From Bacteroidia bacterium (GTDB lineage Bacteria > Bacteroidota > Bacteroidia > CAILMK01 > JBBDIG01): a stretch of 64,000 nucleotides of DNA. The position numbers were made by a program, and so were the translations under genes. The notes beneath the pieces are model-generated. The model was not told the DNA's origin, did no database searches, and saw nothing but the letters and a program-made list of their open reading frames with translations. The stretch is taken from positions 1-64,000 of the forward strand of contig JBBDIG010000028.1 of the NCBI GenBank assembly GCA_040880525.1, written 5' to 3'. Of the stretch, positions 1 to 64,000 are shown one piece after another; the stretch's first letter is position 1; each line of letters begins with the position of its first letter.

Positions 1-215
1 AACCATACATTTGTTTTTCTTCAAATGTACAGGTTATTTCGTTACAGATCCTAAGGACCACTGTACGCTCCCTGTAATTTTCAATGATTTCATAAGTCTT
101 TATATTTTAATGAACTGCAAACATAAAGGCTGCTGATTGAAATTGTGGGCTTATACTTTAGGAAATATGACATACAACGGCTACTTTGCTGCCCTCAACA
201 AAAACACAAGAGAGC
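1..215. other. Left-edge non-coding stretch
   Basis: AT-rich leader upstream of the first gene. I see no convincing reading frame, RNA fold or repeat. It probably holds the promoter of the VOC gene, but no clear TAnnTTTG box could be assigned. Confidence 0.4.
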
Positions 216-611
216 ATGAAACGAGTTACAGGATTGGGAGGCGTATTCTTTAAATGCGAGGACCCCGAAAATATGAAGGAATGGTATGCCGACCATCTGG
301 ACATAAAAACAGATGAGTATGGCGGCCTCTTTGAATGGTGCGAAAAAGGCAATCCTGGCAAAACATGCCACACGGCCTGGAGCCCTTTCAGCCAGACCAC
401 CAAATATTTTGCACCCAGCACCAAGCCGTATATGTTCAACTACCGGGTACACGACCTGGAGGCGCTCATGGAGCAACTCAAAAAGGAGGGCGTGGAAATA
501 GTGGGCGAAATTGAGCATTATGACTATGGCAAATTCGGATGGATACTGGATCCCGAAGGTAACAAGGTAGAGCTGTGGGAACCTGTGGATGAAAACCTGA
601 AGAAGCAGTAA
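216..611 (+). CDS. VOC (glyoxalase/bleomycin-resistance) family protein
   Basis: A small single-fold protein of about 131 residues. The N-terminus (GLGGVFFKCEDPENMKEWY) and the C-terminal FGWILDPEGNKVELWEP are typical of the vicinal-oxygen-chelate superfamily; the closing ELWEP carries the usual C-terminal metal-ligand glutamate. VOC members isomerise, hydrolyse or bind small metabolites, and the substrate cannot be read from sequence. The ATG at 216 was preferred to a TTG at 186 because the fold begins immediately after it. The RDD gene starts 3 bp after its stop, so the two are probably co-transcribed. Confidence 0.8.
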   Translation: MKRVTGLGGVFFKCEDPENMKEWYADHLDIKTDEYGGLFEWCEKGNPGKTCHTAWSPFSQTTKYFAPSTKPYMFNYRVHDLEALMEQLKKEGVEIVGEIEHYDYGKFGWILDPEGNKVELWEPVDENLKKQ

Positions 612-614
612 ACG

Positions 615-1331
615 ATGGCCAAAACCATCAGGATCACCACAACGCAAAAGGTAGTTATAGAATATGAGCTTGCGCCCCTCCGCGATCGCATCCTCGCCTG
701 GCTGATTGATTTCATCATCATCTTTTTCGGCAGTATTCTCATTCTTATAGCCCATTCGCTGATAGGCCAGAACATGGTGATAATGCTTATCTCCCTGCTG
801 TTTTTCTTTTATACGCTGGCCTCGGAGATCCTTATGGACGGGCAAACGCTGGGAAAAAAGGTGCTGAGTACAAAGGTGGTGAAGATCAGTGGGAGGGAAG
901 CCACTATCGGGGATTACCTCATTCGCTGGAGCTTCAGGATCATTGACATTTACTTTACGCTGGGTGGTGTGGCAGCTATGCTCATCAGTTCTTCCCCAAA
1001 CAATCAGCGGTTGGGTGGCAGGCTGTCGCATACCACGGTCATAAAACTTCGCCCTTCATTGAGGGTTTCGCTACGTGATGTGCTTGCCATAAACGAATCG
1101 CAACCGCATGAGATCACCTATCCGCAAGTCAGGCGATTAGCGGAAAAGGACATGTTGCTGATCAAGAACGTGCTTGACCGCACACGGAAATATAATAATC
1201 CCGCCCACCGCGCGGCCATGACCGAACTTGTGGAGAGAATCCGGCAGGAATCAGGAATCACTCCGAAGGAATCTGACCCGGCCCAATTTATAGAAAAATT
1301 GATCTGGGACTATGTAGTGCTGACGAGGTAG
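615..1331 (+). CDS. RDD family membrane protein
   Basis: A 238-residue inner-membrane protein. The first helix carries the motif that names the family (RDRILAWLIDFIII, Arg and Asp spaced as in RDD proteins), followed by two further hydrophobic segments near residues 50-70 and 95-120. The signature LMDGQTLGKKVLSTKVV lies between them. The last 90 residues are hydrophilic and presumably cytoplasmic. RDD proteins are widespread in Bacteroidota; some have been linked to ion transport, but no function can be assigned here. It lies directly downstream of the VOC gene. Confidence 0.85.
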   Translation: MAKTIRITTTQKVVIEYELAPLRDRILAWLIDFIIIFFGSILILIAHSLIGQNMVIMLISLLFFFYTLASEILMDGQTLGKKVLSTKVVKISGREATIGDYLIRWSFRIIDIYFTLGGVAAMLISSSPNNQRLGGRLSHTTVIKLRPSLRVSLRDVLAINESQPHEITYPQVRRLAEKDMLLIKNVLDRTRKYNNPAHRAAMTELVERIRQESGITPKESDPAQFIEKLIWDYVVLTR

Positions 1332-1680
1332 TGGCACGGTATAAATTATCAGCCAAACGGGTGATAATTCTTTAACAAAAAAACGTAGAATGGGACAGGC
1401 ACATCATTTATTCATAAGCCCGGAGAAGCACAGAAATTACTGGTATGTATACTTTTATAAAAAAGTTAAATCATTAATTATTTAGTAATGATAATTCAAA
1501 CTATGAATTTAATGAAATGATAAACAAAAAACATTGGCGAACATCATACATAAAAAAAGTTACCGTAACAAAAGAAACTTCTTCCGGCTCCTCCACCACC
1601 CGAAACAAAAACCGGGAATGGTTGAACCATCCTCTATTGCCGTTGTTTGCCTCTGCCAAATGAATTAACATAAAAGACCG
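1332..1680. other. Intergenic region, no supported gene
   Basis: A 349-bp AT-rich gap. Two tiny frames exist (ATG at about 1391, 31 codons; ATG at 1517 to TGA at 1663, 48 residues, rich in Ser/Thr/Lys/Arg). Neither has recognisable homology or a clear start signal, so they are not called as genes. Confidence 0.4.
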
Positions 1681-2142
1681 ATGAACTCCCAAACAGGAAT
1701 TAAAGAACAAATACTCCGGCACCTGCATGAATTGCTGGACCGAAAGATCGCGGAAGCGAGCCGGGCACTTGAGTCTGCAAAAGAATCCCGCGATAGCGAC
1801 ACAAAAAGCTCTGCGGGCGATCAATATGAAACGGGCAGAGCGATGATGCAAATTGAGATGGAGAATTATGACACTCAATTAAATAATGCACTCGAACTGA
1901 AAAAAGCGCTTACCCGACTCAATATAAGCCGGGAAATAGAGGAAATCGAACCGGGCAGCTTCGTGGTTACCAACCATGGAAAGTATTTTATCTCCATCGG
2001 ACTTGGAAAAATTACAGTGAACGATGAAGTGGTTTATGCTATATCTTTGGCTTCTCCCATTGGCCAGATGTTTAAAGACAAGAGGGTTGGGGATAAATTT
2101 GAATTTAACGGGAGAGAATATTTGATTCAGGAAATTATTTAA
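1681..2142 (+). CDS. GreA/GreB-like transcription factor family protein
   Basis: A 153-residue protein with an N-terminal helical hairpin (residues 5-80) containing KSSAGDQYETGRAMMQIE, a motif of Gre-type coiled coils. A small beta C-terminal domain (residues 95-153) includes SPIGQMFKDKRVGDKFEFNGREYLIQEI, like the Gre/FKBP-like domain that rests on RNA polymerase. The family is common in Bacteroidota and is often mislabelled 3-oxoacyl-ACP synthase in databases. Genuine GreA cleaves backtracked RNA; whether this short relative does so is unknown. The methyltransferase gene follows after 23 bp. Confidence 0.7.
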   Translation: MNSQTGIKEQILRHLHELLDRKIAEASRALESAKESRDSDTKSSAGDQYETGRAMMQIEMENYDTQLNNALELKKALTRLNISREIEEIEPGSFVVTNHGKYFISIGLGKITVNDEVVYAISLASPIGQMFKDKRVGDKFEFNGREYLIQEII

Positions 2143-2165
2143 TTCGCGGAAAAAAGGATGAATGC

Positions 2166-3068
2166 ATGGCATCAAAAGCTGATATTGATTACTCGTATAG
2201 CACAATGGATAAAATATGGCGCCTCAGCATTGGAGAGATGGCCGATTTTACAGGCGCAAAATATGACGGGGATTTTTCGCTCAGTCTTGAGGAAGCCCAG
2301 GAAAGGAAACACAGATTTATTGCAGAACAGTTAAATATTACCGCAGGAAGCCGGGTGCTGGACATTGGTTGCGGATGGGGGCCATTCCTCAATTATCTGC
2401 GGAAGATCAAGGCTGAAGGCATTGGCCTCACGCTGTCAGAAGCGCAACATGCGGCTTGTAGGCAGCAGGGGTTTGAAGTTTACATCCAGGATTGCCGGAC
2501 GATAACCTCACAGGATTTCGGGACTTTTGATGCTGTGGCTTCCATCGGCTCGTTCGAGCATTTCTGCTCTGTGGAGGATTACAAGGAGGGCCGGCAGGAT
2601 CAGGTATACCAGGATTTCTTTAAAACTGTAAGCGATCTGTTGCCCATTGGTGGACGATGTTTTGTGCAAACCATGGTGTTTGGAAAGGGAATGATAAGCC
2701 TCGATGAATTTGATATTAATGCAGATAAAAACTCAAAGGAATACCTGATGGCGCTGATCATGAATGAATTTCCAGGATCATGGCTGCCTTATGGGATAGA
2801 GCATATTATCCGTTCAGCCCAGCCCTGTTTTAAACTCGTAACGAGCCATTCGGGCCGGGAAGATTATATAGAAACGATAAAAGTTTGGCGGCAAAGGCTG
2901 AAGTCCTTTGGCTGGAAAAAATACCAGGCTTACCTGTCGTTGGTCCCACAATTTCTCACAGATGCTAAAATGAGGAACCGCCTCGAAAACCTGAAAATTG
3001 CGCCCATCCGTGTTGCTTTCGAGCGCGGCATTTGGGATCACCACCGTATCGTCTTTGAAAAAGTTTAG
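2166..3068 (+). CDS. Cyclopropane-fatty-acyl-phospholipid synthase-like methyltransferase
   Basis: A 300-residue class I SAM-dependent methyltransferase. Motif I is VLDIGCGWGPF (residues 64-74) and the post-motif EHF loop is IGSFEHF, as in the CFA synthase/mycolic acid cyclase family. The C-terminal half keeps the family pattern (SREDYIETIKVWRQRL-like, then the closing FERGIWDHHRIVFEK). CFA synthase transfers a methylene group from SAM to double bonds of membrane lipids. At 300 residues it is shorter than E. coli Cfa, lacking the N-terminal domain. Its last 257 bp plus 240 bp of downstream sequence recur at 6192-6688, beyond an accessory insert. Confidence 0.8.
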   Translation: MASKADIDYSYSTMDKIWRLSIGEMADFTGAKYDGDFSLSLEEAQERKHRFIAEQLNITAGSRVLDIGCGWGPFLNYLRKIKAEGIGLTLSEAQHAACRQQGFEVYIQDCRTITSQDFGTFDAVASIGSFEHFCSVEDYKEGRQDQVYQDFFKTVSDLLPIGGRCFVQTMVFGKGMISLDEFDINADKNSKEYLMALIMNEFPGSWLPYGIEHIIRSAQPCFKLVTSHSGREDYIETIKVWRQRLKSFGWKKYQAYLSLVPQFLTDAKMRNRLENLKIAPIRVAFERGIWDHHRIVFEKV

Positions 3069-3308
3069 CATAGGACAGGCAGGCCGCTTCTTCGGACTGG
3101 AAACTTCGTTGGCAAAGGAAAATTGTAGAGATATTGGGCTGGTAGTAAAAGACAAAATCCAATTAGTTTATTTTATATTTATTGTCATTCCGGAATTTCA
3201 TTTTTCACGAAATATCCGGAATCTCCTGCGCGGGTGCCTGCTGTTGTACATTCTGCCTAAGTTTCCGCAAGGCAGGAGATTCCCGCCTTCGCTGGAAGGA
3301 CAGGACAA
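2812..3308 (+). repeat. Direct repeat copy A: methyltransferase 3' end plus trailer
   Basis: 497 bp repeated at 6192-6688 at a constant offset of 3380 without indels. By eye the coding part differs at two positions, both synonymous. The stretch up to about 3207 is otherwise identical, and about nine differences cluster in the last 100 bp (the hairpin element). Confidence 0.95.
3182..3307. repeat. Composite hairpin element, copy 1
   Basis: Begins TGTCATTCCGGAATTTC and ends close to GGAAGGACAG. The two outer arms are inverted relative to each other: GGAATCTCCTGC near the left is the reverse complement of GCAGGAGATTCC on the right. It resembles palindromic intergenic elements common in Bacteroidota. 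The inner hairpin of the right arm is degraded here but perfect in copy 2. Confidence 0.75.
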
Positions 3309-3310
3309 TT

Positions 3311-3946
3311 CTATGCTATTTGCGGGTAAAGTTTCCTGGTCTCTTCAATTGTAAGTTTTGGAAGCATTATAAAAACGACCAAAAACAAGGAGCTAAATGC
3401 AAATATCACTACACTTAAATAATGATTTCCCTGATTGGCCAGAAATAACATCATCGGCCCCGCTATTAAAATATAAACAATGAATGTCATAATATTGCAG
3501 GCACGTTTAGGCAAGAAAATGTTCACCTTTCTCAGACGCCAATGGTTTGTGGCCGTCACAATAATCATAGCACCGTAAAAACCCAATACATAATATTCTT
3601 TATTGCTTATAAGGGGCAGTACGAAATGCCAGACGGCTGCCAGCGAAAAAGTAAATAACGCGTAAGGCCACGATAAAAAGCTGAGAAGGGCATTTCCAAT
3701 TAATTTGAGCGTTTTTCTTCTTACATTCTTTTCTGTATTATCAATATAAACCTGAAAGCCTTGCTGACCGCCAAACTGCCGGTGCGCCCGAAAGAGGGAT
3801 TCTTCAAAGGATAGCTCAGGATGTTCTTTCTCCATTGTCTCAACTGCTGAAGCAAAGTGGTCAATTAATTCAGCCTGTACGTCATAATATTTAACATCAT
3901 TAAAGCTGAGGTACTTCTTTATGACTTCTAACTTTTCCGGTTCCAT
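3311..3946 (-). CDS. HAAS-type membrane protein paired with PadR
   Basis: A 211-residue protein. The first 75 residues form a soluble helical domain (KYLSFNDVKYYDVQAELIDHFAS...SFEESLFRAHRQFGGQQGF) of the type called HAAS, found encoded next to PadR regulators. Four hydrophobic segments follow. Its start lies inside the end of the padR gene (19-bp overlap), so the two are translationally coupled. In known PadR-HAAS modules the membrane protein is part of a signalling or envelope-stress circuit; its function here is inferred from that arrangement only. It lies in the insert between the two methyltransferase 3'-end copies. Confidence 0.7.
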   Translation of the reverse strand: MEPEKLEVIKKYLSFNDVKYYDVQAELIDHFASAVETMEKEHPELSFEESLFRAHRQFGGQQGFQVYIDNTEKNVRRKTLKLIGNALLSFLSWPYALFTFSLAAVWHFVLPLISNKEYYVLGFYGAMIIVTATNHWRLRKVNIFLPKRACNIMTFIVYILIAGPMMLFLANQGNHYLSVVIFAFSSLFLVVFIMLPKLTIEETRKLYPQIA

Positions 3947-4284
3947 ACTTTATATGGTTTTTTAGGCGAAAGAATTAACTGCACCTGTCCAAGAAATGAC
4001 TGCAACTGCTGCAATCTGGTGGCAGTGGCTTTTTTCCCTTTGGCACTTAGCGAGTAATATTTTCTTTGCCGCCCCGACACCATTCTTGTTTCTGTAGTCA
4101 AAAGCCCCTCCTGCTCCAGCTTATGCAAGGCCGGATATAATGCTCCTTCGGTAATGAGCATTTGCCCGTCACTTATCAACTTAATTTTCTGAATGACCTC
4201 GTAGCCATACACCTGCCCGTTGTCCGATAGCAATTTAAGGATTAAAGTGGCCAGGGTTCCTTTTATAAAAGAGTTGTTTTTCAT
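3928..4284 (-). CDS. PadR family transcriptional regulator
   Basis: A 118-residue winged-helix protein. KGTLATLILKLLSDNGQVYGYEVIQKI is helix 1-2 of PadR and EGALYPALHKLEQEGLLTTE is the recognition helix and wing. The C-terminal helix for dimerisation is short, as in PadR subfamily s2. The ATG at 4284 (MKNNSF) fits the family start better than the ATG at 4296. PadR proteins usually repress an adjacent gene, here probably their own operon with the HAAS protein, and perhaps the neighbouring ABC transporter. Confidence 0.88.
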   Translation of the reverse strand: MKNNSFIKGTLATLILKLLSDNGQVYGYEVIQKIKLISDGQMLITEGALYPALHKLEQEGLLTTETRMVSGRQRKYYSLSAKGKKATATRLQQLQSFLGQVQLILSPKKPYKVWNRKS

Positions 4285-4296
4285 TAATGCAAACAT

Positions 4297-4644
4297 ACCT
4301 AATTATCTTGGGCATGGAATTAATGTAAACTGGATTTTTTTTGACCAAAGCTTGATTATATTCACAATAGTCCTGTAGAAGCTGAAATAGTGGATAGACC
4401 GGTACGCTACCGCTATAGCTCAGCCCGGGATTATGCTGGTATGAAAGGTTTGCTGAAGGTAGAATTGACAGCGTAGGATTGGGGCTGAGGCTTTGTAGAT
4501 CGCCAAACAAGGCACGCCTTACGCTGTCGTTAGACACGTGCATCAGCTAAGTGAAAAGTAAGAATATTTGCTGCTATTGCCAAATTAGCTGCTGCATCAA
4601 CCTGACGTGAAGGTACGGGCAAATGCTCGCACCAGGTGGGGGAT
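4297..4644. other. Gap between padR and the ABC permease
   Basis: 348 bp without a supported gene. The minus strand is open over 4235-4543, but the frame has low-complexity composition, overlaps padR and matches nothing I recognise. It may be a remnant carried with the insert. Confidence 0.35.
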
Positions 4645-5370
4645 TTAGTAGAATTTACTCTTCTTAATAAGAAGAAACGAGGCCATAGGAAAGGCGATCA
4701 AATAAAGCGCAAAAATGAAAAAATCCTCGTAACCATTTGAGGTTTCATTTAAAATGTTTTGAGTTAAGCTAAGAGGTAAATAATTTCTTAAGTCAACTTC
4801 TAATATATTCAAACAAAAGCCTATTAAAAAATGCTCTAAAAAATTATAGATAATAATAAATACTAACCCCAGATAACTCTTGAATAGACTAATAAAAAAA
4901 AGGGCAATGCTACCATAAAGGCTAAATACAAAAAACTGAAAGAGCAAATTGAAATTAAATATATACCAAAAATCAAAGGAATTGCTGAACAGGATTAAAT
5001 TGATAATAAGAACGGTACCAGTAAGACAAAGCAGCAAGGCCAGAACTTTTATTGCAGCATTTACCAATAGCATAAGATGAAGCTGAAGCCTTGAATATCC
5101 TAATACCAGAATTTGCTTAATCATACCATTCCGGAATAATGAGGCCAAATCATAAGCGACCCACATACCCAACAGCACTCCATAAAATGTAAACTTTAAA
5201 GAAGCATTGATACTTCGTTCATAGTTGAAATGTTCTGTAAATTCAGGAGAGCCTTTAATGGAATAGGCATTTGCTAAAATAAACAAAGCCATTAGTAGCC
5301 AGACAATTCCGAAGAAAACGGCATTTCTTGAAACTTTATTTAGAAGCAGGGAAACCCTAAGAAGCCTCAT
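4645..5370 (-). CDS. ABC transporter permease-like membrane protein
   Basis: About 241 residues with six hydrophobic segments, clearly AT-rich compared with flanking genes. The start ATG at 5370 (MRLLRVSLLLNKVSRN) overlaps the upstream ATPase gene by 14 bp, the usual coupling of ATPase and permease. It has no recognised family signature beyond the ABC-2-like topology. The substrate is unknown; small two-component exporters of this shape in Bacteroidota are often linked to peptide or bacteriocin immunity, which is only a guess here. Confidence 0.65.
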   Translation of the reverse strand: MRLLRVSLLLNKVSRNAVFFGIVWLLMALFILANAYSIKGSPEFTEHFNYERSINASLKFTFYGVLLGMWVAYDLASLFRNGMIKQILVLGYSRLQLHLMLLVNAAIKVLALLLCLTGTVLIINLILFSNSFDFWYIFNFNLLFQFFVFSLYGSIALFFISLFKSYLGLVFIIIYNFLEHFLIGFCLNILEVDLRNYLPLSLTQNILNETSNGYEDFFIFALYLIAFPMASFLLIKKSKFY

Positions 5371-5968
5371 GACCCGGAAGTTTATAGCTGTATTTCGCCC
5401 TAACCACACTGTCAGCGGCAGGGTCATTGTAAATAAGAATGCCTCCGTGACTAAGATGATCTTTAAACCAGTTTAATAATGAACCTGCTGAATTTTCATC
5501 TAAGTTTGCAAAAGGTTCATCTAGAAAAACCATCTTCGGCTGCCCCACAAAGGCGGCAATGATGTGTAATTTTTTCTTATTGCCAGCAGATAAACTTCCG
5601 CATTTCTTATTTAATTGAGTACTGAAATTCAATCCTTCCATAAGATTATTTATAAATTGGGTTCTATCATTTTTAATATATCTGGCAATTGCCAAATTAT
5701 CGCTTGCGGTGAGATTGGGTTCAAAATAGTTTTCAATACAAAAACTAATTAGATTCTGGTTTTGAGTTGGCTCCTTTTCATTTTCAATTCTGAACTCGCC
5801 CGTGAAAGGAATAAGTCCGGCCAGGGCTTTAAACAACATTGTTTTGCCAGACCCATTAGCACCGCTAATCAATAAATCTTCACCAGAGGTTAGCCTGATA
5901 TTTAAGCCCACTGGTATTCTTTTACGCTTAACCAGTATCTCTTCTGCATTAATATATAGCGATAGCAT
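5357..5968 (-). CDS. ABC transporter ATP-binding protein (short, atypical switch)
   Basis: A 203-residue nucleotide-binding domain. Walker A is GANGSGKT (residues 36-43), the signature is LSAGN (126-130) and Walker B is MVFLDEP with D150/E151. Two usual residues appear to be missing: the H-switch histidine is replaced by Asn181 (LIYNDP), and no Gln stands at the Q-loop (ISFCIENYFEPN). The protein is short for an exporter ATPase but resembles CcmA-type domains. It is the first gene of a pair with the permease and part of the insert flanked by the 497-bp repeat. Confidence 0.82.
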   Translation of the reverse strand: MLSLYINAEEILVKRKRIPVGLNIRLTSGEDLLISGANGSGKTMLFKALAGLIPFTGEFRIENEKEPTQNQNLISFCIENYFEPNLTASDNLAIARYIKNDRTQFINNLMEGLNFSTQLNKKCGSLSAGNKKKLHIIAAFVGQPKMVFLDEPFANLDENSAGSLLNWFKDHLSHGGILIYNDPAADSVVRAKYSYKLPGHEAS

Positions 5969-6191
5969 TTATTTCACAATTTAATAGAGAGCAATTCATT
6001 GAAGAACTGTCGTTAATTCTGTTAAAAACTTAAAAACTTAATTGAAAAAGTTCCTTCTCTTAGACAAGTGCAAAAATAGCAATTCTACGACAACAGCGAA
6101 GCTTTTCGTGTGATGAAAGGAATATACCCAAAACCAGGGAACGATTTCAGTGAACCCCGAAAAGGTGAAATATTTCTTTTCCATCTAACAT

Positions 6192-6448
6192 GTTCAGCCC
6201 AGCCCTGCTTTAAACTCGTAACGAGCCATTCCGGCCGGGAAGATTATATAGAAACGATAAAAGTTTGGCGGCAAAGGCTGAAGTCCTTTGGCTGGAAAAA
6301 ATACCAGGCTTACCTGTCGTTGGTCCCACAATTTCTCACAGATGCTAAAATGAGGAACCGCCTCGAAAACCTGAAAATTGCGCCCATCCGTGTTGCTTTC
6401 GAGCGCGGCATTTGGGATCACCACCGTATCGTCTTTGAAAAAGTTTAG
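6192..6448 (+). pseudogene. 3' fragment of the methyltransferase gene
   Basis: Encodes only the last 85 or so residues of the methyltransferase at 2166-3068, identical in protein. The reading frame can be followed upstream to an ATG at 6114/6117, but that stretch (GIYPKPGNDFSEPRK...) is unrelated to the enzyme, so the motif I region is absent and the product would not be a methyltransferase. The only differences from the intact copy are synonymous, so the duplication is recent or was kept homogeneous by gene conversion. Confidence 0.9.
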
Positions 6449-6561
6449 CATAGGACAGGCAGGCCGCTTCTTCGGACTGGAAACTTCGTTGGCAAAGGAA
6501 AATTGTAGAGATATTGGGCTGGTAGTAAAAGACAAAATCCAATTAGTTTATTTTATATTTA

Positions 6562-6687
6562 TTGTCATTCCGGAATTTCATTTTTCTCGAAGTATCCGGA
6601 ATCTCCTGCACGGGTGCCTGCTGTTGTACATTCTGCATAAGTTTCCACGGGGCAGGAGATTCCCGCCTTCGCGGGAATGACAGGACA
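6562..6687. repeat. Composite hairpin element, copy 2
   Basis: Better preserved than copy 1. The outer arms TGTCATTCC and GGAATGACA are perfect inverted repeats, as are GGAATCTCCTGC and GCAGGAGATTCC. The left arm has its own inner repeat (ATTCCGGA/TCCGGAAT) and the right arm a perfect hairpin (ATTCCCGC-CTTC-GCGGGAAT). The predicted fold is a three-way cloverleaf. A 19-bp palindrome (ACAACATGA-A-TCATGTTGT, 6685-6703) abuts its right end. Confidence 0.8.
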
Positions 6688-6822
6688 ACATGAATCATGT
6701 TGTTCTGTTCTAATTTTTATGAACTTGTCTAATCGATAAAATATAGTTCTTTAATAACTTCTGAAAATCAAGAATTCGCTCTATTACTTGTAACGTTCCC
6801 TGTGTGAGCACGATAGTAAAAC

Positions 6823-7323
6823 TTAAGCATTTAATGCCTTGTCCTCCTCTTCCCCTTCCTTCACCTCTTCCACGGTAATCGAATTCACATCAATCTTGCT
6901 CACTACAATGGGAGAGCCGGCATCAATGAATCCTCGCAGCGACTTTACTTCCAGCAGGAAATCGTTGATCCGGGCCTTTCCGCCAGGCCTGATGTCTGAA
7001 ACCGCAACGCCTTTGTCGCCTTTCCTGACAATATCTTCTTCCAGCAGGTTCACGCGTCCGGTTATTTTTTCTTTGTTGGAAAAGCTTGTCCACACTCCGC
7101 TCTTGAATCCAATTATAATGGCCGTAAGTGAAATGATCAAACCTACCGTACTCACTGCAATGCCCCATGTAGATCCATAATTGGCAAATACCTGCACAAT
7201 GCCCAGCACCATCAGCACCAACCCGATGATGCCAACGAAGGTGGTACCGGGAACGAAGAATACCTCGATTAGAATGAGGGCCAGCCCCATTATGAGGAGT
7301 GTAAGGACGAGAAAAAGTTCCAT
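6823..7323 (-). CDS. NfeD family protein, short form
   Basis: A 166-residue membrane protein of the NfeD class that lacks the ClpP-like protease domain. Three or four transmembrane segments fill residues 1-80, and an OB-fold domain follows (GDKGVAVSDIRPGGKARINDFLLEV...GSPIVVSKID). Short NfeD proteins usually work with flotillin/SPFH proteins in membrane microdomains, but no SPFH gene lies nearby in this window. A long NfeD with the protease domain is encoded at 57923-59344, and its OB-fold carries the same VSDxRPGGK motif. Confidence 0.85.
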   Translation of the reverse strand: MELFLVLTLLIMGLALILIEVFFVPGTTFVGIIGLVLMVLGIVQVFANYGSTWGIAVSTVGLIISLTAIIIGFKSGVWTSFSNKEKITGRVNLLEEDIVRKGDKGVAVSDIRPGGKARINDFLLEVKSLRGFIDAGSPIVVSKIDVNSITVEEVKEGEEEDKALNA

Positions 7324-7428
7324 TTGTTCTGCTTTTCTAATTTAAATTGAACATTCAAATTTAGGGGAAAGATGGGATCCTCTGCGACAACTTCTCCGTG
7401 TAGAAAAGGCATACAGTTATTTCAAGCT

Positions 7429-7507
7429 CGTTATCCTGCGCATCCCGAAGGATCTGGTGGAGTTAATCTTGAAATGCGTAAATAATCAGGTTCTTCGCTT
7501 CATTACG
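7429..7507. repeat. Composite hairpin element, degenerate copy 3
   Basis: Between the M14 peptidase and short nfeD. It has the same plan as the elements at 6562 and 29076: CGTTATCCTG, then GAAGGATCTG (7447-7456), a loop of about 30 nt, the inverted CAGGTTCTTC (7487-7496), then a closing ATTACG. The arms have decayed but still pair. Confidence 0.55.
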
Positions 7508-7533
7508 TTTCGTTTAGAAGGACGAAGGGAACA

Positions 7534-9282
7534 TCACTCGCGCAACGGCAGCAATGCATCTGTAATAAGCCGGTACACAGGGTAGCGATTATGGCTCGGT
7601 TCATATAATTCTGATTGTTGGTAAATGAAATACCATTGCGCCCACGGGCTTTTGGCAAACATGGAATCCTGTTCCTTCCGCTGCTCAAATTCACGCTTCA
7701 GTGTTGCATTCTGTTGTAACATCCGGTGAGCGGTTTCATCAAAAATGTATGGCGAAAAATATTCCTTCTGGGAAAGGACGGCATCGAAAAAATTCCAGGC
7801 AAAATAGCTGTCCGGGGCGCGTGGTTCCAGCGTCTCCACGATGAAACGGTTGGCGGGCTGGTTTACATACGCCACATAATCGCCCTGATAAAACGTGATT
7901 TCCCCCGTATGGACGGAGGTCTCGATATCATAATTCAGATAATGTCCTTCGTAAGGGCGGGGTCGCGTATCATAGCGCGTGATCCGATAGTACTCCACTT
8001 CCAGCACCGTGTCCCGGAGCAACTGCTTGAGGCGGATGCCGCTGATCATCAGCCGCTCTGTTACCTCCTGCCAGGCCTGCGGAATGAGATAGGCCACCGG
8101 GGCCGTGACTGAATCCATGGATTTGTAGCTATTATAAAAAGGAATATTCCGCTGATAAGGACGCTCCCGGTCGTATGATTCCACCTTTGTTCCCGTCACC
8201 TTGCTTTCTTTCCATGTGGCCTCGTAGCCCTGGAAAATGATGTCCTTCTTTTGTGATGTATCCAGCTCCCACCGGAGGGGAAAATTCTTTTGGCGGGATG
8301 ACAGCAGATCGGCCTTTGCCTTCAGCAAGCCGATTTCCTTGTGGTTGATGTTCATCTTTTCCAGCAGACTTTCAAGGAAATGATAGGTTCCTTCCACCCG
8401 TTCCTTGTAGGGTTTCCACATGTGGGCCTCGGACGTGAAACCGATGCAGTTGAAGAGCGCAGCATAGCCCGTTGAGTATCGTGGTGTTTCCAGGTAGGCC
8501 ACCAGCCCTGAATCCGGAATTGTGGCCAGCGTATTTACGTAAGGCGTCATCGGAAAGCCCTTTTGCGCCATCCGTTTATAAAGCGCAGGCTCAAGATCCT
8601 TTTCCAGGTATGTGGCCAGCACCGGGTGTAGTTTGTCCTTTTGCGTACTGATGAGCGTCATCACGTGCTGGTAATCCGCGCCATTGGAGGTGTGCGTATC
8701 TACGAAAATATCCGGTTTCCAATCATCAAATATTTCTGCAAAGCTGCGGGCATTGCGGCTGTCAGCTTTGATGAAATCGCGGTTGAGGTCCAGATTGCGG
8801 GCATTGCCTCTGAAGCCATACTCCTTTGGACCCACCTGGTTGGCCCGGCTGCAGCAACCTCGGTTCAGCGCCCCGCCAATATTATAAAAGGGAATAATGC
8901 ACACCACCACATTTTGCAGAAGCCGCTGCATTTCCTTCTTTTCCATCAGGTCGCGGGCCAGCATCATAGAAGCATCGACACCGCAGGGTTCACCGGGATG
9001 GATGGCATTGTTTACCAGCAAAATGCGCCTGCCGCTTTCCTCTATTTTCTGCGGATTAAATTCGCCATCGCTGGAAATAACAACGAGGTGAAGCGGCCTT
9101 CCTACGTCCGTTGGGCCATATTCCAGGAGTTTTATTTCGCTGTAGGTAGAGTCGAGTTGCCGGTAGTATGATATGGCTTCGTCATACGTAGCGCTTTCGA
9201 GGCCGTTGCTTTTCTCGAAAGGCGTGGTAGAGTCAATACTTCCGCTAAGGACGAGGAGAAGTGAAAAGAGTAATATGCGCAT
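7534..9282 (-). CDS. M14 family zinc carboxypeptidase, exported
   Basis: A 582-residue protein with a short N-terminal hydrophobic signal (MRILLFSLLLVLSGS). The zinc ligands are visible as HPGE (His95, Glu98) and a third His in FVDTHTSNGADYQH. The Arg/Asn region DLNRDFIK and the likely catalytic Glu in FTSEAHMW complete the M14 active site. M14 enzymes remove C-terminal residues from peptides; the family in Bacteroidota is periplasmic or secreted. The C-terminal 200 residues form a beta-rich extension of unknown role. There is no T9SS tail, so it is probably periplasmic. Confidence 0.88.
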   Translation of the reverse strand: MRILLFSLLLVLSGSIDSTTPFEKSNGLESATYDEAISYYRQLDSTYSEIKLLEYGPTDVGRPLHLVVISSDGEFNPQKIEESGRRILLVNNAIHPGEPCGVDASMMLARDLMEKKEMQRLLQNVVVCIIPFYNIGGALNRGCCSRANQVGPKEYGFRGNARNLDLNRDFIKADSRNARSFAEIFDDWKPDIFVDTHTSNGADYQHVMTLISTQKDKLHPVLATYLEKDLEPALYKRMAQKGFPMTPYVNTLATIPDSGLVAYLETPRYSTGYAALFNCIGFTSEAHMWKPYKERVEGTYHFLESLLEKMNINHKEIGLLKAKADLLSSRQKNFPLRWELDTSQKKDIIFQGYEATWKESKVTGTKVESYDRERPYQRNIPFYNSYKSMDSVTAPVAYLIPQAWQEVTERLMISGIRLKQLLRDTVLEVEYYRITRYDTRPRPYEGHYLNYDIETSVHTGEITFYQGDYVAYVNQPANRFIVETLEPRAPDSYFAWNFFDAVLSQKEYFSPYIFDETAHRMLQQNATLKREFEQRKEQDSMFAKSPWAQWYFIYQQSELYEPSHNRYPVYRLITDALLPLRE

Positions 9283-9494
9283 AAGCCGGTTTTAATTTTA
9301 AGGAGCGAAAATTACCATAGTTACTGAGATGGGGAAGCTTTCAGCGTAATGAATACATTAATATTGTATTTTAAATCTTAAAGTTTTTTCAAGAAATGAT
9401 TGAAATTTTAAGAAAAACCTTTTGAAACCTTTTGTTCCAAACTCAGAGCTACCGGACACCGCTCAATTTTCTTATCGTATAATCTTGGTTTAAT

Positions 9495-9502
9495 TAATTT
9501 TG
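9495..9502 (+). promoter_or_regulatory. Candidate Bacteroidota -7 box for the DUF1538 gene
   Basis: TAATTTTG matches TAnnTTTG, 32 bp before the ATG at 9535. No good -33 TTTG was found, so this is tentative. Confidence 0.35.
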
Positions 9503-9534
9503 GCCGAATAACAAGTTAACGGCAACGCACATAC

Positions 9535-11649
9535 ATGAACAAAGCATCGAAACGGATCAGGGTCGGCTTCCGGCAAGCATTCATGATGATATTTCTTTAT
9601 GCCCGGAAACGCTTTCTTGAGCAAATAAAGGCGGTTGCCCTGATCATCGCGTACCTCGTTTTGTTTCAGGTGCTGGTGCTCGGAATTGCCATCGCTGATG
9701 CAGCCTGGATATCTGTGGGGTTGGTGCTGGTGATTACCGGGCTCACATTTTTTATGGAGGGGCTCATGCTGGGGCTCATGCCGCTCGGGGAGATCATCGG
9801 AATCAAATTGCCGCAAAAGTCAAAGCTTCCGGTGATCATTATTTTTTCATTTATCCTCGGGCTTGGGGCCACTTTTGCCGAGCCTGCCATTGGCGTTCTG
9901 AAGATGGCCGGCTCATCTGTTAAGGCGTGGGAAGCTCCGCTCCTTTTCCTGATGCTGAATAAATATGCGGATATCCTGGTGATGTCTGTAGGAGTGGGCG
10001 TTGGCCTTGCCGTGGTTTTTGGCATGTTGCGATATATTTATAACTGGTCGCTAAAGCCATTTATTTATATTTTGGTGGGACTGCTTTCCGTCATGTCGCT
10101 GTATGCGCATTTAGATCCGAACTTATTTTATTTGCTGGGCCTGGCCTGGGACTGCGGTGGTGTAACGACCGGGCCGGTTACCGTTCCGCTTGTGCTGGCG
10201 CTGGGTATCGGCATCAGCCGGATTACCGGCAGCGGTTCAGAGCAGGGAGCGGCAGGTTTTGGCGCGGTTACGCTGGCTTCGTTGTTTCCCATCATAGCTG
10301 TGTTGGGAATTGGCATGTTCTATCTCTCCTCCATTACGCAACCATTATCGGCAGCAGAATTTGCCCGCCAGCATGATAATCCGAAAGTAACCGGGCTTTT
10401 TGACAGCTATGATGCCTATACCGGATATATGCTTTCCCATACAGACCCCGCTGTCTACATGCAAATTTTCGATAATGATCAGGAAAAGTTCCTGGCCTAT
10501 CTCAGCAAGGTAAAGGCTGATAAAGAATTGCAGGCTGTGGTTGCCGGGCCGGAGGAAACCGGATTTAAAACATGGGCCGCAGCCAGTAATAATGCCCAGG
10601 TAATAAACCTGGTTTTTGGCAGTCCTGAAGAAATGCAGAAATTCAGAAAAAGCCGTGGAGGTAATTATACAATGCCATCATTAAACAGTTGGGATGTAAT
10701 TACAAGAAACAGCATTGCAGCATTTCAGGCAATTATCCCGCTCACGTTATTTTTATTGTTAATATTCTTTTTAGTAATAAGGGACAAGCTGCCCCAACCT
10801 GACGAGATATTTCTGGGAATAGGTTTCGCGCTCATCGGCATGGCCATATTCAACATCGGCATTGAGATGGGCCTGTCCCGGCTGGGAGGCCAGGTAGGCC
10901 AAAACCTGCCAGCGTCCTTCAGTACCATTGAATTAAAGGATGAAACAACACTACTTCAAAACTTTGATAAAAGCCTGGTAAATGAAGCACTGCAGGAAGA
11001 TGGCTCCATCAATAAATTTTTTTATGCAAAGAAGGACAAGGAATATAAAGCCATTCCCTTTGATGAGCAATATTATGATGAGAAGAAAAAGACTTATCTG
11101 TATATTCCGGAAAGAGGGCCGCTCTTTGGCGTGGCAGGCGGAGTTGGAGGAATGATCGTGGTAATACTTTTTGCATTTATGATGGGATATGGCGCTACGC
11201 TGGCGGAGCCTGCACTAAACGCCCTGGGCCTTACCGTTGAAGAAATTACTGTGGGAACATTTCCGAAATCGGTCCTTATGCAGGCGGTTGCCATTGGTGT
11301 GGGCGTAGGACTTGCTTTGGGCGTAGCCAAGATTATTTGGAATATTCCTTTATTCTGGATGCTTATTCCTCCCTATCTGTTATTAATGTTAATCACGAAA
11401 TTATCATCTGAAGAATATACCAATATCGGGTGGGACAGTGCCGGTGTAACGACCGGGCCCATTACGGTTCCCCTCGTTCTGGCGATGGGGCTTGGCATTG
11501 GCGGGCAGGTAGGTGTGGTTGAGGGATTCGGCATTCTCTCTATGGCCTCCGTTTGTCCTATTATTAGTGTTTTAACGATGGGCCTTGTAGTGAACAGCCG
11601 CAGAAAAAAGCTCATGCGGGAACTCGAAAGCAAAGCAGTTAAAGTATAG
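9535..11649 (+). CDS. DUF1538 membrane protein, internally duplicated
   Basis: A 704-residue polytopic protein with two homologous halves. Each half carries a GAT(F/L)AEPA motif (about residues 111 and 552) and a WD(C/S)(G/A)GVTTGP(V/I)TVPLVLA motif (about residues 205 and 633), hallmarks of DUF1538. The inverted or tandem repeat of conserved Gly/Thr/Pro helices suggests a transporter or channel core. Two long hydrophilic insertions (about residues 275-395 and 470-540) separate the halves. The gene downstream encodes a PII-like protein, which suggests nucleotide- or metabolite-gated transport. The substrate is unknown. Confident for family, not for function. Confidence 0.85.
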   Translation: MNKASKRIRVGFRQAFMMIFLYARKRFLEQIKAVALIIAYLVLFQVLVLGIAIADAAWISVGLVLVITGLTFFMEGLMLGLMPLGEIIGIKLPQKSKLPVIIIFSFILGLGATFAEPAIGVLKMAGSSVKAWEAPLLFLMLNKYADILVMSVGVGVGLAVVFGMLRYIYNWSLKPFIYILVGLLSVMSLYAHLDPNLFYLLGLAWDCGGVTTGPVTVPLVLALGIGISRITGSGSEQGAAGFGAVTLASLFPIIAVLGIGMFYLSSITQPLSAAEFARQHDNPKVTGLFDSYDAYTGYMLSHTDPAVYMQIFDNDQEKFLAYLSKVKADKELQAVVAGPEETGFKTWAAASNNAQVINLVFGSPEEMQKFRKSRGGNYTMPSLNSWDVITRNSIAAFQAIIPLTLFLLLIFFLVIRDKLPQPDEIFLGIGFALIGMAIFNIGIEMGLSRLGGQVGQNLPASFSTIELKDETTLLQNFDKSLVNEALQEDGSINKFFYAKKDKEYKAIPFDEQYYDEKKKTYLYIPERGPLFGVAGGVGGMIVVILFAFMMGYGATLAEPALNALGLTVEEITVGTFPKSVLMQAVAIGVGVGLALGVAKIIWNIPLFWMLIPPYLLLMLITKLSSEEYTNIGWDSAGVTTGPITVPLVLAMGLGIGGQVGVVEGFGILSMASVCPIISVLTMGLVVNSRRKKLMRELESKAVKV

Positions 11650-11712
11650 AAAATTAAAATTACGATTTCCGGAACCTGCTGATTTTTATATTTTAATTAA
11701 TAAATAAGAAAA

Positions 11713-12822
11713 ATGGTAAAAAATGCCATGATCAGGATCAATGCGGTGGTAAACAGAGAATACATCACCAGCCTCGTGGAGAAACTTTTTTTCAATGGCA
11801 TCCGTGCTGTTTATATTGAAAACGGGAGAGCAAACATGCTGAAGGATAAAAAAGCGATTTTCTCTATTGATGATAAAAAGAAATTAATAAATGATCCTTT
11901 TGAAGTGCTTAATTTTTTTGTCTCTCCCAAAGAAGAAATAAATGCACTAAAATTAATAGATGACGAGCTTAATTTTGCCACACCCGGCAAAGGTTCGGTA
12001 TATTCCTCAGAATCAGGGATTTTGAGGCAGCATGATGATATTATCAGGAATTCAGATTTCAGGTATGAGCATGATGGAACCTTTGTGCCTCATTCAGATC
12101 TGTCAGGAATTTCCTGTATTGTGCAGCGGGGCCACGGAGATGAAATTGCCTACCTGGTGCTGGATTCCGGTATCAGCGTTCCGGTTTTAACGTACGGTTC
12201 AGGTACGGGATTCCGCGATAAACTGGGACTGCTTCGCATCACTATTCCAGCCGAGAAGGAGATCATCACCCTGATGATGAGCAAGTATGACGTGGAGGCC
12301 GTAATGGAGCTGATGATCATAAAAGGGAAACTGAGTCAGCCCGGCAAAGGGTTTATTTATGATTTTCCGGTTCGCTACGGTTTTGTTAATACAAAAATTT
12401 CAACAGGCGCCAGCGGCCAGGTAGCGTCACAAGAGCAGATCATTTCAGCGATTGATTCCTTAAAAGGCGGCATAGGGTGGCGCAAATCGAAGGTGGACAG
12501 AATAGCCTCAGCAAACCTGAATTATCTGAAGGACTTAACTGAGTTGAATCTGGTCTGTAACGAGGGATACGGTGCTGACCTCGTTAAGGTTGCCATGCAA
12601 AACGGGGCTTCCGGAGCCACGCTGAGCGCAATGAAATTTAAAGGCAACGGAGAAGCAGCAGCCCGGTTTTTACCTTCCCTTGAGATTTGCAGGATGATAG
12701 TGGCAAAACAAAGCGTGGAACCAATAGCTGCGGCATTGGAAGGTGAAGGGGCATTTGGTGCAAACAGCCAGGGGTTTTTATTTACCCAAAAAGTTAAAAA
12801 GGCATACACTTATTCGAATTAG
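11713..12822 (+). CDS. Protein with three PII-like units
   Basis: A 369-residue soluble protein that reads as three ferredoxin-like PII units. Units 1 and 2 each close with a PGKG loop followed by a hydrophobic strand (TPGKGSVYS, QPGKGFIYDF), reminiscent of the PII B-loop. Unit 3 ends GANSQGFLFTQKV. Their starts are MIRINAVVNREYI, ISCIVQRGHGDEI and LNLVCNEGYGADL. No canonical T-loop tyrosine motif is evident. PII proteins bind ATP/ADP and 2-oxoglutarate or other effectors and gate transporters. The position 63 bp after the DUF1538 gene makes that protein the likely partner. Confidence 0.7.
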   Translation: MVKNAMIRINAVVNREYITSLVEKLFFNGIRAVYIENGRANMLKDKKAIFSIDDKKKLINDPFEVLNFFVSPKEEINALKLIDDELNFATPGKGSVYSSESGILRQHDDIIRNSDFRYEHDGTFVPHSDLSGISCIVQRGHGDEIAYLVLDSGISVPVLTYGSGTGFRDKLGLLRITIPAEKEIITLMMSKYDVEAVMELMIIKGKLSQPGKGFIYDFPVRYGFVNTKISTGASGQVASQEQIISAIDSLKGGIGWRKSKVDRIASANLNYLKDLTELNLVCNEGYGADLVKVAMQNGASGATLSAMKFKGNGEAAARFLPSLEICRMIVAKQSVEPIAAALEGEGAFGANSQGFLFTQKVKKAYTYSN

Positions 12823-12892
12823 TGATCAGTGAAGCAGTGATCAGTGATCAGCGAGCAGTGAATTAGTGATCAGTGATCAGTGAATTAGTGGG
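12820..12892. repeat. Short tandem array of GTGATCA units
   Basis: Imperfect tandem copies of AGTGATCAGTGATCAG and GTGAATTAGTGATCAGTG, about 73 bp, sit directly after the stop of the PII-like gene. Each unit contains the palindrome TGATCA. This looks like slipped-strand expansion. No coding role is apparent. Confidence 0.8.
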
Positions 12893-12910
12893 GGAGGGAT
12901 TATTTGGGGG

Positions 12911-14545
12911 TTATTTTATTCGCAGCTTTTGGCCTACGGAGATGTCGAAGCCGGATAGATCATTGAGGTCCATCAGCGTGCCCATGCTCACTTCAAACCT
13001 GCGGGAAATGGCATAGAGCGTTTCGCCCTGCTCTACCACGTGATAGACCGGTTCTGGTGCAGGCGCGGGAAGTTGCACCTTCAACTGCTGCCCCATTTTG
13101 AGATCGTTGCCCACAATCATATTTATTTCCCGGAGTTCAGCTACACTAATGTCATACTGCCGAGAAATGGAATAAAGGCTCTCTCCCTGCTGTACGGTGT
13201 GCATTTTCCATCCCGCTGTGTCCGTTTGCGGATCTGCCTGGGGTGTCTGCTCTGCGGTAGCCGGGGCTGCCTTTTCCTCCGGAGCGGGTTCAGGCTCTAC
13301 GGTTAATTCCGTCTCTTTCGGAACGGTTGCCGGTTTATCATTGCGGTTGTCAGGTTCCGGGATCACCAGTTCGGCCGGTTGAGGCTCTTCGGCAATGGTA
13401 ATTTCCTCTTCCTTCACTGCTTTAAATTCCTCTGTTTCCACTTTTGCAGTGGTCTCTTCCGGTTTCGGCCGTTCAGGCCGTGGCACTTCCTTCACCGGAG
13501 TTTCTTCAGGCTTCCTTTTCTTTTGATCTTTTGGCGGCTTTTGTTTTTTATCCGGTTTGCTGCCGTTTTCATCCACAGCATTTTCCAGCCCCACATATTT
13601 CTTTTCTTTAATTAAATCAGGATTGGTAAGTTTTGGCGGCTGCTTCACCTTTTTTCTGAGGCTGATGGTTTCGCCCACTGCGGGTTCCTGCCCTTCTGCC
13701 ATTCGGTTTTTCCGCAGGAGTTTCTTTAGCCGGATGCCATGAAGTTGCGAAATATAGTGCATGGTCTCCTGCGCCTGCACGCTATGCTGTTTGTGTGCGG
13801 GCCGGCCCCGTTTCGGTTTCAGATACAGGATAGATCCGGAAATGATGTTTGCATTTTTTTCCAGGTCGTTGTATTTCCGCACCTGCCATTCGCGCATATC
13901 ATGGCGCTCTCCAAACGTGCGCATGTTTTCGCCCGGCAAAACGCGCCCGGCAGGGATTCCATTAAATACCAAAGTTTGAGTAATAGAAATTCCGTCACTG
14001 TTTTCATTATCTGCGACAGGCAATTTCCTGCCGAGGGCAATCAGGTCATATTGTGGCAGATCATATTTTTCAATAATTCCAATAAGCAACTCAGGATACC
14101 TGGGATTGGTGGCGTATCCCGCCTTCTTCAGGCCCTTTGCCCAGGCTTTATAATCGGTTTTATCAAATTCAAATAGAAATGCATAACGAGTATTAACACT
14201 CAGGAAATCAGAATGGTCGCGGTAGCTGTCTTCCACTTTATTATATACCCGGAAACATTCGCCTTTTTCATCATCATCATAATATGTTTTCCGGCCCGTC
14301 CAATGGCTTTTACATTTGATCCCAAAGTGATTATTGCTTTTTAGCGAAAGCTCGCTGTTTCCGGAACCGGATTCTAAAACCCCCTGGGCGAGCTTGATGC
14401 TGGCGGGTATTCCGGTTCTCATCATTTCGCTTATCGCCAGGTCCTTATAAATTTTAATATATTCTTCGGTGGTGTATTTTCTGGCCTGTCCATTCGCCAT
14501 AAGAGATGGAAGCAACAGCGCCAGTATCAGCAGATAATTTTTCAT
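12911..14545 (-). CDS. Exported glucosaminidase with LysM domains
   Basis: A 544-residue protein. The signal peptide (residues 1-20) is followed by a FlgJ/LytG-type N-acetylglucosaminidase domain (about 25-165) with catalytic Glu58 in AQGVLESGSGNSE and the motif NNHFGIKC. Then come two degenerate LysM-like units (about 185-300) and a Lys/Pro/Glu-rich linker (about 310-430). Two good LysM repeats close the protein (HTVQQGESLYSISRQYD and HVVEQGETLYAISRRFE). It should bind and cleave peptidoglycan glycan strands in the periplasm during growth or division. Its start lies 5 bp after the end of the O-methyltransferase gene, suggesting one operon. Confidence 0.9.
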   Translation of the reverse strand: MKNYLLILALLLPSLMANGQARKYTTEEYIKIYKDLAISEMMRTGIPASIKLAQGVLESGSGNSELSLKSNNHFGIKCKSHWTGRKTYYDDDEKGECFRVYNKVEDSYRDHSDFLSVNTRYAFLFEFDKTDYKAWAKGLKKAGYATNPRYPELLIGIIEKYDLPQYDLIALGRKLPVADNENSDGISITQTLVFNGIPAGRVLPGENMRTFGERHDMREWQVRKYNDLEKNANIISGSILYLKPKRGRPAHKQHSVQAQETMHYISQLHGIRLKKLLRKNRMAEGQEPAVGETISLRKKVKQPPKLTNPDLIKEKKYVGLENAVDENGSKPDKKQKPPKDQKKRKPEETPVKEVPRPERPKPEETTAKVETEEFKAVKEEEITIAEEPQPAELVIPEPDNRNDKPATVPKETELTVEPEPAPEEKAAPATAEQTPQADPQTDTAGWKMHTVQQGESLYSISRQYDISVAELREINMIVGNDLKMGQQLKVQLPAPAPEPVYHVVEQGETLYAISRRFEVSMGTLMDLNDLSGFDISVGQKLRIK

Positions 14546-14550
14546 AGTAT

Positions 14551-15189
14551 TTAACGAAGTTTCCGAATTATCATCAGGCCATCCCTGATGGGGAGCAGAA
14601 TATTCTCAACGCGCTCATCCTGGTGAATCTTATCGTTAAACGCAATAAGGGCGCGGGTATCCTTGTCGGGTTCCGGCTCAACAACTTTGCCACTCCATAG
14701 CACATTATCGGCAATGATAATCCCGTCCTTGCGCACTTTATCAAAAATTAAATCGTAGTAATTGCTGTAGTTTACCTTATCCGCATCTATAAAAACAAGA
14801 TCGAATTTAGCATCAAGGTCAGGAATGATTTCAAGCGCATCGCCAATTCTGTAATCTATTCGTTCGTTTACGCCTGCGTCCTTCCAATACTTCCTGGCCA
14901 TGTCCTCCAGTTCTTCATTGATGTCAATGGTGATGAGCTTTCCGCCCGGCCTGATTCCCTTTGCAAGGGACAATGCAGAATAGCCGGTGTAAGTCCCGAT
15001 TTCTAAGGCGAATTGCGGTTTCACCAAAAGGCTGAAAAGCTCCAGCACCTTTCCCTGCAGGTGGCCGGACAGCATTTGAGGCAACATCACCTTTGCATGC
15101 GTTTCCCGGTTAAGCTTCTGCTCCACCTCCGTTTCCGGTGTGGTATGCGCTTCTACGTAAGATTCCAATAGGTCCGGAAGAAATTTCAT
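14551..15189 (-). CDS. Class I SAM O-methyltransferase (caffeoyl-CoA OMT type)
   Basis: A 212-residue methyltransferase. Motif I is ALEIGTYTGYSALSLAKGI. The metal-binding/post motifs are DLVFIDADKVNYSNYYDLI and GIIIADNVLWSGKV, as in cation-dependent O-methyltransferases of the caffeoyl-CoA/YrrM group. Some relatives in this group methylate catechols or modified tRNA bases (TrmR), and the substrate here cannot be read. It is the first gene of a probable two-gene unit with the LysM glucosaminidase. Confidence 0.85.
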   Translation of the reverse strand: MKFLPDLLESYVEAHTTPETEVEQKLNRETHAKVMLPQMLSGHLQGKVLELFSLLVKPQFALEIGTYTGYSALSLAKGIRPGGKLITIDINEELEDMARKYWKDAGVNERIDYRIGDALEIIPDLDAKFDLVFIDADKVNYSNYYDLIFDKVRKDGIIIADNVLWSGKVVEPEPDKDTRALIAFNDKIHQDERVENILLPIRDGLMIIRKLR

Positions 15190-15443
15190 CAGTGCTCCTT
15201 TAAATTTATAAAATCAACGAAAACATGGGATGCCGTTTCAAAGCAACAAAATTCGGCAATTAAGCGCGCAGCTATTGGTTTTATATTCTAAAGGTTATCA
15301 ACATCTGTGTAAAATGCCACGATGCGTAAAAACCGGCAGCGCAGCAGATAGCCGGAATTTTCTTCAGATCTTTATTTATTCATCTGAAAAATAACATAAA
15401 AACCGGTAGCTGTAACCATTCAGGGCCATTCCCCGTTCTTGAT

Positions 15444-15451
15444 TATCTTTG
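15444..15451 (+). promoter_or_regulatory. Candidate -7 box for the T9SS monooxygenase-like gene
   Basis: TATCTTTG fits TAnnTTTG and lies 31 bp upstream of the ATG. No clear -33 element was seen. Confidence 0.4.
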
Positions 15452-15482
15452 TTCACAACTTCCTATCACAAAAATAAAGTTT

Positions 15483-17144
15483 ATGAAAAAGTGCTTACTG
15501 CCCGTCATTATACTTGCTGCAAGTTATATTTCAGCCTCAGCCCAATCTACTTACGGGCAGGTATACAGTATATTCCAAACTTCCTGTGCTTTCAGTTCAT
15601 GCCACAGCGGTAGCCAGGCCAAAGCCAATTTAGATCTGGTGGGAGAGGGCGCCACGCTACAGGCCAAAATGCAGGATGTTTATTCTAATTTATTTAATGC
15701 TGAGCCGGATAACGGTTTTGCGAAGCAGGAAAAACTGAAGCGCGTATTTCCCGGCCATCCGTACAAAAGCTTTCTTTTTAAAAAAATAAACAATGGCCTT
15801 CAACCGGATGTAACCCTCCATACGCAGGAAGGAAGTTCGATGCCCGAAAATGGGACACCACTGGAAGATGAAAAAATAGAGTTGATAAGACAATGGATCC
15901 TGATGGGAGCACCCGAAACCGGAAATGTGGCGGACACAAATCTGATAAGGCGCTACTACAATGGCGAAGGCTTTCGTCCGTTGAGCACCATTCCGGCTCC
16001 GCCCTCTCCTTCCCAAGGTTTCCAGATTCACCTGGGGCCATTCTTTGTGGAACCGGCAGGACAGGGCCAGGGAGAGGTAGAATATTTCAGCAAATACGAC
16101 CCGCAACTTGAAAACGACATAGAGGTGACGCGTGTGGAAACCCACATGGGCGAGGGATATTCGCACCATTTTATCCTCTTTCATTATTTGAACGGAATGG
16201 ACAACCAGCGTCCGTACGGGCTACGAAAAGCGAATGCCCACTTCTACACGGAATTCGTAGTGGCCAATCAGGAACCGGATACGGTCCAGTTGCCCCACAA
16301 TACGGCATTCCCCTGGGAAGCCGGCAGCAAGCTTGATCTCAATACGCATTACATCAATTATTCAGCTTCCAGAGTAATGGCCTGCGATGTCTATATCAAT
16401 ATTTTTACGCAGCCTTCAGGCACAGCCGAGCACACCATGTATACTGCACTTCAGGCCAATACGAGCATTAATATTCCGAATGATGGCACAGAGCATACCT
16501 TCAGCCAGGCGGTGAGAGATGCCTCTTCACAGCAAAATATCTTTATGTGGGCGCTCTCCTCACATACTCATAAATATGGCACTGACTACGATATTTTTGA
16601 ACGGTTGCCCAATGGCGACCGGGGCACGCATATTTTCGATGCATCCTGCCCGGGAGGCATTCCCGGCTGCACGGGTGGAAGTTATGATTATCAGCACCCG
16701 CCTGTAATGTATTTCGAACCCCTGAAGGAACTGGATATTAAGAATGGCCTTATCCACGAAGCAAAGTATATAAACACCGGTCCGGCTCCGGTAGGTTGGG
16801 GAGAAACCTCAGATGATGAAATGATGGTGCTCCTGATGATGTATACCCTTGACACCGCGGGTATTAGGTACACCGGAATTAAAGAAACAAATTCCGCCTT
16901 GGGAATTAAGGTATTTCCAAACCCGGTAAATCAAAACTTATCCCTGGTTTTTTCTGAAATTCCAAATGAAACTTCAGCCATCAGGATATACAACGTTCTT
17001 GGTAAAGAGATGAGGACAGAAGAAATCCAGGCAGGACAAAAAGAGCATATTATTTCTGCGGCTTCACTGCCACCTGGTTTTTATTTTTTTAATATTAATA
17101 ACCACTCAGGAGGAGAATTAACCGGGAAATTTTTGAAACGGTAA
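15483..17144 (+). CDS. T9SS-exported PHM-like copper monooxygenase with heme-like N-terminus
   Basis: A 553-residue secreted protein. A signal peptide (about 1-20) precedes a domain with SCAFSSCHSG, a CX4CH heme-attachment-like motif, and downstream ANLDL as in planctomycete-type cytochrome domains. The centre resembles copper type II ascorbate-dependent monooxygenases. The expected ligands are all visible: His228-His229 (YSHHFILF), His289 (NTHYIN), His361/His363 (SHTHKYG) and Met447 (DDEMMVLLMMY). The C-terminal 80 residues are a T9SS type A sorting domain (KVFPNPVNQNLSL...GFYFFNI). Peptidylglycine monooxygenase hydroxylates C-H bonds; the bacterial substrate is unknown. Confidence 0.78.
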   Translation: MKKCLLPVIILAASYISASAQSTYGQVYSIFQTSCAFSSCHSGSQAKANLDLVGEGATLQAKMQDVYSNLFNAEPDNGFAKQEKLKRVFPGHPYKSFLFKKINNGLQPDVTLHTQEGSSMPENGTPLEDEKIELIRQWILMGAPETGNVADTNLIRRYYNGEGFRPLSTIPAPPSPSQGFQIHLGPFFVEPAGQGQGEVEYFSKYDPQLENDIEVTRVETHMGEGYSHHFILFHYLNGMDNQRPYGLRKANAHFYTEFVVANQEPDTVQLPHNTAFPWEAGSKLDLNTHYINYSASRVMACDVYINIFTQPSGTAEHTMYTALQANTSINIPNDGTEHTFSQAVRDASSQQNIFMWALSSHTHKYGTDYDIFERLPNGDRGTHIFDASCPGGIPGCTGGSYDYQHPPVMYFEPLKELDIKNGLIHEAKYINTGPAPVGWGETSDDEMMVLLMMYTLDTAGIRYTGIKETNSALGIKVFPNPVNQNLSLVFSEIPNETSAIRIYNVLGKEMRTEEIQAGQKEHIISAASLPPGFYFFNINNHSGGELTGKFLKR

Positions 17145-17262
17145 TTGTCCGGATTTAAATCCTGGGTTATTATGGTTTTTAGCCTCCAATATCTCTTACC
17201 CCAATCATCGGTTTTAAGTAAAAAAATTAATCTTTTAAATTAGAATTGAATTAAATGCTGAC

Positions 17263-18417
17263 ATGAAATACATTTTTCTTTTGATTTTGCTGCTGCCTTT
17301 GGCAGGTACTGCGCAGGTAATTAATCCCCGTCAGGTGGCTTCATTGCCGGATGCGATTAAGGAATCATCGGGCCTTATTACGGTTGATGCGAATAAATTC
17401 TGGAGCCACAATGACGGTGGCGATCATCCGAATATTTACTGCATTGACAGCACCGGAAAACTGATCCGGACGCTGCACATCAGCAATGCCAGCAATAAAG
17501 ACTGGGAAGACATTGCCGAAGACGATGATGGAAATTTATACATAGGCGAATTTGGGAATAACGACAATAAACGAATGTATCTGCGGATATACATAATTCC
17601 CAATCCTGTAACCCTCAGCAGCGATACAACTATCGCAGATATTATCGAATACAGCTATCCTGACCAGAACGATTATCCTCCGCCCGCTCCCGCAAAAAAC
17701 TTTGACGTGGAAGCTATGGTGTGGCTCAATGATTCGATCCATCTTTTTACAAAAAACTACTCTGTTCCTAATACCGGTTACACCAAGCGCTATGTATTAC
17801 CTGTAAAAGAAGGAATGCAGACACCGGTATTGCGTGACAGCTTTTTTACGGATGCGAACACCATGAGCGGACAGGTGACCGCAGCTTCATTGAGCAACGA
17901 TAATAAAATGCTGGTGCTGCTAAGCTACTCGCGCATTTATGTTTTTAAAGGCTTTTCCGGCAGCAATTTCTTTTCCGGTGAAATGCTGTCATTTGATATT
18001 GCCATGACCCAAAAAGAAGGGATAGATTTCCTGGACAATTGCCGTGTATATATCACTGACGAGGAACTATTCGGCTTTGGCCGGAAGCTTTATACGCTGG
18101 ACGTGTGCAGCCTCATTCCCACCGGAGTTCCTCAGCCTGCCGCTGAAATCTCCGACCTCCTTTCATCACCACAGCCCAATCCCATGACAGGAATTTCCCG
18201 AATTTATTACCGGCTGCCCCGGAACGCAGAATCAGGCAGGATCATATTTGTGAACTCCAAAGGTCAAATATCGAAGGAAGTGAAAGTGAATGATAAAACC
18301 AGCAATCCTTTCATAGAAATACAGCGGCAGGATTTCACTTCCGGTACTTATATATACAGTTTTATATCCGCCACAGGCGATACGCTGGCCACGGGAAGAA
18401 AGCTGTTGGTGAAGTAG
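17263..18417 (+). CDS. T9SS cargo protein with beta-propeller-like body
   Basis: A 384-residue exported protein with an 18-residue signal peptide (MKYIFLLILLLPLAGTAQ). The body has repeated sheet motifs such as KFWSHNDGGDHPNIYCID and DWEDIAEDDDGNLYIGEFGNN, similar to SdiA-regulated/esterase-like propellers known from Bacteroidota. The C-terminus is a sorting domain (SSPQPNPMTGISRIYYRLP...GTYIYSF...RKLLVK). It is probably released or anchored at the cell surface by the type IX system. No catalytic residues could be assigned. Confidence 0.72.
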   Translation: MKYIFLLILLLPLAGTAQVINPRQVASLPDAIKESSGLITVDANKFWSHNDGGDHPNIYCIDSTGKLIRTLHISNASNKDWEDIAEDDDGNLYIGEFGNNDNKRMYLRIYIIPNPVTLSSDTTIADIIEYSYPDQNDYPPPAPAKNFDVEAMVWLNDSIHLFTKNYSVPNTGYTKRYVLPVKEGMQTPVLRDSFFTDANTMSGQVTAASLSNDNKMLVLLSYSRIYVFKGFSGSNFFSGEMLSFDIAMTQKEGIDFLDNCRVYITDEELFGFGRKLYTLDVCSLIPTGVPQPAAEISDLLSSPQPNPMTGISRIYYRLPRNAESGRIIFVNSKGQISKEVKVNDKTSNPFIEIQRQDFTSGTYIYSFISATGDTLATGRKLLVK

Positions 18418-18564
18418 AAGGATAATATTATTGAATAGGTTTAATGGCAAGCAGCGATTTTATTAAATACTTAAAGGATGAAGATTCTACTGGTATTTTA
18501 ATGGAAAGGCACTCAATTGTTCTGCTGGCAGTTGCTTTTTAGTCGCACCCGCCATGCTCAGTAG

Positions 18565-18600
18565 CTCAGTAGCGTAGGGTTTAAACCTTACGCTACTGAG
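18565..18600. repeat. Dispersed palindrome, copy 1
   Basis: A 36-bp near-perfect palindrome with halves CTCAGTAGCGTAGGGTTT and AAACCTTACGCTACTGAG; only one position does not pair. The core GCGTA(A/G)GGTTTAAACCTTACG recurs at 62763-62806. It lies in the gap upstream of the membrane-protein gene at 18673. Confidence 0.9.
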
Positions 18601-18672
18601 AAAATTAAGGTAAAGTCTAAACATTTCCGGCCTGGCATTTTTTGGATTAAACATATAATCAAACGCCAAGAC

Positions 18673-19197
18673 ATGAGTAACGACCGAATCGTCAACAAAT
18701 TAGCAATGGCCATTGGCAAGGGACTTCTTGCCGGCCTTGCAGGAACAGCCGCCATCACCATTTCCCAAATGATGCAACAACAGATTACCGGCAGCGGTGC
18801 CAGCGAAGCACCAAGCAGGGTAGGCGGAAAAGTGCTGGGCGTCCAACCCCGCAATCCTGAAGGGAAAGCCAGGTTTTCGCAGGTAATGCACTGGAGCTAC
18901 GGAACCTCATGGGGCCTGATGCGGGGCGCGATGGAACTGGCCGGCCTGAGAGGGCTGCCCGCCTCAGCTATACACTGGATTGCAATATGGGCGGCTGAAC
19001 TGGCAATGGTGCCAAACATGACGGACGCTCCGCAAGCCACAGAAATGGAACCCCAGAACCTGGCCATTGACGGAGGCCACCATGCCGTATACGCTTTTGC
19101 AGCCGGTGCAGTTTACGACCTGATGAGCGCTAAAGAAGAAGAACACCATCTGCTCCGGGAACTGAAAGAAAAGGCGAAAGAGACTTTCAGAAAATAG
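18673..19197 (+). CDS. Unrecognised membrane protein
   Basis: A 174-residue protein. A Gly/Ala-rich hydrophobic segment (KGLLAGLAGTAAITISQMM) is followed by a Gln-rich and polar stretch. Two more hydrophobic regions follow around residues 95-120 and 135-150, the latter after GGHHAVYAFAAGAVYD. The C-terminal tail is charged and helical (EEEHHLLRELKEKAKETFRK). It loosely resembles the YagU/DUF1440 style of small membrane proteins, but I do not recognise a family with confidence. Neighbours give no clue to function. Confidence 0.5.
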   Translation: MSNDRIVNKLAMAIGKGLLAGLAGTAAITISQMMQQQITGSGASEAPSRVGGKVLGVQPRNPEGKARFSQVMHWSYGTSWGLMRGAMELAGLRGLPASAIHWIAIWAAELAMVPNMTDAPQATEMEPQNLAIDGGHHAVYAFAAGAVYDLMSAKEEEHHLLRELKEKAKETFRK

Positions 19198-19266
19198 AAT
19201 TACCTGAATTGAAACTGGATGAATGAGCTTTTCTCAGGTAAAGCACTTATTTGGGAGGTTACTTAT

Positions 19267-19800
19267 TTATCCTTTTATACGCTTGGCCAATTCTTTAAAA
19301 TCAGGAAAATCTACCTCAAGTCTTTCAGGGTCAATCATTCCGAGCAAAATACTGCCATCGGATATCTTATGGTAAGTTCCGTGCCTGGACCGCTTTGTGA
19401 TTCTCTGAAGCTCAGCAGCAGGATTATTTATAATCATCGCATCCTTATTCCGGTAAGCACCGAAAAGATCTTCTCCCCAGTGATCGGTCAATACCTCCGG
19501 CTGAGAAAGAAACCAAGCTTCCATTTCCTGAACCATGAAGAAAACATCTTCTTTAAATGAAGAAAGGGACATGCCTGCTAACTGCTGCTCCTTTTTAGTA
19601 ATCGGGGCATCAAGATCAATGAGCAGAATAAAATTACCCGCTGTCATCCCACTTCGTTTTTTGAAGCGTTTGATAGCTTCTGCCTTTGGTCCGAGCTGTA
19701 AGATTTTAATTTTATGATTTTTAAAAATATTGCGGAAAAGAACTCCAAATCCGGTTCTTAGTTCTTTTGCTCCTTCTGATATGATCGTTACCTGAACCAT
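19267..19800 (-). CDS. DUF4276-like TOPRIM protein
   Basis: A 177-residue protein with TOPRIM-type acidic residues: Glu9 in TIISEGAKE and the Asp62/Asp64 pair in FILLIDLDAP. The motif VQEMEAWFLSQPE is characteristic of DUF4276. Its start is 2 bp after the end of the AAA ATPase gene, so the pair is an operon with ATPase first. ATPase+TOPRIM pairs (OLD-like nucleases, PARIS, AbiL) act in phage defence, the ATPase sensing and the TOPRIM part cleaving nucleic acid or modulating the response. That role is an inference from architecture. Confidence 0.75.
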   Translation of the reverse strand: MVQVTIISEGAKELRTGFGVLFRNIFKNHKIKILQLGPKAEAIKRFKKRSGMTAGNFILLIDLDAPITKKEQQLAGMSLSSFKEDVFFMVQEMEAWFLSQPEVLTDHWGEDLFGAYRNKDAMIINNPAAELQRITKRSRHGTYHKISDGSILLGMIDPERLEVDFPDFKELAKRIKG

Positions 19801-19802
19801 TC

Positions 19803-21047
19803 TTAAAACCTTACACCTCCAAGCTCACCTTTCTCCCAAAGGTTACCCGGTGCAAATTCATTATACCATTCTTTAAAATCCTCTTCGTTGTATGTTTTGA
19901 TAATGGTTTTATTTTCCTCGTCTTTTTCAAAAACACGAATGTTCCGCACTTTGAAGAAATTGAGCAACTGAGGGGAATGGGTTGCGATGATAATTTGTGA
20001 TTCTTTGGCTGAATTAAGAATAATAGATGCAATTTCCCTCAGCATGTCCGGATGTAAGCCTTTCTCAGGTTCGTCAATAAAAATGACTGCTCCCCGTGAT
20101 GGATTGAGAAGTATGGCAAGTAAGCAAAGAAATTTCAATGTGCCATCTGAAACTTGTGCCGCATGAATGGCGCTGTTCAGGTTCTTTTCCTTTAAATATG
20201 CCTGAAAAACTCCGCTCCCGAATTGCTGGAATTTTAAATCAATGAACTGTTCATTTATGATATTCAAATGATCCTTAAGTTGATCAAAAACTCTTGGATG
20301 TTTTATATCAAGCGTATTTAAAACAGGAAACAGATTTTCCCCTTCCCGTTGTAACTTTTCTTCTCCGGTGGCTTTTATTGAAGTGCGAAGCGGACTATCC
20401 GTTTTGGTGTTAAAGTAATTGTATACATCAATTGAGCGCAGTGCTTTCGCTAGTGCCGTTAGTGCAGGATACCGGTCAGAGTCATCAATTGTGGAGAGTA
20501 CTAATTCCTCTGGTTCTTTGTCGTCATAGTTGACCCGGTGCCAATTCCCACTTCCGTATTGTTCGAATTCCTCTTCGACTTCTTCACTCTTTGTTTTCTT
20601 CTCATAAATCCATCCGCAGCCATGCTGAAAACTTAACAGCGTGAAATCCTGCCCATTATCTTTTATTGAATTTACCCATTCTACGATGTCATAGTTATCA
20701 AAAGAAGGTTTTTTCCTGAGAATAATTGTGTACTCAATGTCGTCCTGAAAATAATAATTAAAGCGTGAGAGAAAATTCTTATCCAATATAAATTTCAATC
20801 CTATACTATTGGGATGCTCTGTTTCACCAGGGCACTTACAATAGATATTGTCAAAGCCTCCCCAATCCCGGATAATTTCAGCAAGCCCTCCTTTCATTCC
20901 GCTCCTCAACAAATCAAGCGCTTTGAACAGGTTGGATTTCCCTGAACCGTTGATCCCGATAAGCAGATTCACATCAGCCTCCAGCTTTATCTCCCCCTCC
21001 TGAAAACTGAAAAAGTTGGTCAGATGTATTTCCTTGAACATAGCCAT
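19803..21047 (-). CDS. AAA family ATPase (RecF/SMC-like, AAA_21 type)
   Basis: A 414-residue ATPase. Walker A is GINGSGKS (residues 31-38) after KEIHLTNFFSFQEGEI, the typical opening of RecF/OLD-like ATPases. Near the C-terminus follow the signature QVSDGTLKFLCLLAILL, Walker B VIFIDEPEKGLHP and the switch histidine in IIATHSPQLLNFF. The middle 200 residues form a divergent insertion that could hold a sensor region. It is the first gene of the ATPase/TOPRIM pair. It may be a stand-alone defence unit, with no restriction-modification or transposon genes beside it. Confidence 0.85.
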   Translation of the reverse strand: MAMFKEIHLTNFFSFQEGEIKLEADVNLLIGINGSGKSNLFKALDLLRSGMKGGLAEIIRDWGGFDNIYCKCPGETEHPNSIGLKFILDKNFLSRFNYYFQDDIEYTIILRKKPSFDNYDIVEWVNSIKDNGQDFTLLSFQHGCGWIYEKKTKSEEVEEEFEQYGSGNWHRVNYDDKEPEELVLSTIDDSDRYPALTALAKALRSIDVYNYFNTKTDSPLRTSIKATGEEKLQREGENLFPVLNTLDIKHPRVFDQLKDHLNIINEQFIDLKFQQFGSGVFQAYLKEKNLNSAIHAAQVSDGTLKFLCLLAILLNPSRGAVIFIDEPEKGLHPDMLREIASIILNSAKESQIIIATHSPQLLNFFKVRNIRVFEKDEENKTIIKTYNEEDFKEWYNEFAPGNLWEKGELGGVRF

Positions 21048-21276
21048 GTGTCTTTATAAACGGGAAGAATTTAGCTTCTTTTCGCATTTACCTTTGAAAG
21101 CTTCAAAGTAAGTACATTAACCGGGCAATTCCATGTACGGTAAGAAGGGCCATAAATGGAGAATTGAACATGCAATTCGTCCCTTTATTCGGTGTCCTGT
21201 CCCAGGCATATTTTCCAGGCCGCAATTGATCATAAATTTGACACATCTGTCATATTCTTAATCCAGACCTCTAAAC

Positions 21277-22548
21277 ATGGGAAAGCCGGTTGTCTTACTC
21301 TTTTTATCGCTATTTGCCACTACCTTTTATTCAAAGGCACAGAACGATCAATACTCCTTTGCGCAAACCTATTTTGGTGCAGGCGCACAATACCTGCCCG
21401 GCTCCGGGAGCACCACTATTCGCGATGGCAGCGCAACGGAAACCGTCCGCCTGCCCGGCAAGCTGACTCCCTATCTTGATATGGGAGGAATGCACTTTTG
21501 GGGACGGGCCGATTTCTATGTCTCTTTCTTCCTGCCCGGTGTTGAATTACCAGGGAAAACAGCCGCAACAAATCTCTCCACCGGCATTATGACGGGTGCG
21601 CGGTATTATCCAATAAAAATTCGCCAAAACAGCTTTCGGCCATTTGCAGGCATAAACTGGAGCAGCATCAGCTATCAGCAACAAAACAAAAACCCCACAG
21701 AAGAAGGGCCGCTCCTCAACCGTCAAATTTTGGGCGTGGAAGGAGGCATAAGCTATATCACCGGGAAATACAGGATCATCGAAGCCTCCCTCTTGTGGCT
21801 GCCCAGAGATTCCTGGGACTACCCAACCGGCAGGAATGAATTCGTGCGCCTGAATTTCCCTCCAGTCGGAATGGCGCTAAAATACAAATACCTGCTCGAC
21901 TTCACCCGCCATGCCGGAAGCGAAACCAGCAGGGCCATTCAGCAGCAGTTAAAAGCGAAATATGAAAGCCGGAATGCCCTTTCAGCATTCTCGTTTGGCA
22001 TTGGCGTTTCCTCCTCCTTTCCCATTTCCCGCTCACCGTTTCTGCAAACAGAACGCCCCTACCTGATGGCACCCCTGCCCATTACCGTCTTTCCCGATAT
22101 TGCCGTTGGCTATTACTTCCGCAAACCGGATCTTGCTCTGCGGTTAGCCTTCAGGCCGATGCGATTTTACCAGGAAGCCTATGGCCTGCGACATGAACTT
22201 AAAAGAAAGGCGCTCTCTTTGGAAGCTTTTAAATTCTTATGGGATTATAAAGGCTTTGTACCGTTTGCCGGTGCAGGCGCCAATTTCGAAACGATTCAAT
22301 TAAAAGAAAAGGACTTTGGAAACACCGTAACCCATATCCGCGAGGAAAAAATCTCGTATAGCATAGTGGCCGGATGGGATATTCGACCCACTGATGTGGA
22401 ATGGTTTATCCTCCGCACCAATGTCCGTTATACACCGGCCTTGTCAATTAAATCGTTGGGAAAATCTTACTTTCTGGACCACCTTGAGCTAAATTTTATC
22501 CAGCTCGTGCTTTACCCCCAAAGGATGAAAGCAGTCTGGAAAAAATAA
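21277..22548 (+). CDS. Putative outer-membrane beta-barrel protein
   Basis: A 423-residue protein with a signal peptide (about residues 1-22, ending SKAQ). Many alternating hydrophobic/aromatic strands follow (GGMHFWGRADFYVSFFLP, TGIMTGARYYPIKI, FRPFAGINWSSISYQQQ), with a C-terminal aromatic strand (LELNFIQLVLYPQRM). The pattern is that of an outer-membrane barrel, but no family is recognised. It starts 229 bp from the divergently oriented AAA ATPase gene. There is no sorting domain. Confidence 0.55.
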   Translation: MGKPVVLLFLSLFATTFYSKAQNDQYSFAQTYFGAGAQYLPGSGSTTIRDGSATETVRLPGKLTPYLDMGGMHFWGRADFYVSFFLPGVELPGKTAATNLSTGIMTGARYYPIKIRQNSFRPFAGINWSSISYQQQNKNPTEEGPLLNRQILGVEGGISYITGKYRIIEASLLWLPRDSWDYPTGRNEFVRLNFPPVGMALKYKYLLDFTRHAGSETSRAIQQQLKAKYESRNALSAFSFGIGVSSSFPISRSPFLQTERPYLMAPLPITVFPDIAVGYYFRKPDLALRLAFRPMRFYQEAYGLRHELKRKALSLEAFKFLWDYKGFVPFAGAGANFETIQLKEKDFGNTVTHIREEKISYSIVAGWDIRPTDVEWFILRTNVRYTPALSIKSLGKSYFLDHLELNFIQLVLYPQRMKAVWKK

Positions 22549-22560
22549 TGACTGATATTG

Positions 22561-22640
22561 TGGCAGACACAAAGTCAGCAAGGCGCTAAGCCACACAAAG
22601 TAAAAAATTAGTGAATCTTTGAGACCTTCTTCCGGGATCA
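22561..22640. repeat. Degenerate CACAAAG-type intergenic sequence
   Basis: Contains GACACAAAGTCAGCAAGG, CCACACAAAGT and GAATCTTTGAGACC, an imperfect inverted arrangement of CAAAG and CTTTG words. It is reminiscent of low-complexity repeats seen between Bacteroidota genes; a related stretch (TTGTGTCTTCGTGTCT) lies at about 23758. Weak evidence. Confidence 0.3.
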
Positions 22641-22674
22641 TTCAATATTATTGTTGATATTGCGCAAAAAAATC

Positions 22675-23595
22675 ATGAAAAATCTGTTGCTAATTTTTGT
22701 CGTTCTCAATGGCTTGCTAATATCTTCATCAACTAAATCTCAGGTATTTATATCCGAAGATTTTGATAAAGACCAGTTGAAGGGCGGAACTACCTATGTT
22801 TTAATGAATGATCCGGAGGCCCCGGCTAGTCAACCATTTATTGCCATTTATAAGAAATACTGGACTCTGTCTCCTATTGATTTTATCAGATACGATGAGA
22901 TCATTAATTATATGGAGCCAAATAATACTTTTCTTGGACTTCAATGGTATGCAACATCTTCAGAACTTTCAGGAAGCACTCATCTCTATTTATCGTTATG
23001 GAAACCTGAGGATCAAAATTTGAATAAAAAGCCCAGGAAAATAGCTGACATAGAGGTGCAAGAGCTGGCACATATTGAAATATTTCCTGATCGCCACCTT
23101 CTGATTAACAACACAGATGTGTTTAAAATGGAGTATCATGGAGAAGATCATCTTCGAAATTGGGGACCAGGATTTTTAAAAAATCAGCTTCAAATGCTTA
23201 CTAAATATTTAGAGATAGGAGAAGAACGCAAATTATATGAGGAAACTTCAAATGCAGAAGCTTTAAAAGAATTAAAAGGTCAAACATTATATATTCCGGA
23301 ATACTCCCTTCTGAAGTGGGGTTCATTTAGCGGGACCGAGCGGAAAAGATCGGAAAGTGAGCTTATGGGCAAGTATGAATACAATTATAAAGTACTTTCC
23401 AATGAAGATCTAAATGAAATGATATTGAACAGTGATCAGTCATTTTATTATTTGGTTTATGTGAAGGGAAGTACCGATAAATTTGTTACGGTGATAAATT
23501 CTGGAAATGGCGAAATTATTTATCATGTGTATACCCCTGCATCTTATGCGGTAGATGCAAAGGATATAAAAAGCCTATTAAAGGAAATAAAATAG
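22675..23595 (+). CDS. Exported protein of unknown function
   Basis: A 306-residue protein with a signal peptide at the chosen ATG (MKNLLLIFVVLNGLLISSSTKSQ); the earlier start at 22651 would add eight residues before it. The mature part is rich in charged and aromatic residues, including FISEDFDKDQLKGGTTYVLMNDPEAP and KGSTDKFVTVINSGNGEIIYHVY. It is less GC-rich than its neighbours. There is no sorting domain and no recognised motif. It may be periplasmic or surface-associated. Confidence 0.6.
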   Translation: MKNLLLIFVVLNGLLISSSTKSQVFISEDFDKDQLKGGTTYVLMNDPEAPASQPFIAIYKKYWTLSPIDFIRYDEIINYMEPNNTFLGLQWYATSSELSGSTHLYLSLWKPEDQNLNKKPRKIADIEVQELAHIEIFPDRHLLINNTDVFKMEYHGEDHLRNWGPGFLKNQLQMLTKYLEIGEERKLYEETSNAEALKELKGQTLYIPEYSLLKWGSFSGTERKRSESELMGKYEYNYKVLSNEDLNEMILNSDQSFYYLVYVKGSTDKFVTVINSGNGEIIYHVYTPASYAVDAKDIKSLLKEIK

Positions 23596-23793
23596 ACTGT
23601 TTCGCCTTTAATGCCCTTTCTCAGCTTCCATATATTTTCTGCTCTCCGTCCTAATAAAACGTAGATAGATAATATTACAAGCCGGGGCAGTGCCAACGCT
23701 GGTACACTAATCGTTGCTATATCTGCATGATGCTATTAAACAAAACACTTCGAATCATTGTGTCTTCGTGTCTATTCAAGCAAGCAACTTAAA

Positions 23794-26238
23794 GTGAACA
23801 ACAACCATAAAACTAAATCCGAGTACATCACCACCCTTCCTGCGGATGCGCAGGACAAGGTGGAGTTTCAGAAAATCCTGGAACTTATAGCGCAGCGATG
23901 CCTGGGAAGCTTAGGTGTGGCGCAGTTGCAAAAGTTGAAGGTATATACCCGGGCAGGGCAAATTGTCCCACGCCTGCAACAGGTAGATGAATTCAAGCGC
24001 ATTATTGAGTCGGGAGGCAACTTTCCCGCTGATCATTACCTCGACCTCTCAGCACAGTTAAAGGTGTTGCCGCTGGAGAATTCGGTGCTCAGCATTGAGC
24101 AAATGCTGGAGGTGCTGAACGTGAGCCTCACCTGTCGCGGCATTTATGTTTTCCTGAGTGAAACAGAAGAAATGTACCCGGCACTATACCAGCTGGTTGC
24201 GGAAGATCCTTTTCAAAGGGAGATCATCCAATTGATCCTGGCAGTGCTGGACAACGAAGGCAACATCCGCCCGGACGTATCGCCAGTGCTGACGAAAATA
24301 AGACGTGAAATCGATGGGAAGGAGCGCGAGCTGAGCAGCAAGTTTAATTCGCTGCTGCGCGAGGGGCGGGCTGGCGGCTATCTGGCAGAAGGAGAGGAGA
24401 GCATAAAGAACAGCAGGCGCGTTCTGAGCGTATTGGCAGAGCACAAACGCAGAGTAAAAGGCATCATCCATGATGAAAGCGCCAGCGGCCGCATCGTATA
24501 CATTGAGCCGGAAAAAACCACCGAGATCAGCAATGAGGTCTTTGACCTGCGGCAACAGGAGCGGAGGGAGATATATCGCCTTATGCGGGAACTTACAGCT
24601 TCAGTGCGGCCCTTTTATGATCTCCTCAAGCGCTACCAGCGCATCCTGGCCAGGCTGGATTTTATCCGGGCCAAGGCCAGGTTTGCTCGGGACATTGGTG
24701 CCAATATGATCACAATAGCAAAGGAGCCGGTCATTGACCTGAAAGAGGCGTTCCATCCGCTGCTGTTCCTTAGCCACCAGGCCAAGAACGCCCCCATCGT
24801 TCCGCTTAACCTGAAGCTGGAACACGAACACAGGATCCTCGTAATTAGCGGACCAAATGCTGGCGGTAAATCGGTTTGTTTAAAGACGGTGGGGCTGCTC
24901 CAACTGATGATGCAGAGCGGGATGCTGGTAACGGCAAAACCGAATTCGCGTATGGGAATTTTCCGTGAGTTGTTCGTTGATATTGGCGACCAGCAAAGCA
25001 TAGAAAACGACCTCAGCACCTATACTTCCCACCTCAGTAATATGAAGAATTTTCTCAGCCGCGCCTCTGACCGTACGCTCTTCCTCATTGATGAATTCGG
25101 AACCGGCACTGACCCCCAACTTGGCGGGGCAATAGCCGAAGCCATTCTCACAGAAATGAACCACAAACGGGCGTACGGCATCACCACCACGCACTACGCC
25201 AACCTGAAAATGCTGGCAGAACACACGCCCGGCCTGCTGAACGGAGCCATGCGGTTCGACCACCAAACGCTTTCGCCTGCCTACGAACTTGAGACCGGGA
25301 AACCGGGCAGCAGCTATGCCTTTGAGATCGCCCATAAAATAGGGCTGAGCAAGAAATTGATTGATGCTGCACGGAAGCTGGCAGGCACAAGTGCCCGCTC
25401 AATGGAAGAAATGCTGACTTCCCTCGAAAAGGAGCGGCAGATATACGAGGAGCGGGACAAGGCCATTGCCGGAAAGGAAAAACATCTGGATGGCCTGATC
25501 TCTACTTACACCAAGCTGAAGCAGGACCTGGAAGAAAACCGGCATAAAATACTGGAGGAAAACAAGCAGAAGGCGCTGGCACACCTGAACGAAACCAATC
25601 GAAAGCTTGAAAACCTGGTTCGGGAGATTCGCGAAGAACAAAAGAAAACAGGCACGGCACAACAGGAGTCACGAGACATTGTGAAAGAAGCGAAGGATGT
25701 ATTGAACCGGGAGAAGCAGCAAATAGAGAAAGACCTGAAAATAATCCGTAAACCCAAGCCAGTACTGAAAAACGTGAAGCCGGAGGATGTAAAGCCCGGC
25801 CTCCGCGTGAAGATGGGCAGCAACCCGCTGACGGGTGTTGTGGAAGAAGTGCGCAAGAACAAAGTACTCGTCTCGTTCGGCAGCATCAAAACCTTGGTGG
25901 ACATAAACAAACTCCAGGTATCAGAAGATGCGGACAAAGACACCTCCCCAGGAAGGGGCGCTCGATATAATTACATGCAAGCCGCCCAGGATTTTTCGCC
26001 CTCTATTGATGTCCGAGGCCAGCGTGCGGAAGAAGCCCTGAACCAGGTAGAATTATGGCTTGACCAGGCCCACCTCCTCAACGAAAAGCGCCTGCGCATT
26101 ATCCACGGCAAAGGCGAGGGCATCCTCCGCCCCGCCATCCGCAACCTCCTGAAGCAGCACAAGCAGGTCAGCAGCTACGAATCGGAGAGTGAGATGCAGG
26201 GTGGCGAGGGGATTACGCTGGTGGAGATGAGGGAGTGA
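23794..26238 (+). CDS. mutS2: MutS2 family ATPase/endonuclease
   Basis: About 814 residues. A MutS core and clamp (helical, about 60-300) is followed by the ATPase with Walker A SGPNAGGKS, Walker B TLFLIDEFGTGTDP and GAIAEAIL. A long coiled coil (about 500-660) and a C-terminal Smr domain (DVRGQRAEEALNQVELWLD...LRIIHGKGEGILRPAIR) complete it. MutS2 acts on branched DNA and, in some bacteria, on collided ribosomes through Smr. The start is uncertain: GTG at 23794 was chosen because homology begins shortly after; TTG at 23758 would add 12 residues. The last 120 bp are repeated beyond a toxin-antitoxin pair. Confidence 0.92.
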   Translation: MNNNHKTKSEYITTLPADAQDKVEFQKILELIAQRCLGSLGVAQLQKLKVYTRAGQIVPRLQQVDEFKRIIESGGNFPADHYLDLSAQLKVLPLENSVLSIEQMLEVLNVSLTCRGIYVFLSETEEMYPALYQLVAEDPFQREIIQLILAVLDNEGNIRPDVSPVLTKIRREIDGKERELSSKFNSLLREGRAGGYLAEGEESIKNSRRVLSVLAEHKRRVKGIIHDESASGRIVYIEPEKTTEISNEVFDLRQQERREIYRLMRELTASVRPFYDLLKRYQRILARLDFIRAKARFARDIGANMITIAKEPVIDLKEAFHPLLFLSHQAKNAPIVPLNLKLEHEHRILVISGPNAGGKSVCLKTVGLLQLMMQSGMLVTAKPNSRMGIFRELFVDIGDQQSIENDLSTYTSHLSNMKNFLSRASDRTLFLIDEFGTGTDPQLGGAIAEAILTEMNHKRAYGITTTHYANLKMLAEHTPGLLNGAMRFDHQTLSPAYELETGKPGSSYAFEIAHKIGLSKKLIDAARKLAGTSARSMEEMLTSLEKERQIYEERDKAIAGKEKHLDGLISTYTKLKQDLEENRHKILEENKQKALAHLNETNRKLENLVREIREEQKKTGTAQQESRDIVKEAKDVLNREKQQIEKDLKIIRKPKPVLKNVKPEDVKPGLRVKMGSNPLTGVVEEVRKNKVLVSFGSIKTLVDINKLQVSEDADKDTSPGRGARYNYMQAAQDFSPSIDVRGQRAEEALNQVELWLDQAHLLNEKRLRIIHGKGEGILRPAIRNLLKQHKQVSSYESESEMQGGEGITLVEMRE

Positions 26239-26241
26239 GGT
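26119..26241 (+). repeat. Direct repeat copy A: mutS2 3' end
   Basis: 123 bp ending just past the mutS2 stop, repeated at 27021-27143 (offset 902). By eye there are nine substitutions, most synonymous in the mutS2 frame, and no indel. Confidence 0.93.
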
Positions 26242-26377
26242 TCTTTTGAATTTCGAGGTACGGTTTACAATTGATGATCGTAATTCACTAATGAAGTTAT
26301 TCCGACAGCATTTGGCTGTGATTGGGGGATGGAGGAGATAAGAATCCGGTGCTATTATTATGCGGGTCATTTCTTCT

Positions 26378-26385
26378 TATCTTTG
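26378..26385 (+). promoter_or_regulatory. Candidate -7 box directly before the antitoxin
   Basis: TATCTTTG fits TAnnTTTG and ends 4 bp before the ATG at 26390. If used, the transcript would start at or next to the start codon, giving a leaderless mRNA. Confidence 0.4.
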
Positions 26386-26389
26386 AAAC

Positions 26390-26602
26390 ATGGGAACTAA
26401 AGACATTCTCAGGGAGATCAATAAACTTCCGGTGGTAGAACGTATAAAGGTTGCAGAGGAAACGCTCAAGTCAATTCGAAAAAATCAGATGGAAGAGCGG
26501 ATGGAAAAAGCCGTAGAAACTTTGATGCAGGACTATCAGTCGGATCAGGATTTAACCGCGTTCACCGCAATAGATTTCGATAAATTCTATGAAGCAAGGT
26601 GA
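26390..26602 (+). CDS. Antitoxin of a MazEF-type pair
   Basis: A 70-residue, highly charged helical protein (GTKDILREINKLPVVERIKV...MEERMEKAVETLMQDYQSDQDLTAFTAIDFDKFYEAR). The acidic C-terminal tail is typical of toxin-wrapping antitoxins. The toxin frame overlaps its last 14 bp, the standard arrangement. The fold of the N-terminus (DNA binding) is not obvious. It lies between the two mutS2 3'-end copies, so it probably arrived with them. Confidence 0.7.
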   Translation: MGTKDILREINKLPVVERIKVAEETLKSIRKNQMEERMEKAVETLMQDYQSDQDLTAFTAIDFDKFYEAR

Positions 26603-26933
26603 AATCTGAGTAATCAATCTTAACCCCACAATTGGTGCTGAAATCAAAAAAGAAAGACCCGGAATCATCGTAAATAATAATTCAATCGGGAGGCTTCCGC
26701 TAAAAATTATTGTTCCCTTAACCGACTGGAAGGATCATTATGAAATTGCACCATGGATGGTGAAAATTGCTCCTACGACAAGGAATAAACTTTTCAAAAC
26801 ATCATCCGCTGACTGCTTCCAAATTCGTTCTATTTCTGAACAGAGATTTATGAAGAAGATTGGTGTAATAGAGAATGAAATTTTGAATAAGATAAAAGTG
26901 GCATTAGCAATAGTGTTTTCTATTGAGGATTAG
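26589..26933 (+). pseudogene. MazF/PemK-type toxin with an in-frame TGA at codon 7
   Basis: Reading from ATG 26589 gives MKQGEI, stop, then VINLNPTIGAEIKKERPGII. It continues without interruption through LPLKIIVPLTDWKDHY to FSIED and TAG at 26933, 115 codons in all. MazF proteins have Trp at the interrupted position (GEIW), so TGG has become TGA. The rest of the frame is intact, pointing to a recent nonsense mutation or a sequencing error. A shortened product from an internal start would lack the first strand. TGA is a true stop in neighbouring genes, so recoding is unlikely. Confidence 0.88.
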
Positions 26934-27020
26934 TTGAAGTATAAACGCAAAAACCCTGAGCATTCCGGGGATAGAGTAATGATCTATGAAATATGGTCGA
27001 AACTATTGTTCGGAGTTAGC

Positions 27021-27143
27021 GGCATCCTCCGCCCCGCCATCCGCAACCTCCTGAAACAGCACAAGCAGGTGAGCAGCTACGAAGCGGAAACCGAGATGCA
27101 GGGTGGGGAAGGGATTACGCTGGTGGAGATGCGGGAGTGAGGT
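27021..27143 (+). pseudogene. Displaced mutS2 3' fragment (repeat copy B)
   Basis: Encodes the last 39 residues of MutS2 (GILRPAIRNLLKQHKQV...GGEGITLVEMRE) with two amino-acid changes, fused in frame to unrelated upstream sequence from 26934. It cannot fold as Smr. Its substitutions against the intact gene are mostly third-position changes, as expected for a homologue that evolved under selection before being displaced. Confidence 0.9.
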
Positions 27144-27345
27144 ATAAGTGAGTTGGAAAGCTAAGGTTTGTCAAATCAGGGAAATCCCTTTAGATTATTA
27201 ATGGAGCAGAATCATTTGGGTTGTACTGTGCTTTCAGGCCAATGGCCAATAACCCTTGCAGGAAAAATATGGATAAGCTTTGAGTGTGGATTTTTCGTCA
27301 TACTTTAGCGGCCTATTCTAAAATTTTAAAACGATCTATCTATCT

Positions 27346-28737
27346 ATGAAACGAATTATGAAGACATTGCCTGCCTTGTTAATCTTTCTTAGCACTTTCA
27401 CGGCTGGGAATGCCCAATTAACCGAAATTGTTGTTCTTGGGCCAATAGGCGGCACTTTTACAAGAACCGGCTTTTCCGTTAGTATTGCCAATGATGGAAG
27501 TATTGTGGTTATAGGTGCTCCTGGTGCAAATGACAGAGGAGGGGCCATTGGTTTTTTCGAAGAAAATGGCAGCACTTATACCCAAAAGGGGCTTACCCTA
27601 GTTGCCCTGGCAGGAGATTATTTAGGATCTTCCCTTGATATTACTGATGACGGTAGTATGGTATTGGCCGGGGCATCTACAGGCTCTTATGCCCGGTTCT
27701 ATAAGAATATCCCTGCGATGAGCAGTGTTCTGACATATAAATCCGGAGATGGCGTGGCTTATTCCGGAGACGGATCTGTAACCGCAGTCAGGCGCTCTGA
27801 TAGCCTATGGATATTTTCGAATGCTGGCACCACATGGAATTTAGCTGCTGGCCTTAAGATACCTGCAACCACCACCTTCGGGCCAGAAGGACCACAACTG
27901 ATGACTATTTCCGAAGACGGAAATCTGATATTAGTAGGAATGCCCCATGATAAGAATGATACTGGAGGAGTAGCAGCCTATCATTTCAATGGCACTAACT
28001 GGGCTCAGCTCACTGTACTTCGGCCAAATGGTCATACCGGTGCTTCGCAGTTTGGCAGTTCGGTCTCTATGTCTTCTGATGGCTCCAGGATCGTGGTTGG
28101 CGGACAAGGTGATGATGCCGGGCAAGGTGCTTTTTGGACTTATACTTTTAATGGGACAACTATTTCAGGAGGCTTAACGAAACAAATGGGTACCGGTGCT
28201 ACAGGAAATGCAGGACAGGGAGCGGCTGTTTCGGTTTCGGAAGATGGACAAGTGCTGTTAATAGGAGGCCCAGCAGATAACAATTTTCTTGGTGCAGCTT
28301 GGGAATTTCATTATCAAAGTGGCAACTGGAGTCAGGTGGGCAATAAGATAACACCAAGTGTTATAACCAATTTCGCACGTTTTGGATCTGCTATTGACTT
28401 ATCTGAAGATGGCACAAAAGCTATTATTGGAGCTTATGATCAGGAAAGAGCCTATGTCTATGGTCGTGGATCTGTGGGTGTTGACGAGCAACAGAATGAG
28501 TTTAGGTTTAAACTTTCACCATGTCCAGCTCAAGACAACATTTTATTGACCGGAGATTTGAACTCTGTTGTGCGCATACGGATTATGGATTTACAAGGCA
28601 GAGTGGTTAAGAACTTAGTTGGACCTTTTGTTAATGGAATCGGTATTGATATTCAAAACCTGGATCAGGGGGCATATATTGTTTGTATTGATACCGAGAA
28701 CGATCAATTTAATAAAAAGATTTTGATTGCGAGGTAG
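27346..28737 (+). CDS. T9SS cargo, FG-GAP-like beta-propeller protein
   Basis: A 463-residue exported protein. The signal peptide ends near GNAQ (residue 24). The body consists of about six or seven repeats of the type GxSVSISNDGSxxVIGAP (examples: FSVSIANDGSIVVIGAPGAND, FGSSVSMSSDGSRIVVGG, FGSAIDLSEDGTKAIIGA), matching integrin-like FG-GAP blades. The last 80 residues are a sorting domain (FKLSPCPAQDNILLTGD...QGAYIVCIDTENDQFNKKILIAR). It is probably displayed at the surface for adhesion or binding, and the ligand is unknown. Confidence 0.8.
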   Translation: MKRIMKTLPALLIFLSTFTAGNAQLTEIVVLGPIGGTFTRTGFSVSIANDGSIVVIGAPGANDRGGAIGFFEENGSTYTQKGLTLVALAGDYLGSSLDITDDGSMVLAGASTGSYARFYKNIPAMSSVLTYKSGDGVAYSGDGSVTAVRRSDSLWIFSNAGTTWNLAAGLKIPATTTFGPEGPQLMTISEDGNLILVGMPHDKNDTGGVAAYHFNGTNWAQLTVLRPNGHTGASQFGSSVSMSSDGSRIVVGGQGDDAGQGAFWTYTFNGTTISGGLTKQMGTGATGNAGQGAAVSVSEDGQVLLIGGPADNNFLGAAWEFHYQSGNWSQVGNKITPSVITNFARFGSAIDLSEDGTKAIIGAYDQERAYVYGRGSVGVDEQQNEFRFKLSPCPAQDNILLTGDLNSVVRIRIMDLQGRVVKNLVGPFVNGIGIDIQNLDQGAYIVCIDTENDQFNKKILIAR

Positions 28738-28874
28738 TGGCCCTTGTAATAGAATTTGATGACCACTTATTGTCAGTTTAAAAATTTAAATATATTGTTC
28801 ATCGTGATTTGTAAGATTTGTCTTCCTGATGGTTTTCGGCAGAGGGATAAGAGGAGGATGAGGATAGCAACTGA

Positions 28875-28976
28875 TTGAGGGCAGTAGCCAATATTACCGC
28901 GCGGGATTTTTTAAAAGACAAGGAAGAGGATGTTTGTTCACTTGAAGATGGGGAATCGGTAAATGAGGAAAGGTAG
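28875..28976 (+). pseudogene. Remnant of an antitoxin gene
   Basis: A short open stretch reading AVANITARDFLKDKEEDV then SLEDGESVNEER and TAG. It has the acidic tail of an antitoxin and overlaps the toxin start at 28963 by 14 bp. An in-frame TGA lies immediately upstream, so the N-terminal domain is gone. Confidence 0.55.
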
Positions 28977-29130
28977 AATTATTTTGGTTTCATTTCCATT
29001 TGATGATTTTTCCGCTTCAAAGGTGAGGCCGGCTCTATGTTTAACATATAGTATAGAAATTACGCTTCAAATAACGTCATCCAGAGCGATAGTGAATGAT
29101 CCTGTCCAGTGCTGCTCGATAGGTTATTAG
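28963..29130 (+). pseudogene. Truncated MazF-like toxin interrupted by a hairpin element
   Basis: MRKGRIILVSFPFDDFSA followed by SKVRPALCLTYSIEITLQI is a clear MazF/PemK N-terminus (KGDIVLVPFPFDD...KVRPALVL in the family). At 29076 the sequence switches into a composite hairpin element and the frame ends at TAG 29128. The remaining toxin half is not found downstream, so this is a decayed copy, the second toxin-antitoxin relict in 2.5 kb. Confidence 0.7.
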
Positions 29131-29173
29131 CTCACCAGATTCTTCTCTCCGCTGCGCTCCGGTCAGAAATAAC
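29076..29173. repeat. Composite hairpin element, copy 4
   Basis: Starts GTCATCCAGAGCG, with inner arms GAATGATCCTG (29094-29104) and CCAGATTCTTC (29135-29145). It closes with CTCCGCTGCGCTCCGGTCAG and AAATAAC. It has the same order of parts as the elements at 3182, 6562 and 7429. It begins exactly where the toxin homology stops. Confidence 0.65.
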
Positions 29174-29280
29174 CAAAAGGGTTGGCTGTTTCCAGTCGCC
29201 CCGCTCCAGGGGGTGGTGGGTATGCAGGTGGGCCTTTGCCTGGGCTCATCATTGGCATCATGCTATTCATTTTAAACAAC

Positions 29281-31050
29281 CTAGCGCACAAAATTATAAC
29301 TGACCCGGCTCTCGTTGCTTTTCTCGTCTTTAGCTACAAAAAGGAAAGTGTGCTTGCCGGCCGCCAGGTTTTTCTCAAATGTGTGGGTGAAGAGGTTGAG
29401 TTTTCCGTCATATTCCATAAGCACCCACTCTCCGTCAATGTAGCCGTTACCAGCGTTGAGGCCGGAGAGGTTGTCGTTTACGCGTATTTGGATGTTGCGC
29501 TTATATTTCATGTCTGCATTATTATGAATATTCAGCGCATTAATTTTTGGCGGCACGGTATCCACATCAATATAAAACTTGCCGAAGCTGCGGGTGCGTG
29601 TGGTAACATAGCCATTGTCCCAGTTTCCGCCCTGTGATGACCTGCGGCCGCTGCTGCTCTGGTTCATGATGATCGCTTTGTTTTGATATTGCTCTGGCAG
29701 TTCTTTTACCTTCAGCGAAATATTATAGTACTTCTGCAAAGGTGTGTATTGGTTGTGAACCTGATGCAATGAAGAATATGATTTACCCGGAAGCGGCAAT
29801 TCCTGGTATTGAAAACACACCGTGTCATAAAAAGTAAATGCGGGGATCGTCATCCTGATCTCGTTCATTTCCAGAAAATTCTCAACCTGATAGGGCATTG
29901 TTTTCAGGCAGCCTTCAAATTTTTGCACCGGCTCCGAAACGGGTCCGAGGGTATCACGTTCAATATCAAATTGCAGGACTGAGAGATTGGAATATGCGTC
30001 AGTTATGGTGAGGTTTATATGATGAAGCGAATCAGAAGAAATATCAATCCTGCCCCGGTTTTCCAATGAGTCATAAATTTCAAGAAAATTGCCGGGGTCT
30101 ACAAAAGTCTTTTGGTATTTTTCCCCGGACCGCTCTTTTTCCTCGTAGTCAATATGGCTGTTGAGATAGCGCGTTTGGTGAAATCCGAATTTCTCCATGC
30201 GCATGATGTACTTGGATTTATCATTATGCTGCAATTCAATGCAATATACGCCCAGCCGGTTCCAGGAGCCGTCATGGTAGTCGAGGGTTTCCACTGCTAC
30301 ACCCACCGTTCCTAAAGCCTGAATTTTTTTAATATTATGCAAATAATAACCCTTGTTGTTTTGCCTGACAGGAATTTTCACACTTTTGCTATTAACAAAT
30401 AAAGTTTTGTTTGCAGGATAATCATAATAAATCCTGAGAAAAGATTCCGGTGTAAGCGGATACAGCTTGACGGAGCGGATCTCCGGGGCTTTGGTATCCG
30501 GTACTTTAAAATTGAACAGTAGCGGATTAAGCGGGTATTCACTTTTGGTGTCGCGAATTTCAAAGTGCAGATGCGGCCCTCCGGAACCTCCGGTATTGCC
30601 TGAAAGGGCGATCACTTCACCTCTCTTTACCGGAAATGCCCTGCCGGGAAATAATTCAATGGCAAAACTTTTTTTCCTGTATTGCTGGCGTTTTACGTAT
30701 TCCCGAATGGTATCATTGAATCGCTGTAAATGCGCATATACCGTGGTATAGCCGTTAGGATGATCAACATACAGCGCATTGCCAAAACCCCACGGAGAAA
30801 CTTTAATGCGGGAGACGTGGCCATCTGCTGCGGCCAATACGTTTAATCCTTCCCGTTGCTGCGTTTTGAAGTCAATGCCTGAATGGAAATGGTTGGAGCG
30901 CAATTCGCCAAAACTTCCAGAGAGCAACAGCGGCACCTCCAGTGGTGAACTGAAGTAGTCCTGCGGATAACCGGAGGAAGAACGCGTATTTCGATTGGAG
31001 AATGAAAATGCAATGAGAAGCAGAAAGATTGCAGCAAATCTGAATTTCAT
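29281..31050 (-). CDS. M23 family metallopeptidase (LytM domain), exported
   Basis: A 589-residue protein with an N-terminal hydrophobic signal (residues 4-18). The LytM domain comes first, residues 45-170. Its zinc ligands are His56 and Asp60 in HFHSGIDF and His162 in HLHFE, with His107 (VYAHL) and His160 completing the active site. All catalytic residues are present, so it should be an active peptidoglycan endopeptidase. A 400-residue beta-rich C-terminal region of unknown role follows. No sorting domain is visible. The FAH-family gene lies 39 bp upstream in the same direction. Confidence 0.88.
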   Translation of the reverse strand: MKFRFAAIFLLLIAFSFSNRNTRSSSGYPQDYFSSPLEVPLLLSGSFGELRSNHFHSGIDFKTQQREGLNVLAAADGHVSRIKVSPWGFGNALYVDHPNGYTTVYAHLQRFNDTIREYVKRQQYRKKSFAIELFPGRAFPVKRGEVIALSGNTGGSGGPHLHFEIRDTKSEYPLNPLLFNFKVPDTKAPEIRSVKLYPLTPESFLRIYYDYPANKTLFVNSKSVKIPVRQNNKGYYLHNIKKIQALGTVGVAVETLDYHDGSWNRLGVYCIELQHNDKSKYIMRMEKFGFHQTRYLNSHIDYEEKERSGEKYQKTFVDPGNFLEIYDSLENRGRIDISSDSLHHINLTITDAYSNLSVLQFDIERDTLGPVSEPVQKFEGCLKTMPYQVENFLEMNEIRMTIPAFTFYDTVCFQYQELPLPGKSYSSLHQVHNQYTPLQKYYNISLKVKELPEQYQNKAIIMNQSSSGRRSSQGGNWDNGYVTTRTRSFGKFYIDVDTVPPKINALNIHNNADMKYKRNIQIRVNDNLSGLNAGNGYIDGEWVLMEYDGKLNLFTHTFEKNLAAGKHTFLFVAKDEKSNESRVSYNFVR

Positions 31051-31089
31051 AAATATTAATAATTATAAAAAGATCAGGAAATAAAAAGG

Positions 31090-31695
31090 TTATTTTACAA
31101 TTAAATCAAGAACCTTTTGGTCTTCAACGTACCCCGTTAAATGATTGTTAACATAAACTTTACCAACTCCCGCGGGTGTACCGGTATAAATGAGATCCCC
31201 GGTTTGCAGTGTAAAATACTGCGAGATGAAGGAGATGAGGCGTGAAAATGAAAACAGCAGAAAAGAAGTATCGCTTTGCTGCACAGTTTTCCCGTCAATT
31301 TCGAGGTGGAAAGTTATAGGTGCCGGGAAATCTTCCAGCGGTACGAAATCGCCAACGGCAGCCGATCCGTCAAACCCTTTTGAAATTTCCCAGGGCAGGC
31401 CTTTTTGTTTCAGTCGCTGCTGAATATCCCTTGCAGTAAAGTCAATACCCAGCGAAATATGGTCAAAATACTTGTGCGCAAATTTCTCCTGGATGTGTTT
31501 TCCCTGCCGCGTGATCTTCAGGACTAGCTCAGCTTCATAATGCACATCATCAGAAAAGTCGGGTAAAAAGAAGGGCAGCCCATATTTAAGCAGGGCGGTA
31601 GGCGGCTTCATAAAGATCACCGGCTCCTGCGGCACCTCATTCTGAAGCTCCTTTGCATGTTCTGCATAGTTTCTTCCGATGCAAAATATTTTCAT
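31090..31695 (-). CDS. Fumarylacetoacetate hydrolase family protein
   Basis: A 201-residue enzyme of the FAH/YcgM type. It opens with MKIFCIGRNYAEHAKEL. The metal-binding acidic motif is HYEAELVLKI, followed by GIDFTARDIQ, and the end has GDLIYTGTPAGVGKV. Family members hydrolyse or decarboxylate acyl-pyruvates such as oxaloacetate; the specific substrate is not determined. Its length is normal for the single-domain subfamily. Confidence 0.88.
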   Translation of the reverse strand: MKIFCIGRNYAEHAKELQNEVPQEPVIFMKPPTALLKYGLPFFLPDFSDDVHYEAELVLKITRQGKHIQEKFAHKYFDHISLGIDFTARDIQQRLKQKGLPWEISKGFDGSAAVGDFVPLEDFPAPITFHLEIDGKTVQQSDTSFLLFSFSRLISFISQYFTLQTGDLIYTGTPAGVGKVYVNNHLTGYVEDQKVLDLIVK

Positions 31696-32394
31696 TGTGG
31701 CAAAAATTTAATATTCATCCAAAAATGCCCAAAGGTAAATGGAGAGGCGATATGCCAGCCTCTGACCCTGGGTATGAATTGACAAACTCTGAGATGAGCA
31801 AAAGAGTTTAGAAAAAAACGACAACCGGCAATGAAGATTTTCAATAAGGGGTGAGTCTGCTATGGATAAGGGAAAAGCGAACTGCGATAAAAGAATGCAA
31901 ATCTTATTTTTCAGAATAAACCTTAGTAACCCGTGAACGCTTACACAGTCCAACCTTATTTAATAAAAAGCTTTAGGCGTTCATACACAGCAGTAAAAAA
32001 TAAGGTTGGGTTACTTTTGTTTATTTTGTTATTAAGGTTTAAGAAAAATAAAAATAAGGTTATTGGAAGATACTTGATATAGGTTCGATATGGTAATATA
32101 GCAAGAACTGAGAAAGAGCCATGCTCTATTGGAATCTTATTAATGAAAGGATTATATCAGGATACAGCCGGCCAATTACATTGACTCCTGAAAAGGTGCC
32201 ATTTTATTTTATTGTCATTTTTTTAAATGAGTTGTTTGGATTAAAATAATCGACATTTACAAAACCGGTATCGCAGCATAGAAATATTTGGTTTTAAACT
32301 AGTAATAATTAAATTAAGCACAAACCTTATAGGAATGCATTAAATACCTTTTTAAATCAAAGACAATTTTTGATAGGTTTTTCGTTATAGCTCC
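31696..32394. other. Long AT-rich intergenic region with an inverted repeat
   Basis: 699 bp without a supported gene. The only clear structure is a 12-bp inverted repeat, CCAACCTTATTT (31950-31961) and AAATAAGGTTGG (31998-32009), separated by 36 bp. Downstream the words AATAAGGTT and TTAAGGTTTAAG recur. It could be an untranslated leader, a small RNA locus or eroded DNA. Confidence 0.5.
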
Positions 32395-32976
32395 ATGATC
32401 AGATTAAAGAAAAAAATGCATCAGCTCCTCGTTCCTTTGCTTCTATTGTTTACCATTGCCTGCGGAGATGGCATCTCGACCAGCAATGAAGAAGCGTTTC
32501 CCGATGTGAATCTGGACAGTTTGGAGGTGGATAAAACGAAGACCTGGATCCATATTTCAAAGTCGAAGAGAGTGCTTGCATTGATGGAAGATACACACTT
32601 GTTGAAACGTTATCCTGTTGTATTGGGGTTTAATCCCACCGATGACAAGCTGCGGGAAGGTGACGGCTGCACACCTGAAGGCACGTTCAAAATACGAGAC
32701 CTATACCCGCACCGGAGCTGGTCAAAGTTTATCTGGATTGATTACCCAAATGATGCGTCATGGGAAAAACACGAGGCGGCAAAGGCCGGTGGCAGCATTC
32801 CGGCAGAATCTGCCATTGGAGGAGAAGTCGGGATACATGGGGTCCCGGCCGGAAGCGACTTTTTAATTACCATGAAAGAGGACTGGACGCTCGGCTGCAT
32901 TTCATTAAAGAATGATGATGTGGACGAATTATATAAATATGTTCAGCAGGGAACAACCATCGTAATCGAAAAATAA
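32395..32976 (+). CDS. L,D-transpeptidase (YkuD) lipoprotein
   Basis: A 193-residue protein. A lipobox is visible (LFTIAC, Cys23), so it is probably anchored in a membrane. The YkuD domain spans residues 48-192, with the catalytic His148 in GIHGVPAG and Cys168 in WTLGCISL. L,D-transpeptidases make 3-3 peptidoglycan crosslinks or attach proteins to it. The ATG at 32416 (MHQLLVP) is an alternative start that leaves the signal peptide intact. Confidence 0.88.
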   Translation: MIRLKKKMHQLLVPLLLLFTIACGDGISTSNEEAFPDVNLDSLEVDKTKTWIHISKSKRVLALMEDTHLLKRYPVVLGFNPTDDKLREGDGCTPEGTFKIRDLYPHRSWSKFIWIDYPNDASWEKHEAAKAGGSIPAESAIGGEVGIHGVPAGSDFLITMKEDWTLGCISLKNDDVDELYKYVQQGTTIVIEK

Positions 32977-33044
32977 TCCGTTACCAAAAAAGAGTTCGCA
33001 AAGTCGAAATGAGGCGTCTTTTATTGAAACAATGTGACTTTTAT

Positions 33045-34646
33045 TCAAGAGTTCCCTTTACCGGGCTCGGAGGATGGCACCACGAGAATTACTGATTCTC
33101 TGTCTACGATTACTTTTCCGGGGGCCATGCCTTTAGGCTTGCGCACGTGTTTCCGCTGAACATAGCTTACCGGACAGAGGCCGTGGTTTCTTCCTTTGCT
33201 GTGCCAGGCCGCGAGTTGGGCAGCAGCCTCAACCACTGGCTGGGGCACCGTTTCATTCTTCGTCTTTACAACTACATGCGATCCGGCAAAGTCTTTTGCA
33301 TGCAACCACAGGTCATTTTTAGAAGCCACTTTAAAGGTCAATTCATCATTGTTTTTTCCGCTTTTCCCTACCAAAATTTTATAATTCAAAAAATTGAATT
33401 CTTTATAAGGTAATGCCGGGGTTTCGCTTTTTGCTTTCTTTTCTTCCTGTTTTCCCAGCTTCTTTAGCTGGCGATAATCGGTTGTGCTTTCTATATTTTT
33501 AATTTCCGAATTTACATCTGCCAGTTCTGATTCCAGCCGGGAAATGTTTTCTTTTAGTTTTTCCACTTCTATGTGTTGGCGCTTTGCTTTCTGATACATT
33601 TTCTCCGCATTTTTCTGAGGACTCATTTCACGTTTCAGCGGGATTACCAGATCCTTTCCTTCATAAAAATCAAATACCTCAGCCTTGTCAGCGCCTCCTT
33701 TTATCTGGTGTAGGTTGGCCATGATCAGGTCGGCCAGTTGATGATAGCTTCTGCGTTTATCCAGCCGCTGCAGGTCTTTGGTGCCGCTTTTCAATTGCTT
33801 CTCCAGTCTGCGTTTTTTCTCGTACTGTTTTTTCAGCAAAGCGCCTCTGGCCGTGAGCAGGCGGTATTGGTGCCGGTATTCAGTGGTGTAGCTATTCAGC
33901 GCCTCCACAACGTCTGTCTTTTCCCACAGCGGAATATCAAGCGCAAACAGCGATAGCCGCAAACCGGGATCGTCATCGCGTTTAGGTTCTCCTTTCAATA
34001 AATAAAACTGCGGGTCCCTGAGATAATTTTCAAGTTCCATTATTTTTTCCCACTGGCGGGCGGGTGGCAGTTCTGTAAAATTTTCATCAATGGCAGCGGC
34101 AAAATCAGGGGTGTAGGCCGGGTTTAGTTTTACCAGGGATTCAGCGTTTAGCGGCTGCTCCATCAATTGTTGCAGTTGCTCCTGTTCCAGTACCACAGGA
34201 TAATGCATTTCCTCCGGGTTCAGCGTCCGGTCTTTCTGAAGTTTTGGCCGTAGCAACTCCTTTGCTTCTCCCTGCTGCAACAATATAATATTAGCATGGC
34301 GTCCATACAGCTTAAATATCAGCATCAGGTTTCCCTGAAGACGGATGTGGAAGCTGCGGTCATTTTCATAGGCCTGTACCTGCTTAACCTTTTTCCCCTG
34401 CACTTCGCGGAAAATCGGCTGCGCATTTTTTACAGGTGGTGTAAATGAAGGAGGAAGAGAGATCAGAACTTTATCCGGCAGAAAAAATAAGTTCAGGAAC
34501 AGTTCCCTGTTTTTGTTTTTAAAATGAAAAACGATATGTTGTTTACCGATTTGCCAGGAATCAGCAAGAAATGTTTCGGCCAGCTCCTGGTTCAGGCGCT
34601 CAGCAAGCTTTCTTAGCAGGAAGAAGTTGTTTACGAGATCATCCAT
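33045..34646 (-). CDS. rqcH: NFACT family protein, RqcH/Rqc2-like
   Basis: A 533-residue protein. The NFACT-N region (about 1-200) has KVKQVQAYENDRSFHIRL, with the Asp-Arg pair expected in Rqc2-type proteins. A coiled coil (about 270-385) joins it to the NFACT-R domain with DLWLHAKDFAGSHVVVK and HVRKPKGMAPGKV. RqcH binds stalled 50S subunits and adds alanine tails to nascent chains. Older annotations call the family fibronectin-binding. It starts 5 bp after the end of the upstream metallo-hydrolase gene, so the two form an operon. A second rescue factor, ArfB, is encoded at 57364. Confidence 0.88.
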   Translation of the reverse strand: MDDLVNNFFLLRKLAERLNQELAETFLADSWQIGKQHIVFHFKNKNRELFLNLFFLPDKVLISLPPSFTPPVKNAQPIFREVQGKKVKQVQAYENDRSFHIRLQGNLMLIFKLYGRHANIILLQQGEAKELLRPKLQKDRTLNPEEMHYPVVLEQEQLQQLMEQPLNAESLVKLNPAYTPDFAAAIDENFTELPPARQWEKIMELENYLRDPQFYLLKGEPKRDDDPGLRLSLFALDIPLWEKTDVVEALNSYTTEYRHQYRLLTARGALLKKQYEKKRRLEKQLKSGTKDLQRLDKRRSYHQLADLIMANLHQIKGGADKAEVFDFYEGKDLVIPLKREMSPQKNAEKMYQKAKRQHIEVEKLKENISRLESELADVNSEIKNIESTTDYRQLKKLGKQEEKKAKSETPALPYKEFNFLNYKILVGKSGKNNDELTFKVASKNDLWLHAKDFAGSHVVVKTKNETVPQPVVEAAAQLAAWHSKGRNHGLCPVSYVQRKHVRKPKGMAPGKVIVDRESVILVVPSSEPGKGNS

Positions 34647-34651
34647 GGCAG

Positions 34652-35413
34652 CTACAGCTCCAGTTGAAGTCCGTCATAGGCCAGGTGCATATTGGGCGGC
34701 AGTTCCTTTTCTACGGTACGGTGCAACCCCATCTGGTGGCTGATGTGGGTAAAATAGGTTTGCTCAGGATTGATTTCCCGGGATAACGTAATGGCCTCCT
34801 CCAGCGTAAAATGAGAAATATGTTGTTCTTTTCGCAGCGCATTGAGGACGAGAATTTTGGTTCCTTCCAGCTTTTTTAATTCTTGGGGTGCAATGGCGTT
34901 TGCATCCGTGATGTAGGAGAAATCGCCAATTCTGAAACAAGTAACCGGTAGTTTGTAATGCGTAACTTCCACCGGCACTACCTTAATGCCATGTACGGTA
35001 AATGGCGTTTTGCCAATAAGGTGCATTTCCAGCTTGGGAATGCCGGGATAAGACCAATTCGCAAAAATGTAGGCGAAAGATTTTCTGAGATTATCCTGCA
35101 CCTGCGGAGTGGCAAATACATCCATGGGTTTTCGCTGCAGGAAGTTAAAGGCGCGTACTTCATCCAGCCCGGCAGTATGGTCACGGTGTTCATGGGTAAA
35201 CAAGACCGCATCCAGGTGGCCAACATCGGCATTCAGCATTTGCTGCCTGAAATCCGGGCCGGTATCCACCACGAGCACTTTTCCCTGTTCTTCTATCAGC
35301 ACAGAGGTCCGGAGGCGTTTATCATGCGGATCGGTGGATCGGCAAACTTCGCAATGGCAGCCGATCATCGGCACCCCACCGGAAGTTCCGGTTCCTAAAA
35401 ATGTAATTTTCAA
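34652..35413 (-). CDS. MBL-fold metallo-hydrolase, PhnP-like
   Basis: A 253-residue protein with the metallo-beta-lactamase signature THEHRDHTAGLDE and a downstream DTGPDFRQQML. The N-terminus TFLGTGTSGGVPMIGCHCEVC, with closely spaced Cys residues, matches the PhnP/RNase Z-like group. PhnP itself is a cyclic phosphodiesterase, but most members are uncharacterised. It is probably co-transcribed with rqcH. Confidence 0.85.
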   Translation of the reverse strand: MKITFLGTGTSGGVPMIGCHCEVCRSTDPHDKRLRTSVLIEEQGKVLVVDTGPDFRQQMLNADVGHLDAVLFTHEHRDHTAGLDEVRAFNFLQRKPMDVFATPQVQDNLRKSFAYIFANWSYPGIPKLEMHLIGKTPFTVHGIKVVPVEVTHYKLPVTCFRIGDFSYITDANAIAPQELKKLEGTKILVLNALRKEQHISHFTLEEAITLSREINPEQTYFTHISHQMGLHRTVEKELPPNMHLAYDGLQLEL

Positions 35414-35850
35414 AATAGTAATGATTGAACCTGTCCGCGAAAATTAAGAAAAGAATCTACTCCTGAACGCATAACAGGGGCTTTGTTTATTTTTTTGTAT
35501 TTTCTTACGCTTGTTCTACATAAAAACACGCGTGTTCCTTACATAGGTATTACGTGGATAACGTGTGTATAATGCACATTACGGTCTGTATTTCCTGTTT
35601 CTTAAATATTCTAATTTCTGCGAAGTATTGAATCAGGAAGAAAAGCAAGGCAATAAAAGTATATGAACCTGACATAGATTCTTTATATCCCTGATAGAGC
35701 CGAGTGCGCCTGTCTCCTGGCTTTTTACCTGCATCAAATTATATTCCTTCTGATAATCTCTGTACCCTATTTGTTAAAACCTTACATCAGGGCATTATCC
35801 CGGTTTTCAACACTTTCATGGTTATTGATATTTATAAGGGAAACTTTGAT
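35414..35850. other. Intergenic region upstream of the histidine kinase
   Basis: About 437 bp. Features seen are a CACGCGTG palindrome at about 35528-35535 followed by ACGTGGATAACGTGTG, which could be a binding site, and nothing else. Part of the stretch (from 35704) is open in the kinase frame but has no domain sequence. Confidence 0.4.
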
Positions 35851-37122
35851 ATGATACTTACCCCTAAGAATATGCCTACGAAGCCCACGTATGATGAACT
35901 TGAGCAGGAAATACAATTTCTTCGACAACAGGTGGAAGAACTGGAACATGTAAAGAATGAGCAGCAGGTACTTGGTAAGATATTTCATAATATTGTAGAT
36001 AAGCTTCCTGCACTTATTTTTTGGAAAGACAGGTATAACCGGATTATCGGGTTTAATAAGGCTTATTCGGAATCGCTGGGAAAAGATCCAAAGGATATCC
36101 AGAATAAGTCAATCCAGGAACTGTTTCCTGAGGTGGATGCCGAGAAATTTTATAGCGCGGATATCGAGGTGATGCAGACCGGATTGCCTGTCTTTAATAT
36201 TATGGAAGAAACCACGCGCAATGGAAAGCACGTATGGTTGCAAACAGACAAGGTTCCCTTCTGGAATGAAGAAGGCGAAATTGTGGGCGTGGTGGGTATT
36301 TCAACTGATGTTACGAAGTTGAAAATATATGAAAAAAAGCTGATGAGTGCCCAAAAGCAACTCCGGGAGGCAAACCAGCAACTGGAAAGCCGGGTGAATA
36401 AGCGTACCGAGGAACTCCGCAAAACCAATAAGGAACTGAGCCGTATGAATGGCGAACTCGATAATTTTATCTATGCAGCTTCGCATGATCTCCGTTCGCC
36501 TATATCCAATCTGGAAGGGCTTATGGATATATTAAAAAGTAATGTGGCAGACAAGCTTGATGGGCCGGAAATGAAGATCATTGAGATGATGACCCGTTCT
36601 ATTACCAAGTTCAAAAGCACTATCCAGGACCTCACCGAAATAACGCGCGTACAGAAGGATCTGGAAGAAATGGCTGAGGATGTATCCTTTGAGCAGCAAT
36701 TGACGGATGTTAAGATAGATGTGCAGCACATGATCAATGAATCAGGAGCTGAGATTACCACTGATTTCCAGGTGCCGTCTATTCATTATTTCCGTAAAAA
36801 TCTTAGAAGTATAATTTATAATTTTGTCTCAAATGCAATTAAATACAGGCATCCTGACCGGAAGCCGGATATCCGGCTTTCAACAACCCTGGAAAAAGGC
36901 AGGGTTGTACTCAGGATCAGCGACAACGGCCTGGGGCTGAACCCTGATCAGCAGTCGAAGTTGTTTGCAATGTTTAAACGAATGCATAATCATGTGGAAG
37001 GTTCTGGGATTGGGTTGTATATGGTAAAGAAGATCGTTGAAAATTATGGGGGCACCATCCAGGTACAAAGCGAGGAGAATAAAGGCTCTACCTTTACCGT
37101 CACATTTGAAGCTGTGGAATAA
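35851..37122 (+). CDS. PAS-domain sensor histidine kinase
   Basis: About 423 residues. An N-terminal coiled coil (EELEQEIQFL-like, residues 10-40) is followed by a PAS domain (about 43-156, IFWKDRYNRIIGFNKAY...VGVVGISTDVTKLK) and a second coiled coil. The HisKA domain carries His212 in AASHDLRSPISN. The HATPase has YNFVSNAIKY, ISDNGLGL and GSGIGLYMVKKIVE. There is no membrane segment, so it is cytosolic. The frame is open from 35704, but the ATG at 35851 fits the domain start. The response regulator gene begins immediately after its stop. Confidence 0.88.
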   Translation: MILTPKNMPTKPTYDELEQEIQFLRQQVEELEHVKNEQQVLGKIFHNIVDKLPALIFWKDRYNRIIGFNKAYSESLGKDPKDIQNKSIQELFPEVDAEKFYSADIEVMQTGLPVFNIMEETTRNGKHVWLQTDKVPFWNEEGEIVGVVGISTDVTKLKIYEKKLMSAQKQLREANQQLESRVNKRTEELRKTNKELSRMNGELDNFIYAASHDLRSPISNLEGLMDILKSNVADKLDGPEMKIIEMMTRSITKFKSTIQDLTEITRVQKDLEEMAEDVSFEQQLTDVKIDVQHMINESGAEITTDFQVPSIHYFRKNLRSIIYNFVSNAIKYRHPDRKPDIRLSTTLEKGRVVLRISDNGLGLNPDQQSKLFAMFKRMHNHVEGSGIGLYMVKKIVENYGGTIQVQSEENKGSTFTVTFEAVE

Positions 37123-37530
37123 ATGACCAAAGTAGACTGCATCCTTCTCGTAGATGATGATAATGCCAGCAATTACCTGAACACAATTATCCTGGAGAAA
37201 ATGGAAGTGGCCGGAAAGATTGACAGCGTATACAGTGGCCCTGAAGCAATTGAATACCTGAGCCAGGCCTCTCAGGGAAAATTTCCTTATCCTGACCTCT
37301 TATTGCTCGATGTAAATATGCCTGGAATGAGCGGATTCCAGATGCTGGAAAAGCTGCAGCAAATTCCTGAAGTCAAGATGGATGCAACCCGGATCATTTT
37401 TCTTTCCAGTTCAGAAGACGAACGCGACAAGGCTGCCGCCATGAAGTTTAATGTAGCGGGATACATTGCCAAACCGCTCAATTATCATAAACTCGAAAAT
37501 GTGCTGGAGCAATCTGCCCAGAAGCGCTGA
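37123..37530 (+). CDS. Single-domain response regulator
   Basis: A 135-residue receiver domain with the phosphoacceptor Asp63 in LLLLDVNMPGMSG, acidic residues Asp11-Asp13, Ser95 and Lys117 in YIAKPL. There is no output domain, so it probably acts through protein contacts or as part of a phosphorelay. It begins with no gap after the histidine kinase stop, which makes the pair a two-component system. Confidence 0.93.
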   Translation: MTKVDCILLVDDDNASNYLNTIILEKMEVAGKIDSVYSGPEAIEYLSQASQGKFPYPDLLLLDVNMPGMSGFQMLEKLQQIPEVKMDATRIIFLSSSEDERDKAAAMKFNVAGYIAKPLNYHKLENVLEQSAQKR

Positions 37531-37570
37531 AGGGCTTTTCCCTCCGGAATCTTCAATAAATGCGATGGAA

Positions 37571-39130
37571 TTATTTGGCGTAAGAAACTGCCCTTCTTTC
37601 TCTGATCACTGTCACCTTAATTTGTCCCGGATAGGTCATTTCACTTTGGATGCGCTGCGAAATATCAAATGCGAGTTCATCCGCTTTTGAATCCGGCACC
37701 TTTTCGCTTTCTACAATAACGCGAAGTTCACGACCAGCTTGAATAGCGTAAGTTTTCTGCACACCGTCATAGGAAAGAGCAATGGCTTCAAGGTCCTTCA
37801 GCCGTTTAATGTAAGATTCAAATACCTCCCGTCTTGCACCCGGTCTTGCGCCCGAAATGGCATCACAAACCTGGATTACGGGAGAAATAGGGTCCGTCAT
37901 TTCCACCTCATCGTGGTGAGCGCCAATTGCATTCACAACAGCCGGATGTTCTTTGAAGCGTTCGGCTATTTTCATTCCGAGGAGTGCGTGCGGCATTTCA
38001 GGGTCCTCGTCAGAAACCTTCCCGATGTCATGGAGCAGTCCTGCACGTTTAGCCATTTTCGGGTTCAGCCCTAATTCGCTGGCCATGATGGCGCAGAAGT
38101 TAGCTACTTCGCGGCTGTGCTGAAGCAGGTTTTGGCCATAAGAGGAGCGGTAGCGCATTTTGCCTACAAGCCGCACCAACTCCGGGTGGAGGCCATGAAC
38201 GCCAAGATCAATGCAGGTTCGCTCTCCGATTTCTATGATCTCCTCTTCAATTTGTTTCTTGGTTTTGGCCACTACCTCTTCTATGCGTGCGGGGTGGATG
38301 CGGCCATCGTTTACCAACCGGTGCAGCGCCAGTCGTGCAGTCTCTCTCCTCACCGGGTCGAATGCGGAAAGGATGATGGCTTCGGGGGTATCATCCACGA
38401 TGATCTCCACTCCGGTGGCTGCTTCCAGCGCCCGGATGTTGCGGCCTTCGCGCCCGATGATGCGACCCTTCATTTCATCACTGTCAATGTTAAATACTGA
38501 AATACAATTCTCAATGGTTTGCTCTGTTGCCACGCGTTGCACAGTTTGCATCACTATTTTCCGGGCTTCGCGGGTGGCTCCAAGTTTTGCTTCGTCCAGG
38601 ATGTCTTTTATGTAGCTTTTGGCTTTGCTCCGGGCCTCTTCCTTCATTGACTCTATCAACTGCTTGAGGGCATCTTCTCCCTTTAAACCGGCTACTTTCT
38701 CAAGTTGCTCTACTGTCTGGCGGTGCAGTTTATCGGTTTCTTCCTTTCGTATCGTAATCACTTCTGATTGCTGGTCAAGCTTGCTCTGCAGGCGGTTCAG
38801 GTCGTCTTCTTTGCGCTTTATTTCCTCCAGCCGTTTATTCACTGTCTGTTCTTTTTGCTTCGCCCTGGTCTCGGTGGCCACGATGTTTTTATTGCGCTGA
38901 TTCAAGTCCCTGTCCTGCTGCTCCTTTTGCTTCAAGGCAACATCCTTTGCCTCAAGAATTATTTCTTTCCTGATGATCTCAGCCTTTTCCTTTACTTCCC
39001 GCAGTTCGAGCTCCATACGCTTGTTCAGCGATTCTTCCTGATGCTTGAGATTGCTTTTGCTCAGGGATTTCCCGATGAATATGCCGGCTGCCAAAGCCAC
39101 TATTATCCCAATACCCAATATGATTTCCAT
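37571..39130 (-). CDS. rny: Ribonuclease Y
   Basis: A 519-residue membrane-anchored endoribonuclease. An N-terminal hydrophobic helix (residues 2-20) is followed by a long coiled coil (about 25-180). Then come a KH domain ([28 protein letters not shown] split across 225-255) and an HD domain with the HSRE... and GLLHDIGKV motifs. RNase Y initiates mRNA decay. Its length is typical. It is the last gene of the pheT - coiled coil - zapA - rny block, 106 bp after zapA. Confidence 0.95.
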
Positions 39131-39236
39131 TGTATCTCTTTTAAATATTTAATTATTAAACCATCACAAAATGATGATTTCCGGGACAGGCGGAAACTCC
39201 ATCCGTGGCCGATCTGCCACTTGAAAAATGATAATT

Positions 39237-39533
39237 CTAATTCGGGGGAAGATATTTGTCCAGCAAGGTATGGATACCGGCAATCTCCTGGCTAAGTTCG
39301 ATATCGGCTGATTTTTGCCGGCCCTCTGATTCAAGGAGTTCAGTAACGAATTGCAGGCAACACATAGATAAAAGTACCTGCTTTTCCTCTATCTGAAATT
39401 GTTCTTTATAGCCTCGGATTTTCTCATTGATCCTTTTTGCAGCCTCTCTTACCCTAGGTTCTTCGCTCACCTTCACCGTAAGCGGAAATACCCTGTCTGC
39501 TATATTTACCTTGATCGAAACCTCTTCTTCCAT
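39237..39533 (-). CDS. zapA: Cell division protein ZapA
   Basis: A 98-residue protein with the ZapA core (VSIKVNIADRVFPLTVKVSEEPRVREAAKRINEKI, split over two strands and a helix) and a C-terminal helix. ZapA bundles FtsZ filaments at mid-cell. It starts 3 bp downstream of the coiled-coil gene, so the two are coupled. Confidence 0.9.
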   Translation of the reverse strand: MEEEVSIKVNIADRVFPLTVKVSEEPRVREAAKRINEKIRGYKEQFQIEEKQVLLSMCCLQFVTELLESEGRQKSADIELSQEIAGIHTLLDKYLPPN

Positions 39534-39536
39534 CAG

Positions 39537-39854
39537 TTATAGCTCATTATCATATTTCAACAGGTGAATGCACCTGTCTATCTCTTTCATCAGTTTGTCA
39601 ATATGGTTTTTCAGTTGTTCGGTTTTTTGTGAATCTTCATGCAGCCCGGCCCCTTCTTTAAGGGTTTGGGCTATTTGCAAATTTAGATTTTTCTTCTCTA
39701 ATTGGTTCTCTTGTCCTTCGAGTACCCGGAGTTGCTCTTCAAGCTCATTTTTTTCAGCGCTTATTTTTTCCAGTTTTTCCATCAGCCTGCGGTTTTCCAT
39801 TCCAAGCTGTTCTATCTTTTTTTGAATTTCGCTGAGTGCCTCGATGTGCCCCAT
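39537..39854 (-). CDS. Coiled-coil protein between pheT and zapA
   Basis: A 105-residue protein that is almost entirely heptad-patterned (EKLEKISAEKNELEEQL-type, then a shorter second coil). Neighbours are pheT (2-bp gap) and zapA (3-bp gap). By position and form it may be a ZapB-like partner of ZapA, linking the division ring to other factors. This is inference from context, since sequence similarity of coiled coils is uninformative. Confidence 0.75.
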   Translation of the reverse strand: MGHIEALSEIQKKIEQLGMENRRLMEKLEKISAEKNELEEQLRVLEGQENQLEKKNLNLQIAQTLKEGAGLHEDSQKTEQLKNHIDKLMKEIDRCIHLLKYDNEL

Positions 39855-39856
39855 CC

Positions 39857-42271
39857 TTATTTCCTGATTTTGGCATTGAGATTCTTTTCCAGGTTTTCGA
39901 TCATCCTTTCCACCACCCGGTCTATCTGGGCATCCTTCAGCGTTTTTTCCTCATCCCTGAAAATGATTCGAACAGCATAAGATTTCTTGCCCTGCTCCAC
40001 CTTGTTGCCGGTATAAACATCGAAAGCCGTCACTTCGCTGATCATGTTCGGAGCGGCCTTTACGATCTCCTGTTTCACTGCTTCGTATACCGCAGATGAA
40101 GGCAACAGCAGCGACAGATCGCGCGAAATCACAGGAAATTTACTGACTGGCTTGTAATGCACTTTTTGCCCGCGCTGGTGCTGATAAAGAAGGTCCAGAT
40201 CAATATCCGCATAAAATACATCCTGGCCAATGTCAAAAGCTGCTACAATTTCCGGCTTCACTTTTCCCACTTTCGCGAAGGATTTTTTCTCTAGTTCAAG
40301 GAATTGCCCATAAGCCAATGAACCGGCTTTTAACCTGTCGAATTCAAAGGAAGACATCCCGCTTTGTTTCAGGATCATTTGCAAAATGCCTTTGGCAAAA
40401 TAGTAATCGGCCTCTTTCTCCTGATCATTCCATGCAAGCGAACGCAAGTTGCCGGTAATCCAGATTGCCAGGTGCTGTTCTTCGATATATTCAAATCCTT
40501 CTTTGCGGTATGTACGTCCAAATTCGTAGAGCTTCAGGTCGCGTTGTTGGCGGTTTATATTATAGCGCAATGCCTCAAGTCCTGAAAAAAGCATTGTTGT
40601 CCGCATAATGTCAAGTTCCTCGCTCAGCGGTTCAAGGATCTCTACTGGCGCCACCTGTTCATTTTCCGGCAGATATTTCAGGTATTCAGAATTGCTGAGG
40701 GAAGTGGAAAGGATCTCGAAAAATCCATTGCTGCTGAGGTAACGGGCGGTACTTTCATTCCAATCTTCCTTGTTGTCTCCATGAGTATAGGCCAGAACGG
40801 ATTTCACATTATTGCTGAAGCTGATGCGATTCAGCGAATAGATCCGGAGCACTTCTTCCGCCAGGTCTGCCGGCCGGGTGACGTCTCCCCGGTAAAGCGG
40901 CACTGCAACCTGCAGTCCTTCCTTATCGCGGTGGAGAATCTGGTATTCCAGGTGTTCCAGAATTTCCACCACTTCCTGAGACGGCACTTCAGAGCCTGTA
41001 AGTTTATTCAGATATTGAAATGAAAACCGGATTTCCGGCCTTTCAATCCGGTATGGATATTCATCAAAGATCCGGGAGCTGACTTTGGCACCGGCTATTT
41101 CCCCGATTAACAGAGCGGACCGCATCAGGGCATAAATGGTATTTTCAATATCCACCACGCGCTCAAAACGGAAAGCAGCGTCCGTATGCAACTTGTGGTG
41201 CCGGGCAGCATTGCGGATCACGGTAGGATCGAAAAAGGCGCTCTCAATAAAGATAGTGGTGGTATCATCCTTTATCTCTGAATTTTCTCCACCCATCACG
41301 CCTGCTATTCCCACGGGAATTTCTGCATTCCAGATCATAAGCTCGTGGCCCGTCAGTTCCCGCGTTTTACCATCCAGGGTGATGAATTTTGCTCCTTTCT
41401 CTGCCCGTTTTACCACAATCTCATTGCCCGCGATCTGCCGGATGTCGAAAGCGTGCAGCGGCTGCCCCATTTCCAGCATTACGAAATTGGTGGCATCCAC
41501 CACATTATTCACCGGTTGCATGCCAATTGCCTTCAGCCGGTTTTGAAGCCATTTGGGCGATTCGCCTACTTTTACATTACTCAGAACCACGCCAGCATAG
41601 CGTGGACAATCCTGGCGGTTTTCTATTTTTATTTTAATATTAAAAGATTCCTCTTCTATTTTAAAATGGCCTGCGTCCGGGTACTTTATCTTTTTCCTGA
41701 GATAGGCCGCCAGGTCTCTGGCCACACCGATGTGGGAAGCAGCATCTCCCCGGTTGGGGGTAAGCCCGATTTCCAGCACCGTATCTTCATACAGTTCCAG
41801 GGCTTCCTTCAGGGGCATTCCTGCCGTCAGGTCCTCGTTCAACACCATGATGCCGCTGTGGTCGTTGCCAAGTCCCAGTTCATCTTCTGCGCAGATCATC
41901 CCAGCGCTTTCCACACCCCGGATTTTAGCCTTACGGATTTTAAGCGGTTTGTCCGAAGCAGGCAACAAAGTAGTTCCTACCAAGGCTACAGCTACCTTCT
42001 GTCCTGCCTTTACGTTTGGTGCACCGCAAATGATCTGAAGGAGTTCACCAGTCCCGGCATTTACCTTAGTGATTGTAAGTTTGTCTGCATCAGGATGCGG
42101 TTTCACATCGGTGACCTCTCCCACCACTACGCCCTCCAGGGAATGCGGCAAGGAAGCATAATCCTGCACATCCTCTACTTCGAGGCCCGTATGGGTGAGA
42201 AAATCCGCCACTTCATGGGGCGTTTTGGAGTGCTCAATATAGTCGCTCAGCCAGCGATAGCTGATCTTCAT
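39857..42271 (-). CDS. pheT: Phenylalanine-tRNA ligase beta subunit
   Basis: An 804-residue protein of normal length. An N-terminal tRNA-binding OB domain (residues 40-155, VVVGEVTDVKPHPDADKL) is followed by B3/B4 (PVNNVVDATNFVMLEMGQPLHAFD-type region) and B5. The catalytic-like core and C-terminal FDX-ACB domain (SKFPVISRDLSLLLPSSAVY) close the protein. It charges tRNA-Phe together with PheS, whose gene is not in this window. It is the first gene of the coiled-coil/zapA/rny block. Confidence 0.95.
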   Translation of the reverse strand: MKISYRWLSDYIEHSKTPHEVADFLTHTGLEVEDVQDYASLPHSLEGVVVGEVTDVKPHPDADKLTITKVNAGTGELLQIICGAPNVKAGQKVAVALVGTTLLPASDKPLKIRKAKIRGVESAGMICAEDELGLGNDHSGIMVLNEDLTAGMPLKEALELYEDTVLEIGLTPNRGDAASHIGVARDLAAYLRKKIKYPDAGHFKIEEESFNIKIKIENRQDCPRYAGVVLSNVKVGESPKWLQNRLKAIGMQPVNNVVDATNFVMLEMGQPLHAFDIRQIAGNEIVVKRAEKGAKFITLDGKTRELTGHELMIWNAEIPVGIAGVMGGENSEIKDDTTTIFIESAFFDPTVIRNAARHHKLHTDAAFRFERVVDIENTIYALMRSALLIGEIAGAKVSSRIFDEYPYRIERPEIRFSFQYLNKLTGSEVPSQEVVEILEHLEYQILHRDKEGLQVAVPLYRGDVTRPADLAEEVLRIYSLNRISFSNNVKSVLAYTHGDNKEDWNESTARYLSSNGFFEILSTSLSNSEYLKYLPENEQVAPVEILEPLSEELDIMRTTMLFSGLEALRYNINRQQRDLKLYEFGRTYRKEGFEYIEEQHLAIWITGNLRSLAWNDQEKEADYYFAKGILQMILKQSGMSSFEFDRLKAGSLAYGQFLELEKKSFAKVGKVKPEIVAAFDIGQDVFYADIDLDLLYQHQRGQKVHYKPVSKFPVISRDLSLLLPSSAVYEAVKQEIVKAAPNMISEVTAFDVYTGNKVEQGKKSYAVRIIFRDEEKTLKDAQIDRVVERMIENLEKNLNAKIRK

Positions 42272-42407
42272 GGGTTGATAAAATTTTGCGCGAAGTTAGG
42301 GACAAAGGATGATGGTGCAGGCCAATTAAGTGGTGTATACGATATTCCAGTTGGAATTATCAATGTTGAAGGAAAAGGATAATGTCATAAAAATTAATAA
42401 AAAGAAA

Positions 42408-42935
42408 ATGAGAAAATTAATTCTTTACATAGCCTCAAGCCTTGATGGATACATTGCGCAACCCAATGACGATCTATCGTTTCTTTCTCTTGTTGAGCAA
42501 GAGGGCGAAGATTATGGCTACCACGATTTTATTTCTTCGGTTGACACTGTTATCATGGGCAGAAGAACCTATGACTGGGTGCTTGACCATGCGGAGTTTC
42601 CGCATAAGGATAAAGATGCTTATATCATAACCAGAACTCCAAGACCTGATAAGGGCCGAACGGTTTTTTATACTGGCAACCTGACTGAATTAGTCAAAAG
42701 ATTAAAGAGCGAGGCAGGCAAAAATATCTTCTGTGACGGGGGCGCTGAAATAGTCAATGAATTATTAAAGAATGAGCTGATTGATGAATTTATAATTTCC
42801 ATTATCCCTTTTTTGGCAGGCGAGGGGATACGACTATTTAAAGATGAAAGGCCAGCGCAGAAACTGAAATTGAAGAGGGTAAAAACTTTTGACAAAGGCC
42901 TTGTGCAAATGCATTACATACGGGCTGATGATTAG
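42408..42935 (+). CDS. Dihydrofolate-reductase-fold protein (RibD C-terminal type)
   Basis: A 175-residue reductase. MRKLILYIASSLDGYIA is the start of the RibD_C/DHFR-like family, with VIMGRRTYDW and CDGGAEIVNELLKNELIDEF later. These proteins bind NADPH; the true substrate in this group (YwjB-like) is unknown. The ATG at 42408 was chosen rather than the one at 42330, because the fold starts there. A strong hairpin terminator follows. Confidence 0.88.
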   Translation: MRKLILYIASSLDGYIAQPNDDLSFLSLVEQEGEDYGYHDFISSVDTVIMGRRTYDWVLDHAEFPHKDKDAYIITRTPRPDKGRTVFYTGNLTELVKRLKSEAGKNIFCDGGAEIVNELLKNELIDEFIISIIPFLAGEGIRLFKDERPAQKLKLKRVKTFDKGLVQMHYIRADD

Positions 42936-42943
42936 CTTATGCT

Positions 42944-42987
42944 AAAAAGGAAGAATCCTGGACAGCGATGCGGCATTCTTCCTTTTT
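42944..42987. terminator. Bidirectional hairpin terminator
   Basis: A perfect 13-bp inverted repeat, AAAAAGGAAGAAT and ATTCTTCCTTTTT, with an 18-nt loop. It ends in T-tracts on both strands and sits between convergent genes. Confidence 0.85.
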
Positions 42988-43025
42988 GGCCCGCACCTCA
43001 GATTGTTGAAATTAGCTCCAAAATA

Positions 43026-44654
43026 TCAACGTCTCGTGTATATCCGGAAATAATCGCTCTCATGTTCTATTTGCCAGTGTAGGCGCAGGTATGTTATTAT
43101 TCCATATTTCTGAAGTTGGCTGTCAAGCGGTTCTTTGGTAAATGAAAGCGGTGCCGCCTGGTATTTCTGCGCCAGGACCCAACTGCCCTCCGGCAATGAA
43201 TCCAGGTCATTTTTAAGCCTTTGCAAAATGGATGAGTTTTGCACCTCAAGTCCGGCTGGCCAGTCCAGACTCATGGGGTTTAGCTGCGAATGTTTTACCC
43301 AGAAGGCAGGAGTTTCCGGCAAAACTGCGATGGTTCTGAATCCGGCATTTTCAGCTACGTCTGTGAGGTTTTTCAGAAAATGATATGTGGTGGAATTTGT
43401 GTAAATACCGGCAGCGCCCGGAAGCACACCATCCAGAGAATATTGCAGTTGCCGGGCTGGAAGATCTCTGTAAATATTCCGAAGCCGGGCCTCATGGTAT
43501 GTCATAGCACTGATGAGCAGCAGCAGAACCAGGATTCCTTTGCGTAATCTTCCATAGTAAAATGTGGGATTGAACGACAGTTGGAAAATGGAAGCCGTCA
43601 GCAGGAAAAGCCCGGCCAGCAAAGGCCCGGCAAAAAGTACCGGAGTATTCATCCCTACTGAAATTGAAGCCGTCCATCCGGTAACAAGCACGATGATGGC
43701 CGTTTTTGTAGCCGGGGATTGCCAGTCATTTTTAATACCATACAGGATGACAGCGCTCGTGAAGCAGCCTGCCAGCAGGAATGCAGGTTTCGTCTCATAC
43801 TTTCCGTAGAACATGGCTGCGCAGAGAAATAGCATCAGCAAAATCCACAGATCGTAAAAGAACCAGCCGGTCAGCCGTGGCCTGTGTCGCAGAATAAAGG
43901 CAGGAACGGCAATAGCTGCCATTCCGCCCCAAAACCAGAAGTTGGCGAGATACCTGAAAATACCGGTTTCCAGTAGTGAGGTTTCTGACGAAAGCTGCTG
44001 CCACAGAAACTGCGCACCTCCCCCGTATATGATAAATGAAAGGTAGAGGATAGACGGAACCAGCGCAATAATAAGAAGGTACGGACGCCTGATGTCAGTG
44101 ATGAGCCATACCGCCAGGGGTACCGCAAGAAAGTTTTGTTTCGTAAGGCAGGACAGGCCCAGCACAAAGTATCCTGCAATCCGCCATCTACTTTCGCTCA
44201 CCAGGAAGAAGCCCACTGTCACCAGGAAAAGCCCGTCCAGCGTGTGCCAGGCCATCAGGTTGAAATAGTAGGTGGAAAAAAGGTAAGAAATGAAGCCGGA
44301 GAGCAGTACCCATGATACGCGCCAACTATCCGGGAGCCTGAATTGGCGGAAAAATATCAGAGCCCACAGGAAACAGGAAAGGGCAACCTGCAGCCGGGCC
44401 AGGAAGCGACTGAGATAGAAAGTATAGTTGCCGCCCAGCCAAACTTCCGGCACGTGAAGCAGGGGCGAAAGCGCAGGGCGGATCGAAATGAAATCACGGT
44501 GGGGAAGCTGGCCATCCAGGATTCTCCGGCTCATGGCCAGGATAAAGCCCTCATCAGTAGGGTTAAACCCCAGATGCCCGTAAAGAATTTGCGTGATCAG
44601 GGCAAGGGCTGTAGCAGGGACCAAAAGGAGCCACAGCAGTTTGGATGTTTTCAT
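43026..44654 (-). CDS. GT-C-type polytopic membrane protein (putative glycosyltransferase)
   Basis: About 542 residues, with roughly a dozen transmembrane segments. In the first extracytoplasmic loop stands GFNPTDEGFILAMSRRILDG, with the acidic pair (Asp-Glu) expected of GT-C enzymes that use lipid-linked sugars. Start ATG 44654 (MKTSKLLWLLLVPA) opens directly with the first helix; an upstream ATG at 44714 is less likely. It is divergent from the flippase gene across 74 bp, which suggests a shared surface-glycan role. The sugar and acceptor are unknown. Confidence 0.65.
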   Translation of the reverse strand: MKTSKLLWLLLVPATALALITQILYGHLGFNPTDEGFILAMSRRILDGQLPHRDFISIRPALSPLLHVPEVWLGGNYTFYLSRFLARLQVALSCFLWALIFFRQFRLPDSWRVSWVLLSGFISYLFSTYYFNLMAWHTLDGLFLVTVGFFLVSESRWRIAGYFVLGLSCLTKQNFLAVPLAVWLITDIRRPYLLIIALVPSILYLSFIIYGGGAQFLWQQLSSETSLLETGIFRYLANFWFWGGMAAIAVPAFILRHRPRLTGWFFYDLWILLMLFLCAAMFYGKYETKPAFLLAGCFTSAVILYGIKNDWQSPATKTAIIVLVTGWTASISVGMNTPVLFAGPLLAGLFLLTASIFQLSFNPTFYYGRLRKGILVLLLLISAMTYHEARLRNIYRDLPARQLQYSLDGVLPGAAGIYTNSTTYHFLKNLTDVAENAGFRTIAVLPETPAFWVKHSQLNPMSLDWPAGLEVQNSSILQRLKNDLDSLPEGSWVLAQKYQAAPLSFTKEPLDSQLQKYGIITYLRLHWQIEHESDYFRIYTRR

Positions 44655-44728
44655 AATCCGGTATGGCCGATAGCCGTTATTGAGGAATTTGCTTCGATTT
44701 GCGCAAATTTGCACGATTCAGGTCTGAT

Positions 44729-46018
44729 ATGGTTTTCCGTTCCCGCTTTTTCCGCCACATTTTTACTCTTTTCTCAGGGTCTGCCCTGGCTCAGGCGGCA
44801 AACTTTGGAATTTATTTCGTTGTAGCCCAGCTTTATACACCCGAAGATTTTGGCTATTTTGCACTCTATACAGCCACCGTTCTCATTGCCGCAGATATGT
44901 CCAATGCCCGATATGATCTCAGCATACTGCTCCCAAAGGAGGAGGCCGCTTCTGATGATCTTGTGCGGTTATGCCTTTCCATTGCTTTAGCACTTTCGGT
45001 TTTCTCTGCAGCCATGATCTACATTGTACGTATTCCCCAAATGATTTTTCCGGAAAATGGCATAATGGTTTTTCACTTCCTCTTTTTTCCGTTATCGCTG
45101 TTCCTTATCGGAGCCATACAGCCGCTCACCAACCTGATGAACCGGTTGCAACAATACCGGCACCTGACGATCTCGAAAATACTCCAGGTACTGTTGATGG
45201 GGCTGGCAACTATCGGGATGGGACTGGCAGGCGAAACCGGTAAAGGGTTGCTCTATGGATTTGTCGCAGGACAATTGGGAACGGTCATTTATCTTTTTAT
45301 TACTGCTGTGATTTATAAAAAAGATATTCTTAAAAATTTTTCCGTTCGTGCAATGAAATTACAGGCCCGGGAATACAGCTATTTTCCACGTTATTCAATT
45401 ACATCCGCAGTATTAAACACCGCCTCCCGGCAAAGCCCGGTTTACCTGCTTGGGCTGTATTTCGGGCTGCCGGTGGCGGGTAGCTTCAACATGGCTTTTC
45501 GGCTGCTGGCCGCTCCGGTAATGCTGGTGGCGCAGAGCTATGGGCAGGTATTTTATGAGCGGGCCGCAAAACTGCACCAAAAGCGACAGTCCGATTTCCC
45601 GCTTTTCATCTGGCGGAATGTGCGCAACCTCTTCCTGATGGGGTTGGTGCCTTTGCTGGTGATCATGATCTGGGGGGTGGAACTCACCGTGCTCCTGCTC
45701 GGAGAAAAATGGATGGATGCTGCTTACTTTATCCAATACCTCGCACCCTGGACGCTGATGCTTTTTATTCTAAATCCTTTATCCTATGTTTTAAATATTA
45801 AAATGAAACTTAGAAACGAATTGCTTTATAATATTTTGCTTTTTATTGCCCGGTTGGGAATTTTGATTTTAGGCGGATATTACTGGAGCGCGGAAAATAC
45901 GGTGGCCGGGTACTCGGTTGTGGGTGTGGTTTTCAGTATAATGCTTTTGCTTTACATACTGCATATAAGCGGATTTCGTTTTGCATCATTTAAATTATTA
46001 TGGAAGGGGTCCAAATAG
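44729..46018 (+). CDS. Wzx-type oligosaccharide flippase
   Basis: About 429 residues with 12 or so hydrophobic helices. The opening FTLFSGSALAQAANFGIYFVVAQLYTPEDFGYFALYT is typical of polysaccharide export flippases (MATE/MOP superfamily). Start ATG 44729 gives MVFRSRFFRHIF; a TTG at 44699 would add ten residues. It should flip lipid-linked glycans across the inner membrane. It overlaps the downstream capA by 19 bp, which signals translational coupling. Confidence 0.87.
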   Translation: MVFRSRFFRHIFTLFSGSALAQAANFGIYFVVAQLYTPEDFGYFALYTATVLIAADMSNARYDLSILLPKEEAASDDLVRLCLSIALALSVFSAAMIYIVRIPQMIFPENGIMVFHFLFFPLSLFLIGAIQPLTNLMNRLQQYRHLTISKILQVLLMGLATIGMGLAGETGKGLLYGFVAGQLGTVIYLFITAVIYKKDILKNFSVRAMKLQAREYSYFPRYSITSAVLNTASRQSPVYLLGLYFGLPVAGSFNMAFRLLAAPVMLVAQSYGQVFYERAAKLHQKRQSDFPLFIWRNVRNLFLMGLVPLLVIMIWGVELTVLLLGEKWMDAAYFIQYLAPWTLMLFILNPLSYVLNIKMKLRNELLYNILLFIARLGILILGGYYWSAENTVAGYSVVGVVFSIMLLLYILHISGFRFASFKLLWKGSK

Positions 46019-47112
46019 CATTTACGGGTGATACCTGTTTCTCAGGAAACTATCATGAACGGTTGCGGCAGGGCCTTCCGGTATTTTCTGCGAGCGTGCA
46101 GCAGAAATTGCTTTCGTTGGATTTTGTGGTGACGAACCTGGAAGGTGCATTATGCCACGACTTATCGCCAGTAAAACCTGGGATTGTTCTTGCGAATCCC
46201 CCTGAAGCAGTGCATGCGCTTGCATCAAACAATATACAAGTATTTAACCTGGCCAATAATCATATTATGGATTTTGGAAATGCAGGTCTTTTACAAACGT
46301 TTTCTATATTAAATAAAAAACAACTGCCTCATTTTGGAGCAGGAAAAAATGCAGCGGAAGCATCGCAACCTGTTTACCTGGAAAAAAATGGGGTAACGGT
46401 AGCGCTGATTGGCTGTGCGCATAAGGAAGGGATGATGGCTTCGGAAAATGAGCCGGGAGTTTTTTATGTGGGTCATCACAAATTGCTGCGGCAACAAGCA
46501 GAGCAGGCCCGGCAGTCGGCTGACTGGGTGGTGCTCAATTACCATGGCGGGGAGGAATTCACACGGTTTCCGCAGCCTACAAGGCGCAGGCTGCTTCGCA
46601 AATTATTGCAATTGCCGGTGGATTTTATTGTGGCCCACCATCCTCACGTAGTACAGGGTGTTGAAGAATTCAACGGAAAATATATTTTCTGGTCATTAGG
46701 TAATTTTATTTTTCATTTGGCGGAACATCAAAATCTTCAATATGTAAACCAGGGGATGCTGCCGATATTTCATTTTTCAAAAACTCAATTTAAATTTCAT
46801 ATTTTACCTTTAATATTAAATATTGAAAAAGGAATTGTGGAAGAAGGCGATGCTTCGCAATTCCGGGCGGTGCTTGAGGAACTGAGCGATTTCTCGGATT
46901 ATGGTAAAAAATGGCGGAAGGAGGCATCCCGTGTATTTTGGGCCAAAAGAAATAAACGATCCCTGGGTGAAACGGAAGGTGAGGGAGCCAAAGGCAACAA
47001 AGGACTTTTGCAAAAGGCGAAAACCGCTGTCAGGTGGCTTCGTGACGAAAATCAACGGCCATTGGTGATGGGAGCCATAAAGGAGGCTTTATATAAAAAA
47101 TTAAGAAATTAG
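46000..47112 (+). CDS. CapA family metallophosphatase-like protein
   Basis: A 370-residue protein with the PGA_cap motifs in order: FTGDTCFSG, VVTNLEGAL, FNLANNHIMDFG, LNYHGGEEF, and AHHPHVVQGVEEFNGKYIFWSLGNFIF. CapA proteins act in poly-gamma-glutamate or polysaccharide synthesis, but many are uncharacterised phosphatases. There is no signal peptide, so it is probably cytoplasmic or membrane-associated. It overlaps the flippase end and lies 3 bp upstream of the asparagine-synthase-like gene. Confidence 0.88.
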   Translation: MEGVQIAFTGDTCFSGNYHERLRQGLPVFSASVQQKLLSLDFVVTNLEGALCHDLSPVKPGIVLANPPEAVHALASNNIQVFNLANNHIMDFGNAGLLQTFSILNKKQLPHFGAGKNAAEASQPVYLEKNGVTVALIGCAHKEGMMASENEPGVFYVGHHKLLRQQAEQARQSADWVVLNYHGGEEFTRFPQPTRRRLLRKLLQLPVDFIVAHHPHVVQGVEEFNGKYIFWSLGNFIFHLAEHQNLQYVNQGMLPIFHFSKTQFKFHILPLILNIEKGIVEEGDASQFRAVLEELSDFSDYGKKWRKEASRVFWAKRNKRSLGETEGEGAKGNKGLLQKAKTAVRWLRDENQRPLVMGAIKEALYKKLRN

Positions 47113-47115
47113 AAA

Positions 47116-48741
47116 ATGCAGTTGGTGCTTGCAAAGGAAAAGATGTGGCGATGGCACAGAAGCGATGGTCTGGCCGTAAAAGGTTTTGCTTTTGACCCGG
47201 ATGGGAATTTCATGCAAAATGGGGATTTGCACAATTGGCTTTTATCTAAGATATTTAATAAAGAATTTAATGTTAATGAATTAATACAATTATTTAAAAA
47301 TCTTAATGGATTTTTTTCTATCGTAATAAAAAAGGATAATAAATTTTTTATTGTTTCTGATAAAATCAGGTCATTTCCATTATTTTATAAAATGAACAGC
47401 GGTGAAGCTTTTATTACGGATGATTCCCTTTCTATTTTCCCGGAAAGGCCGGTTTATATTCAACCGCATATTCGGCATCAGTTTGAGCAGAGGGGTTTTG
47501 TATCCGGGCCGGATACGCTCAATGATGAAATTAAGCAAGTAGTGGCAGGATGCTTTGTGGAAATAGAAGAATCATCGAATGCAGTGCAGGAGCATGTTTA
47601 TTTCAGGCATTTGCACGGACCCTATTTTCCGGAAGTAAAGCAGGAATTGATGGAGAGACTTGAGGTGACGGGCCAGGCTATTTTTGAGCGATTGGTGAAA
47701 TCGGCAGCGGGGAGGCCAATTGCAGTGCCGCTGAGTGGTGGCTACGATTCGCGTTTTATCGCAGCGATGCTCAGGAAGCTGAAGTATGAGCCCGTGGTAT
47801 GCTATACCTATGGCCGCGAAAACAGCTTCGAGGCGAGGCGTGCAAAACGCGTGGCAGAGCAGCTTGGTTTTCCCTGGTTTTTCGTGAAGTATACCGGGGA
47901 AGCCTTTCAGCCATTATTCGGAAAGGTGGGTGCGGCCTACCGTGAATTCGCGGCTGATGCGGCTTCACTACCCCACGAGCAGGATTTCTTTGCACTTTAT
48001 GAATTGCAACACCGGGAGCATTTTCCGAAAGAAGCTATTATTGTTCCCGGCTATTCTGGCGATGTGCTGGCAGGTAGTTTTATTCCGGATCCTTACCGCC
48101 TTAAACAATGGCAACTGACGTCCGAATCACTTGCGGATTTTATTGCAGCAGAACATTTTAATCTGCGGCCAGGTGACATACATTATAAAGAAACCTTGGC
48201 GCAGTTGCTCAGGGAATTAGAGCCGTTCTCCATCCACGATGAGGAGGGGTTTCAGAGTGTGCTGGAGCACTGGATAACCGTCAATCGCCAGGCGAAATAC
48301 ACCGTGAATGCCAACCGGGTGTCGGAGTTTTTCGGATATGAATGGCGAATGCCGCTATGGGATGATGCCTGGATGCAGTTGTGGTACAGGATTCCGGAAT
48401 CGCAGCGAGTGGGTCAGAAGCTCTATCGCGAATTCCTGGATGACAGGGTCTTTGCTCCGATGGGCGTGCGCATAGCCGGTAAAACCTTTGATGAAAGGCT
48501 AGGCCACAAAAGGTTGATCTCATATTTGAAAGCTCAATTGCCCCGCAGCACCCGCAAGCTGCTGAAGCCGCTGTTTGTCCCGGGTCGGGTTGCTGACCCC
48601 AATAATTTCGGGCTGTTGGCGAAAATGATCCAAAGCCGGTTGCAGTCATCGCTGAAGCCGGGTAGCCGCCAGGATTTGAATTTCGTCCATGCACTATGGC
48701 ACCTGGAGGCGTTGGAGGAACATTTTAAGAAATCGCAGTGA
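47116..48741 (+). CDS. Asparagine-synthase-like amidotransferase
   Basis: A 541-residue protein. The N-terminal 190 residues correspond to the glutaminase fold of AsnB but begin MQLVLAKEKMW without the catalytic Cys2, so glutamine-dependent ammonia production is doubtful. The synthetase half has the PP-loop PLSGGYDSRF (residues 205-214). Such proteins form amide bonds on polymers or peptides, for example in glycan decoration or lasso peptide synthesis. Here it lies in a three-gene run with the flippase and capA, which suggests amidation of a surface polymer. Confidence 0.78.
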   Translation: MQLVLAKEKMWRWHRSDGLAVKGFAFDPDGNFMQNGDLHNWLLSKIFNKEFNVNELIQLFKNLNGFFSIVIKKDNKFFIVSDKIRSFPLFYKMNSGEAFITDDSLSIFPERPVYIQPHIRHQFEQRGFVSGPDTLNDEIKQVVAGCFVEIEESSNAVQEHVYFRHLHGPYFPEVKQELMERLEVTGQAIFERLVKSAAGRPIAVPLSGGYDSRFIAAMLRKLKYEPVVCYTYGRENSFEARRAKRVAEQLGFPWFFVKYTGEAFQPLFGKVGAAYREFAADAASLPHEQDFFALYELQHREHFPKEAIIVPGYSGDVLAGSFIPDPYRLKQWQLTSESLADFIAAEHFNLRPGDIHYKETLAQLLRELEPFSIHDEEGFQSVLEHWITVNRQAKYTVNANRVSEFFGYEWRMPLWDDAWMQLWYRIPESQRVGQKLYREFLDDRVFAPMGVRIAGKTFDERLGHKRLISYLKAQLPRSTRKLLKPLFVPGRVADPNNFGLLAKMIQSRLQSSLKPGSRQDLNFVHALWHLEALEEHFKKSQ

Positions 48742-48834
48742 ATCGAAGATGTAGATTTATAGACTGCAAGACCATTCTATGAAAAGTAATTTATTGAAAT
48801 TATATTGTAACTATTTATTATGGTAAAAAGACGT

Positions 48835-50058
48835 TCATTTTCTCCAGAGTATTGAACTGTCGCCATAACTGAGAAAACGGTAATCCTTGCGCAAAGCTTC
48901 TTCGTAGATTTTTCTCCAGTCGTTTCCGGTAAAAGCAGCAATGAGCAGCAGCAACGTGGAGCGCGGCATGTGGAAATTGGTAATAAGCAGGTCGCAAACC
49001 TGGAAATGGTAGCCGGGAACAATCATGATCTCGGTTTGGCCGGTAAGCTGGTCCACCCCCTGTTTATGCATAAGATCAAGCAAAGTTTCCATGAGTTGGT
49101 GCATGGGTGGCAATTCATCTTTTGCAAATTGGTAGGGATAATTCTTGGAAATATGAAACTGCAGTTTCACCTCCTGCTCACGAACCATCCGGAATGCAGC
49201 CCAGTAAAGGCTCTCCAATGCCCTCAGTGTAGTGGTGCCGGTGGCTGCAATTACAGTGTGCCTTAGCAGATTCTCAATGTTTTTACGGGATATGACAAAT
49301 TGCTCAACGTGCATTGGATGCTCGTGAACGTATTCCACAATCACAGGCTGAAAGGTGCCTGCACTCACATGCAGCGTAATTTTATCCAAGACCACATGCT
49401 TTTTGATGAGATCATCCATCAGTTCATGGGAAAAGTGCAGTCCGGCAGTTGGCGCTGCCACCGCGCCCTCAGACTTTGCATATACGGTCTGGTACGATTC
49501 GCTGTCTGATGCGTCAGGTGGCCGGTTCAGGTAGGGCGGCAGGGGAATTTGGCCGGCAGCAGCCAGCACCTGGGCAAAATGCATTTCAGGCGGATTCCAG
49601 GTAAATTCAACTTCTACCGTCTTTCCGTTCTCACCAATCCTTTTTGCCAATAATATCAAGGTTCCGGTTTCCGTGCGGATAGCCAGTTCCAACACTTCAT
49701 CCTGTTTCCAGCGTTTCAGATTGCCCACCATACATTCCCATCTGCAATGCCCTTGCTTTTGCATGGCCTGTTGTATCTCCGTTGGCTGAAGAGGCTTTAG
49801 ACAAAAGATCTCAATGTGTGCGCCCGTAACTTTCCGGAAGGACATTCTTGCATGGATAACCCTGGTATCATTAAAGACCAATAGTGAGTGAACCGGTAGC
49901 AAACCGGGCAGGTCACGGAAGAGTTGATGTTCAATTTCTCCATTCCTGTATACCAGCAATTTGCTCTGATCCCGCTGCGGGAGCGGGTGGCGTGCGATAC
50001 GGTGGTTGGGTAACGAATAGTCGAAATCCGATATTTTCAGCTTTTCATCAAAATGCAT
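48835..50058 (-). CDS. queA: SAM:tRNA ribosyltransferase-isomerase QueA
   Basis: About 407 residues. The start ATG 50058 (MHFDEKLKISDFDYSLP) matches the family start; the open frame runs 89 codons further upstream but without homology. Motifs include HPLPQRDQSKLLV, LVFNDTRVIHARM, GAVAAPTAGLHFS and the closing NFHMPRSTLLLLIAAF. QueA adds the epoxycyclopentanediol ring to tRNA during queuosine synthesis. No other queuosine genes lie in the window. Confidence 0.93.
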   Translation of the reverse strand: MHFDEKLKISDFDYSLPNHRIARHPLPQRDQSKLLVYRNGEIEHQLFRDLPGLLPVHSLLVFNDTRVIHARMSFRKVTGAHIEIFCLKPLQPTEIQQAMQKQGHCRWECMVGNLKRWKQDEVLELAIRTETGTLILLAKRIGENGKTVEVEFTWNPPEMHFAQVLAAAGQIPLPPYLNRPPDASDSESYQTVYAKSEGAVAAPTAGLHFSHELMDDLIKKHVVLDKITLHVSAGTFQPVIVEYVHEHPMHVEQFVISRKNIENLLRHTVIAATGTTTLRALESLYWAAFRMVREQEVKLQFHISKNYPYQFAKDELPPMHQLMETLLDLMHKQGVDQLTGQTEIMIVPGYHFQVCDLLITNFHMPRSTLLLLIAAFTGNDWRKIYEEALRKDYRFLSYGDSSILWRK

Positions 50059-50466
50059 CAGGCAAAGGTACTGGCTCATTCTGCCTTGGTATTTGGCAAA
50101 TCCCCTAGAAGTCATGAGGACTATTAATCTTGCATTTGTGAACTTTGGTCCCAGTGTGATTCTATTCGCGAACAAATAGGCGGGATGTGCATTACCCACA
50201 TGCGCTGATCGTGAGGATTTTATGCCTGGTAAATTTTTTTCGGATTCGTGGGAACTATTTGGAGGCGTTATATTGTTGCCGTGTAGAATGTCAGACTTTC
50301 GCTGGTTCAGCGAAAAATTTAACATGCCGAAGGGAATTAGTTTACATTTTCATTTAACTTGCGAAATATTTAGAAGATGAATGAGTATAATTCTCAGGAA
50401 ATTAGCTGAAAATTTCATTTTCTTTTCAGATGTGTCTTTTTGTAAAACTTTAAAATATTCAACCTA
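50059..50466. other. Intergenic region between queA and the giant T9SS gene
   Basis: 408 bp. The queA frame remains open into it but carries no domain. A 7-bp hairpin CTGAAAA/TTTTCAG (50406-50412 and 50423-50429) lies shortly upstream of the adhesin start, perhaps a regulatory structure. No promoter box could be assigned with confidence. Confidence 0.4.
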
Positions 50467-53400
50467 ATGAAAAAATCATTTACTTTTCAAAGTTGGCTTC
50501 TAACATTTCTCTTGCTGCTTGGCAGTTCGGGAATTGTGAACGCCCAGATGTCCGGAACGTATACCATTGATCCGAATGGGAGCGGTTCGAGTAACTACAC
50601 GACTTTTGATGATGCAGTGGACGACCTGGAGAGCTTCGGAGTTTCAGGTCCGGTAATCTTTCAAGCCTCGGCTGACTCATTCAATGAGATGATCACGATC
50701 ACTAAAATCACAGGGGCCTCGGCTACAAACACAATCACGTTTGAGGGTGCAGGAATGTACTCCACGGTATTGTGGTATTCAACGGCCACTACAACTGTTT
50801 ATTTAACGGATACGGCCGGGTATATCACATTCCGTGATATGACCATAGACGATCCAAATACCGTTGGTACCGCTATTCATATTGACAGAGCAAGCCATCA
50901 CATTAAAGTAGAAAATTGCTACCTCACGACATTTATGGGAACAGGAGGTAACATTCTTGTTTATTTTAATAATGGGGCGCATAATAATACTTTTACCAAT
51001 AACGTGATGAAGGGCGGGTACTACAGCGTATATGCCAATTATAGCAGTGGTGGTGACAGCAATTCCTTCATTGGGAATGACATTTCCGAATATTATTCCT
51101 ACGGTTTCTATTATTGGTATCAACGGAATTATGAACTGAAGGATAACATTCTTCATAGCCCTGGGTATCAGTATGCTTACGCATTTGCTCCGTATTATTG
51201 TCAGAATTTCTTGCTTGAAGGTAATACCGCAATTGGTAATTATGCTGGTATCCTGATGCAGTATGCTGATAATTATCAAATTATCGAAAATCGGTTGTTG
51301 GATTGCGGGGTATATGGCCTGTATATCTTTAACGGGAATGCTACTTCAACAGATACCAGCTATGTAACCAATAACATGATTTCATCCACGCAACCAGGGT
51401 ATGTAATATACAATTACCAGGTGAACCGGACCTTCTATTATCATAACAGCTTATATGGTAGTAATCCCTACTACGGCCTTATGTTTCAACAAGGAGGAAG
51501 TAACCATTTTGTCAATAATTCTGCTGAGATCACAGCTCAGTACTATGGAATTTATGTTAATGGTACTCCGTTCTCCAGAATGGAATATAACAATCTCTAT
51601 ATTTCAGGAACCAATGGCTATGCATACTGGAACGCTCTATATGGTAGCTTAGCTGCTTTGCAGGCAGGAACCGGCCTTAATCAGAACACCATCAGCGTAG
51701 ATCCTGAGTATGTGAGCATAACGGATCTGCATGCTGACGGGCAACTGCTCAATAATGAAGGGATCGAACTGTCAGCGGTTCCATTTGATATAGATGGAGA
51801 TCCACGCCCATACTCGCCTGATACTTTGGTGGATATTGGAGCTGATGAAATTTATGTTGGTGACTATGATCTGGACGTTGAAACGCTAGACAATCCAAAA
51901 TCACTGGTACTGAATGGAAATAACGTGGTAGAAGCCACTTTCCGGAATAAAGGAAAAATGGCTTTATCCAGTACGGATGTTAAAGTGGCTTATTCCTATG
52001 ATGGCGGTACCAACTGGACAGAAGATACGCTGGTGATCACATCTCTTGTACCGGGGGCGAGGCAATCTTTTACCTTTACACGGCCTTTTACGATCAGCAC
52101 TTCTGCTACCTACACAGTTTGTGTAAGGATCACTCAACAGATAAGTGGCGATCCTGATAACAGCGATCAGAAATGCATTGATGTTTGTGATGGTGTCTCC
52201 GGAACTATAGTGGTTGATGCAACTGGGAACGGGGATCATACCACTATCAATGGAGCCCTGGATGAACTCAAATGCGGTTTGATCGGACCTGTAACGATCC
52301 AGATCAGGCCCGGAACCTATACCGAAACCATAAAGATTGATCCAATTTTTGGTCTTTCTTCCACCAATACGGTGACTATTGAAGGTGCAGGCAAAGACAG
52401 TGTCTTTATTGAGCAGAGTGGTGGCGCGGCTGCCGTAACACTGGATGGCGTATCCTACATCACAATTCAGGATGTAAGTATTGAAGCGTCAACCAATTCA
52501 ACCGGTGTTAAGATTACCGGTGGTTCTGCTAACAATACAATAAAGGATAATATTATTGATGTAGGGTCTTCTACCAGCACAACTTCGGTTGGAATAGTGA
52601 TCGGTAATTCCTATAACTCAGGGACAACCGATAATACATATAACCTAATACAGAATAATGAAGTCTATGGCGGATATATGGGCATTACCTGCGCAGGTGC
52701 TTCCAACGCATCCAACGGCCGTGTAAAGGGTAATCGCTTTATAGGAAATATAGTTGATGACCACTACTTCTATGGTATGTACTTGTGGTACAATCAGGAT
52801 ATAGAAGTAATTGGAAACAAACTGCTTGGTGCAACTATAGCGACCAGCGGGTATGGGATGTATGCCTTTTACAACAATAATTCTAAGTACAACGGAAACA
52901 CGATCAGCGGGTATAACTATTCTCCCTGGATGTGGTACTATGAGAATTATATTAATTCTACTTCCACAGATACTACCTGGGCAGTAAATAATATGTTAGG
53001 CGGCAATATGACTAATACGTATGGCTACACCCTTTACGCAATTTACGCGACAAAGGTGAAGTTTTATCATAACAGCCTGTTGCATTTGCCGGGTTCTTAT
53101 CATGCCTTTATGATCCAATATGGAAGCTGGGATATGCGGAATAATAATTTCAGCCATGCTTCTGCCTCTGCTGCGAATTATTATACCTTTTACTTTTATA
53201 ATCCCACTTGGATAGCGCTTGATTACAACAACTATGAGAGCCTGTCATCTACTGCCATTTATTACAATGGAGCTACATACCAGGGATTGGCGGACTGGCA
53301 AACCGGGCAGCCGCAGTATAACCAAAACTCTACTGCTGAGGATGCCAATTACAATAGCACCAGTGATCTTCATCTTGCTTTCGGCAAGCCATTCCCTACA

Positions 53401-56400
53401 GGGGCAAGCCTGGGTATTACCGAAGATATAGATGGTGACCCAAGATGCCTCATGGCTCCAACTATGGGTGCGGATGAATCGCGCTACCCCGTGCCTCCAC
53501 CTGTGGCAGGCTTCCTTGCACCTGATACGGCATGGCTGAACAGTGGTACAGACTTCTATAACAGCGCATCTAAAAGTGATAATTACTTTTATAACTGGTA
53601 TCTGGATGGCAGCCATCAGTCAAGCTCCCTTCATTTTAAGCACACATTTTCAAGTGCAGGTACTTATGATATAAAATTGGTGACAGAAGGATGCAGCGGT
53701 ATTGACAGTATAACCAAGACCGTAATTGTTTCAGCACCAACGAGAGCTCCTGAAGCTGACTTTATTGCCGATAAAACAGAAGGAGTTGTTTTTGAATCTA
53801 TCCAGTTAACTGATCTTTCTGAAAACGGGCCATCATCCTGGGAATGGATAGTTTCTCCGGATTCTATTTATGACCCCAATTTTGGTTTTTCACTTGCAAC
53901 CTATCACTTTTCTTCAGGAAGCGAATTCAGTCAAAACCCATCCATCGTATTTGAGTATCCCGGAAAGTATTCAATTTGCCTGGTTGCTACCAATGCATTG
54001 GGATCGGATACCGTTTGCTTTACAGATTATATAGTAATCCTGAACACGGTTAATATGTGCATGTTCCCATTTGATACGGATGATCAGGAAGGGATCTTGT
54101 ATGATGATGGCGGTCCGCTGGGCAATTATTCAGCAGGTAAAAATGGCTTTAACATGTGCTATTACACCATTAATTCCTGTGGTGGAGATGTGGAGCTGGC
54201 TATTAATGAATTCCAGCTCAACACCGGTGATTACCTGCGTGTATATGACGGAACGTCTAGTAATGGGACTCCGCTCTGGGATGAGATTAATTTTTCTAAG
54301 GGTATGAATGGCAACATCACGGACGGCAGCGTAAGAACGATTCTGACTGCCTCTTCAGGCCGTATGTACATTGAGTTTGAGACAGATGCGTCAACTTTCA
54401 CCACGGGAGCAGGATTCAAAGCAACCTGGCGGACCATTCCCCGGCAATTTGCGCAACCTCAGGCCAATTTCCTTTCGGCAGATACCATTTGTGTTGACAT
54501 TCCGGTTGAATTCAGAAGCAATTCCACAGGGGACGATCTCACTTACAGATGGGACGTGCTTGCTGACAGCGCATTTGAAAACAGCACCATGAATCAGGAA
54601 TATACTTTCAGAAGTGTTGGTACATATCCTGTGAGGTTGCACATTTCAAATTGTGCAGGTATAGATACCGTTACCAAATGGGTTGTTGTAGAAAACGCAA
54701 GCAAAACACCAAATCCTGATTTTGATGTAAGCAATACAAAACCGGCCATTGGTGCGCTAGTGCAGTTAACGGATCTCACTGACTATTGTGTGACGGATTA
54801 TAAATGGAAAATCAGTCCTTCCACATATTTCTTCGTGAATTCTACAACCAATACAAGCAGGCATCCTGAACTAACCTTCAATGCTCCGGGATTTTATGAT
54901 GTTGAACTGGTTGTAACTAATCCGCTGGGAGCTGATAGCATTTTGAAGCAGCAGGTGATCCAGGTCATAAGCTACTGCAAACCTGCGGTGATTAGTCTGA
55001 ATAACGAACTCGGCATCAGCAGGGTTTCTCTTACTACTCTGAATCATAATGTTCTTCTGGACAATATTTCTAATATCGGGGAGGAGGAGTATACTAACTA
55101 TACGGCTACCCATTCTGCTACACTCGCTATGGGTTCGGATTACCTGATTTCACTGGAGCGAATTTTCGCAACAAGTGCAATGAACCGTGCCGTTTGGATT
55201 GACTTTAACCGCGATGGCGATTTTGATGATGCAGGCGAACTCGTGGCATCCGAAGCATCCGCATTTACGCTTTCATGGACTGATACGTTCTCAATTCCAT
55301 TGACAGCCGAGGAGGGTTCTACCCGCTTGAGGATTGGAACGAATCGTGGCAGCAACAACAATTTGCCCTGCGGTCCTAACCTCTTTGGCGAGTATGAAGA
55401 TTATGAGTTGATATTGCTACCTGATGATGAACCACCGGTGATTACTCTGATTGGTAATGATACTACCTATCTCCAGCAGTGTTTCCAATACTCAGAGCAA
55501 GGTGCCACAGCACTGGATAATGTGGATGGTGATATTTCGAATCAAATCGTAATTACCAATAATGTTGATTCCAGCTCGGTTGGTACGCATGAAGTATGGT
55601 ATGACGTTACCGACCAAAGTGGGAACGTTGCGACAAGGGTAGTCAGAAAGGTGATCGTTGAAATGGATACTATTGCTCCTGCTCTTTCACTGATTGGCAA
55701 CGATCCTGATACCATTGAAGTGCATACTTCTTATATGGAGCCAGGCTACATAGCTACTGATACTTGTGATGGCAATATTACCTCTCAGGTATCTATTGTT
55801 TCTTCACTTGATACGGCTATCGTAGGTTCTTATGTGCTTACCTATTCTGTTACGGATGCCAATAACAATACTTCAGTTGAAACCCGTACTGTAGTAGTGG
55901 CTGACAGGACTTTACCTCAGATCAGTATCAATGGCTCGGATACCGTAGTTATTGATGTTCATACCAGCTATACAGAAGAGTGGGTCACTTATAGTGATAA
56001 CTATGATAATTCCCTGAACGTGCAGGTAATCGGAATGGTGGATACTGCAATGGTTGGTACCTATGTCCTTAATTATTGTGTAACCGATGGTGAAGGCAAC
56101 GGACCTGTTTGCGATACACGAGTGGTAATTGTTCAGGATACCGTGGCTCCAACTGCAACACTTCTTGAAGGTGATACCATTGACTGGGAAGTAAATGTGG
56201 CCTTTGTAGATCCCGGTTACAATCTGTCAGATAATTCCAGTGCACATGTAGATGTTAACATCACTAATAATGTGGATGTAAGTATGCTTGGATCTTACCT
56301 GATCACTTACACCTTTGAAGATGGATCTGGTAACGTCATTCAGAAAATAAGAGTTGTAAACGTAGTGGATATCAGAGCACCGATTATCTCGTTGAATTTG

Positions 56401-56907
56401 CCTCTGGTGGATACAGTTTACAGATGGGCTGAGTATTCTGATCCTGACTTTACACTGAATGATAATTATTATGACAGTGCAGATATCCAAATCCATTATG
56501 GGGGTTCATTTACCCATACCTTATTGGAAGGCAGCTTCACCCGTACCTACCAGGCGGAAGATCCATCCGGTAATAAATCTGCAGTTCTCCAGCGGGTAAT
56601 TGTGGTAGTAAGGGATACTACAACCGGAGTTGCTGATCATGACGCCAACAAGCCTCAGATCATGGTTTATCCTAATCCGGCCAATGGTAACTTCTCTGTA
56701 GAGGTGAATACACCTGAAGCCAACAGCCGTACCAGGGTCAGCATTACTGATATGACTGGCGCTGAAGTAATGGTGCTGGACGAACGCATGAGCACATCCA
56801 ACGTAATTTATCCTGTGAATATGAGCAGTGCTGCTGCCGGGGTATATTTCGTGAGGGTAACTTCAGACGCTCATGTAGTAATAAAAAAGGTAGTATTGGT
56901 GAAATAG
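50467..56907 (+). CDS. Giant T9SS-exported multidomain adhesin-like protein
   Basis: 2146 residues. A signal peptide (1-26) leads into a right-handed beta-helix of about 400 residues, a CARDB-like Ig domain (about 465-575) and a second beta-helix (about 578-1005). Two PKD domains (from about 1012), a CUB-like domain (about 1197-1322) and two more PKD domains (from about 1328) follow. After these come a GEVED domain (about 1520-1650), five DUF5011-type Ig repeats (about 1655-2050; each with a DNxDG/DGN pattern and a closing D.SGN) and a sorting domain (VYPNPANGNFSVEV). The order suggests a surface adhesin or matrix protein; the ligand is unknown. A strong terminator follows. Confidence 0.88.
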   Translation: MKKSFTFQSWLLTFLLLLGSSGIVNAQMSGTYTIDPNGSGSSNYTTFDDAVDDLESFGVSGPVIFQASADSFNEMITITKITGASATNTITFEGAGMYSTVLWYSTATTTVYLTDTAGYITFRDMTIDDPNTVGTAIHIDRASHHIKVENCYLTTFMGTGGNILVYFNNGAHNNTFTNNVMKGGYYSVYANYSSGGDSNSFIGNDISEYYSYGFYYWYQRNYELKDNILHSPGYQYAYAFAPYYCQNFLLEGNTAIGNYAGILMQYADNYQIIENRLLDCGVYGLYIFNGNATSTDTSYVTNNMISSTQPGYVIYNYQVNRTFYYHNSLYGSNPYYGLMFQQGGSNHFVNNSAEITAQYYGIYVNGTPFSRMEYNNLYISGTNGYAYWNALYGSLAALQAGTGLNQNTISVDPEYVSITDLHADGQLLNNEGIELSAVPFDIDGDPRPYSPDTLVDIGADEIYVGDYDLDVETLDNPKSLVLNGNNVVEATFRNKGKMALSSTDVKVAYSYDGGTNWTEDTLVITSLVPGARQSFTFTRPFTISTSATYTVCVRITQQISGDPDNSDQKCIDVCDGVSGTIVVDATGNGDHTTINGALDELKCGLIGPVTIQIRPGTYTETIKIDPIFGLSSTNTVTIEGAGKDSVFIEQSGGAAAVTLDGVSYITIQDVSIEASTNSTGVKITGGSANNTIKDNIIDVGSSTSTTSVGIVIGNSYNSGTTDNTYNLIQNNEVYGGYMGITCAGASNASNGRVKGNRFIGNIVDDHYFYGMYLWYNQDIEVIGNKLLGATIATSGYGMYAFYNNNSKYNGNTISGYNYSPWMWYYENYINSTSTDTTWAVNNMLGGNMTNTYGYTLYAIYATKVKFYHNSLLHLPGSYHAFMIQYGSWDMRNNNFSHASASAANYYTFYFYNPTWIALDYNNYESLSSTAIYYNGATYQGLADWQTGQPQYNQNSTAEDANYNSTSDLHLAFGKPFPTGASLGITEDIDGDPRCLMAPTMGADESRYPVPPPVAGFLAPDTAWLNSGTDFYNSASKSDNYFYNWYLDGSHQSSSLHFKHTFSSAGTYDIKLVTEGCSGIDSITKTVIVSAPTRAPEADFIADKTEGVVFESIQLTDLSENGPSSWEWIVSPDSIYDPNFGFSLATYHFSSGSEFSQNPSIVFEYPGKYSICLVATNALGSDTVCFTDYIVILNTVNMCMFPFDTDDQEGILYDDGGPLGNYSAGKNGFNMCYYTINSCGGDVELAINEFQLNTGDYLRVYDGTSSNGTPLWDEINFSKGMNGNITDGSVRTILTASSGRMYIEFETDASTFTTGAGFKATWRTIPRQFAQPQANFLSADTICVDIPVEFRSNSTGDDLTYRWDVLADSAFENSTMNQEYTFRSVGTYPVRLHISNCAGIDTVTKWVVVENASKTPNPDFDVSNTKPAIGALVQLTDLTDYCVTDYKWKISPSTYFFVNSTTNTSRHPELTFNAPGFYDVELVVTNPLGADSILKQQVIQVISYCKPAVISLNNELGISRVSLTTLNHNVLLDNISNIGEEEYTNYTATHSATLAMGSDYLISLERIFATSAMNRAVWIDFNRDGDFDDAGELVASEASAFTLSWTDTFSIPLTAEEGSTRLRIGTNRGSNNNLPCGPNLFGEYEDYELILLPDDEPPVITLIGNDTTYLQQCFQYSEQGATALDNVDGDISNQIVITNNVDSSSVGTHEVWYDVTDQSGNVATRVVRKVIVEMDTIAPALSLIGNDPDTIEVHTSYMEPGYIATDTCDGNITSQVSIVSSLDTAIVGSYVLTYSVTDANNNTSVETRTVVVADRTLPQISINGSDTVVIDVHTSYTEEWVTYSDNYDNSLNVQVIGMVDTAMVGTYVLNYCVTDGEGNGPVCDTRVVIVQDTVAPTATLLEGDTIDWEVNVAFVDPGYNLSDNSSAHVDVNITNNVDVSMLGSYLITYTFEDGSGNVIQKIRVVNVVDIRAPIISLNLPLVDTVYRWAEYSDPDFTLNDNYYDSADIQIHYGGSFTHTLLEGSFTRTYQAEDPSGNKSAVLQRVIVVVRDTTTGVADHDANKPQIMVYPNPANGNFSVEVNTPEANSRTRVSITDMTGAEVMVLDERMSTSNVIYPVNMSSAAAGVYFVRVTSDAHVVIKKVVLVK

Positions 56908-56936
56908 CATTTTTCACTGATCCTTACCTGAATTCA

Positions 56937-56976
56937 AAAGGCCGTACCGGGAATTTTCCTGGTGCGGCCTTTTTTT
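56937..56976 (+). terminator. Rho-independent terminator of the giant gene
   Basis: The stem AAAGGCCGTACCGGGAA pairs with TTCCTGGTGCGGCCTTT (one mismatch region), followed by a run of T. It lies 30 bp after the stop. Confidence 0.9.
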
Positions 56977-57182
56977 GTGCTGTCCCTTGTAATCGGCTGG
57001 GTGGTGGTTTGTAATCGCCACCATGAGCAAGCTTCCGCTTTACTGAAAAGGATACGGTCAGCCATTATAACAAGCAAAAACTCATAATTCAGCACTCGGC
57101 TACCAGCTTGAACCGCACAATGGATCCACAAGACTTATTCATTATGCAGAAGGAAATTTTTATTGGGTATTACGATGGTTGG

Positions 57183-57278
57183 AGCCCGTGTTTGCATTCG
57201 TGGCACGGGCTGAAAGAAAAAGGACGGTAAACGCACTGAAGGAATCCCTTGAGTGTTCCTAAGAACCGCTTCTTAGGA
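57183..57278. other. Two hairpins in a gene-free stretch
   Basis: The 456-bp gap 56908-57363 has no gene. Besides the terminator it contains an 8-bp stem AGCCCGTG/CACGGGCT (57183-57190, 57204-57211). It also has a 9-bp stem TCCTAAGAA/TTCTTAGGA with a CCGC loop (57257-57265, 57270-57278). Neither is followed by a T-run. Confidence 0.55.
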
Positions 57279-57363
57279 TGATTTGCCCCTGAACCCGGGA
57301 GAACTGTATGCCGTGCTGCAAATATTAATTATGATCAGAAAACACGGGTTTTTATTATGCGTG

Positions 57364-57762
57364 TTATTCCGGTTTTCTGCGCTCCTTCTTTTCTGCCTGA
57401 ATGCGTTTTTCCCGCAGCCGCTTTTCCTTTACAGAGCGGGGGACTTTTGTGGGAACCCTTCTTTTTCGTTTTCGAAGTGCTTTTTCCAGCAGATCGTAAA
57501 AACGCTCTACTACCAGTTTCTTGTTTTGTATCTGGCTTCGCTGGCTTTCCGAGGCAAGCTTCAGGATTCCTTCACTATTGATGCGGTTGCCGAGCTTTTC
57601 CTTTATCTGCTGCTTTTGTGTGCTTGTAAGCAACTGAGATGCTTCCACATCGAAAAGCAGTTCAACCCGCGATTCCACCTTGTTCACGTTCTGGCCGCCT
57701 TTACCACCACTTCGGCTGGTTTGAAAAGTTAGCTCCGGAAGAAAATCAATGCGTACGGCCAT
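57364..57762 (-). CDS. arfB: Alternative ribosome-rescue factor ArfB
   Basis: A 132-residue peptidyl-tRNA hydrolase. The catalytic Gly22-Gly23-Gln24 stands in SGGKGGQNVNKVESR. The C-terminal tail is very basic (KRKRRVPTK...KEKRLREKRIQ...KKERR), as expected for insertion into the mRNA channel of stalled ribosomes. It works without SsrA. RqcH, another rescue protein, is at 33045-34646. Confidence 0.93.
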   Translation of the reverse strand: MAVRIDFLPELTFQTSRSGGKGGQNVNKVESRVELLFDVEASQLLTSTQKQQIKEKLGNRINSEGILKLASESQRSQIQNKKLVVERFYDLLEKALRKRKRRVPTKVPRSVKEKRLREKRIQAEKKERRKPE

Positions 57763-57922
57763 TTTCCTTTATTCTTGTTTATTTAACGGTTACCGTTCAA
57801 TCGCTGTGCTAAGATTTCCACACAGGCGGTAAGGATAAATGCGGTGCCGGGGCTGCTCAAGAACGTCCGGATCTCCTGTCTGTTCAACGAAACAAAGTAA
57901 CTTGCGGGCAAACTTCTGACCT

Positions 57923-59344
57923 ATGCTGTATAAGTCCTTTCGGTTATTATTTCTTTTCGGTGTCCTGCTTTTTGCCATCTCCGCTCAGGCTCCGTCTGAT
58001 ACTGTTGCAGATACGGCAACCACCGCTGTTGATTCCCTGAAAAAGGATGGAGCGGTGATCATGAAATTCAGCCTCAGAGAGGACATTGAACCTTTTTCAT
58101 GGCGCATGACTCAAAAGGCATTTGAGCAGGCCAGGGAGATAAATGCTGACGCAATGCTTATTGATATGAACACCTATGGCGGCCTGGTTTACGTTGCCGA
58201 TTCTATTCGCAGCAAGTTGCTTCGGTCGCAGATCCCGGTATATGTCTGGATCAACGATAACGCAGCATCTGCGGGGGCATTTATCGCTATTGCCTGCCAC
58301 AGGATCTATATGACCGAAGGATCAAGCATTGGCGCAGCTACCGTGGTAGACCAATCCGGAGAGGTGGTGCCAGACAAGTACCAAAGCTACATGCGCAGCC
58401 GTATGCGGTCTACGGCTGAAGCACGGGGCCGCGATCCTCAGATTGCCCAGGGAATGGTGGACCCTGACGTGGAAGTGCCGGGCGTGAGCGAAAAGGGAAA
58501 GGTGATAACGTTTACGCGGAAAGAGGCACTGGAACACGGGTTTTGCGATGGCAAAGCGGCAACCCCGGATGAGGTGCTGCGACAGGAAGGATTTACAAAC
58601 TATACCATTCAGGAGTTAGAACTCCGGTGGACGGATAAGGTGATCAGCTTGCTTACCAGCCCCTTTATCAGCGGCATTCTTATAATGATCATTATTGGTG
58701 GAATTTATTTTGAATTGCAAACTCCGGGAATTGGCTTCCCGATCATTGCTGCAGGCATTGCGGCATTGCTTTATTTCCTGCCCCTTTTTCTCGAAGATCT
58801 GGCCGCAAGCTGGGAGATATTGTTGTTTGTGATTGGGGTCGTTTTGCTGGGCCTGGAGCTCTTTGTGATTCCCGGTTTTGGAGTGGCGGGTATAAGCGGC
58901 ATTATCCTTATCCTGACCGGACTCATCCTCAGCTTGGTGCCCAACGTGAATTTCGACTTCGGATGGGTCGAAACCGGAAGAATTGTGCAAGCTATCCTCA
59001 CTGTGGTGGTATCATTTATCCTCTCTATCGGGCTCATTGTTGTATTCGGGAAAAGCGTGATGCGGAGCAGTCCGTTTCAGTCGCTTGTTCTGAATAGCAC
59101 GCTCAGCACAGCAGAGGCATATAAAAACCTGATTGTGCAAAAAGAAAGTCTCGTTGGTAAAACCGGAGTAGTCGTTTCGGATTTGCGGCCGGGAGGGAAA
59201 GTGGAAATAGATGATGAATATTATGATGTGGTGACAGAAGGTGGATTCACACCACGGGGCGCCATCGTCAAAGTGGTGCAGGATTACAGGACAAGAATCG
59301 TTGTGAGGGAGATTACTGATCAAAAATCAAATACAGAAACATGA
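57923..59344 (+). CDS. Long NfeD family protease (ClpP-like domain plus NfeD)
   Basis: A 473-residue membrane protein. A signal peptide (to about residue 22) is followed by a ClpP-like domain (about 40-235) with the nucleophile Ser116 in NDNAASAGAFIAIA. Four transmembrane segments follow (about 245-385), and an OB-fold ends the protein (TGVVVSDLRPGGKVEIDDEYYDV). The region corresponding to the dyad lysine of archaeal homologues reads MRSTAEARGR, so the Lys may be Arg; this needs an alignment. It overlaps the next gene by 4 bp (ATGA), suggesting co-translation with the barrel protein. Confidence 0.88.
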   Translation: MLYKSFRLLFLFGVLLFAISAQAPSDTVADTATTAVDSLKKDGAVIMKFSLREDIEPFSWRMTQKAFEQAREINADAMLIDMNTYGGLVYVADSIRSKLLRSQIPVYVWINDNAASAGAFIAIACHRIYMTEGSSIGAATVVDQSGEVVPDKYQSYMRSRMRSTAEARGRDPQIAQGMVDPDVEVPGVSEKGKVITFTRKEALEHGFCDGKAATPDEVLRQEGFTNYTIQELELRWTDKVISLLTSPFISGILIMIIIGGIYFELQTPGIGFPIIAAGIAALLYFLPLFLEDLAASWEILLFVIGVVLLGLELFVIPGFGVAGISGIILILTGLILSLVPNVNFDFGWVETGRIVQAILTVVVSFILSIGLIVVFGKSVMRSSPFQSLVLNSTLSTAEAYKNLIVQKESLVGKTGVVVSDLRPGGKVEIDDEYYDVVTEGGFTPRGAIVKVVQDYRTRIVVREITDQKSNTET

Positions 59345-59970
59345 GTTTTAAACTGATCTTTTTTATTATTTCTTGCTTAATATTCTCAATATATGCAGGT
59401 GCGCAAAACTTTAAAGGGTCGCTCCTTCTTGGCGTCAATGCAGCGCAGATCCATGGTGATGGTATGGGAGGATTTAATAAATTAGGCATCATGGGCGGAG
59501 TTGGCGTTACGCTTCCCTTTTCTGAAAAGTGGAGCGGCCGCATGGAGTTGAACTATAGCCGCAAAGGCAGCCGTGAAGATCTGGGTCCGGATGGAACAGG
59601 ACAACAGGGAGCCTGGGCATTGTTAAAAGTCAATTATGCAGAAGTACCCATTTCTGCAATTTATCATTGGAAGGAAAAGCTCAATTTCCAGGGCGGACTT
59701 GGTGTGGCGTTTTTGATCAATTATACCGCAGAAGATCCCATAGGTGCTCCCTATACCTTGACACCTGGAAATGAGCTAAGGCCCTATGATCTTACTGCCC
59801 ATTTGGGCTTAGCCTACCAGTTTACTGACCGGATCAGCGGGCTTATTCGCTACAGTCAGTCATGGGCGTCCATCGGCAGAGATGGACGCACACTTTTCAG
59901 CGTCCCTTATGGTGGACTTTATAATATCATCGTAAACATTGGGGTGAGATATGACCTCAGCAAACAGTAA
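59341..59970 (+). CDS. Outer-membrane beta-barrel protein (porin family, PorT-like)
   Basis: A 209-residue protein with a signal peptide (about 1-21, ending YAGAQ). Eight or so amphipathic strands follow (FKGSLLLGVNAAQIHG, GIMGGVGVTLPF, MELNYSRKGS, ... LYNIIVNIGVRYDL). The final strand ends with a basic/aromatic pattern typical of Bacteroidota OmpA-like barrels. It starts within the nfeD stop codon. Confidence 0.8.
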   Translation: MSFKLIFFIISCLIFSIYAGAQNFKGSLLLGVNAAQIHGDGMGGFNKLGIMGGVGVTLPFSEKWSGRMELNYSRKGSREDLGPDGTGQQGAWALLKVNYAEVPISAIYHWKEKLNFQGGLGVAFLINYTAEDPIGAPYTLTPGNELRPYDLTAHLGLAYQFTDRISGLIRYSQSWASIGRDGRTLFSVPYGGLYNIIVNIGVRYDLSKQ

Positions 59971-60005
59971 ATTTTTTCAGTTCCGCTGAAGCATATATTT
60001 ATCTG

Positions 60006-61037
60006 CTAAGACTTTTCAGGAAGATCTTGTGTATCGGTTTCTTCATCCATTTCTCCTTTGTATTCCGTTTCCACCACGCTTGCATCCAGGCCCTGTTCTG
60101 AGAGGTAGCGGGCCAGTACTGCGGAATAGCCGTGGGTAAGGAATACGCGTTCCGCCCCGGTATCGCGAATGGCGGCCAGCAATCCCGGCCAGTCGGCATG
60201 GTCCGAGAGGACGAAACCCCGGTCAACAGCCCTGCGCCTGCGGGCACCTCTCACCTGCATCCAGCCGGAGGCCGTGCCGGTGGCAAAAGGGTAGAACTTC
60301 CGGACCCAGGGACTGCTTAGCGCGGAGGGCGGTGCAATCACCAGAGAGCCCGGGAATAGCCTTCGGTCCGTTTCGCTGGTGATCCGTTCCAGAGGCCGCA
60401 ACGGAATGCCATGCGTCCTCAGCACCTCGTGCATATTGCAAATCGCTCCATGCCCGAAAATCCGGCCTATGGAGGGGTCAACGTTATGAAACAGCCGTTG
60501 CGCCTTTCCCAGCGTGTAGCCCAATAAAAGGCTGGTTTTTCCTGCTTCGGCATTGCGTCTCCACCAGCTATTGATCTCGGCAAATACCTCCGCCTGTGGC
60601 CGCCAACGGTAAACCGGCAGTGCAAAAGTTGATTCGGAGATAAAGACATTGCACTTTATTGATTCGTAAGGTGTACAGAGATTATCATTCTCCGTTTTAT
60701 AATCCCCGGTAAAAACCCAAATCTCGCCTTTATATTCCACCCGCACCTGTGCCGATCCAATGATATGGCCGGCAGGATGCAGCGAAAATGTAACTCCGTT
60801 TATGGAGAATGGCTCGCCATACCCGATGCCCGTCACCGGGCTGTCTCCCAGGCGCAGCTTCAGAATGGGGACGGAATCATGCTGGGCGATATAGTGCCTG
60901 CTTCCCGGACGGGCATGGTCGGAGTGGCCATGCGTTACGATGGCCTTGTCCACCGGTTTCCAGGGATCCAGGTATAAATTGGCGCGCAAACAATAGATTC
61001 CACGGTCAGTAAACGTAAGCAGTTTTTCTTTTGGCAT
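60006..61037 (-). CDS. Ligase-associated DNA exonuclease (MBL fold)
   Basis: A 343-residue metallo-beta-lactamase-fold nuclease. The metal site is THGHSDHARPG, followed by HPAGHIIGSAQVRVEY, GDYKTENDNLCTPYE and FISESTFALP. These motifs and the length match the exonuclease normally encoded with an ATP-dependent DNA ligase and a helicase in a repair cluster. In this window neither partner is present, so it is an orphan copy, or its partners lie elsewhere. Confidence 0.82.
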   Translation of the reverse strand: MPKEKLLTFTDRGIYCLRANLYLDPWKPVDKAIVTHGHSDHARPGSRHYIAQHDSVPILKLRLGDSPVTGIGYGEPFSINGVTFSLHPAGHIIGSAQVRVEYKGEIWVFTGDYKTENDNLCTPYESIKCNVFISESTFALPVYRWRPQAEVFAEINSWWRRNAEAGKTSLLLGYTLGKAQRLFHNVDPSIGRIFGHGAICNMHEVLRTHGIPLRPLERITSETDRRLFPGSLVIAPPSALSSPWVRKFYPFATGTASGWMQVRGARRRRAVDRGFVLSDHADWPGLLAAIRDTGAERVFLTHGYSAVLARYLSEQGLDASVVETEYKGEMDEETDTQDLPEKS

Positions 61038-61158
61038 TCATGCAAAATAACAATGAATGAAGGAGAGAATGAATGTTCAGTGATGATTAAAATTTAGTAA
61101 ACATTATCGTTTTACCGGGGTTGTAAATTTATTTAAATTATAATAAAAAAACAGAACC

Positions 61159-61488
61159 ATGAAGTCCGAAGCAAAGAACGATTTGTTGCATCAATTAATC
61201 AAGTGTATAACTGCCTGCGAAACCTGCGCAACAATGTGCATTAATGAAGGATCAGAGGGAAAAGCCGTATGCATTAACACAGACCGCGACTGTGCTGACT
61301 TGTGCGCTCTTTTAACGCGCTATATCGGGCGCAATTCCCAATTTACGGATGAAACAATGAAAATGGCTGTAGGCGTAATTAAAAAATGTGAAGCTGAATG
61401 CCGCAAACATGATGATGATCACTGTCAGAAATGCGCAGAGGTTTGCCATGCCACCCATAAAGCGCTTGAAGAATTTCAAAGCCGCTGA
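61159..61488 (+). CDS. Four-helix-bundle copper-storage-like protein (Csp)
   Basis: A 109-residue cytosolic protein with 12 cysteines at 16, 20, 23, 27, 38, 45, 49, 77, 81, 89, 92 and 96. Most sit on helices so that their side chains point into the bundle. This matches the Csp/DUF326 family, which stores many Cu(I) ions. His residues near the C-terminus (HDDDHCQKCAEVCHATH) may guide entry. There is no signal peptide, so it belongs to the cytosolic (Csp3-like) type. A hairpin terminator follows 19 bp after the stop. Confidence 0.85.
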   Translation: MKSEAKNDLLHQLIKCITACETCATMCINEGSEGKAVCINTDRDCADLCALLTRYIGRNSQFTDETMKMAVGVIKKCEAECRKHDDDHCQKCAEVCHATHKALEEFQSR

Positions 61489-61507
61489 GGAAATTATAAA
61501 CAGAATT

Positions 61508-61551
61508 AAAAAGGCCTTGAGTTTTGATTTAATAAATTCAGGGCTTTTTTG
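61508..61551 (+). terminator. Rho-independent terminator after the Csp-like gene
   Basis: AAAAAGGCCTTGA pairs with TCAGGGCTTTTTT (G-T wobbles only) and is followed by T-rich sequence. Confidence 0.85.
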
Positions 61552-61827
61552 TTTTGTGATGGTTCTGCCATAATTTCTTTGCTTCGTAGCTTTTTAGCTC
61601 CTGTTCAGTAAACCGTTGAACCGGCTGTGTTCTGTTTTATCCCATTTCCCCGGTTGAATCCAGGGGCAATTAAGTAAGATAAATAGAAATGCCTCTTTTT
61701 CTTTCATTAAAGCACCACGAACCATATTTATGTTTGTAATTAAAAAAGTAAATAACTATACTTTTTTTGAAACCGGAAAACAGTTTTTTAAAATAAAATT
61801 GATTCTAAGCATTTCACTAAGCCCGGC

Positions 61828-62652
61828 TTAATCATTTTGTCCACCTGCAATTTGCTGCACAATGTCCTTCGTCATTCCGGAGCTGCTGAAGCCACCGTCA
61901 TGATACAGGTTTTGCATGGTGACCATGCGGGTGTAATCGCTGAAAAGGGAGATGCAGAATTCGGCACAACTGGAAGCGCTGGCATTTCCCAGGGGAGACA
62001 TTTTATCAGCATAATCAAAAAATACATCGAAGCCTGAAACGCCTGTTCCTGCTGTGGTTTTGGTGGGCGACTGCGAAACAGAGTTTATTCGTACACCTTT
62101 TTCCCTGCCATAGAAATAGCCGAAACTGCGGACGATGCTTTCGAGCAATGCCTTTGCCTGCGCCATGTCGCTGTAATCAGGAAAGGTGCGCTGAGCGGCA
62201 ATATAGGTGAGGGTCACCACAGAAGCATTTTGGTTCAGCGCATCCAGCTTCCAGGCCGTTTGAAGAACCTTGTGCAGTGAGAGTGCGGATATGTCCAGCG
62301 TTTTCTGAAAGAAGTCATAATTGAGGTCTGTGTATTCACGCTTCTTCCTCACGTTGGGAGACATGCCAATGGAGTGAAGAACGAAATCCAGCTTTCCACC
62401 CAGGGTTTCCATGGTTTCGGTCAGCAGCTTTTCCAGGTCCTCCACCGAAGTAGCATCAGCAGTGATGATCTCTGCATTGCATTTTTCAGCTAAGTCTTTA
62501 AGCTTGCCCAGCCTCATGGCTATGGGCGCATTGCTCAGTACAAATTTTCCCTGCTCCTCGTGCGCTTTTTCCGCTACTGCCCATGCAATTGAGCTTTCAT
62601 CCAGCGCTCCAAAAATCAACCCCCGTTTTCCCTTGAGTAAGTTATTTGCCAT
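61828..62652 (-). CDS. fabI: Enoyl-ACP reductase FabI
   Basis: A 274-residue SDR-family enzyme. The NADH-binding region reads GKRGLIFGALDESSIAWAVAE. The active-site Tyr/Lys pair is in FPDYSDMAQAKALLES (Tyr, six residues, Lys). SVSQSPTKTTAG corresponds to the flexible loop with the INxxSPTxT-like pattern. It reduces enoyl-ACP in fatty acid elongation. The C-terminal tail is slightly longer than in E. coli FabI. Confidence 0.94.
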   Translation of the reverse strand: MANNLLKGKRGLIFGALDESSIAWAVAEKAHEEQGKFVLSNAPIAMRLGKLKDLAEKCNAEIITADATSVEDLEKLLTETMETLGGKLDFVLHSIGMSPNVRKKREYTDLNYDFFQKTLDISALSLHKVLQTAWKLDALNQNASVVTLTYIAAQRTFPDYSDMAQAKALLESIVRSFGYFYGREKGVRINSVSQSPTKTTAGTGVSGFDVFFDYADKMSPLGNASASSCAEFCISLFSDYTRMVTMQNLYHDGGFSSSGMTKDIVQQIAGGQND

Positions 62653-62689
62653 AATCCCTGGTTTTTTGTTTCCGTAAACTAATAGGCGG

Positions 62690-62697
62690 CAAAAATA
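62690..62697 (-). promoter_or_regulatory. Candidate -7 box for fabI
   Basis: On the minus strand TATTTTTG fits TAnnTTTG, 37 bp upstream of the fabI start. No -33 element was evident. Confidence 0.35.
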
Positions 62698-62762
62698 GGT
62701 TTTGATATTCTTATGGAATGAAAAAATTCCGGGTATTTATTCATCACTATTTTTAATTGGTA

Positions 62763-62806
62763 AAGGCTCAATAGCGTAAGGTTTAAACCTTACGATATTG
62801 AGCCTT
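62763..62806. repeat. Dispersed palindrome, copy 2
   Basis: A 44-bp palindrome with one mismatch. Left half starts AAGGCTCAATAGCGTAAGG, right half ends CCTTACGATATTGAGCCTT, centre GTTTAAAC. It shares the core with 18565-18600. It lies between fabI and the SulP gene. Confidence 0.92.
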
Positions 62807-62889
62807 CATTTCCACCCGTTAGCGCGCGTTTAGCGATTAATGTAACGCGTGCTCTCCGTAAAATACCAATAGCACCTTTTTAATTAATA

Positions 62890-64000
62890 TTAAAGTTCAA
62901 AAGTGCGGACCGGTTCCTTTTCTTTAAATTTATAAGAATCGGGATGCTTGAGTACCACGCGTCCAAAATGCTTAACAGGATCATGGGATTGTTCCTTCTT
63001 CAGTCCGATCAGATCCAGCCTGATGTTTCGTGTATGTGCATTCGCATCAAAATCTTCAATGATCTCCAGCACATCCGGGTGGATGGTATTGGTTTGAGAG
63101 GCATCAATGATCACATGCGCCCCGTCAGGCAATTGATTCAGCGTACGTGAAATACTGGCTTTATTAAGAAAGGTAACATCCTCTGATAATTGAATTTTCA
63201 GTGGTTTGCCGTTTACATAATCCCTTAAATGAAAATGATAAGGTGTTTTATAATTGTTCCATAAAATATGAATGATCGCCACGATGAGGCCTAATCCAAT
63301 GCCGATAAGCAGATCAGTAAATACGAGGCCGAGAATGGTAACCATAAATGGAATAAACTGAGACCTTCCGCTGAGATACATTTCTTTGAACAGGGCCGGT
63401 TTCGCCAGTTTGTAGCCCACCATAAAGAGAATTGCGGCCAGCGATGCCAGCGGGATCAGGTTCAATACATTCGGTACGGCCATGACGAAAACCAGCAATA
63501 ATATGCCATGAAAAAATGCGGATGCTTTTGTTTTTCCGCCAGACTGCACATTGGCGGAGCTCCGCACAATGACCTGCGTAATAGGCATACCGCCAATAAG
63601 ACCGGATACCATATTTCCTGCACCCTGCGCCATCAGTTCGCGATTGGTTGAGGTTACTCTTTTTTGCGGATCCAGTTTATCAACGGCTTCTACTGACAGG
63701 AGCGTTTCGAGGCTCGCAACTACCGCTATGGTAAGCGCCACAATATAAACCTGTGGATTCGACCATTGCGTAAAATCAGGGAAAGTAAACTGTCTGAAAA
63801 ATCCGGCAATGGAATCAGCTACGGGTATAGAAACAACCTGATCGGTCCTCAGCGAAAAGAAATCCATGTCCATAAACAGCATATTCAGCAAAATACCTGA
63901 AACCACGACCACCAGCGGTCCCTGCACCAGATTTATGAAAGGCAGTTTTTTCATAAAAGGCCGCTCCCAAAGGATGAGGATTGTCATAGAAAAAATGGCG
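62890..64000 (-). CDS. SulP family anion transporter, partial
   Basis: The right edge of the window cuts the gene: the frame stays open through position 64000 and the visible 365 or so residues begin in the middle of the membrane domain. Motifs include LETLLSVEAVDKLDPQKRVTS split over the linker, and LIGGMPITQVIVRSSANVQSGGKTKASAFFHG. A C-terminal STAS domain (about the last 100 visible residues, DGAHVIIDASQTNTIHPDVLEIIEDF) follows. SulP proteins transport sulfate, bicarbonate or chloride. Substrate not determined. Confidence 0.9.
   Translation of the reverse strand, partial: AIFSMTILILWERPFMKKLPFINLVQGPLVVVVSGILLNMLFMDMDFFSLRTDQVVSIPVADSIAGFFRQFTFPDFTQWSNPQVYIVALTIAVVASLETLLSVEAVDKLDPQKRVTSTNRELMAQGAGNMVSGLIGGMPITQVIVRSSANVQSGGKTKASAFFHGILLLVFVMAVPNVLNLIPLASLAAILFMVGYKLAKPALFKEMYLSGRSQFIPFMVTILGLVFTDLLIGIGLGLIVAIIHILWNNYKTPYHFHLRDYVNGKPLKIQLSEDVTFLNKASISRTLNQLPDGAHVIIDASQTNTIHPDVLEIIEDFDANAHTRNIRLDLIGLKKEQSHDPVKHFGRVVLKHPDSYKFKEKEPVRTFEL

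Follow-up and report, generated by a model that had tools for sequence, protein, structure and literature searches.

How did the 3′ end of a methyltransferase gene come to stand twice on the same strand, with regulatory and transport genes between the two copies? The window analysed here is the whole stretch of 64,000 nucleotides, positions 1-64000 of contig C28 in a draft genome of 3.80 Mb and 60 contigs. An intact CMAS/Cfa-type SAM methyltransferase gene lies at 2166-3068 (plus strand; Pfam CMAS, E 3e-34), and its full-length homologues reach up to 78% amino acid identity. This gene is the source of the duplicated end. Its last 257 bp, stop codon included, and a further 240 bp past the stop codon make up a 497-bp block at 2812-3308, which returns as a direct repeat at 6192-6688, an offset of 3380 bp. 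The original prediction gave this repeat exactly and ascribed it to recombination that left the gene intact, either a single crossover with a circle carrying the gene end or site-specific integration behind the gene. Recombination and the intact gene are borne out; the two routes have to be weighed separately.

A gene end joined to a dispersed palindrome

Chance origin of a 497-bp match is excluded (E 2e-246 in a search of the genome). The left copy (L) and the right copy (R) are equal at 486 of 497 positions, and the 11 mismatches are clustered: two in the first 41 bp, none in the following 354, and nine in the final 102, where they span 3207 to 3298. If 11 differences were placed at random, an identical run of 354 bases would have a probability of about 1e-5. 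The coding differences are TGT/TGC at 2828 and TCG/TCC at 2852, both at third positions and both synonymous, as had been reported.

Past the stop codon, L (2812-3308, plus strand) runs through a 49-bp trailer, a 63-bp stretch termed t63 (3118-3180, plus strand) and a palindromic element, REP_L (3181-3308, plus strand). R (6192-6688, plus strand) consists of an orphan methyltransferase 3′ shard, t63 and a second palindrome of the same family, REP_R (6561-6688, plus strand). The block had been described as a gene end plus its trailer. The gene end stands, but the trailer is not a plain one, as the last 128 bp of the block are a dispersed REP/MITE-type palindrome with a dRS3-like end. Nearly all matches to the block on other contigs of the genome fall within block positions 366-496. 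The element, about 122-128 bp long, starts with TGTCATTCC, ends with GGAATGACA and forms an inner hairpin at either end. With a covariance model, about 20 copies were located in the genome (26 matches, some being both strands of one site), and the family was also detected in three other genomes (G004, G010 and G012). The dRS3-like terminal hairpin is intact in REP_R, with an exact ATTCCC-N8-GGGAAT core at 6659-6678, and is broken in REP_L at 3293 and 3298. To the left of the REP, t63 is common only to contig C4, where 12 of its 63 positions differ.

The right end of the block coincides with the end of the REP. The left junction of R (6191/6192) is nonhomologous and lies not at a REP but at an arbitrary point inside coding sequence. 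A check of this junction for microhomology gave nothing clear, the sequence upstream of 6192 holds no remnant of the 5′ part of the gene, and a search of the genome with the flanks of R gave no further copies apart from the block. Transposition of the block itself by a RAYT transposase was also considered. IS200/IS605 target recognition would need matching bases to the left of both copies; the bases left of L and R do not match each other, and this candidate was therefore rejected.

Beyond R lies an intrinsic-terminator-like hairpin of 14 pairs (6679-6709, plus strand), its 5′ arm overlapping the end of REP_R, and then an NfeD-family gene (6823-7323, minus strand; Pfam). R thus retains the hairpin between shard and nfeD, and in L its arm is cut off at the neighbouring ORF. 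Among the genomes and GTDB contigs searched, which included no relative of the same genus or family, an empty site was not seen. The CMAS and NfeD loci of these more distant relatives have no neighbours in common with the window, and Rfam gave a sub-threshold match only. In a Cyclobacterium MAG (L050), an intact CMAS-type gene at 2520-3428 is followed 6 kb downstream by a decayed, internally deleted second copy at 9258-9492. This duplicated gene end was dropped as a parallel case because it is a decaying paralogue.

The segment between the copies

The genes between the copies had been taken as one cargo of PadR/HAAS and ABC genes. The segment is not one element. It is made of two minus-strand gene pairs, joined at the decayed 3′ end of a RAYT gene and its REP. 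The left pair is a membrane-type ORF (3311-3946) and a PadR-family regulator (3928-4296; Pfam PadR, E 8e-20). A location beside a PadR gene is typical for a HAAS-type ORF; the HAAS label itself found no support in Pfam or NCBIfam, and the PadR and ABC labels are both backed by Pfam. The membrane-type ORF matches no family, is single-copy in the genome, and has no homologue in 30 relatives and none in viral contigs. Its 3′ end (3309-3339, read on the plus strand) has an orphan 31-bp copy, with one mismatch, directly after a REP at C29:28039-28069, and a full second copy of the ORF is absent from the genome. The right pair is a putative ABC permease (4645-5427), which matches no family and for which neither 60 relatives nor plasmids gave a homologue, and an ABC transporter ATP-binding protein (5357-5968; Pfam ABC_tran, E 2e-19). 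GC content is 38% in the segment and 45% in the window. It is lowest in the permease (34%) and the ATPase (38%) and reaches 39-43% in the PadR pair.

Between the pairs, the decayed RAYT 3′ end (...YIHNSPVEAEIVDRP...YSSARDYAGMKGLLKVELTA*) occupies 4348-4476 on the plus strand and was recognised by tblastn with a RAYT protein of contig C48 (E 6e-8). At the DNA level it matches RAYT-containing stretches of C48 and C15, and also C14 and C4. Directly after this scar comes a palindrome of RAYT type, REP′ (4483-4541, plus strand; ..GGCACGCCTTACGCTGTCGTTAGACACGTG). A further dispersed repeat at 4552-4643, between the scar and the permease gene, recurs on C49 and C34, with shorter matches on C45, C40 and C21. 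The genome holds eight matches to the RAYT domain PF01797. In the stretches read, no copy of the TGTCATTCC palindrome was found directly flanking a RAYT gene; the separate REP′ family does flank the RAYT genes on C48. The stretch C19:53000-56500 (L168) has a RAYT-type match too, together with a pair of diverged local duplications, one of 713 bp at 87% identity and the other of 691 bp at 75%.

The original prediction saw no integrase, transposase or terminal repeat here. For the integrase this holds: a Pfam scan of window ORFs revealed neither an integrase nor a phage gene, with most ORFs longer than about 130 aa in the first 50 kb and a single one near 57 kb covered (50.5-57 and 58-64 kb lay outside the scan), and the segment itself has no integrase. 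The RAYT remnant and the REPs at the block ends overturn the other two parts of the statement.

Age of the borders and similar duplications

Contig C4 is collinear with the window, in the same orientation, over 3118-3326 (t63 and REP) and then 4435-4541 (RAYT 3′ end and REP′). Divergence from the window is similar in both parts, 19% in t63 and 22% in the RAYT scar. No sequence matching the PadR pair occurs on C4 between the REP and the RAYT 3′ end, and a weak match to window 4315-4364 lies in order in between (E 0.28). In the simplest reading of this alignment, C4 would be an old copy of the left-boundary arrangement that lost the PadR pair; a possible alternative is that the pair was inserted in the window instead. 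Because C4 has the left boundary and the RAYT scar in diverged but collinear form, the boundary probably predates the right shard, a judgement drawn from few loci. The C4 arrangement and the 31-bp trace on C29 together suggest an old left boundary and a right shard that arrived later. The overlap of the terminator with the end of REP_R could mean that the R side (REP, terminator, nfeD) was the gene's original neighbour. This argument for L as the derived junction is weakened, as the right flank of C4 resembles L and not R.

The three copies can also be compared along their length. Within the left 89 bp (3118-3206) L and R have no differences, and C4 departs from either of them at 13 positions. 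Within the right 102 bp the differences number 9 between L and R, 10 between L and C4 and 13 between R and C4 (site patterns 6 + 3 + 7), and the left and right parts are distinct when L-R is set against L-C4 differences (Fisher P 0.004). Measured against REP_L, the right part of REP_R is thus of about the same age as the C4 element, and the identical left part was homogenised recently. Right halves whose mutual divergence matches their distance from a third copy, next to an identical interior, point to repeats already present as the anchors of recombination or gene conversion. Such a profile would be expected from recombination joining two pre-existing repeats, or from interior conversion of an older duplicate. 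Under fresh copying, the position of the two left-end differences has a probability of about 0.01, and these differences seem to favour a converted older duplicate, or a mixture, over fresh copying.

Two other duplications in the genome have the same layout. A 1619-bp block containing genes for a RAYT and a PKD-domain protein stands twice on C29 (948-2566 and 3933-5551; L165), 2985 bp apart and bounded at both ends by REPs, which are two different palindromes. Its seven differences all lie at most 69 bp from the ends, and the interior 1522 bp are identical. On C48, a tandem RAYT gene unit of 622 bp per copy (51072-51693 and 51699-52320; L163) has REPs at its borders and four differences, all in the final 72 bp, beside a REP. 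An identical tract with diverged ends, as in gene conversion between duplicates, is common to the 497-bp block and both of these. A frame-broken ClpB 3′ end follows right after the REP of the C29 block (about 2585-2810); this C-terminal fragment continues in frame into a Por_Secre_tail ORF to which it is unrelated. REP-ended local duplications and REP-side gene-end shards recur in this genome, the latter being the ClpB end, the 31-bp trace on C29 and the RAYT 3′ end of the window itself. The assembly consensus could add to the identical interiors of the duplications, where differences distant from unique flanks may be collapsed.

Candidate mechanisms and known systems

Because both copies end in the same dispersed palindrome, ordinary recombination between repeats is the likeliest origin, rather than a new mobile element. 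That R, about 3.4 kb downstream, arose secondarily from the methyltransferase gene as a shard without function is a reading we hold with confidence and doubt in equal measure. We are just as evenly divided on the proposal that homologous recombination anchored on the REP_R-type repeat wrote the shard beside REP_R. At the start, two REPs of like orientation would have been present, REP_L downstream of the methyltransferase gene and REP_R in the gap separating the ABC genes from nfeD, with the PadR/RAYT-scar segment presumably already in place. After a break or stalled fork at one of these REPs, one side may have paired with the other, and copying would have run leftward from the REP via t63 and the trailer into the gene, to stop at the illegitimate junction 6191/6192. 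By an alternative route, the interior of an older duplicate would have been overwritten by gene conversion. The observations behind the proposal are that the block ends where the REP ends, that the right halves of the REPs are diverged and the sequence to their left nearly identical, that the C29 and C48 duplications have a like profile, and that other gene-end shards lie beside REPs. Against it, the left junction has no REP, and the order and direction of events rest on a single old copy, C4.

Integration of a circle is unlikely, though it deserves serious consideration. One crossover of a circle, or of re-circularised linear DNA, with the gene 3′ end, t63 and the REP would have inserted the 3.4-kb segment, and conversion would have made the interior identical. 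An intact gene, a direct repeat at both borders, the low GC content of the segment, the rarity of its proteins in relatives, and a terminator kept by R and truncated in L all suit this route. In E. coli experiments such products were obtained, with duplicated gene ends of 109-950 bp, and were read as single crossovers of shortened, re-circularised molecules (PMC3240628). The route is set back by C4, which has the left border with its RAYT scar as an old arrangement, and by the other REP-bounded duplications, whose like profile requires no incoming circle; allelic REPs would moreover need a divergence equal to that of paralogous ones. Since the block ends at an independently diverged palindrome and C4 has the old collinear left boundary, the circle of the original prediction is possible but becomes the second choice.

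It is improbable that the pattern is an effect of assembly, with the repeat interior collapsed to a consensus, or the 3380-bp segment being a separate circle or other locus joined via the 354-bp identical stretch. The genome is a draft of 60 contigs, and in all three duplications no difference is more than about 100 bp away from an edge, a distribution that consensus building in repeats would yield as well. The two outer junctions are nevertheless distinct sequences, as are the two REP variants, and the 1619-bp repeat is placed within one contig, so that repeats of this kind seem to be within reach of the assembly. Slightly less probable again is an ancient tandem duplication in which the second copy of the methyltransferase gene was stripped of its 5′ part, with the cargo inserted or moved into the space between the copies. 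Duplicates of such a gene do occur, as in the Cyclobacterium MAG, but the 5′ part has left no trace upstream of 6192, and a shard nearly identical over 395 bp would need later conversion. Site-specific integration at the gene 3′ end, by an integrative element or a phage of the dRS3-targeting type, would suit the insertion behind the gene and the ATTCCC-N8-GGGAAT of REP_R, a pattern family targeted by Neisseria filamentous phage (PMC3898611), but is very improbable because no integrase or phage gene was found among the ORFs scanned and the long repeat of uneven identity is no short att core, running 369 bp beyond the REP into the gene to an arbitrary end.

Repeat-anchored recombination, our preferred reading, has a wider implication. 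Only tentatively, and with more doubt than belief, do we suggest that gene-end palindromes in this lineage repeatedly anchor the copying of neighbours' 3′ ends to other repeat sites, leaving shards and local duplications with converted interiors. If this genome-wide pattern is true, REP-type palindromes in Bacteroidota shape genes as well as intergenic space. The case shows how repeated gene ends around a "cargo" can pass for scars of integration although the border is accounted for by a dispersed repeat.

Several known systems resemble this locus. With REP/BIME and RAYT-REP systems (PMC2817692) it shares intergenic palindromes, several RAYT genes, and REPs located next to RAYTs and at duplication borders. 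Unlike them, the block's element is a longer, MITE-like palindrome with no GTAG-type tag, and the segment has a RAYT 3′ remnant only. Neisseria dRS3 (ATTCCC-N8-GGGAAT) occurs in almost 700 copies, forms NIME arrays and is targeted by filamentous phage; the repeats were proposed to flank exchanged genes, and a 28-bp gene 3′-end fragment is reported from within such an array (PMC3898611). The terminal hairpin of REP_R fits this pattern, and here too a gene 3′-end fragment lies beside a repeat, but the genome belongs to another phylum, has about 20 copies, and no prophage integrase was found. At T6SS loci, orphan genes and a shifted effector 3′ end were proposed to arise via homology-facilitated illegitimate recombination (PMC5361080). 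These displaced T6SS/Rhs 3′ ends and the E. coli products share with our locus one homologous border, one illegitimate border and an orphan 3′ end downstream. The differences are that the homologous border here is a dispersed repeat, and that the shard is the same gene's own end rather than an alternative tip of greater age. The parts are all of known kinds, namely REP/MITE palindromes, RAYTs, dRS3-like hairpins and gene conversion between duplicates; what is new is this instance itself, which may belong to a genome-wide tendency for gene 3′ ends to be copied to sites next to palindromes.
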